This document shows, piece by piece, positions 1 to 32,526 of a stretch of 32,526 bases of DNA. This stretch comes from a virus. The stretch covers positions 1-32,526 of IMG/VR virus record IMGVR_UViG_3300048838_001496. One strand, 5' to 3'. Within the stretch, counting starts at the first letter, position 1. Each line of letters opens with the position of its first letter. A program made the position numbers and the translations under genes. Below the pieces are notes generated by a model, which worked only from the letters and a program-made list of their open reading frames with translations, had not been told where the DNA came from and ran no database searches.

Positions 1-594
1 TAACCTGATGTGATCGAACGGATCAGTCTTCAGAAGCTCGCGCCTTACGGCAATCGATGTGAAGATTTTCACAATACGCATTGCTTTGTTGGTAGTGGTG
101 ATGTTGTTCCCCTTTTTGCGGCAGAAGATTTGAAACTGCGAGATGGTTTCGGGAGTGATATCAGAGAACATCAACTGAGGTTTAAACTCGCGAAGTTTGG
201 CCAGCGTTGATTTGTACTTTGCATAAGTACCATCGGCCACCTCATGCCGCCTTAGATCCATTTCGCGGCCAATCCACTTTAGAAAATCTTCATCGGCATG
301 GTTGCCGTATTCCTGCCTCAACAGATCAGGGGTGAGATCCTTTTGCATGAGCATGTACCGCTTCCTGACCTCGAAGATGTTTGCCTTGACCTGCTCCAAC
401 ATCATGTTCAGCTCATCGGCATTGGGGTGGAACTCTTTTACCTGCTCATGCCGGTTATCCCAGAAGATTGGTTCAAGGGTTATATCGACCGGAAGCTTCA
501 CCGTTACACCTTTAACCTGGACCTGCGCGTAAAGGCTGCAGGTTCCATCTTTGCGCACATAATCGCTTTTCATTCTGATTCTTACCTTGCTCAT
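1..594 (-). CDS. int: Tyrosine recombinase (phage integrase), 5' part only
   Basis: The minus strand is open from an ATG at 594 to the left edge (198 codons, no stop), so only the N-terminal half is present. It starts MSKVRIRMKSDYVRKDG and has the layout of Bacteroidota integrases: an arm-type DNA-binding domain (about residues 1-95, with the typical FWDNRHEQV turn), then a SAM-like core-binding domain (about 105-198, with TYAKYKSTLAKLREF and TNKAMRIVKIFTSIA). The catalytic domain with the R-K-H-R-H-Y residues would lie outside the window. Known role: site-specific integration and excision of the phage. It is transcribed away from the rest of the phage, as expected for an integrase at one end of a prophage. 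The family call rests on the N-terminal pattern only. Confidence 0.85.
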   Translation of the reverse strand, partial: MSKVRIRMKSDYVRKDGTCSLYAQVQVKGVTVKLPVDITLEPIFWDNRHEQVKEFHPNADELNMMLEQVKANIFEVRKRYMLMQKDLTPDLLRQEYGNHADEDFLKWIGREMDLRRHEVADGTYAKYKSTLAKLREFKPQLMFSDITPETISQFQIFCRKKGNNITTTNKAMRIVKIFTSIAVRRELLKTDPFDHIRL

Positions 595-693
595 AGTACC
601 TGGGAATTTTCTGGGAAGTGGGAAAAATGCCCTAAACTGCCCATTTTGTTTGTTATTTTGTTGATTATCAAATACATATTTTACCAAACAAAA

Positions 694-732
694 AGAGGGA
701 CACCCCTACTGTAAAAGTAGTGGTATCCCTCT
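694..732 (-). terminator. Long inverted repeat followed by a T-run on the minus strand
   Basis: Two 17-nt arms (694-710 and 716-732) pair with two mismatches around a 5-nt loop. Read leftward the second arm is followed by TTTTTG. This fits an intrinsic terminator for leftward transcription from the repressor, 100 bp before the integrase start. It could instead be a recombination or protein-binding site, since it lies just upstream of int. Confidence 0.5.
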
Positions 733-834
733 GATTTTCTGGAATTTAACTCTTCCTGTTTGAGAACTTTGTGGTCCCACCTGAACCAGAACATACGTTT
801 CTTGTAACCTTTTGTTGACATAGGTTGTAGCCAT
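706..834 (-). CDS. Possible 42-residue ORF between repressor and integrase
   Basis: An ATG at 834 opens a 42-codon minus-strand frame that starts MATTYVNKRLQE and ends at a TAG in the hairpin at 694-732. It lies in the same direction as the repressor and the integrase, in the only gap between them. I do not recognise it. The last eight codons are made by the hairpin arm, and the ORF is short enough to occur by chance. Without this ORF the 287 bp between int and the repressor hold only the inverted repeat. Confidence 0.2.
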   Translation of the reverse strand: MATTYVNKRLQETYVLVQVGPQSSQTGRVKFQKIRGIPLLLQ

Positions 835-881
835 TTTCTCGTTTTTTATTGGGAAGATTCCGGGAAGATTTACCTCTCCAC

Positions 882-1244
882 CTACACGATTGGGGAAGGT
901 TCAGCATCGGGAATCTTACTGATGAGTTGCTTGATCATTTCGTGCAGATCCTGTATCTGCCTGTCTTTTTCGCGCATTGGGTTATAGCCGTTGAAATCTA
1001 TATCATTCTCGGCAAACCTCAGCTCCTTACCCTCTATTATTTCACCAGTGAGGAGCCATCGGATATCGGCCTTTGGCATTGCCTTGGCTATGGCCATAAT
1101 GTTTGGCAAACTGACAGTTTTTTCACCATTCAGCAGTTTACTCACATACTGCTTTGATACTCCCAGGTGGTTGGCAAGGTCACTTCCAAGCATTTTTTGC
1201 TCGTGGAGCAGATCTCTAAGGCGTTCACCTATAGTCTTTTCCAT
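882..1244 (-). CDS. Xre/cI-type helix-turn-helix repressor
   Basis: A 120-residue protein starting MEKTIGERLRDLLHEQ. Residues 5-60 form a HTH_3 (Xre) domain: the recognition part reads LANHLGVSKQYVSKLLNGEK and is followed by LPNIMAIAKAMPKADIRWLL. The C-terminal 50 residues are polar and probably helical; no S24/LexA peptidase domain is present. Starts at 1256 or 1277 are also in frame; 1244 best matches where the family begins. The gene is divergent from the early genes and preceded by a perfect operator palindrome, so it probably represses both directions and is autoregulated. Because it cannot self-cleave, induction would need something else, such as the KilA-N proteins encoded downstream (inference). 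Confidence 0.8.
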   Translation of the reverse strand: MEKTIGERLRDLLHEQKMLGSDLANHLGVSKQYVSKLLNGEKTVSLPNIMAIAKAMPKADIRWLLTGEIIEGKELRFAENDIDFNGYNPMREKDRQIQDLHEMIKQLISKIPDAEPSPIV

Positions 1245-1281
1245 AACGTAATACATTTTTTTTAAAAATAATCTCAAAAAA

Positions 1282-1298
1282 GGTTGACAAAGTCAACC
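1282..1298. promoter_or_regulatory. Perfect palindromic operator
   Basis: GGTTGACAAAGTCAACC is a perfect 7-3-7 inverted repeat in the divergent region between the repressor (ends its 5' side at 1244) and the rightward early genes (from 1423). Position and symmetry are those of a dimeric repressor site. Confidence 0.65.
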
Positions 1299-1303
1299 AA
1301 ATA

Positions 1304-1320
1304 GGTTTACTTTGTCACCC
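1304..1320. promoter_or_regulatory. Second, imperfect operator
   Basis: GGTTTACTTTGTCACCC matches the 1282-1298 palindrome at 12 of 17 positions and is centred 22 bp from it, about two helical turns, so two dimers could sit on one DNA face. The rest of the 1321-1422 gap is AT-rich and must hold the early promoter(s), which I could not pin down. Confidence 0.45.
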
Positions 1321-1422
1321 TAAGTTCTGTCACTTGGTGCAACAAAGATACAACAAATAGAACCCTTTGTAAATAGCTTATTTGCACCATTTTAAATCAT
1401 TGTTTGCAACAGTTATACAACT

Positions 1423-1653
1423 ATGTATATAACATCAACAAAGAAACTAAGGCGAAGATTGAAGAGGATTCCGGGTTATGCCCTGATTGTGGCCCGGAGA
1501 AGTGGGGTGAGCACCATGACGGTTTACCGGGTGCTCAGAGGCCAAAGTTCATTCAGCACCATCAAGGTGTTGGAAGCTTCCTCGGATCTGGTGAGGGAGT
1601 ACCAAAACAAGCTCAACTCCATAACCCAAAACAACAACCATGAACAAAATTGA
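1423..1653 (+). CDS. Small helix-turn-helix protein (Cro-like position)
   Basis: A 76-residue basic protein. The segment GVSTMTVYRVLRGQSSFSTI resembles the HTH of LacI-type and small phage regulators (a 'VSTMTVYRVL' recognition helix); the first 20 residues are rich in Lys/Arg. It is the first rightward gene after the divergent operator region, which is where a Cro-like counter-repressor would sit. A longer overlapping frame from 1404 is probably a shadow. It overlaps the next gene by 14 bp, so the two are likely co-transcribed. The function beyond DNA binding is inference. Confidence 0.6.
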   Translation: MYITSTKKLRRRLKRIPGYALIVARRSGVSTMTVYRVLRGQSSFSTIKVLEASSDLVREYQNKLNSITQNNNHEQN

Positions 1654-2146
1654 ATTTTTCGCCACCAAAGGGGATGTATATATGGTATGTCCCGAGGGAG
1701 ATGTTAAGAACTTCTCCCAGTTCCCAATTAAGGTACTTGATCGGCTTCGTGCAGAGATCGAAAGAGATCCTCAACTCGAGCAAGCCCTCGAAAAGATCGC
1801 CGGTACCGGTGTGAACGCCATCAGGCAGTTCATCCGCTGCCGGTTCGGTGCTTTTAACAACCAGGGTGATCTGGTTGATGATAAGCTTACCAGTGAATAT
1901 GTAGATTGCGAGAAGCGCGGCAACTGCCCGCATGAGGGTGTGATTTGCCGCAGCGAGCTTACCACCCGCGAGCTCGAGGTAACCAGACTGATAGCCTCAG
2001 ATCTGGCAGACAAACAGATTGCCGCAAGGCTTTTTATCAGTCCGCATACTGTAGCCAGGCACCGAGCAAACATAGAAGAAAAGATCGGGTGTGCCAGTAA
2101 GGGTGGCATAGTGCGCTTTGGATGCCTTAACCAACTGAACTACTAG
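1640..2146 (+). CDS. LuxR/GerE-type HTH transcriptional regulator
   Basis: 168 residues. The C-terminal third (about 105-160) is a GerE/LuxR HTH: LTTRELEVTRLIASDLADKQ followed by IAARLFISPHTVARHRANIEEKIG, the classic 'LT.RE.EV..L' and 'SP.TV..H..NI..K' pattern. Before it lies a Cys-rich stretch (YVDCEKRGNCPHEGVIC, about 88-104) with three Cys and one His that could bind a metal. No response-regulator receiver or autoinducer domain is visible in the N-terminal part. It overlaps the preceding HTH gene. It may activate or silence the downstream control genes. Confidence 0.7.
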   Translation: MNKIEFFATKGDVYMVCPEGDVKNFSQFPIKVLDRLRAEIERDPQLEQALEKIAGTGVNAIRQFIRCRFGAFNNQGDLVDDKLTSEYVDCEKRGNCPHEGVICRSELTTRELEVTRLIASDLADKQIAARLFISPHTVARHRANIEEKIGCASKGGIVRFGCLNQLNY

Positions 2147-2148
2147 GC

Positions 2149-2316
2149 ATGAAGGCAAAAGGAATCATAATCCGGGGCAGTGTGGTGGTATTGGTTTGTG
2201 CCATATTGGTAGGTGTGGCCGTGGTTGAGCCCCGGATTTTGATTTTGTATGCTGGTATTGTGATAGTTGTAGGCTTCTTTTTTTGGTTGACAAATAAATT
2301 TTCTCGGGAATTATGA
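2149..2316 (+). CDS. Small two-helix membrane protein
   Basis: A 55-residue ORF beginning MKAKGIIIRGSVVVLV. Two hydrophobic stretches (about residues 6-26 and 31-47) are separated by the turn VEPRI, so it is probably a hairpin in the inner membrane with a basic tail (TNKFSREL). It starts 2 nt after the LuxR-type gene, and its stop is shared as ATGA with the ATG at 2313. Function unknown; small membrane proteins in this position are often exclusion or holin-like, but nothing here proves that. Confidence 0.55.
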   Translation: MKAKGIIIRGSVVVLVCAILVGVAVVEPRILILYAGIVIVVGFFFWLTNKFSREL

Positions 2317-2324
2317 AAAAAAGC

Positions 2325-2355
2325 TTGACAATTCTTGTAATCTGTTGTATGTTTG
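2325..2355 (+). promoter_or_regulatory. Bacteroidota-type promoter of RNA module 1
   Basis: TTGAC at 2325-2329 and TATGTTTG at 2348-2355 match the Bacteroidota sigma consensus (TTTG about 19-21 nt before TAnnTTTG). The same boxes with the same spacing recur at 4786-4816, although the 18 nt between them differ. Transcription would start a few nt downstream, at the 5' arm of the structured RNA. Confidence 0.7.
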
Positions 2356-2557
2356 CTCCCGCTATACATACTCAAGGGCGAGTACCAGCTCGCCAAACTA
2401 CAGCGGGCTTTTTTTATGCTCCTGTAAAAGGATATGGTTCAGTACCCCCGTGTGTGGCCGTAATAGCCCCACTGCCCTTGAGGTGTATAGCAACGGGAAA
2501 GGCTGAACCGTTTTTTATTTCAGCCAACAAACAATGGTGTTCTGTAATGCTATACAC
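2356..2557 (+). ncRNA. C4-like antisense/leader RNA, copy 1
   Basis: Downstream of the promoter an outer stem forms between 2361-2379 (GCTATACA, bulge TA, CTCAAGGGC) and 2474-2491 (GCCCTTGAG, bulge G, TGTATAGC). Inside are a GGCGAG/CTCGCC hairpin (2377-2394, which competes for three bases of the outer stem), a TACAG/CTGTA hairpin (2399-2426) and a weaker GTG-GG/CC-CAC stem, giving a cloverleaf. The word recurs a third time at 2549-2557 (GCTATACAC), fully complementary to 2483-2491. A second pair, GGTTCAG at 2436-2442 and CTGAACC at 2503-2509, can also join. Two antisense segments facing two downstream targets, ahead of an antirepressor-type gene, is the plan of the C4 RNA of P1/P7 (Rfam RF01695). 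The structure is seen in the sequence; the homology is inference. Confidence 0.65.
2492..2516 (+). terminator. Terminator-like hairpin within the leader
   Basis: AACGG (2492-2496) pairs with CCGTT (2508-2512) around an 11-nt loop and is followed by a short T-run. The right arm shares bases with the CTGAACC segment (2503-2509), so pairing of that segment with 2436-2442 would open this hairpin. The same hairpin is present at 4953-4977. The 5-bp stem is short, so it may act as a pause or attenuator rather than a full stop. Confidence 0.4.
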
Positions 2558-2618
2558 AGAAAACACTTGTTTGCAGAGGAACAATAGTACTCTGCCGGCA
2601 ACGACCACAGCCAGCGAA

Positions 2619-2831
2619 ATGGCTGCCCCCCTAACCCACGTACAAACCCTCGATGATTTCACCGGCATTATGCAGGTGCAAGGTTGTACGCATGTAAAAA
2701 TCCACTTCAAAGCCCGCAAGGTAACCATCGGCTTCCGCAGAGACGGCCGTGGCTATGGCGTGCGCGGCAATTCCCTCACAGAAGCCTTTATGGCTGTGGT
2801 GCACATGATCAGTAATCCTTTAACCGCTTAA
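2619..2831 (+). CDS. 70-residue protein between C4-like RNA and KilA-N gene, copy 1
   Basis: The frame is open from an ATG at 2313, which would give 172 residues, but the first 102 codons coincide with the promoter and the folded RNA. I therefore place the start at ATG 2619 (MAAPLTHVQTLDDFTGIMQV). The product is a small alpha/beta-type protein with a basic middle (KIHFKARKVTIGFRRDGRG). It ends 3 nt before the KilA-N gene, so translation is probably coupled. In P1 the C4 RNA blocks a short ORF (icd) whose translation is needed for ant expression; this ORF occupies the equivalent place (inference). Copy 2 is at 5080-5292. The family is not recognised. Confidence 0.55.
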   Translation: MAAPLTHVQTLDDFTGIMQVQGCTHVKIHFKARKVTIGFRRDGRGYGVRGNSLTEAFMAVVHMISNPLTA

Positions 2832-2834
2832 ACC

Positions 2835-3374
2835 ATGGAAGTAGTACAATTTATTTACAACGAAAGAACCATAGACTTCGAACCCTCAGGGAAAGATAAC
2901 GTGATGGTAAACGCCACCCAAATGGCGAAGGTGTTTGGGAAACATGTTAAACATTTTAATGAAAATGAAGACACCGAAAACTTCATTAATGCATGCTTAA
3001 AAAGTCGGAATTCCGACTTTTTAGGAATCAAAACGCGTGATGATTTGATCATTTCAAAGCAAAAATCTGGCACCTGGATGCACCGAATTCTAGCTTTGAA
3101 ATTTGCGGCATGGCTTGATCCAGATTTTGAGGTTTGGGTATTCTCAACCATCGACAAGATCATCCTTGGCCATTATTACGAGCAGAAGGAAGCCACTATT
3201 GAAAAGCTCACCTACCAGGAAGAGATGAAGCAATTGCGTGATGAGATCCTTGCTGAATCGCCAAAGTTCGCCTTGTACCTTGAAAAGGAGAAAAGAATCA
3301 GTGCTGCTGAACTGAAACGAATGAAAGCCACACGTGCGGCCACCAATCAGTTAAAACTTCAACTCTATCCTTAG
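2835..3374 (+). CDS. KilA-N domain protein, putative antirepressor 1
   Basis: 179 residues. KilA-N signatures are clear: MVNATQMAKVFGKHVKHF (about 24-42), then KSGTWMHRILALKFAAWLDP and FEVWVFSTIDKIILG (about 76-112). The remaining 65 residues are charged and helical. KilA-N proteins are DNA-binding phage proteins and many are antirepressors. The stretch between the two signatures is a variable loop, and here it contains a 26-bp perfect DNA palindrome that encodes KSRNSDFL. The first 110 bp are almost identical to the paralogue at 5296, and then the two diverge sharply. It follows the 70-residue ORF by 3 nt, under the C4-like leader. Confidence 0.8.
   Translation: MEVVQFIYNERTIDFEPSGKDNVMVNATQMAKVFGKHVKHFNENEDTENFINACLKSRNSDFLGIKTRDDLIISKQKSGTWMHRILALKFAAWLDPDFEVWVFSTIDKIILGHYYEQKEATIEKLTYQEEMKQLRDEILAESPKFALYLEKEKRISAAELKRMKATRAATNQLKLQLYP
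2998..3023. repeat. 26-bp perfect palindrome inside KilA-N gene 1
   Basis: Arms TAAAAAGTCGGAA (2998-3010) and TTCCGACTTTTTA (3011-3023) are exact complements with no spacer. It lies in the loop-coding part of the KilA-N domain. The same plan (AAAGT, two variable bases, GAATTC core, ACTTT) occurs at 6194-6213 in the downstream array, in the same codon phase. Confidence 0.9.
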
Positions 3375-3417
3375 ACTTAATCAGTGTCATTTAGTATCAA
3401 TCATCAATTTACATATC

Positions 3418-3720
3418 ATGTCAGATTTAATCAATGTCGAAAACGAAATCAGACGATTGCACAAACTAAGAATGTTGCAACTAAAGATTTCTGATGAAAT
3501 ATCCAGAATGGAGCAGCCGCTTATTGGTATGCTGGACGCCAACGGTAAAAAGTTGGTTAAGCATGGAAAAGTAGCGGTAGAAATACAGTTGTTGGAAGAC
3601 AAAATCAACGAGAGAGAACAGAAAATGAAAGAAGTTCTTGATAGAGTTGATTTGATTCTCGATGAATATGATGCGCTCCTTTCTGATGATGAATTATTCT
3701 TTGACTTAGAGGAGGAATAA
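3418..3720 (+). CDS. Small coiled-coil protein, unknown function
   Basis: 100 residues, strongly charged and almost wholly helical, with heptad-like spacing (IRRLHKLRMLQLKISDEI and LLEDKINEREQKMKEVLDRV) and a very acidic tail (DDELFFDLEEE). It is probably a coiled-coil protein. It lies 43 bp after KilA-N gene 1, in a four-gene block that separates the two RNA/KilA-N modules. I do not recognise the family. Confidence 0.6.
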   Translation: MSDLINVENEIRRLHKLRMLQLKISDEISRMEQPLIGMLDANGKKLVKHGKVAVEIQLLEDKINEREQKMKEVLDRVDLILDEYDALLSDDELFFDLEEE

Positions 3721-3723
3721 ACT

Positions 3724-4053
3724 ATGAACGCTTTCAGAACACGTGGCAGGAGCTGGCTGGAAGGGGTGTTACGGCAACGTGCGCACCTCGACAGAGCAGG
3801 ATTAAGCCAGGGCGATATAGCTCATCGCCGTGAAAACTGGCAGCGAATCAGGGTCAACCTGGATGCCAACTCATTACCCTCTGATGAGTTGATGGCCCGA
3901 TTCATCCTCAGGTACGAAGCGGAGATTGCCAGTCTCCTGCCCGGTTCGGGAAGCAAAACACACAGGGCCGCATGGCTCAAATTTTTATCAATCACTCAAG
4001 AAGCAAAACAGATATGGAAGAACAAGCCCATTATGGCCGCAAGACTGGCATGA
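3724..4053 (+). CDS. Hypothetical protein, basic, helical
   Basis: 109 residues, rich in Arg and Trp (RTRGRSWLEGVLRQRAHL; ENWQRIRVNL). No known domain recognised. It starts 3 nt after the coiled-coil gene, and its stop overlaps the next ATG as ATGA at 4050-4053, showing translational coupling. The composition is GC-richer than the previous gene. Confidence 0.6.
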   Translation: MNAFRTRGRSWLEGVLRQRAHLDRAGLSQGDIAHRRENWQRIRVNLDANSLPSDELMARFILRYEAEIASLLPGSGSKTHRAAWLKFLSITQEAKQIWKNKPIMAARLA

Positions 4054-4241
4054 CCAGCCGGCCAAGTGCCGAAGAACTGGCACAAGCCATTACCCGAATC
4101 CGTGAGATTGGGGTGACCACCAAACAGAACCTTTTCCTTGATGAAGACCGCACCGGTGTGGCCATCGATGCACAGAACCAGGCACTGCTGGAAACTGCAG
4201 TGGAGCAGATGGTGAAAATCACCGACCTGTATTTCACGTGA
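4050..4241 (+). CDS. Hypothetical 63-residue protein
   Basis: The frame is open further upstream (from 3972), but ATG 4050 makes the ATGA overlap typical of this operon and is preferred. The product begins MTSRPSAEELAQAITRIREI and is a small acidic helical protein. No family recognised. Its stop overlaps a GTG start at 4238. Confidence 0.55.
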   Translation: MTSRPSAEELAQAITRIREIGVTTKQNLFLDEDRTGVAIDAQNQALLETAVEQMVKITDLYFT

Positions 4242-4777
4242 GCTTCCTTGATCTGATGGAAGCCTGGCCACGGGAAGCCATAACCGACGATTCCCCCGAG
4301 GCCTCAGAGACCAGGTGCCCGGCCTGTTATAAAAAGCGGTTCCAGTGTGGCCGGTGTGGGTACCAAGACCAAGTAATCAATACAAAACAACAGTTAATAC
4401 ATCATCTGGGGATGAAACGAAACAAACACTTCATATTGGTTGAGCACCAGAATAAGGATATGTTCAAGTTTGCACAGGCAATCATTGAGCAGGAGAATGG
4501 TTCATTGCAATTCACACATATTGGTGCTAAAGGCTTTCTGCATGACACCAATATTGAATCGGTGGAGTGGACCTTCTCAAACAAGTGGATTATGGTAAGT
4601 CACTGCACCATCGATGATATTCTAAAGATCAGTCAGATATCGAAGGCCTATAAAACCGGGCATACCATCATATTCATGACCAGTGAACGGCCAACCGAAG
4701 AGATGCATAACAACTACCGGGTGCTGATCGCCGATGGAACGAAAACCAACACCAGCGCCAAAAACGAAGAAAAATGA
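4238..4777 (+). CDS. Zinc-ribbon-containing hypothetical protein
   Basis: 179 residues starting at GTG 4238 (GTGA overlap with the previous stop). Near the N-terminus two CxxC knuckles (CPAC and CGRCG, about residues 27-41) look like a zinc ribbon. The remaining 135 residues resemble a compact alpha/beta domain (MKRNKHFILVEHQNKDMF onward) that I cannot assign. An internal ATG before MKRNKHF could give a separate product. Its stop overlaps the first codon of the second module as ATGA at 4774-4777. Confidence 0.6.
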   Translation: MSFLDLMEAWPREAITDDSPEASETRCPACYKKRFQCGRCGYQDQVINTKQQLIHHLGMKRNKHFILVEHQNKDMFKFAQAIIEQENGSLQFTHIGAKGFLHDTNIESVEWTFSNKWIMVSHCTIDDILKISQISKAYKTGHTIIFMTSERPTEEMHNNYRVLIADGTKTNTSAKNEEK

Positions 4778-4785
4778 AAAAAAGC

Positions 4786-4816
4786 TTGACTTTCATTTTT
4801 ATCTGTTGTATGTTTG
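4786..4816 (+). promoter_or_regulatory. Bacteroidota-type promoter of RNA module 2
   Basis: TTGAC (4786-4790) and TATGTTTG (4809-4816) have the same spacing as in module 1. The boxes are unchanged while the spacer between them has many substitutions, which supports selection on the promoter rather than on the reading frame that passes through it. Confidence 0.7.
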
Positions 4817-5018
4817 CTCCCGCATTCCATACACAAGGGCGAGTACCAGCTCGCCAAACTACAGCGGGCTATTTTTATGCTCCTGTAAAAGGATATGGTT
4901 CAGTACCCCCGTGTGGAGGCTTAATGGCCCCACTGCCCTTGTGGTGGAATGCAACGGGAAAGGCTGAACCGTTTTTTATTTCAGCCAACAAACAATGGTA
5001 TTCTGTAATGCATTCCAC
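4817..5018 (+). ncRNA. C4-like antisense/leader RNA, copy 2
   Basis: Aligned to copy 1 without gaps (offset 2461). The outer stem is 4822-4840 (GCATTCCA, TA, CACAAGGGC) with 4935-4952 (GCCCTTGTG, G, TGGAATGC). Relative to copy 1, the base pairs at TAT-A/ATT-C and T/A in the stem are replaced on both arms, giving four compensatory changes. The third occurrence, at 5010-5018, changes to GCATTCCAC and stays fully complementary to 4944-4952. GGTTCAG (4897-4903) and CTGAACC (4964-4970) are unchanged. Covariation across two paralogous copies is direct evidence for a functional fold, and for pairing specificity that differs between modules. Confidence 0.7.
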
Positions 5019-5079
5019 AGAAAACACTTGTTTACAGAGGAATAATAGTACTCTGTTGGCAACGACCACAGCCAGCGAA

Positions 5080-5292
5080 ATGGCTGCCCCCCTCAACCAG
5101 TTACAAACCCTCGATGATTTTACCGGCATTATGCAGGTGAAAGGTTGTACACAGGTAAAAATCCACTTCAAAGCCCGCAAAGTAACCATCGGCTTCCGCA
5201 AAGAAGGCCGTGGCTATGGCGTGCGCGGCAATTCCCTCACAGAAGCCTTTCAGGCTGTGGTACACATGATCACAAACCCATTAACCGCTTAA
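5080..5292 (+). CDS. 70-residue protein between C4-like RNA and KilA-N gene, copy 2
   Basis: Paralogue of 2619-2831, with the start placed at ATG 5080 (MAAPLNQLQTLDDFTGIMQV) for the same reason: upstream codons back to 4774 overlie the promoter and the folded RNA. The C-terminal parts of the two copies differ mainly by conservative replacements (RRDGRG to RKEGRG) and silent changes, as expected for a real protein. Upstream of the ATG the differences follow RNA pairing instead. It ends 3 nt before KilA-N gene 2. Confidence 0.55.
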   Translation: MAAPLNQLQTLDDFTGIMQVKGCTQVKIHFKARKVTIGFRKEGRGYGVRGNSLTEAFQAVVHMITNPLTA

Positions 5293-5295
5293 ATC

Positions 5296-5847
5296 ATGGA
5301 AGTAGTACAATTTATTTACAACGAGAAAACCATCGACTTTGAACCCGCAGGGAAAGATAACGTGATGGTAAACGCCACCCAAATGGCGAAGGTATTTGGG
5401 AAAAGAGTAGATCATTTCTTGAGATCTGACCATGCAAATGAGTTTATAAATGTTCTTTTAATCACCCCATATGGGGGGAATAAAGCTGCATTTACCAGGG
5501 ATGAAATTGTATTCTCGAACAAAAAAGGTGGCACCTGGATGCATCGACTCTTGGCACTAAAATTTGCAGCTTGGTTGGATCCCGCATTTGAGCTTTGGGT
5601 ATTTGCTACCATTGACAAGATCATCTTGGGGCATTACAAAGAAGTACGCTCTGCTAATGAAGAGGAAGCACAAAAAGAACATCGATACAAGATGTTGAAG
5701 CGTGCGCACCTTGAAAAACACCCTGACTACGAGGAAGTTTTACAGGCAGAAGCGGAGCTGAGTGTTGCCAGCAGGAAAAGGATGAAGGCTGTAAGAGTTG
5801 ATCGCATGCAGACAAAGCTTGATTTGTTTCCCAATTCTGTAAAATAG
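5296..5847 (+). CDS. KilA-N domain protein, putative antirepressor 2
   Basis: 183 residues with the same architecture as copy 1: MVNATQMAKVFGKRVDHF, then KGGTWMHRLLALKFAAWLDP and FELWVFATIDKIILG. The loop between them differs completely in sequence (FINVLLITPYGGNKAAFTRD) and is again encoded around a palindrome, here CCCCATATGGGG. The helical C-terminus is related to copy 1 but diverged. Two antirepressors with different loops under two RNAs with different pairing words suggest specialisation, for example against different repressors or superinfecting phages (inference). Confidence 0.8.
   Translation: MEVVQFIYNEKTIDFEPAGKDNVMVNATQMAKVFGKRVDHFLRSDHANEFINVLLITPYGGNKAAFTRDEIVFSNKKGGTWMHRLLALKFAAWLDPAFELWVFATIDKIILGHYKEVRSANEEEAQKEHRYKMLKRAHLEKHPDYEEVLQAEAELSVASRKRMKAVRVDRMQTKLDLFPNSVK
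5465..5476. repeat. Palindrome inside KilA-N gene 2
   Basis: CCCCATATGGGG is a perfect palindrome at the core of a longer imperfect one (about 5455-5486, 15-nt arms with three mismatches). It encodes TPYGG. Related palindromes encoding FTPYGVN and FPPYGGN, in the same codon phase, occur at 5998-6023 and 6042-6069. Confidence 0.8.
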
Positions 5848-5856
5848 CTCAACTTA

Positions 5857-6591
5857 ATGAACCAACCCGCAAACACTAAAACACTGGACGTTATAGCTTC
5901 CCCCATTTGGGGGAAGCTTGCTCTGGCTACCAGTAAAGTCAGGAAAACCTGTACACACTTAGGGTGTTCAGATAACAAGTGCCGTGTTTTGTCTCCATTA
6001 TTTACACCGTATGGTGTAAATAAAACTGCCATGAGCGGAGCTGAATTTCCTCCATATGGGGGAAATTCAACCGCCACCCTGAGCGTGGCAGTTGAGGTGA
6101 TCATCACCTCAACTGGGGTGCTGGGCACCGCAGTTGAATCAAAAAACCCATATGTGGGTTTCTTGAACAGTGTTCAGAAACAAGTTGAAGTAAAAAGTGA
6201 GAATTCTCACTTTCTGTGGACAAAAAAGTCCACAGATTTTGGAAAAAATTCAACTCTGTTGATAAAAAAGCGGGGATTCCCGTTTTTTGAACACTGTTCA
6301 TCAAACGATAAACCGTACAGATTTTGTAAAACAATCCCCTATGGTGACAAACTGTATGGGAAAAACCATACAGAATTGCCAAAACTGAACAAACTGGTGC
6401 GAAAAAACACACCAGTTTTTCAAGAATCTAGTAATTCAACCGCCGCCCTCAGCACGGCGGTTGATACCACCTTGCCAACCATTAAGTTCAGCTTGATGGT
6501 TGATCACACCTATTCAGTTGCCACGCTCAGGGAGGCAACTGAATGTAGTAGCAGCCACAGTGGTAGAATTACCCAGCCTAAAACGATTTAG
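5857..6591 (+). CDS. Open frame spanning the palindrome array, 244 codons
   Basis: It starts 9 nt after KilA-N gene 2 and stays open for 244 codons, which is unlikely by chance in AT-rich DNA. The product is not recognisable as a folded protein. It is a string of short peptides made by inverted repeats: SPIWGK, FTPYGVN, FPPYGGN, KSENSHFL, KKRGFPFF, and a recurrent TATLSVAVE / TGVLGTAVE / TAALSTAVD / VATLREATE motif. KSENSHFL and TPYG-type peptides match the palindrome-encoded loops of KilA-N genes 1 and 2. It may be a translated low-complexity protein, or an array kept in frame because its units come from coding loops. Confidence 0.4.
   Translation: MNQPANTKTLDVIASPIWGKLALATSKVRKTCTHLGCSDNKCRVLSPLFTPYGVNKTAMSGAEFPPYGGNSTATLSVAVEVIITSTGVLGTAVESKNPYVGFLNSVQKQVEVKSENSHFLWTKKSTDFGKNSTLLIKKRGFPFFEHCSSNDKPYRFCKTIPYGDKLYGKNHTELPKLNKLVRKNTPVFQESSNSTAALSTAVDTTLPTIKFSLMVDHTYSVATLREATECSSSHSGRITQPKTI
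5895..6544. repeat. Dense array of at least 15 different inverted repeats
   Basis: Inverted repeats seen: 5895-5918, 5998-6023 (11-bp arms), 6042-6069 (14-bp arms, one mismatch), 6067-6095, 6089-6115 (13-bp arms), 6109-6137, 6144-6161, 6164-6176, 6194-6213 (20-bp perfect), 6213-6236 (9-bp arms), 6250-6262, 6264-6288, 6288-6300, 6352-6373, 6391-6418, 6436-6464 (10-bp arms), 6476-6502 and 6512-6544 (11-bp arms). They fall into families: cores CCNTATGG or CATATG; GAATTC or GGATTCC cores; TGAACA-N-TGTTCA (twice); and CAACYGCC stems with CTGAG/CTCAG loops (four). Arms differ between members, so these are not simple copies. Confidence 0.85.
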
Positions 6592-6596
6592 TAATA

Positions 6597-7658
6597 ATGA
6601 TTACCCAAACAAGCATAGAAAAGGTACTGAGTGCTGCCAACATTGTTGATGTGATTGGTAGCGAGGTTCCCCTGAAAAAGAGCGGGGTTAACCACAAAGG
6701 TTGCTGCCCGTTCCATAACGAGAAAACCCCCAGCTTCACGGTGAATGAGGTGAAGCAGATTTTTAAATGCTTCGGGTGTGGCGAGGGCGGCAATGTGGTG
6801 GCGTACCTGATGAAGAAAAACCGGATGACGTTTCCGGAAGCGATAACAGAACTGGGCAAGCGGTATGGTGTTGAAGTGGAGCGCGAGAAGGAAGATGACG
6901 AGACCAGGGCGAAGCGCGCCACCGAAGAGAGCAGGAAAGAGGCCATTTTGTACATCAACGAGATGGCCGCCCGGTTCTTTGCCAGCCAGTTGCCGGCAGC
7001 AAGCGAGGCGATGGAGTACCTGCAGGGCAGGTTACATGATGATGACATTGCTGCCTGGCACCTGGGCTGGGCTCCGGATGGCTGGGATAACCTGCTGAAC
7101 CACCTAAAGGAGAAAGGTGTAAAAGAGGAAGCGTTTCTGGCATCGGGCCTGATACGTGAAAGTGAAAAGACAGGCAAACTCTATGACTTCTTCCGGAACC
7201 GGGTGATGTTCCCGATACACAACCTTGCCGGCCGTGTGATCGGTTTTGCCGGAAGAATCATTGAATCGGGGAGCAAGGAGCCCAAGTACATCAACTCACC
7301 GGAAACACTGGTGTATAATAAAAGCTCGGTGCTTTACGGCATTCAGCATGCCTACAATTCCCTCAGATCTGCAGATCGGTGCTTTCTGATAGAAGGCTAC
7401 ACCGATTTGATTGCCATGCACCGTGGAGACATCACCAACACCCTGGCTGCCTGCGGAACCAGCGTAACCGATGAACACCTGAGGCTGATAGGCCGATTCA
7501 CAAAGCACATCCATCTGGTGGGCGATGGCGACAAAGCCGGCCAGAAAAGCATGGCACGTACCGGTGAACTTGCCATAAAGCACGGTATGAGTGTGCACAG
7601 TACAGTGTTGCCTCAGGGGCAGGATCCGTATGATATCATAAAACATTACCATGAGTGA
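6597..7658 (+). CDS. dnaG-like: DnaG-type DNA primase
   Basis: 353 residues. The N-terminal CHC2 zinc finger has C37, H40, C58 and C61 (CPFH...CFGC). The catalytic core runs about 115-220, with FFRNRVMFPIHNLAGRVIGF typical of DnaG. The Toprim part includes FLIEGYTD (E266) and LVGDGDKAG (D310, D312), the acidic metal-binding residues. The protein stops where the core ends, so the DnaB-interacting C-terminal domain of cellular DnaG (about 600 residues) is missing. It makes RNA primers for phage replication. It overlaps the next gene by 8 bp, and that gene starts with a region resembling the missing primase C-terminal domain. Confidence 0.92.
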   Translation: MITQTSIEKVLSAANIVDVIGSEVPLKKSGVNHKGCCPFHNEKTPSFTVNEVKQIFKCFGCGEGGNVVAYLMKKNRMTFPEAITELGKRYGVEVEREKEDDETRAKRATEESRKEAILYINEMAARFFASQLPAASEAMEYLQGRLHDDDIAAWHLGWAPDGWDNLLNHLKEKGVKEEAFLASGLIRESEKTGKLYDFFRNRVMFPIHNLAGRVIGFAGRIIESGSKEPKYINSPETLVYNKSSVLYGIQHAYNSLRSADRCFLIEGYTDLIAMHRGDITNTLAACGTSVTDEHLRLIGRFTKHIHLVGDGDKAGQKSMARTGELAIKHGMSVHSTVLPQGQDPYDIIKHYHE

Positions 7659-9816
7659 TACAATAATACTAAAAGGCTACACCACCGCCCGGGAGTACTT
7701 CGAGGCCAACGCCATGGACTACGTGTACTGGCGTGCCAAGATGGAACTGGAAGCTGCCGGAAACGACCCGGCACGCAAAGCCGAGGCGTTCAGGGTTGTG
7801 GCCGAACTGATCAGCACCATTCCCGATGGCATCCGCCGGAGCTACTACATGGATGGTCTGAGGAAGAAATTTGCAGTGACAAAAAAGCAGTTCGCCGATA
7901 AGGTGATGGAGATGATTGTAGATGGTAACGATAGCCCCATCGATACCACAGAGGTAAAGATCCCCGATGGCGTAGATGCCGAAGAAGCTTACCGTGCCGG
8001 GTTCTATGAAATGCATAACTCATATCACTTCATCAACAATCAAGGCACCTTCGAGGGTTCCAACTTCATCATCAAGCCACTATTTCATATTTATAGTAAG
8101 AGCGATAACAAACGCCTTATTGAGATTGTGAACAGGTTTGGCCGCAAGCGCGTGGTGGATGTGCCTACCAAAAGCTTTGTGAGCGTTGAGCAGTTCCAGG
8201 CCATTGCCGCCGGCGAAGGCAACTACCTGTTTTATGGCAACAAAGCGCAATTTTTTAAGGTGCTTACTAAGGTGATGGAAGAGATGCCCATTTGTGAGGA
8301 GCTAAAAACCCTGGGCTGGCAACGTGAAGGTTTCCTTGCATTCGCAAATGGAGCTTTCTCGGGTGAAACCTACACCGAGGTGGATGAAATGGGGATGATG
8401 GAGCACGACGGCAAGAAATACTTCTCGCCGGCCTACTCAATGGTATATAAAGATGTACGTGAAGATGATGATGAGTATGAAGGTGACCGTTTTTTCATTT
8501 ACCAGAAAAGCGAACTCAGCTTTACCGAGTGGGCAAAACTGATGGATAAGGTATATAGCCTGCACCAAAACGGACGTATAGCTGTGGCGTTTCTTATTGC
8601 ATGTTGTTTCCGGGATCTGATTTATAGCAAGTACAAAGTGTTTCCACACCTGTTTCTGTTCGGAGAGAAGCAATCGGGTAAAAGCCAGTTGGGCTGGTCG
8701 TTATCGAACTTTTTCTTCAACAACATGCCCCCGTTCAACTTGAACTCAGGAACCTTCGTGGGGTTTAGTCGCAAGCTTGCACGGTTCCGGAACACCATCA
8801 GTTGGTTCGACGAATATTCCAATGAGATTGAAGAGCGACGGTTGCAGCAGCTTAAAAGCGCCTATGATGGTGTTGGTCACGAGAAAGGGAAGATGACCAC
8901 CGATAACCGCACCACCACCACCCCGGTGAACGCCGGCTGTGTGATCAGCGGTCAGTACTTGCCAACCCGTGACGATAATGCGCTCTTTACAAGGAGTATA
9001 TTGTTGGATTTTGAACAACAGGATTTTACGCAAGAGCAGATTGATGCATACAACCAATTAAAGAAGTTTGAGGTTGATGGTATGAGTAGCCTTCTTTGTG
9101 AAGTTCTACAACATCGTAAGTTGATTGAGAAGACATACATGATGGAGTTCGAAAAGGTGTACAATGAGCTCAAATATCATCCAGATATTACAGATGCCGG
9201 CATTGAAGAGCGCCTGATCAGAAATTTCGCCACAATACTTACCCCTATAAAAATTCTCACTGCTACCGATATATCACTGCCTTTTACATACAATGACCTA
9301 CTGCTACAGTCTGTTACAAAGCTTCCGGAATTAAGTAGAATGATAAGCACATCTGAGTCGCTCGCAGTGTTCTGGGATATGGTTATGTACTTATTAGATA
9401 ACCACTTAATAAGTGCAGGAATTGATTTTAAAATTGAAACAAGGTTTCAAGGACATCAACAAGCTATTATTCAATCGTTTTCTCAAGGTCGTGCAAATAA
9501 GGATGTTATAGAGTTTAAGCGGGACACTGAAGTTTTGTACATCAATTTGAGCAGAATTTTGCCTCTTTACCTTGAGCACCATCGCAAACAGCATGGTACT
9601 AAAGGACTTGACAAGAATTCACTGATATACTACCTCAAATCAAGCAAAGCCTTTTTAGGTCATGCCCATCCCATACGATTCGAAAACACTATTACAAGCG
9701 CCTACTTATTCAACCACTCACAGCTACAGAGCACCGGTGTGAATTTGGAACGCATGCATGGTATGGTAAAAAATGATGATTCTGTATTTCAGGAAGATAA
9801 CAAAACCCCATTCTAA
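7651..9816 (+). CDS. Primase-associated replicative ATPase/helicase
   Basis: 721 residues. Residues 20-90 (AFRVVAELISTIPDGIRRSY) look like the helical C-terminal part of DnaG-type primases. The central domain is a P-loop ATPase: Walker A GEKQSGKSQ (338-346), Walker B ISWFDEYS (383-390; D387, E388), and a later GCVISGQYLPTRDDNALFTR motif with candidate sensor and arginine-finger residues. It belongs to the DUF927/SF3-like phage helicases that work with a primase. Base composition turns AT-rich from about 9000. The gene pair 6597-9816 forms the replication module, and the iteron-like array lies just after it. Confidence 0.75.
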   Translation: MSDTIILKGYTTAREYFEANAMDYVYWRAKMELEAAGNDPARKAEAFRVVAELISTIPDGIRRSYYMDGLRKKFAVTKKQFADKVMEMIVDGNDSPIDTTEVKIPDGVDAEEAYRAGFYEMHNSYHFINNQGTFEGSNFIIKPLFHIYSKSDNKRLIEIVNRFGRKRVVDVPTKSFVSVEQFQAIAAGEGNYLFYGNKAQFFKVLTKVMEEMPICEELKTLGWQREGFLAFANGAFSGETYTEVDEMGMMEHDGKKYFSPAYSMVYKDVREDDDEYEGDRFFIYQKSELSFTEWAKLMDKVYSLHQNGRIAVAFLIACCFRDLIYSKYKVFPHLFLFGEKQSGKSQLGWSLSNFFFNNMPPFNLNSGTFVGFSRKLARFRNTISWFDEYSNEIEERRLQQLKSAYDGVGHEKGKMTTDNRTTTTPVNAGCVISGQYLPTRDDNALFTRSILLDFEQQDFTQEQIDAYNQLKKFEVDGMSSLLCEVLQHRKLIEKTYMMEFEKVYNELKYHPDITDAGIEERLIRNFATILTPIKILTATDISLPFTYNDLLLQSVTKLPELSRMISTSESLAVFWDMVMYLLDNHLISAGIDFKIETRFQGHQQAIIQSFSQGRANKDVIEFKRDTEVLYINLSRILPLYLEHHRKQHGTKGLDKNSLIYYLKSSKAFLGHAHPIRFENTITSAYLFNHSQLQSTGVNLERMHGMVKNDDSVFQEDNKTPF

Positions 9817-9858
9817 CAACAAATAAATGTGTAAAAACTTTTCAGCAATGATAAAAAC

Positions 9859-9981
9859 CACTGCTACACTGCTACAAAGGTTACTAAGAGTATATATAAT
9901 TCTATTAATCAATATATTATACTGTAGCAGTGAAGAAAAAAACTGTAGCAGTGTGTGTCAGCGTGTAGCAGTGTAGCAGTG
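9859..9981. repeat. Iteron-like inverted-repeat array, candidate replication origin
   Basis: The decamer TGTAGCAGTG occurs four times on the plus strand (9923-9932, 9944-9953, 9964-9973, 9972-9981) and twice inverted (9859-9868, 9867-9876). The outer pairs, 9859-9876 and 9964-9981, form an exact 18-bp inverted repeat. Between them lies very AT-rich DNA (about 9877-9922, including tatatataat). Repeated binding sites flanking an AT-rich, easily melted stretch, directly after primase/helicase genes and in the only sizeable gap nearby (9817-10036), is the layout of a phage or plasmid origin. A transcriptional operator cluster is the alternative. Confidence 0.6.
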
Positions 9982-10036
9982 AAAAATCAGAAATGTCTAT
10001 TGGGAAATTCAAATTTTCAAAAAAAAACAGAAATCA

Positions 10037-10456
10037 ATGAAGCTTTACAGAGGAGACTGGAACAACGAATTTAAAGTAAAGGAGTGGATAAGAAGCCGTT
10101 ACGGGTTTCAAGCCTTGTTTTTCACTACAGACCTGGCACTGGCACGTTTGTATGCCATACACGCAGCCCAGGAGCGAAAGATGCCCGGTGCCGGTGCTGT
10201 TTACGAAACCGAGGTGAACGACCTTTGGGTTTATCAGTACGACTTCGGTGGTAAAAGCACCTATCATGGTCCTGAGTTCAGGAATATGATACACACATTC
10301 AAGCAATTCAATCACAAGGCCGTACAGATCAACAATGTGATCGATTACCCCACAAAATCAATGATGAGACTGGATTTTACCGATGTGGTGGTGGTATTCG
10401 ATTTCAAGATTATTGAGAATCTGAGGTGCATCGATTCAAGAATCTGGCAGCCATGA
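10037..10456 (+). CDS. Phage protein with ADP-ribosyltransferase-like start
   Basis: 139 residues. It begins MKLYRGDWNNEF, followed by YGFQALFFTTDLALARLYA. A 'YRG ... FFTT...A..YA' pattern recalls the first two motifs of ADP-ribosyltransferase-fold proteins such as the DUF3990 group. A catalytic Glu motif is not obvious in the C-terminal half (YPTKSMMRLDFTDVVVVFDF). It is the first gene after the candidate origin. Phages use such enzymes to modify host proteins, but the assignment is tentative; a structural homologue without activity is equally possible. Confidence 0.4.
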   Translation: MKLYRGDWNNEFKVKEWIRSRYGFQALFFTTDLALARLYAIHAAQERKMPGAGAVYETEVNDLWVYQYDFGGKSTYHGPEFRNMIHTFKQFNHKAVQINNVIDYPTKSMMRLDFTDVVVVFDFKIIENLRCIDSRIWQP

Positions 10457-10596
10457 CCGATACCGAAATACTCTGGGCCATGGGCATGAGCATCATCATG
10501 TATGCCCTGGGCTACATGGCCGGAGTGCTGCAAATGAAAACCAAGTACAGAAAGTATATCAACCCCAAAAATCAAAACCATGCAGAAAGAGAGTAG
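10453..10596 (+). CDS. Small single-helix membrane protein
   Basis: A 47-residue ORF starting MTDTEILWAMGMSIIMYALG. One transmembrane segment spans about residues 6-26, followed by a basic tail (MKTKYRKYINPKNQ). It overlaps the previous stop as ATGA and the next gene by 17 bp, so it sits inside a continuous operon. Function unknown. Confidence 0.5.
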   Translation: MTDTEILWAMGMSIIMYALGYMAGVLQMKTKYRKYINPKNQNHAERE

Positions 10597-10837
10597 ATTC
10601 AAGAGTTTGTTCCGTCGAAGACTGATACAGTATTACATGCAGCCACGGATTTTCCAAGTGAACATGGAGATCAGAATCCATGAGAAGTTCATCATTATGA
10701 ACGAGACCGTGATAGCCCACTCGGGGAAACAAGCCAGTGAACGCGCATGTGAAAAGGTGCGCGAAGAGATGAACATCAGGGCGGTAGGTCACCGCTGCCT
10801 TGGCCGTCCGGAGAAACTCAAGAACATCAAAGCCTGA
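10580..10837 (+). CDS. Hypothetical small basic protein
   Basis: 85 residues, Arg/Lys-rich at the N-terminus (MQKESRFKSLFRRRLIQYYM), with a possible beta-strand pair (FQVNMEIRIHEKFIIMNETV) and a helix after it. No family recognised. Its stop overlaps the next start by 1 nt. Confidence 0.5.
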   Translation: MQKESRFKSLFRRRLIQYYMQPRIFQVNMEIRIHEKFIIMNETVIAHSGKQASERACEKVREEMNIRAVGHRCLGRPEKLKNIKA

Positions 10838-11064
10838 TGGCAGACCCGATCAACATACAGCTTGAGCCATACGACGCGCTCACCATACTCTGCTTCTTAC
10901 GGGAGTTTGAGATGACTCACAAGTGGGTGCAGTCGTTGGCTGATGCTGTGGACCGGTATGAGGCACAAATAGTAAAAAACATCACCCTTGACCAGGTAGA
11001 AGATGCCGAAATCACCAGGCACATCATGCAGGTGATAGGCAGGGAACCTGAAGAAGGGAAGTAA
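10837..11064 (+). CDS. Hypothetical small acidic protein
   Basis: 75 residues beginning MADPINIQLEPYDALTILCF, mostly helical. Its start overlaps the stop of the previous gene by one base (TGATG). No recognised family; probably an early phage accessory protein. Confidence 0.5.
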   Translation: MADPINIQLEPYDALTILCFLREFEMTHKWVQSLADAVDRYEAQIVKNITLDQVEDAEITRHIMQVIGREPEEGK

Positions 11065-11077
11065 ACTAAACAAACAC

Positions 11078-11323
11078 ATGAGCGCTGATCCTGTAAACAA
11101 CCCAAAACATTACAATAGATATCCAATAGAGGTTATCGAAATGATGACATCTGTATGGGGTATTGAGAACACCATCAGCTTTTGCTACATGAACGCATTC
11201 AAATACAGGATGCGTGTGGGGCACAAAGATGCCATAGAACAGGATTTGGCAAAAGAAGAGTGGTACCTGTTAAAAGCTAAGGAATTGGAAAGAAAAAAGT
11301 TGGTAACCCAAAGTAAACCATGA
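11078..11323 (+). CDS. DUF3310 family phage protein
   Basis: 81 residues. The start VNNPKHYNRYPIEVIEMM and the later NAFKYRMRVGHKDAIEQDL ... EEWYL match DUF3310, a small family widespread in phage early regions (pattern 'NP.HY....IEvId ... N..KY..R.g.K...eDl.Ka.wyL'). Its biochemical function is not established; it is sometimes labelled nucleotide kinase without proof. It overlaps the next small ORF as ATGA. Confidence 0.8.
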   Translation: MSADPVNNPKHYNRYPIEVIEMMTSVWGIENTISFCYMNAFKYRMRVGHKDAIEQDLAKEEWYLLKAKELERKKLVTQSKP

Positions 11324-11475
11324 AAAATCTTTACATAGTTAAGGTTTTGGGGAGAATGTACTCATATGAAAAGTATGTAGTAGCCAAAACAGAAAATGAG
11401 GCAGAAGAAAAAGCAAAAAAGCGCTTCAAATATAGCTCTGTTAGAGTGATAGAAGAGCTTGGAGAAGTGATATGA
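11320..11475 (+). CDS. 51-residue hypothetical protein
   Basis: It starts MKNLYIVKVLGRMYSYEKYV and continues as a beta-beta-alpha-beta-like small protein (YVVAKTENEAEEKAKKRF). Both ends overlap neighbours by 4 nt (ATGA at 11320 and 11472), which supports that it is translated. Not a family I can name. Confidence 0.5.
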   Translation: MKNLYIVKVLGRMYSYEKYVVAKTENEAEEKAKKRFKYSSVRVIEELGEVI

Positions 11476-12119
11476 ACGCAATAAACAACACCAATAAACT
11501 TACAATGGTAATATTATCACTCTTTGACTATACCGGTAACTGGGCTACTCCTTATGCCGAAAATGGGCATGATGTTATCCTATGGGACATAAAACACACC
11601 TGTGATATGTATTTAACATTCTCAGACATCAAAGATGCATGTACTGATTTCTTTTACGAGAACATATTCGATAATTACGGAACTGTTGATGGTATATTGG
11701 CTGCTATTCCTTGTACCGATTTTGCCGCATCGGGTGCCAGGTGGTGGAAGGGAAAGGATGAGAGAGGGGATACCACCAAAAGCATAGAGCTTGTTTATCA
11801 GACCTTACGAATTATTGATTTATGCATGCCGGAATTCTGGGTTATTGAGAATCCGGTTGGAAGAATAAATAAACTGGTGCCCGAACTCGGCAAGCCTTGG
11901 TATTTTCAGCCATTTTGGTTTGGAGACCCCTACACAAAGAAAACAGGCCTGTTTGGAAAATTTAATAAGCCGCTGCCAACCAATGTTGTGGAGACAGTAC
12001 TGGGGTCGTTAATGTGGAAGAACTTTGGTGGAAAGTCGGAGAAAACCAAAGAAGCCAGAAGTACCACACCTATGGGATTCGCAGATGCATTTTATAAAGC
12101 AAATTGCAATATACACTAA
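11472..12119 (+). CDS. C5 cytosine methyltransferase-like protein
   Basis: 215 residues. Motif I is SLFDYTGNWATPYAENGHDV (16-35), which binds AdoMet; motif IV AAIPCTDFAASGA carries the candidate catalytic Cys81; motif VI is WVIENPVGRI (ENP in place of the usual ENV). It is shorter than typical bacterial C5 enzymes (over 300 residues), and no clear target-recognition domain or motif IX-X is seen. No restriction enzyme is adjacent, so it is an orphan. Likely role: phage DNA modification against host restriction. A related base-modifying role is possible because of the unusual motif VI and small size. Confidence 0.7.
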   Translation: MNAINNTNKLTMVILSLFDYTGNWATPYAENGHDVILWDIKHTCDMYLTFSDIKDACTDFFYENIFDNYGTVDGILAAIPCTDFAASGARWWKGKDERGDTTKSIELVYQTLRIIDLCMPEFWVIENPVGRINKLVPELGKPWYFQPFWFGDPYTKKTGLFGKFNKPLPTNVVETVLGSLMWKNFGGKSEKTKEARSTTPMGFADAFYKANCNIH

Positions 12120-12130
12120 TCAAACCAACC

Positions 12131-12472
12131 ATGAAACCAGCCCTACAATTCTTCTGGCAGAAGCCACTTAAGAAGATGATCAAAAATGAGGAACGTCAAA
12201 GTGCAGCCGGTTTCGTGTGGAGCTGCCGGTACAGTTCCACCGATGAGCCAGACAAACAAGGCCGGTGGGCAAGAGTATGCCACTACCGCGGCTTTATGAT
12301 TGCCTGGGTAAGCAGGATTGCGTATGAAAATAAGGTAGTGTACGATGTAAAAGACTACTTCCCCTCATGTGGCTACGCCAATCCATGTATCGGTTCCGTG
12401 GCAGAAACCTTTGAAGAAGCGAAAGCCGGAGTTGAAAGACGATTCCGGGAGTTTATTGAACAATGCAAATAA
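12131..12472 (+). CDS. Hypothetical protein
   Basis: 113 residues from ATG 12131 (MKPALQFFWQKPLKKMIKNE); an in-frame upstream start at 12104 would overlap the methyltransferase gene and is less likely. Trp/Tyr/Arg-rich centre (WSCRYSSTDEPDKQGRWARV) and a helical C-terminus (TFEEAKAGVERRFREFIEQC). No family recognised. Confidence 0.5.
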   Translation: MKPALQFFWQKPLKKMIKNEERQSAAGFVWSCRYSSTDEPDKQGRWARVCHYRGFMIAWVSRIAYENKVVYDVKDYFPSCGYANPCIGSVAETFEEAKAGVERRFREFIEQCK

Positions 12473-12481
12473 TCAAGAACC

Positions 12482-12853
12482 ATGAACAAGAAACAATTAG
12501 AAGCCACCAAATACATCGGTTACTCAAAAGGGAAAGCATATCCGTTGTACGCAGTAAAGCCGGACAATGTAGGCCTTTGCGATATTGAAGGTTGCGCTTG
12601 GCCTAAATGGTGCACCTTTGAAAGAATTGGAAGTATTAACGAGAACAACAACCTACAAAAACCGATAGTCATGTTAAAAATTGGAGACAAGATTGAACTC
12701 AAGTCAGGGATGCAATACGAAATCGTAGAGGCTTACGAAGACGGATTTTATGACATTAAAGCACTTCAACCCCATTTTAAATGGATGCCAGATTTTTTCC
12801 CAATCTACTATTCAATTGCTCTTAGAGACTACAAGGTCCTTTCAACCAAATAA
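12482..12853 (+). CDS. Hypothetical protein with a short beta-rich C-terminal domain
   Basis: 123 residues. The first half is MNKKQLEATKYIGYSKGKAY onward; the second half, from about residue 60, reads MLKIGDKIELKSGMQYEIVE, which looks like a small beta-barrel module of the 'G..i.l..G..yeV' type. Probably one early phage protein; an internal ATG at 12671 could start a second product. Unknown function. Confidence 0.5.
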   Translation: MNKKQLEATKYIGYSKGKAYPLYAVKPDNVGLCDIEGCAWPKWCTFERIGSINENNNLQKPIVMLKIGDKIELKSGMQYEIVEAYEDGFYDIKALQPHFKWMPDFFPIYYSIALRDYKVLSTK

Positions 12854-12872
12854 CCCCAATACCCCATAAACC

Positions 12873-13397
12873 ATGAGTAAAACTATCGACCTGATAATAA
12901 AGATCAAAGCACTGGCCGATCGTGGAGAGGGCGGTGAAAAGCTCAATGCCACCAAGATACTACAGGATCTGATGGCAAAGCACAATATCACCTTTGATGA
13001 TATTGATGGCGAGAAGAAAGATTACGAGATTTTTGAGTACAGTAGAAACAAACACCAAATCTTACACCAGGTGATGTTGATGATCATGGGCAAAGGGTTG
13101 AAAATATATGGGTATAAAGGAAAGCGAAACGCCATGGTTATTGAATGCACCAAAAGCCAGTATCTTGAAATACAGGCGGCCTTCGCTTTTTATTGGGCAG
13201 CCTACGAAAGAGATCTGGAAATTTTCACCAACGCATTCATTCATAAGAACCGGCTTATTCCACATGATGCTGATGAGATCAACCTTAAAGAAATGAGCGA
13301 AGATCAGATCCGTGAGCTTAAGAAAACACTTGGGATGATGGCGGTGATCGAGCGCAGAACGATGAACAAAGCACTGGTGAGTAGTTCAACCAAATAA
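12873..13397 (+). CDS. DUF2786-like phage protein
   Basis: 174 residues. The N-terminus IIKIKALADRGEGGEKLNAT followed by KILQDLMAKHNITFDDI matches the DUF2786 pattern (a helical motif in which KI..LL......nE..NA...l...l...y). A central domain (KNRNAMV-type strand, ECTKSQYLEIQAAFAFYWAA) and a charged tail follow. DUF2786 proteins are common in phages and mobile elements; the function is not established. Confidence 0.6.
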   Translation: MSKTIDLIIKIKALADRGEGGEKLNATKILQDLMAKHNITFDDIDGEKKDYEIFEYSRNKHQILHQVMLMIMGKGLKIYGYKGKRNAMVIECTKSQYLEIQAAFAFYWAAYERDLEIFTNAFIHKNRLIPHDADEINLKEMSEDQIRELKKTLGMMAVIERRTMNKALVSSSTK

Positions 13398-13409
13398 CAT
13401 CAAAAACCC

Positions 13410-13943
13410 ATGAGCGAAAGAGAATTAGTAAAGAATTTAGGCGACCAGATTGGATACGGAAACATGATGTGGCTGGCACATGAACTTTGGAAAGAGATGC
13501 TTGCTTCTGAGGGCTATCCTACAAGTGGTGCATTTATTCCTGCATTGCCATGCGATGTAGCCCACTGTGACAATCTACCAGACAAAGAAACACCAGATCG
13601 ACCACCGATTTGCGGCGATTGTAGGTACTTTAAAGAGCAATATCAATACAATGAGGATATTAAAGATTACAGTTGCCCAGGTGATTGCTATTTATTACAG
13701 GTTCCGCACCCGAGATCTAAGTATGATCCGGCATGTATGCAGATTGCACATGTCAGCCGAGTCCCCAGTAGTGATAACGAAGAACATCAAACACAAGATC
13801 CCAGTGCACTATCCTCCCAGAAAAATGAATGCACTGTCTTTGTCAGGGATTACAAGAATTCCACCCTAAAGTGTGGTTTTTGTGGGCGTGACGCAGATGA
13901 CCATAAACACGTTTTTTATAGAACCAAACCAACAGAAAAGTAA
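13410..13943 (+). CDS. Cys-rich phage protein
   Basis: 177 residues. It contains several metal-binding-type pairs: ICGDCRYF (about 67-74), CPGDC (about 87-91) and CGFCGRDADDHKH (about 157-169). The N-terminal 50 residues are helical (NLGDQIGYGNMMWLAHELWK). It could be a zinc-binding scaffold; no enzymatic motif seen. It lies in the row of small early genes, each separated by 10-30 bp. Confidence 0.5.
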   Translation: MSERELVKNLGDQIGYGNMMWLAHELWKEMLASEGYPTSGAFIPALPCDVAHCDNLPDKETPDRPPICGDCRYFKEQYQYNEDIKDYSCPGDCYLLQVPHPRSKYDPACMQIAHVSRVPSSDNEEHQTQDPSALSSQKNECTVFVRDYKNSTLKCGFCGRDADDHKHVFYRTKPTEK

Positions 13944-13964
13944 CCAACCAATAACACCAAACCC

Positions 13965-14351
13965 ATGTCATACTCAAACGTAACAGATAAAATTCAAGGC
14001 AACGCTAGGAAAGCAGAGAGAGCTATTCTGGAAATTATAAAGGCTCAGGAGGCTACTTTGCAAAAGATCAAAGAACTGGAAGCATCAATCAAAGAAGAGA
14101 ACCAGGCTTACAACGAACGGATAGAGGAGCTTCACCACATCTTTAAACACATTAATTTCAAGCTACCTTTCACAATGTTGCACGAAGCACGGGTATATCA
14201 GATACTGGATAGCACATTCCAATATCGGATATTGGATGTAAATCACTATCTGCCGGATGTTGAATCTGATACTCCTAAGCCACCTGCCCCACCAGAAGAT
14301 AGAAGATTGCCAGAAGGAGGACCCGTGAAACCGCCAAGGAGTTTTGAATAG
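13965..14351 (+). CDS. Coiled-coil protein with shared Pro-rich C-terminal tail
   Basis: 128 residues. Residues 5-60 are a charged coiled coil (ILEIIKAQEATLQKIKELEA). The last 35 residues (LPDVESDTPKPPAPPEDRRL onward) are nearly identical to the tail of the next gene's product, which otherwise is unrelated. The tail is disordered and Pro-rich, so it may be a docking or tethering segment. Function unknown. Confidence 0.5.
   Translation: MSYSNVTDKIQGNARKAERAILEIIKAQEATLQKIKELEASIKEENQAYNERIEELHHIFKHINFKLPFTMLHEARVYQILDSTFQYRILDVNHYLPDVESDTPKPPAPPEDRRLPEGGPVKPPRSFE
14251..14351 (+). repeat. Tail-coding repeat, copy 1
   Basis: About 100 bp encoding the Pro-rich tail; it matches 14569-14670 with few substitutions, and both copies end with the stop codon of their gene. 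Confidence 0.8.
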
Positions 14352-14382
14352 AGACTGTTAAACCCCATTAGTAAAAAACAAA

Positions 14383-14670
14383 ATGACAGACAACCAGAAG
14401 TGCACGAAATGTGGAGAGCGACTAGCTAAACACGAAATACATAGATGGTGGAAAACGCCCCCCGATGAATACTTGTGCTGCAAATGCTATGTAGAAGGAG
14501 GTGGCGCACCTGCTGACTGGCATCCATTGTGTATGAAAACTTATAATGTATTACACGCAAGTCACCATCTGCCGGATGTTGAAGCTGATACCCCTAAGCC
14601 ACCCGCACCACCAGAAGATAGAAGATTGCCAGAAGGTGGACCCGTGAAACCGCCAAGGAGGTTTGAATAA
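14383..14670 (+). CDS. Zinc-binding small protein with the same Pro-rich tail
   Basis: 95 residues. The first half has a treble-clef or zinc-ribbon-like Cys set: CTKCGERLAKHEIHRWW and YLCCKCYVEGGGAP. The second half (HHLPDVEADTPKPPAPPED and on) repeats the tail of the preceding protein. Two neighbouring genes with different heads and one shared tail suggest tail duplication or transfer rather than whole-gene duplication. Confidence 0.5.
   Translation: MTDNQKCTKCGERLAKHEIHRWWKTPPDEYLCCKCYVEGGGAPADWHPLCMKTYNVLHASHHLPDVEADTPKPPAPPEDRRLPEGGPVKPPRRFE
14569..14670 (+). repeat. Tail-coding repeat, copy 2
   Basis: Direct repeat of 14251-14351, again ending at the gene's stop codon. The two copies lie 318 bp apart. 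Confidence 0.8.
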
Positions 14671-14723
14671 CAACTGTAGTCAATAACACGCTTTGTAATT
14701 ACAACGCATAATTCAACATTACT

Positions 14724-15443
14724 ATGTTAATAAAAAGCACAAAAGACAGAATCAAGAATTTAACCGGCATAGAAGCACTGCTAGGTTACATGCCGTTGGA
14801 TGAAAAGAAAAAGTATGCGTGCATTTACGCTGATCCACCATGGCAAACTAAAGCAGGTCGGGGTTTTGCTGGTTATAAAGTGGTTGATGGTAAACAGATT
14901 TTCAATTCTACTGAAAATAAGAGCCGAGAACTATCCTATCCAACAATGACCATCGAGCAGATGGTTGAACTAAATGTAAGTGCGTTAGCTGCAGCTGATG
15001 CTCACCTGTATATGTGGGTTACAAACCAGTACCTCATGAAAGCCGAACATATATTAAAAGCTTGGGGCTTTAAATATAGCACCACCCTAGTTTGGGCTAA
15101 AAGACCAATGGGCGGGGGTTTAGGTGGAACATTTCGTATCACGACCGAGTTTTTAATTTTCGCTACTCGTGGTAAGTTAAAAGCCAAGCGCAATGTAATA
15201 GGTACGTGGTTCGAACAAAAAAGGCAATATGTTAATGGTAAACCATGCCATAGCAAAAAGCCAGACTTTTTTTATGATCTCATTGAAAGCGTGAGCCCAG
15301 GCAATTATCTAGAAATGTTTGCGCGACAACATCGCCCTGGTTGGGATGTCTTTGGAAACGAAGTTTTCAATTCAGTTGAACTCCAATCTAATTTAAGTTG
15401 CAATAAATCAGCAATAACAAATGAAAAACCCCAACAATTATGA
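14724..15443 (+). CDS. MT-A70 family adenine methyltransferase
   Basis: 239 residues. The catalytic DPPW motif is at residues 37-40 (YADPPWQT), followed by YPTMTIEQM, the YMWVTNQYL strand, GFKYSTTLVWAKRPMGGG and YLEMFARQHRPGWDVFGNEV, the order expected for prokaryotic MT-A70 (IME4-like) N6-adenine methyltransferases. It is an orphan, with no nuclease or specificity subunit next to it. Likely role: DNA adenine methylation against host restriction. It overlaps a short ORF at its 3' end (ATGA, 15440). Its AT content is higher than its neighbours'. Confidence 0.88.
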   Translation: MLIKSTKDRIKNLTGIEALLGYMPLDEKKKYACIYADPPWQTKAGRGFAGYKVVDGKQIFNSTENKSRELSYPTMTIEQMVELNVSALAAADAHLYMWVTNQYLMKAEHILKAWGFKYSTTLVWAKRPMGGGLGGTFRITTEFLIFATRGKLKAKRNVIGTWFEQKRQYVNGKPCHSKKPDFFYDLIESVSPGNYLEMFARQHRPGWDVFGNEVFNSVELQSNLSCNKSAITNEKPQQL

Positions 15444-15553
15444 AAAATTATTTGGGCGTGTCCCCGAGTACTCGGGGACCGGGCTATCCGTTGCAAGTCC
15501 TCATTGCATTGCGGGCTTTCCACTACTATCCCTCACGCGGTTGCAGAAGCTGA
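15440..15553 (+). CDS. 37-codon ORF across a structured element, probably not a true gene
   Basis: It reads MKNYLGVSPSTRGPGYPLQV and ends after a Cys-rich tail. From memory, peptides of the type 'GVS...GYPLQVL...FHYYPSR' turn up as orphan small ORFs beside many Bacteroidota genes, which suggests that they are translations of a common structured element and not a conserved protein. This recollection was not checked. Confidence 0.25.
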   Translation: MKNYLGVSPSTRGPGYPLQVLIALRAFHYYPSRGCRS

Positions 15554-15556
15554 GTA
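15449..15556. repeat. Structured element after the MT-A70 gene
   Basis: It contains the perfect 20-bp palindrome GTCCCCGAGTACTCGGGGAC (15460-15479), then a second hairpin (CCG-TGCAA with TTGCA-CGG, about 15488-15512), then a conserved-looking segment (ctttccactactatccctca). It is GC-rich within AT-rich surroundings and fills the only gap (15444-15580) in this part of the operon. It may be a small non-autonomous mobile element or an RNA processing/termination site. Confidence 0.5.
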
Positions 15557-15580
15557 TACACAACAAAAACAAAACATAAA

Positions 15581-16162
15581 ATGAGAGTAGTATCAATTCA
15601 AGAATTAGAAATTTACGACAGGGTTGTGGTACAGGAAGACAAAGACACCCTGAGAGTATTGACGGTAAAGGAAGTGCACCCAGATGACGGACTGATAGTG
15701 TTCAAAGAAATGGAACCTTTGGATTATGCTCCGGAAGACACTGAACAGATTGTGGTAATGGACGATAAAGCCGAAGTTGGCGGTAGTTTTTATCGTCCTA
15801 AAACACGTGGAGAGCTATATGATGCTTTGAAAAAAGGGATAAAATGCGAGTGTGTAACCTCCAATGTTGAATTTACTACATTAGCTCTACAATCACTCAA
15901 TGCGATGGGGCAAGGAAATGTTCAGTTCAAAACCTATCCGAGTGAAAATAGCGGGTGGACGGTCTATGAGGCCGTTAATCAAACTAACTCTAGACCAGAA
16001 ACTATTAGTCAGATTAAAGAAATTGTAGCAAAAAAACATGGCTACCCAGATAATATATTGGGGACAAGTTGGGAATATGCAATGTGTTTAACTCACAGAA
16101 CTAAAGCTCAAATAGAATTATATGAAGAGGTTTTGTCTGTACTTGCTTTAGATAATCTGTAA
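15581..16162 (+). CDS. Hypothetical protein
   Basis: 193 residues. The N-terminal 70 residues look like a small beta domain (IYDRVVVQEDKDTLRVLTVK); the rest is mixed alpha/beta ending in a helical QIELYEEVLSVLALDNL. No family recognised. It lies between the structured element at 15449-15556 and the HNH gene. Confidence 0.5.
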   Translation: MRVVSIQELEIYDRVVVQEDKDTLRVLTVKEVHPDDGLIVFKEMEPLDYAPEDTEQIVVMDDKAEVGGSFYRPKTRGELYDALKKGIKCECVTSNVEFTTLALQSLNAMGQGNVQFKTYPSENSGWTVYEAVNQTNSRPETISQIKEIVAKKHGYPDNILGTSWEYAMCLTHRTKAQIELYEEVLSVLALDNL

Positions 16163-16177
16163 TACAACAACTCAGCT

Positions 16178-16480
16178 ATGCCAATCAACTACAAAGAGTA
16201 TCACCCGAAGTGGAAACTGATTAGTAAGCTGATCAGGTTCCGGAGAGCGCAGAACAAATGTGAGTTCTGTGGTGCCGAAAACTACCAGCCACACCCGGTA
16301 ACGGGGAGCAAGGTGGTGCTTACGGTTGCACACCTGGACCACGACAAAACCAACAACAGGTTTAACAACCTTGCGGCATTGTGCCAGAGGTGCCATTTGC
16401 GGCACGATCTGCCTCATCACATCAATAACCGGAAGTACGGCCGGAACTGGAAGAAATATCAACTAAAACTTGAATTGTAA
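16178..16480 (+). CDS. HNH endonuclease
   Basis: 100 residues with a compact HNH fold: zinc knuckles CEFC (28-31) and CQRC (69-72), and the catalytic region VAHLDHDKTNNRFNNLAAL with His55 as the general-base candidate, then HLRHD. In phages such nucleases often take part in terminase-dependent DNA cleavage and lie near packaging or head genes; they can also be homing nucleases. It is immediately followed (0 nt gap) by the next gene. Confidence 0.8.
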   Translation: MPINYKEYHPKWKLISKLIRFRRAQNKCEFCGAENYQPHPVTGSKVVLTVAHLDHDKTNNRFNNLAALCQRCHLRHDLPHHINNRKYGRNWKKYQLKLEL

Positions 16481-17020
16481 ATGTCGAAAATCACAGTAAC
16501 AATCAGGATCAAGCCTTACCTTAAGGACTTCCTGGTGCATGTAAACGGGATGGAGCTGCCCGATGGCAGCGCGGTAGTGGTGGCAAGCAAGAAAAACATC
16601 ACCGGGTATTACCTGATACCTCAACTGGAAAGGGTGCCTGCAGGTTGGAAACCTCTGCAGGATGAACCATCCAGGTTACTGGTGATAGAGTTGCCTTACA
16701 TGGCCGAGGTGAACATCCGCACCCACTGCCATGTGAGCGATGTGGGAATGCGGCATTTCCAATCGGCCATTGAAAACATATTTTTGGCCGAGTTCTTTCG
16801 TGAGGTGAGCCATTCACTGGCACACAACCCAAACCAGAAAATTAAAGATGCCATTATTGAGTTCTGCTATGCCTATGAGATCAGCTTCGACAACATCACT
16901 TATGAGATGTTGCGCAAGCGATATACCCGATACAGGCACGCCACAAAAGAGAAAAAGCGCCGGCATCGGGCTGCATTCAAAAAAAACTACTCTAAGACCC
17001 GCGTTAACATTGAAGAATAA
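16481..17020 (+). CDS. Hypothetical Bacteroidota phage protein
   Basis: 179 residues: a beta-rich N-terminal half (ITVTIRIKPYLKDFLVHVNG), a helical middle, and a very basic C-terminus (RYRHATKEKKRRHRAAFKKN) that suggests nucleic-acid binding. It is the last gene of the early operon, before the late-region gap at 17021-17110. I do not recognise a named family. Confidence 0.5.
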   Translation: MSKITVTIRIKPYLKDFLVHVNGMELPDGSAVVVASKKNITGYYLIPQLERVPAGWKPLQDEPSRLLVIELPYMAEVNIRTHCHVSDVGMRHFQSAIENIFLAEFFREVSHSLAHNPNQKIKDAIIEFCYAYEISFDNITYEMLRKRYTRYRHATKEKKRRHRAAFKKNYSKTRVNIEE

Positions 17021-17044
17021 AAATATTAACCACTTTTTTGGGTC

Positions 17045-17077
17045 ATTTGTCCCCAAATTGTCCCCAATTTGTCCCAA
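17045..17077 (+). promoter_or_regulatory. Three phased direct repeats before the late genes
   Basis: TTGTCCCC occurs with its TTG at 17047, 17058 and 17069 (the third copy has one C fewer), exactly 11 bp apart, so all three lie on one face of the helix. They sit 34-66 bp upstream of the first late gene, next to an AT-rich stretch (taataatataaatatc). They are good candidates for late-promoter activator sites. Confidence 0.45.
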
Positions 17078-17110
17078 ACCTTTGTAATAATATAAATATC
17101 AACACAATAC

Positions 17111-17581
17111 ATGGAAAAATATCAAGCCCCCAACGTGGGCAAAATCTGCAAGATTGAGGTGATCAACGTGGCGCACATTGATTCATTCGTGTTCAACACC
17201 TTAACTCACACGTGCCAGGTAACCCCATTTCAGGGTAAAAGCTTTACCACCATCAACTTCACAGAAGAAACCGCATTGTTGAACGTGGTTCCCGAGGGTG
17301 ATGATGATGGGGCGTTGCCTTTCAGAAGATTAGCGCTTGAGTTTCAGGTGCCACAGGTTTCCGGAAGTCGGGTTGCCACGCTGGAGAGCTGGAAGCGCCA
17401 GATGATTGTTGCCAAAGCCACCGATGTAGCCGGGCGTGAGTTTGTGATAGGCACAGAAATGTCACCGGCAACCCTTACCTATGATTATGGTATTGCTGAA
17501 ACGGCAAAAGGCGATAATACCCACAAGGTGATTGTTACCGGCTACAGTGCCGTTGGATTGCTACAGAGCATGGTGGGATAA
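17111..17581 (+). CDS. Putative virion or head-associated protein
   Basis: 156 residues, beta-rich, with a strand-heavy pattern (KICKIEVINVAHIDSFVFNT; FRRLALEFQVPQVSG; HKVIVTGYSAVGLLQSMVG). It lies directly before the protease-capsid gene in the late region. Comparable genes of Bacteroidota phages are annotated as unknown structural proteins. No enzyme motif visible; role inferred from position only. Confidence 0.45.
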   Translation: MEKYQAPNVGKICKIEVINVAHIDSFVFNTLTHTCQVTPFQGKSFTTINFTEETALLNVVPEGDDDGALPFRRLALEFQVPQVSGSRVATLESWKRQMIVAKATDVAGREFVIGTEMSPATLTYDYGIAETAKGDNTHKVIVTGYSAVGLLQSMVG

Positions 17582-17626
17582 GCCGTGCAGCTGTAGTCCT
17601 TTTTAGCGCCCACACACCATAATAAT

Positions 17627-17652
17627 ATTGTATCGCCAAATCGCGATACAAT
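17627..17652 (+). promoter_or_regulatory. Hairpin touching the start codon of the capsid gene
   Basis: ATTGTATCGC (17627-17636) and GCGATACAAT (17643-17652) are perfect 10-nt arms around a 6-nt loop, ending 1 nt before the ATG at 17654. In RNA it would cover the ribosome-binding region; in DNA it is a symmetric protein-binding site. Either way it is placed to control the main structural gene. Confidence 0.6.
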
Positions 17653-17653
17653 T

Positions 17654-20600
17654 ATGGCTTATCCTTATTTAGTTTCCTCGATACTCAAAGAGACCTGGGC
17701 CATGGAGCCCAGATATGCCGAATCGATGGCTGTTTTGGTATACAGCCTGCTGAACGGACATGAGCTTGAACCTGCCGGCGACCGGCCAGTTCTACAGGTT
17801 TACACCCCCACAGGTGAAAGCTGGGAACTGCCATCGGCAGAATCCATTCTCCCCGATTACAACAAAGCCCCCAAAGGCAGCCTGGCCATCATTCCGCTGA
17901 AAGGCGCAATGACCAAGGAAGATACCTTGTGTGCCTATGGTTGCACAAGCATCGCAAAGTTTATTCGCCATGCCGCCGACCACAAGAACATTTCGGGCAT
18001 TGTGCTCGACATCGACTCCGGAGGTGGGGCAGTAAATGCCATTGCCCCGTTGATTGATGCCATTGAACACGCCAAAAGCAAAATGCCGGTAGTGGCCTAT
18101 GCCGATACAGTGGCATCGGCAGCTTACTACACAGCGGTGTACTGTGACCAGATTATCCTGGCCAACGACATCAGCGCACAGGCCGGATCTGTGGGTGTGA
18201 TGATCAGCTTCGCCGACATGAAGCCCTATTATGAAAAACAAGGTGTTGTTTTTCATACCATCTATGCCCCCGAGAGCACACACAAGAACAAAGCCTTCGA
18301 GCTGGCGCTCGAGGGCAAATATGATCTGATCAAATCAGACTTGTTATCACCCCTGGCCCGCAAGTTCCAGGAAGCCGTCACTCAGCAGCGCCCCAACCTT
18401 GACACAAAGGTTGAGGGTATTATTGCCGGCAAGATGTTTTTTGCGCAGGATGCGCTGAAGCACGGCATGGTGGATGGCATTGGCACGATGGAACAGGCAC
18501 TTGATGTGTGCGAGAAACTGGCTCAACGCAGCAATTCAAATAATCATTCACAAAAAAACGCAAGAGACATGAAATTCAATGCGAAGATCGCCTCTTTGTT
18601 GACTATTCTGGCGTATGCCACGCTGGAACGTCAGGAGGGGATGGTGTCACTCACAGAGGCCGACATCAACAAAATCAAAAAGGCCTACAAGGCCAAGCAC
18701 AACCGCGACCTTGAGCTCGAAGGGTTGGAATTCGAAGATGGCCGTGCCAGTCTGTCGGAAGAAACCCTGATGAGTATCGAGGAACTCTACAACAAAGACC
18801 CGCAGGGATCGGCAGCCGGTACCGCCGTACCTCCCGCAGGAGGTGAAAATGGTTCAGCCGCAGGCGCTCCAGCTGGATCGGAAGGAAACACAGCCGCTGG
18901 CGAAGGAGGCGCCCAGCCCAATGCCGATCTGGAAGCCCGGATTCTTAAGCTGTTGGAAGATCAAACCGCCAAAAGCACTCAACAGATCCAACAGCTTATG
19001 GCCCAAATGGAAAAATTGTCGAACCCTCAATCTGATGTTATCGTGATTCAAAACACACCACAGTCCCAATCGGGTGGCCACCACAACGGTTACCTTTTTG
19101 CTTCCGGTCATTCGTTTGACAAAGCCGACGCACTGAGGCCGTACAATATGCGCGCCCTGGGAATGCCTGTTGTAGAAGGTGCCAGTTCACTGGACCTTAC
19201 TACTCTCATTCAAGACCTTGGCGATTACAGCAAGCGCCGGCGCCAGGATCTCGTAACCTTCATGCGTGAAAACAATATTCTGGAGCGCATCTTCCCGTTT
19301 ATCTCTGGTGTAAACGACATGGATGTGTTCACAAACTTATTCCTTGGGGAGTTCACTCAGGCTGCTCAGAAAGCCTGGACACCTAAAGGAACCTTTGAGA
19401 TTCAACCTGAGCAAGTCCGGATTTTCCCGATCAAGATCGACCACTCCTTTGAAGATATGAAGGTTTTGGAGACAACGTGGCTCAGTGATTTAAACAAAGA
19501 AGGATCAAACGCCTACAAGATGAGCTTCGTGGGGTACTTAATTCGCCAGATGCTTATTAAAGCTGCGCAGGAAGATGCTATTGCCGCAATTAAAGGTGTA
19601 TACCAAGCTCCCACGCCTGGTGTAGCCGGCAGCTACCTGCACCGGATGAACGGGCTTCTGAAGTATCTGAGAGATAAAATTGCAGAACGGAAGCTGATTC
19701 CATTCCATGGAATTGGAGAATGGAACGAAACAAACATTCTGGACTACGAGCGCCAGATGATTGCCAGCATTCCGGAACTGTGGCGGGATGCCCCGAACAT
19801 GGCGCTTTATGCTTCCATGAAATATATGGAAACCCGTTACGCGCTCAAGAAAAAGTTGGAAGGTCAGAACACTATTTACGATCCCAACAAGTCTACCGTT
19901 GACGGATATGAGAACATCCGACTGATCGGTGTGCCTCACATGGGTGAGAGTAAAAGGGTTTTCATCACTCCTGTCGGTAACATCCGCCAACTCGAATTCA
20001 TTCCCAATGAGAACAAATTTATTGAGATCGAGAAGGAAAAGCGTGTGATCAATGTTTTTTCCGACTACAAACGTGGTATCCAGGCGCTGGCTGTTGGTCG
20101 GCAGTGGGGCGTTGACGAAACACCGAACTACGATCATCAGCTCATTTGGTCTAACGATGTGGATTTGCCCAGCTACGTGTTTATCAACATGCTGGCCAAT
20201 GACACCACACCGAGTGTTAAGGAGCATACCAGGCTGAGATCAGTAGATAACACCCAGGCCACTGCCATTACAGATATCAAAGATCTGCCAATTGGCGGAA
20301 CCTGTGTTTTGATGTGTGGAAGCAGCACCAACGCCATCACCATTGCCAAGGCCGGCAACTTCGCCAGCCTTACAGCAGCATGGAACCCTGCAGTAGGTGA
20401 TACCATTACGCTGTTCCGCAGGGGTGCAACTGATATCATTGATCTGGAACGCACCACTGCCGCCACCCTGGCCACTGCCTTTACTGCTGATGATACTACC
20501 CCGAGTGTAGATGGTGGTAATGACTTCATCACGGTAGCCAATACCCAGGCAACTGCCATCACCAAACTCGATGATGCAGTTGTTGGCCAGACCTACACCA

Positions 20601-20755
20601 TTTATGGTGGAAGCGATGACCACAGCGCAACCATTGCCAACGCAGGCAATTTCTCACTGACAGCGGCCATGACCCTCGCAGTAGGATCCTGGATAAAGCT
20701 GTATGCAATGGCCGGAGGTAAGTTCGTAGAACTCTCAAGGCAGAACGCCGCTTAA
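17654..20755 (+). CDS. Fused head maturation protease, scaffold and major capsid protein
   Basis: 1033 residues. Residues about 70-290 are an S49/SppA-type protease: LDIDSGGGAVNA (118-129), the likely nucleophile Ser155 in DTVASAAYYTA, AGSVGVMISF, and a Lys-bearing THKNKAFE. Residues about 300-475 are low in complexity and Ala/Gly/Gln-rich with a coiled coil (QQIQQLMAQMEKL), as in scaffolds. About 476-845 is a capsid-like domain. The end (850-1028) holds two copies of an 80-residue beta domain that recurs in the next gene. A purine-rich stretch before Met306 (18569) could allow separate translation of the scaffold-capsid part. Fusions of protease and capsid are known in some phages; the three-part form with surface-type repeats is notable. 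Confidence 0.8.
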   Translation: MAYPYLVSSILKETWAMEPRYAESMAVLVYSLLNGHELEPAGDRPVLQVYTPTGESWELPSAESILPDYNKAPKGSLAIIPLKGAMTKEDTLCAYGCTSIAKFIRHAADHKNISGIVLDIDSGGGAVNAIAPLIDAIEHAKSKMPVVAYADTVASAAYYTAVYCDQIILANDISAQAGSVGVMISFADMKPYYEKQGVVFHTIYAPESTHKNKAFELALEGKYDLIKSDLLSPLARKFQEAVTQQRPNLDTKVEGIIAGKMFFAQDALKHGMVDGIGTMEQALDVCEKLAQRSNSNNHSQKNARDMKFNAKIASLLTILAYATLERQEGMVSLTEADINKIKKAYKAKHNRDLELEGLEFEDGRASLSEETLMSIEELYNKDPQGSAAGTAVPPAGGENGSAAGAPAGSEGNTAAGEGGAQPNADLEARILKLLEDQTAKSTQQIQQLMAQMEKLSNPQSDVIVIQNTPQSQSGGHHNGYLFASGHSFDKADALRPYNMRALGMPVVEGASSLDLTTLIQDLGDYSKRRRQDLVTFMRENNILERIFPFISGVNDMDVFTNLFLGEFTQAAQKAWTPKGTFEIQPEQVRIFPIKIDHSFEDMKVLETTWLSDLNKEGSNAYKMSFVGYLIRQMLIKAAQEDAIAAIKGVYQAPTPGVAGSYLHRMNGLLKYLRDKIAERKLIPFHGIGEWNETNILDYERQMIASIPELWRDAPNMALYASMKYMETRYALKKKLEGQNTIYDPNKSTVDGYENIRLIGVPHMGESKRVFITPVGNIRQLEFIPNENKFIEIEKEKRVINVFSDYKRGIQALAVGRQWGVDETPNYDHQLIWSNDVDLPSYVFINMLANDTTPSVKEHTRLRSVDNTQATAITDIKDLPIGGTCVLMCGSSTNAITIAKAGNFASLTAAWNPAVGDTITLFRRGATDIIDLERTTAATLATAFTADDTTPSVDGGNDFITVANTQATAITKLDDAVVGQTYTIYGGSDDHSATIANAGNFSLTAAMTLAVGSWIKLYAMAGGKFVELSRQNAA
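20201..20743 (+). repeat. Two tandem copies of a beta-domain coding repeat
   Basis: Copy 1 starts at about 20201 and copy 2 at about 20492, each about 250 bp. Shared residues include DTTPSV, NTQATAIT, the GGS/GSS turn, I.KAGNF.SLTAA, AVGD/S and a final ELSR/DLER. A third copy is at 21383-21631 in the following gene. Confidence 0.8.
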
Positions 20756-20774
20756 CGCATACCTGTTGTAACCC

Positions 20775-20812
20775 GGGAGGGGGAGAAGCTCGCCTAGCGC
20801 CCCCTCCCTTTT
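20775..20812 (+). terminator. Intrinsic terminator after the capsid gene
   Basis: GGGAGGGGG (20775-20783) pairs exactly with CCCCCTCCC (20800-20808), followed by TTTTC. It would lower transcription into the next virion gene or end the capsid transcript. Confidence 0.75.
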
Positions 20813-20848
20813 CAAAACAAACATCAACACAAAAAAAAGGAGAATATC

Positions 20849-21634
20849 ATGAACTTCGATTTATTGAAAACCAACACCGCCGGTAACAACGCCGGTGGCG
20901 GCATTAACAAAGTGTACTTTGCACTGGCCGATGACATCCTCAACTTCCCGGATCGTGACGCCGCAAACAAAGCGGTGATTTCTGGGAACATTACCTTCAA
21001 AACCGGGAAAGGCTGGAACCTTCTGTACACCACCAAGGGTGAGCAGGAAATCAAGGAAACCGGCAACGATACCCGTGACAACAATGCTTACAGCACCACC
21101 TTCGATGCTTACCACCCAGGGTTGGCTGAACCCTTCCGTCAGTTCATTAGTGAAAACGGACACAAAGAGTTTTATGTGCTTGTTTTCGACTGCGAAGAAG
21201 CATACCCGAAACTGATCGGGCGCAAGTGTGCTCCGGCCATGCTGAAGGTTGACGTTGCCAGTGGTAAAGCCGTAGGTGACAAGAAGGGTAACACCATGAC
21301 CTTCACCAGCGAAGGGCCATACTTAGCCGCCATCTACAAAGGCGCTTTCAATCCGGCCAACACCGTGATTCTGGCCGATGAGACCACCCCCGATGTGGCT
21401 GATGGCGTAAGCTTCGTTACCAGTGCCAACACCGGAGCAACCGAGATTACCGACCTGCTGAACGCAGTGGTAGGTAGCACCATCATGCTCCAGGGAGGTA
21501 GCAATACCAACCCGAGTACCATCAACGATGGAGGCAACTTCTCGCTGACCGCAACCATGACTCTCAGCACCGGATCATTCATCAACCTGTTTGTGCGCGG
21601 GGCGCATGACTTTGTTGAACTGACCCGCGGGTAA
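20849..21634 (+). CDS. Virion protein (tail-tube or head decoration) with shared beta domain
   Basis: 261 residues. It is preceded by a clear AGGAG ribosome-binding site, unusual in this window, which points to strong expression. Residues 1-175 form a beta-rich body (KVYFALADDILNFPDRDAAN; FYVLVFDCEEAYPKLIGRKC) of the kind seen in major tail-tube proteins of Bacteroidota phages. Residues about 178-261 (ETTPDVADGVSFVTSANTGA onward) are a third copy of the domain found twice at the end of the capsid fusion. It is flanked by strong terminators on both sides, so it forms its own abundant transcript. Tail tube versus decoration protein cannot be decided here. Confidence 0.55.
   Translation: MNFDLLKTNTAGNNAGGGINKVYFALADDILNFPDRDAANKAVISGNITFKTGKGWNLLYTTKGEQEIKETGNDTRDNNAYSTTFDAYHPGLAEPFRQFISENGHKEFYVLVFDCEEAYPKLIGRKCAPAMLKVDVASGKAVGDKKGNTMTFTSEGPYLAAIYKGAFNPANTVILADETTPDVADGVSFVTSANTGATEITDLLNAVVGSTIMLQGGSNTNPSTINDGGNFSLTATMTLSTGSFINLFVRGAHDFVELTRG
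21383..21631 (+). repeat. Third copy of the beta-domain coding repeat
   Basis: C-terminal 83 codons of the virion gene, related to the two copies at 20201-20743 (ETTPDV..., NTGATEIT, GGSNTN, GGNFSLTA, FVELTRG). Confidence 0.8.
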
Positions 21635-21661
21635 TATCCATATTTGGTTTTTGGTTATGAC

Positions 21662-21691
21662 AAGCCCATGCCGAGAGGCATGGGCTTTTTT
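21662..21691 (+). terminator. Strong intrinsic terminator
   Basis: AAGCCCATGCC and GGCATGGGCTT (11-bp perfect stem, loop GAGA) followed by a T-run. It ends the virion-protein transcript. Confidence 0.9.
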
Positions 21692-21758
21692 GTTGTCCTT
21701 TTGATCGGTGTATGATTTACCCAATTTTGCCGTTAACAATGAATAACGTATACATTTT

Positions 21759-21786
21759 ACCCGCGCCGGGAGGTACGGGTTTTTTC
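21759..21786 (+). terminator. Second terminator-like hairpin
   Basis: ACCCG (21759-21763) and CGGGT (21776-21780) followed by six T. Weaker stem than the one 70 bp upstream. The gap 21635-21868 otherwise holds no gene I can support; it must contain the promoter for the next operon. Confidence 0.5.
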
Positions 21787-21868
21787 ATGTCCTTTTTTGC
21801 CGGAAAAAGCAATTGCAATTTTGAATCCTCAATTATTGATGATTCAAAAACAATCAACACGCATCAAC

Positions 21869-22435
21869 ATGGACAAAATCACCAAAATCAGGGAGTGGCT
21901 CGATGGAGACCAGAACTATTTTCAGGGCATAGAGCTCTATAACAATCATGCCTATGGCGGAAGGCGGATTTTTCCGAAGAAACCCACTTGCCCCCAGTGC
22001 TTTAATCAGCTTAAGGCAGAGCTGGAGAACATTCTGCAGATTGCGGAAGCGGAAGTAGCTGCCAAGGCAACAGCAAACGAAGCCGCCAAGGTAGCAGCAG
22101 AAGAAACCGCCAAGGCAGCCGCAGAAGAGGCCGCCAAGGTAGCAGAAGAAGAGGCCGCCAAGGCAGCAGAAGAAGAGGCCGCCAAGGTAGCAGCAGAAGA
22201 GGCCGCCAAAGCAGCAGCAAATGACGTGGAAGGAACTGGCAGTAACATCACTTCCGATTACCTTGAGGCCACTGCCACACATGAGGAGCTCCTGAACACC
22301 AATCTGGATGAAATGGAATGGCCTGCCATGAAGAGTCTGTTCGCCAGGCTGGATCTTGAAGCTCCAAGTATGAAGAAAGTTGACGTGCTGGCAGCCTTGA
22401 AAGCCGCACAGTTGAAACTCCAAACTCCTCAGTAA
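21869..22435 (+). CDS. Phage protein with Ala/Glu/Lys octad repeats
   Basis: 188 residues from ATG 21869 (MDKITKIREWLDGDQNYFQG); an upstream in-frame ATG at 21797 is less likely because the paralogue at 22437 starts at the same place. Residues 1-50 are a domain shared with that paralogue, with a CPQC pair. Residues about 71-118 are six 8-residue repeats (EAAKVAAE type), a long helix or coiled coil. The C-terminal 50 residues (WPAMKSLFARLDLEAPSMKK) look like a SAP/HeH-type helix-extension-helix motif. A HeH motif often marks DNA or virion-associated phage proteins. Function unknown. Confidence 0.5.
   Translation: MDKITKIREWLDGDQNYFQGIELYNNHAYGGRRIFPKKPTCPQCFNQLKAELENILQIAEAEVAAKATANEAAKVAAEETAKAAAEEAAKVAEEEAAKAAEEEAAKVAAEEAAKAAANDVEGTGSNITSDYLEATATHEELLNTNLDEMEWPAMKSLFARLDLEAPSMKKVDVLAALKAAQLKLQTPQ
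22079..22222 (+). repeat. 24-bp tandem repeats (six units)
   Basis: Six in-frame 24-bp units encoding EAAK(V/A)A(A/E)E-type octads. Long open frames on the opposite strand here are side effects of the repeat. Confidence 0.85.
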
Positions 22436-22436
22436 G

Positions 22437-23216
22437 ATGGAAGAGATCAAACAATGGCTGGATGATCCCTCGCGGGATTACTTCCAGGGAGTAAAGCTCT
22501 ACGAACGCCATGGCGATGATGTTCGCCTGAAGCTCCGTGTGTTCCCCATGGGCCCATTTTTGGGAAACCAACGGCAACTGCACTACGAACTCGAAAAGAT
22601 CTACAATACCCGTGGGGGCAATGCTGCCGCTGCTCCAAAACCCGAAAAGGTGAAAAAGCAGAAGGCTGAACCAACTCAGGAAACAACAGCTGATCCCGAC
22701 CAAAAACCTGAACAGGTAAAAGTTCCGGTTCCTCAGGTTGAGACCATGGAAGGGTATCTGAAGAAAGAGTTTCCAAAAATCAACTACGAAACCCTGCCAG
22801 ACCCTTTGAAGGTGCTGGTTGTTGATCGCATTGCGCTATTCAACAAAGCCAAACACGCCCGCGAACAGATGTTTGCAGCCGATAACAATGATGAGCGCGG
22901 TAAGTGGTCGAGAATTCAAGCTGAGGCCATGATCGCCAACAAACTCATCTGGAAAGAGCTGCACCACTTCAACCAAAACGGCAAAATCCTAGGTGAGCAC
23001 CCAAACTTTGCCAGGATGAAAGAGCTGGAAAAGTTTCAATCCATGACCAGGGAGCAGCTCTTCAAGAAGAAAAAGAACTTCGCTCCCAGCATCAGCAAAG
23101 CCAATAAGGCAATCCGTGAGGCAAAAGGTGATGAGGATATCATTGCCCGGCAGCAAGTGTTGTTGGAAAAGTATGCCTGGCAAGAGAAAGAGGTTGACCG
23201 TTTGTTGGGCCTATGA
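22437..23216 (+). CDS. Phage protein, paralogous N-terminal domain, helical C-terminus
   Basis: 259 residues, starting 1 nt after the previous stop. The N-terminus MEEIKQWLDDPSRDYFQGVK is homologous to the start of the previous protein (WLD...YFQG..LY). A disordered linker follows (KPEKVKKQKAEPTQETTADP), then a charged helical domain of about 150 residues ending RQQVLLEKYAWQEKEVDRLL. It overlaps the PLD-like gene by 4 nt. Location just before the packaging genes suggests a head or packaging accessory; unproven. Confidence 0.5.
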   Translation: MEEIKQWLDDPSRDYFQGVKLYERHGDDVRLKLRVFPMGPFLGNQRQLHYELEKIYNTRGGNAAAAPKPEKVKKQKAEPTQETTADPDQKPEQVKVPVPQVETMEGYLKKEFPKINYETLPDPLKVLVVDRIALFNKAKHAREQMFAADNNDERGKWSRIQAEAMIANKLIWKELHHFNQNGKILGEHPNFARMKELEKFQSMTREQLFKKKKNFAPSISKANKAIREAKGDEDIIARQQVLLEKYAWQEKEVDRLLGL

Positions 23217-23815
23217 TGCTGTTTTCTTTTGATGAACTGGATGCCGGTACACCATCTGATGCACATGTGAATGAGCAAAAGGGAAAACAGAGCATCCATA
23301 AATCCAGACTTGATAAGTATGACACCATCACAATTGAGAATCTACAGGATCTCACCGGGCAGCTTCCATCACCAGGTGAGATCTTTTTCCTTTGGTCTTT
23401 GAAATCCTTCAACGCATTCAGCTTCATCAAGTATGTAATCACCGAACGGGGTAAGCTTGATGAACTGGTATTATCAACCTACAACATCACCAAGGTGATT
23501 TTTGAAACACTGATGCGATTGGTTGATAATGGGCTGGTAACACATCTTCACCTTACACTGAGCGATGTAGCCAAGACCCGGTTCCCTCAGATCTATGACC
23601 TGGTGAACGGTGAGAGTGCCAAAAGAGATCAGGTTGAGGTGCTATACATGTGGAACCACAGCAAGGTTTCGTTGATGCGCACCGGAGATGATCACTTCAT
23701 TGTGGAAGGTTCCGGAAACTTCTCAGAGAACTCAAGGCACGAACAATACATATTCATGAACAGCAAAGAGATTTATGAATTCAGAAGAGAATGGATTAGG
23801 AATAGAATTCACTGA
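23213..23815 (+). CDS. PLD-like (HKD) domain protein
   Basis: 200 residues. The C-terminal part has one HKD-type motif: NHSKVSLMRTGDDHF (H149, K151), then VEGSGNFSENSRHEQY (GSGN 166-169, E177), as in single-motif phospholipase-D-like nucleases that work as dimers. The middle (KSFNAFSFIKYVITERGKLD; ELVLSTYNIT) fits the strand-helix pattern before such a motif. It is placed in the packaging cluster right before the terminase subunits, with overlaps on both sides. Likely a nuclease or DNA-binding protein connected with packaging or with attack on host DNA; the substrate is unknown. Confidence 0.6.
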   Translation: MMLFSFDELDAGTPSDAHVNEQKGKQSIHKSRLDKYDTITIENLQDLTGQLPSPGEIFFLWSLKSFNAFSFIKYVITERGKLDELVLSTYNITKVIFETLMRLVDNGLVTHLHLTLSDVAKTRFPQIYDLVNGESAKRDQVEVLYMWNHSKVSLMRTGDDHFIVEGSGNFSENSRHEQYIFMNSKEIYEFRREWIRNRIH

Positions 23816-24734
23816 TGAGCAGCTAACTCTTGTAGAACAGTTCGCAGGAATTGGTTTTTTGCCCAGGAAAATCGGTATTACCTTGGGTATTCCCTTCCGA
23901 CTGCTCAAGTGGTTTATTCAGGAGATGCAGACCGAAGGCACAGCCTTGAACCTTCGGTACCTGAAAGGGCAATACCTGACAGAAGCCAATGCCAGGAAGA
24001 ATCTTACTGACAGCTCCAAAGGAAGCTTCACTGCTTTCAAAGAGATGCGTGAGCTTCAAAAGGAGACAGAGGTAGATGAATTGAAGCGAACCCTGGAAGT
24101 AGGTTATTCGCACACCGATGAGCCACAGCTTGCGCTTCGGGCACAGTACAAGGATAGTCTTGAAAACTACCTTGCACTCAAAGAGTTCATTACCAAAGGG
24201 AGTTCTAACGATCTCCCTGCAAACCTGCAGGAGTACTGGACCCGGTTGTCATGTGCCCATGACCTTATCAGCAACTTCAATAACCGGGCAAAGGGAAGGA
24301 AGTATGTTGTACGTCAGCTTCGCTTGAAGTACCCCGATATTACAGAGAACACCGCCTACAGGTTGATCAACGAAGCAGTGAGCTTCTTTAATACTGACCT
24401 GGATAAAAACCAATGGCGGAACATCCTTACCGAATCGCTTGACAAAGTGATTGCAGTAAGCTGGAAACTGAACCGCATGGACTGGATAATCAAAGCCATC
24501 AGGGAACAGGCCGAAATTCAAGGGCTCAAGATTCCGGATCCTGAACCTATTCCGGAAGAGCTTCTCGCACAGAAGACCATCATCATCAACTCCGATCTGA
24601 AACAGCTTGGAGTTGAACCAGTAGACCCCAAAGATTTGATATCAAGAATCAAAAAGTACAACATCAGCAAAGCCGATAAGGAGCGCATTGCCCGAGATGC
24701 CGGCATTCAGGATGTTGAATTCGAAGATGTATGA
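23775..24734 (+). CDS. terS-like: Putative small terminase subunit
   Basis: 319 residues. The start overlaps the PLD-like gene by 41 bp; no other start fits the N-terminal domain. Residues about 10-55 (TDEQLTLVEQFAGIGFLPRK ... LGIPFRLLKWFIQ) resemble an HTH of the kind used by small terminases to recognise DNA. A long helical body follows. It is longer than classical TerS proteins (about 150-200). The call depends mainly on the HTH and on position directly before the large subunit, which it overlaps by 4 nt. Confidence 0.55.
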   Translation: MNSEENGLGIEFTDEQLTLVEQFAGIGFLPRKIGITLGIPFRLLKWFIQEMQTEGTALNLRYLKGQYLTEANARKNLTDSSKGSFTAFKEMRELQKETEVDELKRTLEVGYSHTDEPQLALRAQYKDSLENYLALKEFITKGSSNDLPANLQEYWTRLSCAHDLISNFNNRAKGRKYVVRQLRLKYPDITENTAYRLINEAVSFFNTDLDKNQWRNILTESLDKVIAVSWKLNRMDWIIKAIREQAEIQGLKIPDPEPIPEELLAQKTIIINSDLKQLGVEPVDPKDLISRIKKYNISKADKERIARDAGIQDVEFEDV

Positions 24735-26362
24735 GTGAGGCTACCCAACAATACTTGAACGTTGCCCAGCAACGGGCGCTCCTGATCGATCCACAGATCT
24801 ATCTGGGGTTGCTTGCACGTGGTTCCGGGAAGAGCTTCGGTATCCTGGCGCCGCGTGCCGCCAATGTGTTGTTTGGTATGCCCCGGGGATCGTTTGGGTT
24901 GATTGCCGACACCTATGTGAACGCCATGGCGAAGATTGTTCCCACAATGGTTCAAGGCTGGGAGCATTTCGGATACCGGGAAGGTATCCATTTTGTACGT
25001 GATCAGCGGCCTCCTGATAGCTTTTCCAAGCCGCTGTTTCGAACAAACAGGTTCAAGCATACCATTTCGTGGCGTAATGGGTCAAGGTTTTATCTGATAT
25101 CACAGGACAGGCCGGGAACTGCAAACGGTCTGTCACTGCAGCATTTGTTGGGTGATGAAGTAAAGTTTCTTGATTTCAATAAGCTTCGCACAGAGCTGTT
25201 TCCAACGCTTCGGGGAGAACGTGAACACTTCGGCCGGCACCATCTATACCGAGGGATGACCTTCACCACCGACATGCCCAACATCGAAGATGGGGACTGG
25301 TTGTTCAAGATGGAGCAGAAGATGGACACTGAACAGGTGAAGTTGATTCTTGCTGCATCCATTCAGCATGAGAAGCTAAAGCTCCGCCGGTTGAATGCTA
25401 CCGATGCCATCACCATTGCCCGCTTGGATAAGCAGATAGGAATTTGGCAGCGTGAACTTTCAAAGCTCAGACAGAAGTCGATCTTCTTTGACCAGGCATC
25501 GAGCTTCGTGAACATACACGTCAATGGTCTCGACTATATGGATGACCTGCAGCGTAGCATGGATTTCAGGGAGTTCAGAATGTCATGCCTGAACATCAAG
25601 CCGGATAGTACAGAACAGATGTTCTATTCGGGATTGTCTTCCAAGCACTTCACAACTAATTATGATTATGATTATTATGATGGCTTCTCTTTGCGTGATC
25701 AGATCTGCATCGATAGCCGGGGTGACAAGGATTGTGATCGTCATAAGATATTGTTGGGAGGTCTTGATTTTGGCACAATGAATTCCCTCACGATAGCTCA
25801 GGAACACGGTAAAGAGTTCCGGGTTTTGAAATTCTTCTACACGCTGGATCCTGCGATACTCAAGGATCTAGCTCGGAAGTTTGCTGACTACTACCGTGCC
25901 CATGATGGTAACTCAAAGGTGTTGCGACTGTATTACGATAGGGCAGGCAATGCCAGACGTAACGAGAAGTACACGTTGGCAGAGCAATTCAAGCATGATT
26001 TGGAATCCTTCGGTGAAGGCTGGCGTGTAGATCTCATGAGCATTGGCCAGGGCAATGTGCCACATGCGAATAAAAGGTTGTTGTGGCAGATCATTCTTCA
26101 AGAGAAGAACCCACGCTTCCCATACTTCCGTATGAACGAAGCGAACTGCAGGGAGTTGAAGTCATCGATGCAACTTGCACCGGTGATTGTTGCCCGTGAT
26201 GGAATCAAGAAAGACAAGCGCAGCGAGAAAAAGCGCTTGGAAGACCTACCAATGTATTCCACAAACGCTTCAGATAGCGTTGACTACCTTTGTTGGAGTC
26301 TTTACCAACACTTGTTGCCTCAAAGTGGTCAGGCAGCATACTATGATATCTCCATGGGCTGA
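24731..26362 (+). CDS. terL: Large terminase subunit (packaging ATPase/nuclease)
   Basis: 543 residues. ATPase: Walker A LARGSGKS (28-35) and Walker B LLGDEVKF (139-146; D142, E143). Nuclease, RNase H-like: first Asp in LGGLDFGTMN (D346), second in YYDRAGN (D403), last acidic region NASDSVDYLCW near residue 520. The order and length (about 540) are typical of TerL. It pumps DNA into the prohead through the portal and cuts the concatemer. Unlike most phages, the portal gene is not next: it lies 3.3 kb further on, after a cargo-like stretch. Confidence 0.9.
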   Translation: MSEATQQYLNVAQQRALLIDPQIYLGLLARGSGKSFGILAPRAANVLFGMPRGSFGLIADTYVNAMAKIVPTMVQGWEHFGYREGIHFVRDQRPPDSFSKPLFRTNRFKHTISWRNGSRFYLISQDRPGTANGLSLQHLLGDEVKFLDFNKLRTELFPTLRGEREHFGRHHLYRGMTFTTDMPNIEDGDWLFKMEQKMDTEQVKLILAASIQHEKLKLRRLNATDAITIARLDKQIGIWQRELSKLRQKSIFFDQASSFVNIHVNGLDYMDDLQRSMDFREFRMSCLNIKPDSTEQMFYSGLSSKHFTTNYDYDYYDGFSLRDQICIDSRGDKDCDRHKILLGGLDFGTMNSLTIAQEHGKEFRVLKFFYTLDPAILKDLARKFADYYRAHDGNSKVLRLYYDRAGNARRNEKYTLAEQFKHDLESFGEGWRVDLMSIGQGNVPHANKRLLWQIILQEKNPRFPYFRMNEANCRELKSSMQLAPVIVARDGIKKDKRSEKKRLEDLPMYSTNASDSVDYLCWSLYQHLLPQSGQAAYYDISMG

Positions 26363-26405
26363 GATATTGTTGGTTTTCGCCTCAGTTACATCCTAAAACA
26401 TTGTT

Positions 26406-26524
26406 GGCCGCACCCCGTGATGGTGCAGGCCGGTTCTGCGATGGCCACACACCGATGGCCACACACCGATGGCCGCACACCGATGGCCGCACCTCGTGAT
26501 GGTGCAGGCCGGTTCCGCGATGGC
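26406..26524. repeat. Nested repeats: 14-bp tandem units inside 30-bp direct repeats
   Basis: Four tandem units of CGATGGCCACACAC or close variants (26439-26494) are enclosed by two 30-bp direct repeats with one mismatch (26416-26445 and 26495-26524). Each outer repeat also forms a hairpin (GGCCGCACC with GGTGCAGGCC; 26406-26431 and 26485-26510). Short open frames on both strands here are repeat artefacts. No gene is supported. Confidence 0.8.
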
Positions 26525-26622
26525 ATAGGCAAAGGGCAGAATATCAAACCGTTTCTTTCGCAACCACCCGACGAGGGGGAGAGCAATTGCGAATCTTATA
26601 GAGGGCGGCGCGCGGTCCGTTT

Positions 26623-26653
26623 GGAAACACCCCTCCTTTGTCGGGGTGTTTCC
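26623..26653. terminator. Strong hairpin after the terminase region
   Basis: GGAAACACCCC and GGGGTGTTTCC form an 11-bp perfect stem with a 9-nt loop. There is no long T-run on the plus side, so it may act bidirectionally or as an RNA-stabilising hairpin. Confidence 0.5.
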
Positions 26654-26961
26654 GGCACTAATGGTGTGTTTTGCTGTTATATCTATCTGCGATAGATGCA
26701 AAACACGGTTTTTCTATCTTCCCTTAAAACAGGGCAAAAGTCCCTTGTGAATGCATGTAATAGGCTTAAAAGCATGAACACATCCCAGTATAAATTCAAT
26801 GAAGATTCCTTGTTTCAATGCTTCCGGAAATTTCTTCCTTGAATCCTGGGAATGCGCCCCATTGTCCGCTTTGAACCATTGTTCGCTTAAGGCTTTCATG
26901 AGGTGATGTACCCAGATTACCTGCGAAGAAAGGCTCCGTTAATGAGTACCACTTTGGCGTT
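26654..26961. other. Stretch without a supported gene
   Basis: Short open frames exist on the minus strand (one of 61 codons at 26714-26899), but composition is gene-unlike and nothing is recognisable. It may hold regulatory sequence for the unit at 27077. Confidence 0.4.
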
Positions 26962-27024
26962 CACACAAGAATTTTCTCGGCATATCCTCTCCTGGCTCCG
27001 GTATTCCAATTGCTTCTTGCTGTG
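26962..27024 (+). ncRNA. Conserved stem-loop leader element, copy 1
   Basis: A core shared with 27713-27774 (TTTTCTCGGCATATCCTC and TCCGGTATTCCAATT) is closed by a flanking stem: CACA-CAAGAA (26962-26971) with TTCTTG-c-TGTG (27014-27024). The core itself can fold (GGcATATC with GGTATtCC). It lies 52 bp upstream of a small gene. Confidence 0.5.
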
Positions 27025-27076
27025 CCTCATATACACTTCACCTGAGGAGTGCATGTAATCTTTAACATCACAAGTC

Positions 27077-27220
27077 ATGAAAGCAGCAAACAACGAATTC
27101 AAAGCATGGGACGCATTTATCGGGTTTATGGAAAACATTTTTTACCCCGGAATCATTGAGGAATCTTCACCCGAATTTATTAACTTCCACTGGGTTGAAT
27201 TCAAGAATGCCTATTGCTAG
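27077..27220 (+). CDS. 47-residue hypothetical protein (cargo unit 1)
   Basis: It starts MKAANNEFKAWDAFIGFMEN and ends EFKNAYC; rich in aromatic residues and acidic. It has its own leader (with the stem-loop element) and a strong terminator 15 bp after the stop, so it is a self-contained unit. The start context (gtcATGAAA) matches that of the gene at 27828. Function unknown; small acidic proteins in such places can be inhibitors of host defence, but nothing in the sequence proves it. Confidence 0.5.
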   Translation: MKAANNEFKAWDAFIGFMENIFYPGIIEESSPEFINFHWVEFKNAYC

Positions 27221-27234
27221 GCATATCTAATCAC

Positions 27235-27257
27235 AAGGGGCATTGCCCCTTTTTTTG
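27235..27257 (+). terminator. Intrinsic terminator of cargo unit 1
   Basis: AAGGGGC, loop ATT, GCCCCTT followed by a T-run. Confidence 0.9.
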
Positions 27258-27712
27258 TGGTCAGAATTGTACCACTTGACGATCACTGGTGAACAAGGTA
27301 AACAATACCGTGGATCATCCACCCGCCCACCCACCCTTGAGAAACTACCTCCCCAGAATTACCCTCCATTTCCGAAGCCTGCTAAACCCCAATACTTTTT
27401 TGTCTTTCTAAGGTTTTTGATCTCTGGTAAGGGTTCCTGCTCATGTACCCCTTTCTCTGATGACCAGTACAGGATGGTTTTCCCGCGCTCACTGGCGTAA
27501 GTTTCTGCAACCTTAAACTCACGTTTTCACTGTATTCATGGGCTTTATTCTCCCTTGAAGATTCTGAGTGCCTCCGTTCCAGAAACGAATCGCAGTTTGC
27601 CTCTGGCTTACCTGCGATGGGTTTTTTGTTTTCATAGCTAAAAATTTCTGCTAATACTGTGCTAAGGTATTTCGTGTCTCCGTCAACCATTACCCGCGCA
27701 GGCTTGGTCATT
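27258..27712. other. 455-bp stretch without a supported gene
   Basis: A 109-codon minus-strand frame (27382-27711) starts plausibly (MTKPARVMVDGDTKYLSTVL) but then becomes composition-atypical and extends to the edge of the stem-loop element. I see no reliable gene; it could be a decayed one. Confidence 0.4.
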
Positions 27713-27774
27713 AGCGCAAGGTTTTTCTCGGCATATCCTCACTTCGTTCCGGTATTCCAATTCCACCTTGCGCT
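27713..27774 (+). ncRNA. Conserved stem-loop leader element, copy 2
   Basis: Same core as 26962-27024, but closed by a different stem: AGCGCAAGGT (27713-27722) and ACCTTGCGCT (27765-27774), 10 bp perfect. The closing stem differs in sequence between copies yet pairs in both, which supports an RNA structure. Confidence 0.55.
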
Positions 27775-27827
27775 TTGCTCCACCACAATACTATTCTTGC
27801 ACATTATTAACCTATAATTTTTCAGTC

Positions 27828-28091
27828 ATGAAAACAACAAAAAACTACATCGCAAGAGGACGCCAGGTTGGCAAATTTGACATCGTTTCATTCACTGTGG
27901 CACTGGATCTCCTTCTGGAGATTGCCCATGAATACAAAGGGAAAACCTATGTGAGTTTCGAGGTGGCGAAACTGAAAACACCAGATGAGAATGGGAAAAC
28001 CCACACCCTGTACCAGTACATCAAAGAGAAAGAAACGGTACAGGAGCCGGAACCGGAGATCAAAAAACCCAGAAAGACTGGCAAAAAGTAA
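27828..28091 (+). CDS. Small hypothetical protein (cargo unit 2)
   Basis: 87 residues from ATG 27828 (MKTTKNYIARGRQVGKFDIV); an in-frame start at 27768 would lie inside the stem-loop element and is rejected. A likely alpha/beta body (IVSFTVALDLLLEIAHEYKG; VSFEVAKLK) is followed by a Lys/Pro/Glu tail. Own leader and own terminator. Family not recognised. Confidence 0.55.
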   Translation: MKTTKNYIARGRQVGKFDIVSFTVALDLLLEIAHEYKGKTYVSFEVAKLKTPDENGKTHTLYQYIKEKETVQEPEPEIKKPRKTGKK

Positions 28092-28099
28092 CCCAGCAG

Positions 28100-28123
28100 G
28101 CCCCGGAAACGGGGCTTTTTTTT
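28100..28123 (+). terminator. Intrinsic terminator of cargo unit 2
   Basis: GCCCCG, loop GAAA, CGGGGC, then eight T. Confidence 0.92.
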
Positions 28124-28169
28124 GGTCGGTGGTTTCTGGCCAACGCTGCATCCACGGTAGAACTGCAGG

Positions 28170-28324
28170 GGGTATTAATCGTGCGCAAAGGTATTGATCG
28201 CCGGGGCGGTACGGTCAAGGGCAGTGCACTTCGTGTTCGGTCAATTTGTTGCAGGCTCCAAATTGACATTCACCCTTGACCTAAACCGCCCGGCTCAATA
28301 ATGAAAGCTTACGATTAATCACCC
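28170..28324 (+). ncRNA. Large structured leader, copy 1
   Basis: Nested stems: outer ATTAATCGT (28174-28182) with ACGATTAAT (28311-28319) plus GGGT/ACCC; GGGCGGT (28204-28210) with ACCGCCC (28285-28291); GGTCAAGGG (28213-28221) with CCCTTGACC (28273-28281); GTCAATTTG (28240-28248) with CAAATTGAC (28259-28267). It ends 15 bp before the ATG of cargo unit 3. The core is nearly identical to 28680-28780, whereas the outer stem is different but still paired. Confidence 0.65.
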
Positions 28325-28339
28325 TAAAATCAGTAAGCT

Positions 28340-28615
28340 ATGAAAATTCAACTTAGACGTGTAAACCGCAGTCATTTGTTCCGCATGGCCTGGATCATCG
28401 CCAACCTTGGTGCCAGCCTGTATGGTGATCAGCCATCGATGTATTTCAACCTGTCGCTCAGGTTAGCCTGGGCAAAAATGCAATCAATGGACACGATCAG
28501 TCTGATGAAAGTTTTGACAACTCCTTACCGGCCGCGTGGTAAGAAGCTAGTTCCTGTGTTGCGAAATCAGCTGAGGATCCAGTTCAAGGATTATCAATCT
28601 CAAAGCGCCTCGTAA
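28340..28615 (+). CDS. Small basic hypothetical protein (cargo unit 3)
   Basis: 91 residues, starting MKIQLRRVNRSHLFRMAWII. Arg-rich and helical with aromatic residues (MYFNLSLRLAWAKMQSMDTI), pI clearly basic; possibly nucleic-acid binding. It follows a structured leader and its 3' end overlaps its own terminator. Family not recognised. Confidence 0.55.
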   Translation: MKIQLRRVNRSHLFRMAWIIANLGASLYGDQPSMYFNLSLRLAWAKMQSMDTISLMKVLTTPYRPRGKKLVPVLRNQLRIQFKDYQSQSAS

Positions 28616-28631
28616 CGGGGTGCTTTTTTTT
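28603..28631 (+). terminator. Intrinsic terminator overlapping the end of cargo unit 3
   Basis: AAGCGCCTC (28603-28611) and GGGGTGCTT (28617-28625) pair with two G-U pairs, followed by a T-run; the stop codon TAA lies in the loop region. Confidence 0.8.
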
Positions 28632-28648
28632 GATCGTGGAACCGGCTT

Positions 28649-28803
28649 GGGGGCTAATTAATGCTCAAAGTTATTCATCGCCGGGCGGTACAGTCAAGGG
28701 CAGTGCACTTCGTGTTCGGTCAATTTGTCGCAGGCTCCAAATTGACATTCACCCTTGACCTAAACCGCCCTGCTCAATGATGATGGAGCATTAATTAACC
28801 CCC
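28649..28803 (+). ncRNA. Large structured leader, copy 2
   Basis: The core is the same as in 28170-28324. The outer stem here is GGGGG and TAATTAATGCTC (28649-28666) with GAGCATTAATTA and CCCCC (28786-28803), 17 bp with one bulge. The outer arms differ from copy 1 but pair perfectly, that is, they covary. The element ends 14 bp before the RadC gene. I recall similar cores near other Bacteroidota mobile-element genes, but this was not checked. Confidence 0.65.
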
Positions 28804-28817
28804 TAACAATCATCATT

Positions 28818-29282
28818 ATGGAAACAAAAACTAGTGGAATTCAGACTTATGAAACTGTTTCAAAAGCACGCCTGGTGAAGGAGCCAACAAATTATCCAAT
28901 TATCCCCTTCGAGAGATCAAGAGAAGTTTTCGAGTTTGCAAGAGAATTATACGATGGGGATATTGAGATCTTTGAATCGTTCTTTTGTCTCTTCGTCAAT
29001 CGCTCGAATAAATTGGTCACTTATGCGAAAATATCCCAGGGTGGTGTCTCAGGAACCGTGGTTGATCCCAAAGTAATATTCAAGTTTTGTTTTGAACTGA
29101 TGGCATCTGGGATCATCATGGTACACAATCACCCTTCTGGCGCAACAAGGCCCAGTGAGCAGGATATTTCCTTGACAAAAAAGATCAAACAGATTGCAGA
29201 TTTTCACGAGATCGCAATTCTTGACCACCTGATTGTGACACCTAGCAACTATTTCAGCTTCGCCGATAACGGGATGATTTGA
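28818..29282 (+). CDS. radC-like: RadC-like JAMM/MPN domain protein (cargo unit 4)
   Basis: 154 residues. The JAMM metal motif is HNHPSG (H103, H105) with Asp116 eleven residues after H105, and a candidate upstream Glu53, the full Zn-binding set of the RadC family. The helix-hairpin-helix found in chromosomal RadC is absent, as usual for mobile-element versions. Despite the name, a DNA-repair role is not established; short RadC proteins are common in phage and conjugative-element cargo regions and some are suspected to oppose host defence. It has its own structured leader and terminator. Confidence 0.88.
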   Translation: METKTSGIQTYETVSKARLVKEPTNYPIIPFERSREVFEFARELYDGDIEIFESFFCLFVNRSNKLVTYAKISQGGVSGTVVDPKVIFKFCFELMASGIIMVHNHPSGATRPSEQDISLTKKIKQIADFHEIAILDHLIVTPSNYFSFADNGMI

Positions 29283-29289
29283 GAAAAAG

Positions 29290-29313
29290 CCTCCCTTCGG
29301 GGAGGTTTTTTTT
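29290..29313 (+). terminator. Intrinsic terminator of cargo unit 4
   Basis: CCTCCC, loop TTCG, GGGAGG, then eight T. It insulates the cargo stretch from the portal operon. Confidence 0.93.
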
Positions 29314-29380
29314 GCCCCGTTTTGGCTTGTCCTTTTTTTCGGGGGGTTACTGAGGCATTTTTGCGGAAACTTTTACTCAC

Positions 29381-29650
29381 ATGCCAGAAGAAATAAACCT
29401 CTATGATGCACTGGAATGGATGCGGAAACAGAAAGCCCCATTCCGGATTGAATTTGTGAAAACCAATCTCACCCTGCAAACGGGTGGGGATGTGAAAGTG
29501 ATAAACCAGGCACTGGTAGGAGCGAATCAGAAAAACTCAGTGGAAGAGCACATGATCGGGTTCAAGGATGCCGAGCATCCGGAAGACCCGCCAATTCACA
29601 CCTACATCTACAGCCTTTGTTTTGTGAACGGAAAAAAGATCACGATATGA
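29381..29650 (+). CDS. Hypothetical protein before the portal gene
   Basis: 89 residues (MPEEINLYDALEWMRKQKAP). Likely a small beta-rich protein (PFRIEFVKTNLTLQTGGDVK; PIHTYIYSLCFVNGKKITI). First gene of the resumed head operon; its stop overlaps the portal start as ATGA. No family recognised. Confidence 0.6.
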   Translation: MPEEINLYDALEWMRKQKAPFRIEFVKTNLTLQTGGDVKVINQALVGANQKNSVEEHMIGFKDAEHPEDPPIHTYIYSLCFVNGKKITI

Positions 29651-31074
29651 GCCGCAGAACCGGTGTGATCATGGGTGAAAACCATGTGGCGATACTCCCC
29701 AACGCCAGAGCGGTGTATTCTGCTGCCCTGATGGATTCGGTGCTGATGGCCGACGCAGCGGTTGAGAACCCGCGCGACAGATTGGCCAACCGGGTTTATG
29801 CCCCGGCCAGCTACTACACCGATGAAGCCTACACCGGTGAATATTTCACCATTGGCGGGTACAAAATCACTCCAAACGGACCAGACAACCTGTTTCCATA
29901 CCACTTTAAGAAGCTTATCGATTCAAACGATAAGCTGAATTCGATGCTGCGCCAGAAGATCGATCTGATGATGGCCGGCGGTCTTTACCTGTATCAGGAG
30001 AAAAAGAACGGTAACAAGGTTACCAGGGACGAGCTTCTGGATGATGAGATCGAGGACTGGCTTGAGAGCTGGCAACATTATGGGTTTATCCTTGAGCAAA
30101 TTACCGACTTTACCTACGTGGAGAATAACTTCACGTTGATGACCGCCAACATTGCCGCGAAGAATCCAGGATTGCAAGCGCTGGGGATAAAACCCCGCAT
30201 TGTGAGCCTGCAATATTTGCCGGCTGAGGATATGCGCATGGAGGCACTGGAAGTGATCTCGCACCAACAGCCTCAGCACTTTTTTAGAGCTGACTGGTTG
30301 CGTGCCTTTGACATTTTGCGGTACTACGCCTACGACCGCAACAACCCATTCAAAAGCAATTCTTCGGTATACTTCACCCACATGCCGACCTTTGGAAGTA
30401 AGGCCTATGGCCGGCCTCCGTTTATCGGCATTGTGAATTATCTGGAACTCAAAGCCCTGATTTTGAACTGGCAGAAGGACAATCTGAAGAATACGCAGTT
30501 CAAATGGCATATTGAAAGCCCCTTTGAGTTCTGGGAAACCGTTGCCAGACACAAAAACTGGGACATTGCAGGGCCTGAGATGCGCAAGTACGAAGAGGAT
30601 CTGCTTGCACAGATTGACCAGTTTCTGCAGAGCGAAACCGCTGAGAATGCACAGAAGCGGTTCCATAGCAAGTTTGCCCGCACCCAATTCGGCAATGACT
30701 TTGTGAGCGGATGGAAGATCACCGCTCTGGAGGATAACACCCTTAAGAACTCTGAGGCCTACTTGAAAGCCGGAGAGCAGATCGATGCCTCGATCATTGC
30801 CTCCGTGCACCTTGATCCTGCACTGTCGAACGTGCAGCAGCAAGGGAAGCTTTCATCAGGCCTCGACAAACTCATTGCCTTTAACATCCATCAACTCACC
30901 GCAACCCCGATACCAAGGCGGCTGATCCTGGAACCGATCAACGAAGCCATCCGGGTTAACTTCTGGAAGGAAGGATATCGGCCGAGGTTGGGGTTCCGGG
31001 AGATCCAGATGAGCTACCAGGAGAAAGGAGCCGCCACGGTGAAAGATGCCAAAACAGGGGAGGAAAAAGAATGA
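29647..31074 (+). CDS. Portal protein
   Basis: 475 residues from ATG 29647; a longer frame from 29617 is rejected because 29647 gives the ATGA overlap. Portal-like features: an N-terminal lead, then a wing/stem-type region (PYHFKKLIDSNDKLNSMLRQ; LMMAGGLYLYQ), SVYFTHMPTFGSKAYGRPPF (the common 'YG.p' portal segment), and a C-terminal helical part with TPIPRRLILEPINEAIRVNF. The length is usual for portals. It forms the dodecameric ring through which TerL packages DNA. The family is assigned by pattern and context; sequence identity to textbook portals is low. Confidence 0.7.
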   Translation: MSRRTGVIMGENHVAILPNARAVYSAALMDSVLMADAAVENPRDRLANRVYAPASYYTDEAYTGEYFTIGGYKITPNGPDNLFPYHFKKLIDSNDKLNSMLRQKIDLMMAGGLYLYQEKKNGNKVTRDELLDDEIEDWLESWQHYGFILEQITDFTYVENNFTLMTANIAAKNPGLQALGIKPRIVSLQYLPAEDMRMEALEVISHQQPQHFFRADWLRAFDILRYYAYDRNNPFKSNSSVYFTHMPTFGSKAYGRPPFIGIVNYLELKALILNWQKDNLKNTQFKWHIESPFEFWETVARHKNWDIAGPEMRKYEEDLLAQIDQFLQSETAENAQKRFHSKFARTQFGNDFVSGWKITALEDNTLKNSEAYLKAGEQIDASIIASVHLDPALSNVQQQGKLSSGLDKLIAFNIHQLTATPIPRRLILEPINEAIRVNFWKEGYRPRLGFREIQMSYQEKGAATVKDAKTGEEKE

Positions 31075-32093
31075 TCAAGACAACCCAGGAGCTGCAGCAA
31101 CACATCAGGATGATCACCAACGGTGACTTTGACAACGTGAGGCCATCGCTGAAACGTGCCTCCCGGTACATTATCCGTGTAGTTGGCAAAGAAGTATGGG
31201 AAGCTGCCGAGAATCATTACAAGTCTGACAAGTACAACAATGTACATGAAGCTGATTACGCACCCTGGGCACCGGATCCGGATGATCCACCGGTTGAAGA
31301 TCAACAAGATTACGGTTTGCTTGATCAGCTCGTGGACCGTGTGCAGGACGCACTGGTGCACTACGCTTATTGGCTCTGGTCACCCCAGGGGAATGTGATA
31401 TTCTCAGACACAGGTTACCAGGAGGCCAGTAGCGACAATCTGAAACCGGCACCGGCCTGGAAGATAGAGAAAGCAGAACAGAGCCTGCTGGATACCGCAC
31501 ACGAATTTGTTGATGACTTGATTGAGTTTCTGGATATAAATATTGAGGAGTTCGAATTCTGGGCAGGCTCAGAGCACCAAGCCGAAACCAAAGCCCTGTT
31601 TCTGAACTCTGCACGGGAGTTCAGCCGGTATTACAACATCAACGACAGCCGCAGACTCTACATCGAGCTCCGACGCTTCATTATTGAAGCTGAGAAGAGC
31701 TACATCGCCACCATCATCACCAGAGAAAAACTGGAACTACTGAAAGAGAAGCAGAAAGATGGTGACCTGGAGAATGCAGACCAGGCGCTGATTGAAGAGA
31801 TCAGGCCGGCACTGGCTTATTTGGCCATGTATCATGGCATCACCTTGCTTCCGCTTGAGATTTTCCCAGGGAGCATCACAGAGCGGGTTTCCGGATCAAC
31901 ATCGAATCAAAAACGGACCGGTGCCAGAAACGAACTGCTGAATGCCCTGACGGAGACGCTTAAAACGCTGGCAAATGACAACCTGCAGCGTTTGCGCGAC
32001 TATGTGGCCAACCTTGAAACTCCGGCAGAGGAACCCCAAGTATCGACTGCCAACCCGGAACCCGTTGTAACCCGTAACACCTTTTCGGCATGA
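31071..32093 (+). CDS. DUF6712-like head protein
   Basis: 340 residues, overlapping the portal gene by 4 nt. The start MIKTTQELQQHIRMITNGDF followed by PSLKRASRYIIRVVGKEVWE recalls DUF6712, a Bacteroidota phage family usually found after the portal. It is largely helical, with a central HYAYWLWSPQGNVIFSDTGY segment, and a disordered tail. Possible head completion or connector role. The assignment is from memory of the family start and from context. Confidence 0.5.
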   Translation: MIKTTQELQQHIRMITNGDFDNVRPSLKRASRYIIRVVGKEVWEAAENHYKSDKYNNVHEADYAPWAPDPDDPPVEDQQDYGLLDQLVDRVQDALVHYAYWLWSPQGNVIFSDTGYQEASSDNLKPAPAWKIEKAEQSLLDTAHEFVDDLIEFLDINIEEFEFWAGSEHQAETKALFLNSAREFSRYYNINDSRRLYIELRRFIIEAEKSYIATIITREKLELLKEKQKDGDLENADQALIEEIRPALAYLAMYHGITLLPLEIFPGSITERVSGSTSNQKRTGARNELLNALTETLKTLANDNLQRLRDYVANLETPAEEPQVSTANPEPVVTRNTFSA

Positions 32094-32526
32094 AAGAGAT
32101 TAGTGTGAACGGTCGCAGCAAAATGGTTCCCCAGAGCCTGGAAGAGCTTTCGCAGGAAGAGCTGCTTAAGCTCATCCGGTTTATATCGGAAGGCAAGGAT
32201 GCACAATACATCAAACTCCGGTTTGTATGCGACTACTGGAAGCTTCCGATCAACCGCATTAACAGGCTTGGCCGCAGATTGGAGAAGTGCAATGATTTAC
32301 TACAGAAGGTTGCGCTCAACGATCAGCACATGGATATACTATCGAAGTTGTATCTGCTTACCGAACAGTTCAACTTTTTGGTGAAAGACCGCAAGCTGAT
32401 GAAAAACCCTGTGCCCAGGATCCGTTTCACATGGTGGCGCTTCATCCGGCCATTGGTAGGTCCTGCAGATGGATTGAAGAATATCACCATCTGGGAGTTT
32501 GCTATTGCTGAAAAAATGCTGGAAAA
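32090..32526 (+). CDS. Hypothetical protein, truncated by the window edge
   Basis: It starts at ATG 32090 (ATGA overlap) and stays open to the end, 145 codons visible (MKEISVNGRSKMVPQSLEEL). Mostly helical and basic, with KLRFVCDYWKLPINRINRLG and a TWWRFIRPLVG segment. It continues the head/tail operon. Not recognised. Confidence 0.6.
   Translation, partial: MKEISVNGRSKMVPQSLEELSQEELLKLIRFISEGKDAQYIKLRFVCDYWKLPINRINRLGRRLEKCNDLLQKVALNDQHMDILSKLYLLTEQFNFLVKDRKLMKNPVPRIRFTWWRFIRPLVGPADGLKNITIWEFAIAEKMLE

Follow-up and report, generated by a model that had tools for sequence, protein, structure and literature searches.

Two related modules in the viral window

The window, which is the whole 32,526-nt stretch of viral DNA that was analysed (IMG/VR record IMGVR_UViG_3300048838_001496), contains two modules, each composed of the following elements.

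Module 1
2325-2355, + strand: putative promoter, recognised by sequence (TTG at 2325-2327 and Bacteroidota -7 box TATGTTTG at 2348-2355)
2358-2415, + strand: predicted leader RNA (fold -19.8 kcal/mol, a1-b1 unpaired)
2361-2379, + strand: targets a1 (GCTATACA) and b1 (CTCAAGGGC), complementary to b'-a' at 2474-2492 (duplex -32.5 kcal/mol)
2433-2519, + strand: C4-like antisense RNA core (model R1, of which it is a training sequence, 80.1 bits, E 2.2e-19; covariation)
2474-2492, + strand: antisense determinants b' (GCCCTTGAG) and a' (GTGTATAGCA) (word complement, locus-specific pairing, duplex energy)
2548-2557, + strand: target a2 (TGCTATACAC) over the start codon, a 10-nt complement of a'
2547-2831, + strand: 94-aa leader ORF in an icd/orf45-like position, its start codon overlapping a2
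2835-3374, + strand: KilA-N domain protein 1, probable antirepressor (Pfam KilA-N 9.1e-18; phrog_129, transcriptional regulator)

Module 2
4786-4816, + strand: putative promoter (TTG and TATGTTTG; same basis as in module 1)
4819-4876, + strand: predicted leader RNA with terminator-like stem (fold -18.3 kcal/mol)
4822-4840, + strand: targets a1 (GCATTCCA) and b1 (CACAAGGGC) (duplex with own b'-a' -34.1 kcal/mol)
4894-4980, + strand: C4-like antisense RNA core (model R1, of which it is a training sequence, 91.2 bits, E 2.1e-22)
4935-4953, + strand: antisense determinants b' (GCCCTTGTG) and a' (GTGGAATGCA) (word complement, locus-specific pairing, duplex energy)
5009-5018, + strand: target a2 (TGCATTCCAC) over the start codon, a 10-nt complement of a'
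5008-5292, + strand: 94-aa leader ORF, paralogue of 2547-2831
5296-5847, + strand: KilA-N domain protein 2, probable antirepressor (Pfam KilA-N 2.5e-16; phrog_129 5e-25)

The 519-bp segments 2313-2831 and 4774-5292 were aligned without gaps and showed 46 differences (91.1% identity), which confirmed an earlier note describing two copies that each carry a word, its complement and the word again. Copy 1 has TATACA at 2363 and 2551 and its complement TGTATA at 2484, and copy 2 has ATTCCA at 4824 and 5012 and TGGAAT at 4945; the complements had been placed correctly in that note, with words 1 and 3 listed 2 nt too low. Within the words, the copies differ at 2363, 2364 and 2366 (word 1), 2486, 2488 and 2489 (complement) and 2551, 2552 and 2554 (word 3), and a fourth compensatory pair is located at 2372/2481 (CTCAAG/CTTGAG versus CACAAG/CTTGTG). 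The concerted change of all three word positions and of a stem pair, as claimed previously, was thus borne out by the differences between the copies.

In the predicted fold of the module 1 leader, a CCCGC/GCGGGC terminator-like stem followed by a T-run encloses the unpaired a1-b1 and a GGCGAG/CTCGCC hairpin; the T-run of the module 2 leader is broken by one A. The core of module 1 consists of a closing stem, helix 2, a TAAT hairpin, the b' hairpin, the a' strand and a T-run. The C4-like antisense RNA proposed in the earlier note is supported; the predicted antisense part is this middle element (2433-2519 or 4894-4980), words 1 and 3 are its targets, and the transcript expected from about 2358 would open with a1. 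The matched a2 duplex of module 1 ranked first of 32, and a Pfam scan of the module 1 leader ORF returned no match.

The loop of module 1 is predicted to pair with the a1-b1 target of module 2 at -19.6 kcal/mol, compared with -34.1 kcal/mol for the module's own loop. These pairing energies suggest that the two modules would not cross-regulate, and the word would then set which module recognises which, conferring an immunity-like specificity.

Related elements across Bacteroidota

Approximately 50 related loci were revealed in phages and genomes of Bacteroidota by database scans that ignored the words; nine Porphyromonas gingivalis phage records are among the sources. We found the architecture to be shared by nearly all of them: a TAnnTTTG promoter, a1 and b1 at the 5' end of the transcript, a terminator-like hairpin and an RNA of approximately 87 nt, in which the complement is carried by the loop of the second hairpin (b') and the adjoining single strand (a'). 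In most loci a short ORF follows, with a second target, a2, at its start codon, and an antirepressor gene often lies behind this ORF. TAnnTTTG was present upstream of the element in 32 of 36 loci, compared with 3.5 expected, and lay 2-5 nt 5' of a1 in 40 of 42; a T-run of at least 5 was found between a1 and the core in 38 of 42. Among the ORFs examined, an antirepressor was recognised at only about half of the loci, and the types found downstream were KilA-N, Bro-N, AntA, pRha, P22_AR_N and KilAC/ANT. In three loci (L011, L014 and L069), a SymE-domain ORF (PF08845, above cut-off) was located downstream of the RNA element; conversely, the element was present at 2 of 24 Bacteroidota SymE loci, most of which were without it.

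The word pattern is more than chance. Across 32 loci that had been collected without using the words, the upstream exact complement to the antisense loop was 9.7 nt at the loop's own locus versus 5.9 nt at other loci, and the downstream one was 8.9 versus 5.6 nt (each 0 of 20,000 permutations). In the upstream pairing, all 32 loci ranked first or second. The a2 match was poor in several loci (L034, L045), and b2 was weak or absent at some loci, including those of the window. When the analysis was repeated on 15 independently found loci, 0, 0, 0 and 9 of 20,000 permutations were obtained. The fold was also supported by covariation, as 17 of 28 pairs showed double changes (score 0.572 versus 0.174 when shuffled, 0 of 500), and 16 mostly new sequences gave 0.629 versus 0.194, helix 2 included. 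Covariation of the three word positions in homologues, whose absence had been named beforehand as counting against the antisense reading, was present across dozens of loci and in allelic P. gingivalis phage modules. In particular, these otherwise similar phages carry four word alleles, each matching in a1, a' and a2, and some of their modules form tandem arrays; the word groups predicted for P. gingivalis prophage strains are TCATACA, CATTCCA, TCCTACA and CCTTACA.

No element was detected in 199 genomes of a control phylum, the one to which a Clostridia genome belongs, and model R1 detected none in the KilA-N neighbourhoods of Polaribacter phage Leef_1, Winogradskyella phage Peternella_1, PV4-TP1 and LoVEphage. 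A search for targets of the orphan array copies in G1049 returned only the copies themselves. Three loci (L015, L024 and L046) were dropped as chance pattern matches; an initial DNA pattern built on the leader region gave chance matches only, in a Clostridia terminator and a Niabella coding region.

Comparison with known antisense RNAs

C4-type antisense control of antirepressors has been recorded in Proteobacteria and in phages of this phylum (Weinberg 2010, PMC2864571). We compared the modules with C4 of P1/P7 (RF01695; c4-a1b1, RF03163) and found the same order of promoter, a1, b1, hairpin/T-run, RNA, a2, (b2), leader ORF (icd) and antirepressor; the P1 record reads a1, b1, C4, a2, b2, icd, ant1, and in the window the 94-aa ORF and KilA-N are placed likewise. 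The topology is also the same, with a closing stem, a hairpin, a second hairpin with the b' loop, a single-stranded a' and the closing stem again, supported by covariation. Complementarity is C4-like: the upstream targets are a1/b1, the downstream ones (a2/b2) lie at a ribosome-binding or start region, and in both groups the words vary among relatives. However, there are differences: a2 overlaps the start codon itself in the Bacteroidota modules, and a T-run follows their closing stem, so the RNA may be its own terminator. The Bacteroidota promoters, the tandem arrays and the position before SymE are further differences from P1/P7.

The same order and topology would be expected if the RNA were a true, diverged member of the Rfam C4 family that shared a common ancestor with P1 C4, a reading that we regard as rather doubtful. 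Rfam scans at gathering and permissive thresholds yielded nothing relevant. For the window and seven loci, the C4 model gave no match at the gathering score or with E values up to 10, and it gave none at the gathering score in a set of 20 loci; the positive control, P1, scored 68.8 bits. In the reverse direction, model R1 found local hairpins only in P1 and missed P1 C4 even without filters; the core consensus also differs. Shared descent is thus unsupported, since each model misses the other's RNA. The designation of a Bacteroidota C4-type RNA in the earlier note stands for gene order and fold topology and fails for Rfam C4 membership, and the RNA would work like C4 yet belongs to a separate, apparently undescribed family.

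The IsrK/STnc1160/orf45/anrP system of Gifsy-1 (RF01394 for IsrK) has a short leader ending at an intrinsic terminator, a complementary RNA downstream and a small ORF coupled to the antirepressor (PMC4825925). The modules may resemble IsrK, with a predicted leader terminator and complementarity to their own putative read-through transcript; the leader fold and sequences differ, and the Rfam isrK model had no match in the window or the loci scanned. P4 SeqA was called a structural homologue of short IsrK by the same authors, and P4 CI RNA with seqA and seqC is described as a single antisense segment whose complementary targets lie on either side of it (PMC4825925). P4 differs in that replication genes are controlled by transcription termination, and it is likened here by layout only.

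In the SymE/SymR type I toxin-antitoxin system, SymR is encoded opposite symE. In contrast, the putative antisense RNA of L011, L014 and L069 lies upstream of the SymE-domain ORF on the same strand; this comparison concerns those loci and not the window.

A proposed antisense switch and its implications

Each module very probably represents an autonomous antisense-RNA switch of the same kind as P1 C4, P4 CI and Gifsy-1 IsrK, with a leader ORF and a KilA-N antirepressor downstream, and the switch probably keeps the antirepressor gene silent; we infer the transcripts, the direction of regulation and a role in lysogeny from sequence. The promoter would start transcription at a1, and many transcripts would stop at the hairpin/T-run at about 2403-2415, leaving a1-b1 exposed on a short leader RNA. 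Transcripts that read through would yield the C4-like RNA (2433-2519), whose b' loop and a' strand would base-pair with a2, which overlaps the leader ORF's AUG, and block translation of the 94-aa ORF, and of the antirepressor behind it via coupling or polarity. Because the same loop is predicted to pair more strongly with a1-b1 than with a2, the leader would act either as a sponge or activator, like short IsrK, or as an additional repression site, like seqA in P4. When a2 was cofolded with the entire C4-like RNA, no net gain was predicted. In the predicted fold of the long transcript, a1-b1 is placed on b'-a' in cis and a2 is left unpaired, so an "on" default is possible.

The leader at the 5' end may serve as a short activator RNA similar to IsrK, and a reading built on this role is a reasonable possibility, somewhat short of probable: the read-through mRNA would be silent until the short leader captured the complement in trans and turned on the leader ORF and the antirepressor. 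The leader is predicted to terminate with a1-b1 exposed and to form the strongest pairing with b'-a' (-32.5 and -34.1 kcal/mol); as a precedent, short IsrK activates orf45-anrP (PMC4825925), and the a1-b1 stretch of P1 overlaps the Rfam isrK model. On its own, such activation leaves the independent C4-type fold of the middle RNA, with its own T-run, unexplained; it is compatible with the switch proposed above and not exclusive of it. We consider it unlikely that the C4-like RNA instead acts mainly as in P4, pairing with nascent a1-b1 to promote termination at the leader hairpin. This would agree with the a1-b1 pairing, which is the stronger of the two and the more consistent across loci (first or second upstream in 32 of 32), and with the T-runs in 38 of 42, whereas the conservation of a2 at the start codon (0 of 20,000 permutations) would not be explained.

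That a 172-aa protein is encoded through the whole unit, with the pairing as a by-product, is highly improbable. In both copies the reading frame runs without a stop (2313 to 2831), and it likewise stays open across the RNA in L021, L042 and the P. gingivalis modules. In 26 of 35 loci it closes within the core or behind it. The differences between copies show a third-codon-position excess over the 94-aa ORF (p=0.016) and no such bias over the RNA part (p=0.125); compensatory base pairs are present, and the putative signal peptide would coincide with the promoter. When the 172-aa ORF was used in protein searches, these returned no phage relatives and four genome hits, mainly over the RNA part and with internal stops in three; two of these (L011, L014) are the RNA itself, and the other two (L012, L013) are unrelated.

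The preferred reading, the antisense switch, adds to Bacteroidota phages a structurally C4-equivalent but separate RNA family, absent from Rfam 15, at start regions beside unrelated antirepressor classes. It also accounts for one class of spurious "hypothetical protein" genes that annotation has placed over such RNAs, and the family's specificity code, readable from sequence, predicts which prophages would be immune to which. More tentatively, we suggest a mix-and-match RNA immunity, in which related phages that share a host species would exchange C4-like modules differing in their words and stack two or three of them in tandem, and the same RNA would have been recruited as a chromosomal SymE antitoxin. 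If true, tandem modules could let a prophage shut off antirepressor operons in more than one type of incoming phage.

Layout of the two modules

Realignment of the two 519-bp units (module 1, 2313-2831; module 2, 4774-5292) was gap-free and revealed 46 differences, 9 of which were accounted for by three coordinated triplets. The earlier note's observation that a 6-nt word occurs in each unit as word, complement and word, with all three changed in concert, was borne out by this realignment; its starts for words 1 and 3 were 2 nt low. The occurrences were located at 2363/2484/2551 for TATACA in module 1 and at 4824/4945/5012 for ATTCCA in module 2, and an additional compensatory pair between the units was found at 2372/2481. 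The elements of module 1 were as follows, and module 2 had an identical layout 2461 nt further downstream.

TTG 2325 and TATGTTTG 2348-2355: Bacteroidota-type promoter
2433-2519: ~87-nt element bearing the complement, after the leader
2547: ATG opening a 94-aa ORF, with the second word directly 3' of the ATG
Downstream of the 94-aa ORF: KilA-N gene (Pfam, 9.1e-18)

The predicted module 1 transcript starts with the upstream target a1 (word 1), followed by the second upstream target b1, inside a terminator-like stem (CCCGC/GCGGGC) with a T-run; the leader was predicted to fold at -19.8 kcal/mol with a1-b1 unpaired. An apparent signal-peptide ORF from 2313 overlapped the promoter, and the reading frame was closed within or past the core, the ~87-nt element, in 26 of 35 homologous loci. 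Substitution bias gave p=0.016 for coding from 2547 on and p=0.125 over the RNA part, so that it supported coding only from 2547 onwards.

Annotated 'hypothetical protein' genes were seen to traverse the RNA modules of P. gingivalis phages (loci L103-L110). At L104, three modules lie 357 and 354 nt apart; these spacings are multiples of three, and a 347-aa frame therefore stays open across the array. The leader ORFs of the window (2547-2831 and 5008-5292) and of L028, L042, L043 and L073 had no Pfam matches and share a loosely similar C-terminal pattern, a basic strand pair followed by a YG/G-x-S helix; perhaps they form one protein family.

Homologues, fold and pairing specificity

A search of 395 genomes with the 172-aa translation turned up L011 and L014, both in a single genome; in each, the matched part was the RNA and stops broke the frame. 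About 28 more distinct loci were obtained from pattern scans of viral contigs; the patterns were drawn from the conserved core alone, leaving out words, stems and flanks, and part of the conservation at these core bases stems from the way in which the loci were found. A covariance model (R1) was built from 31 sequences, and its genome searches added further loci. With strict filters, by which weak matches were lost, R1 matched 3 of 395 Bacteroidota genomes; within one order the count was 7 of 198, and in the phylum containing a Clostridia genome it was 0 of 199. Blastn with one homologue retrieved a gut contig along with nine P. gingivalis phage records; in the contig and eight of the nine records, a total of twelve copies was confirmed by R1.

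From 5' to 3', the consensus began with a closing stem and, inside it, a second helix that was invariant (CCCGU/ACGGG). Then came a hairpin carrying TAAT in its loop, a short hairpin with b' as its loop, a single-stranded a', and the 3' arm with a T-run after it; b' and a' are the stretches complementary to the targets. Double changes were present in 17 of 28 pairs, and the covariation score was 0.572 versus 0.174 when shuffled and about 0.09-0.10 with partners slid. In 16 mostly new sequences the score was 0.629 versus 0.194, and helix 2 now showed a double change. In the P. gingivalis members, helix 2 instead reads CCCUC/GAGGG. A short repeat downstream can also pair with the 3' arm in some loci (GGCTGAA/TTCAGCC), and this own-locus pairing was above permuted values in all but 9 of 20,000 cases.

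Pairing specificity was assessed by comparing the 27-nt antisense stretch of each of 32 loci with its own and all other loci's upstream and downstream segments. The mean longest exact complement was 9.69 nt (own) versus 5.87 (other) upstream and 8.94 versus 5.60 nt downstream, with duplex energies of -31.9 versus -17.2 and -19.9 versus -14.8 kcal/mol, respectively; the observed means were reached in 0 of 20,000 permutations. The same held for 15 loci that R1 added afterwards (0, 0, 0 and 9 of 20,000). Shared ancestry alone would not readily produce this own-locus match, because other loci would then match too. The words covary across homologues, whereas absence of such covariation had been named in the earlier note as a refuting outcome.

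The promoter box TAnnTTTG was found upstream in 32 of 36 loci (3.5 expected), and in 40 of 42 loci it lay 2-5 nt upstream of the start of the a1 complement, a distance at which transcription should begin with a1 itself. A T-run of at least 5 lay between a1 and the core in 38 of 42 loci.

Word alleles, arrays and neighbouring genes

For a1-b1, the predicted pairing energy of the module 1 loop was -32.5 kcal/mol with its own target and -19.6 with that of module 2; module 2 gave -34.1 versus -23.1 kcal/mol. For the downstream target a2, matched versus mismatched predictions were -20.7 versus -9.8 and -21.0 versus -13.7 kcal/mol. The P. gingivalis phages carried four word alleles (TCATACA, CATTCCA, TCCTACA and CCTTACA), which agreed in a1, a' and a2 except for an A-to-G change in a2 of two modules; one phage had three tandem modules with three words, and another had two. 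The matched pair won every row of a six-by-six energy table for both targets, with TCATACA and TCCTACA staying close for a1-b1. Genome G1049 contained five copies in two tandem arrays with differing words:

L067 1578-2276: first array
L068 1907-2196: second array

Each array has one copy without recognisable a1 or a2, and the target expected for these copies was found nowhere else in G1049.

Many loci were followed by antirepressor-type proteins (KilA-N, KilAC/ANT, Bro-N, AntA, pRha and P22_AR_N), usually preceded by a small ORF starting at a2; roughly half of all loci had no recognised antirepressor among the examined ORFs. SymE toxin-domain ORFs, with the RNA element ahead of them, took the place of the antirepressor at three loci:

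L011 1704-1964
L014 1650-1928
L069 2047-2370

These represent a possible same-strand antisense toxin-antitoxin arrangement. Only 2 of 24 SymE loci in a 395-genome sample carried the element, which makes SymE a minority use.

Other features of the window were the following:

1-2146, minus strand: tyrosine-integrase N-terminal domains
1-2146: Cro/C1-type HTH protein, small LacI-like HTH and LuxR-type regulator
24731-26362: 543-aa protein with homologues in Porphyromonas, Flavobacterium, Cellulophaga and Polaribacter phages (best 36% identity)

Positions 1-2146 are likely a lysogeny region. The 543-aa protein had no Pfam match and is, by position, probably the large terminase; its homologues support a Bacteroidota host. 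A 244-aa ORF (5857-6591) is built from many short perfect or near-perfect palindromes, with 17 inverted-repeat pairs within 751 bp, and similar palindromes occur inside both KilA-N genes (near 3005-3025 and 5465-5480), where the genes differ. This is possibly a sequence-diversification cassette.

Relation to C4 and proposed working

C4 is described as a block to antirepressor translation and as the basis of P1/P7 heteroimmunity (PMC12197685). The P1 record annotates the P1c4 promoter, a1 (48255), b1 (48269), C4 (48343-48419), a2 (48423), b2 (48452), icd (48470) and ant1 (48688), an element order identical to that of the new family; in both, the second hairpin carries b' as its loop, and the strand next to it is a'. 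The Rfam C4, c4-a1b1 and, weakly, isrK models matched P1; none of them matched the new family, and R1 did not find P1 C4. The common order and the absent cross-matches support "works like C4" and "same architecture" rather than RF01695 membership. The core of the earlier C4-type reading was upheld, with two corrections: the predicted antisense RNA is the middle element, and the assignment to RF01695 was not supported. In Gifsy-1, the short leader RNA IsrK pairs with its own read-through transcript, in which a small ORF is coupled to the antirepressor, and activates it; P4 SeqA was named a structural homologue of short IsrK by the authors (PMC4825925).

At the level of sequence, the layout, fold, covarying words, promoter position and downstream genes are established. 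The middle RNA would repress translation from the ATG at a2, and the leader RNA may either compete for it (activation) or act as a second repression site (termination); the word would set module specificity. Predicted cofolding of the whole RNAs preferred a1-b1 over a2, which suggests that the switch is probably controlled by how the leader RNA and the antisense RNA are balanced. No Bacteroidota counterpart was described in the open-licence papers covered by our literature searches. The modules are well supported as a real and apparently so far undescribed family of C4-type antisense RNA switches, carried by phages of Bacteroidota.
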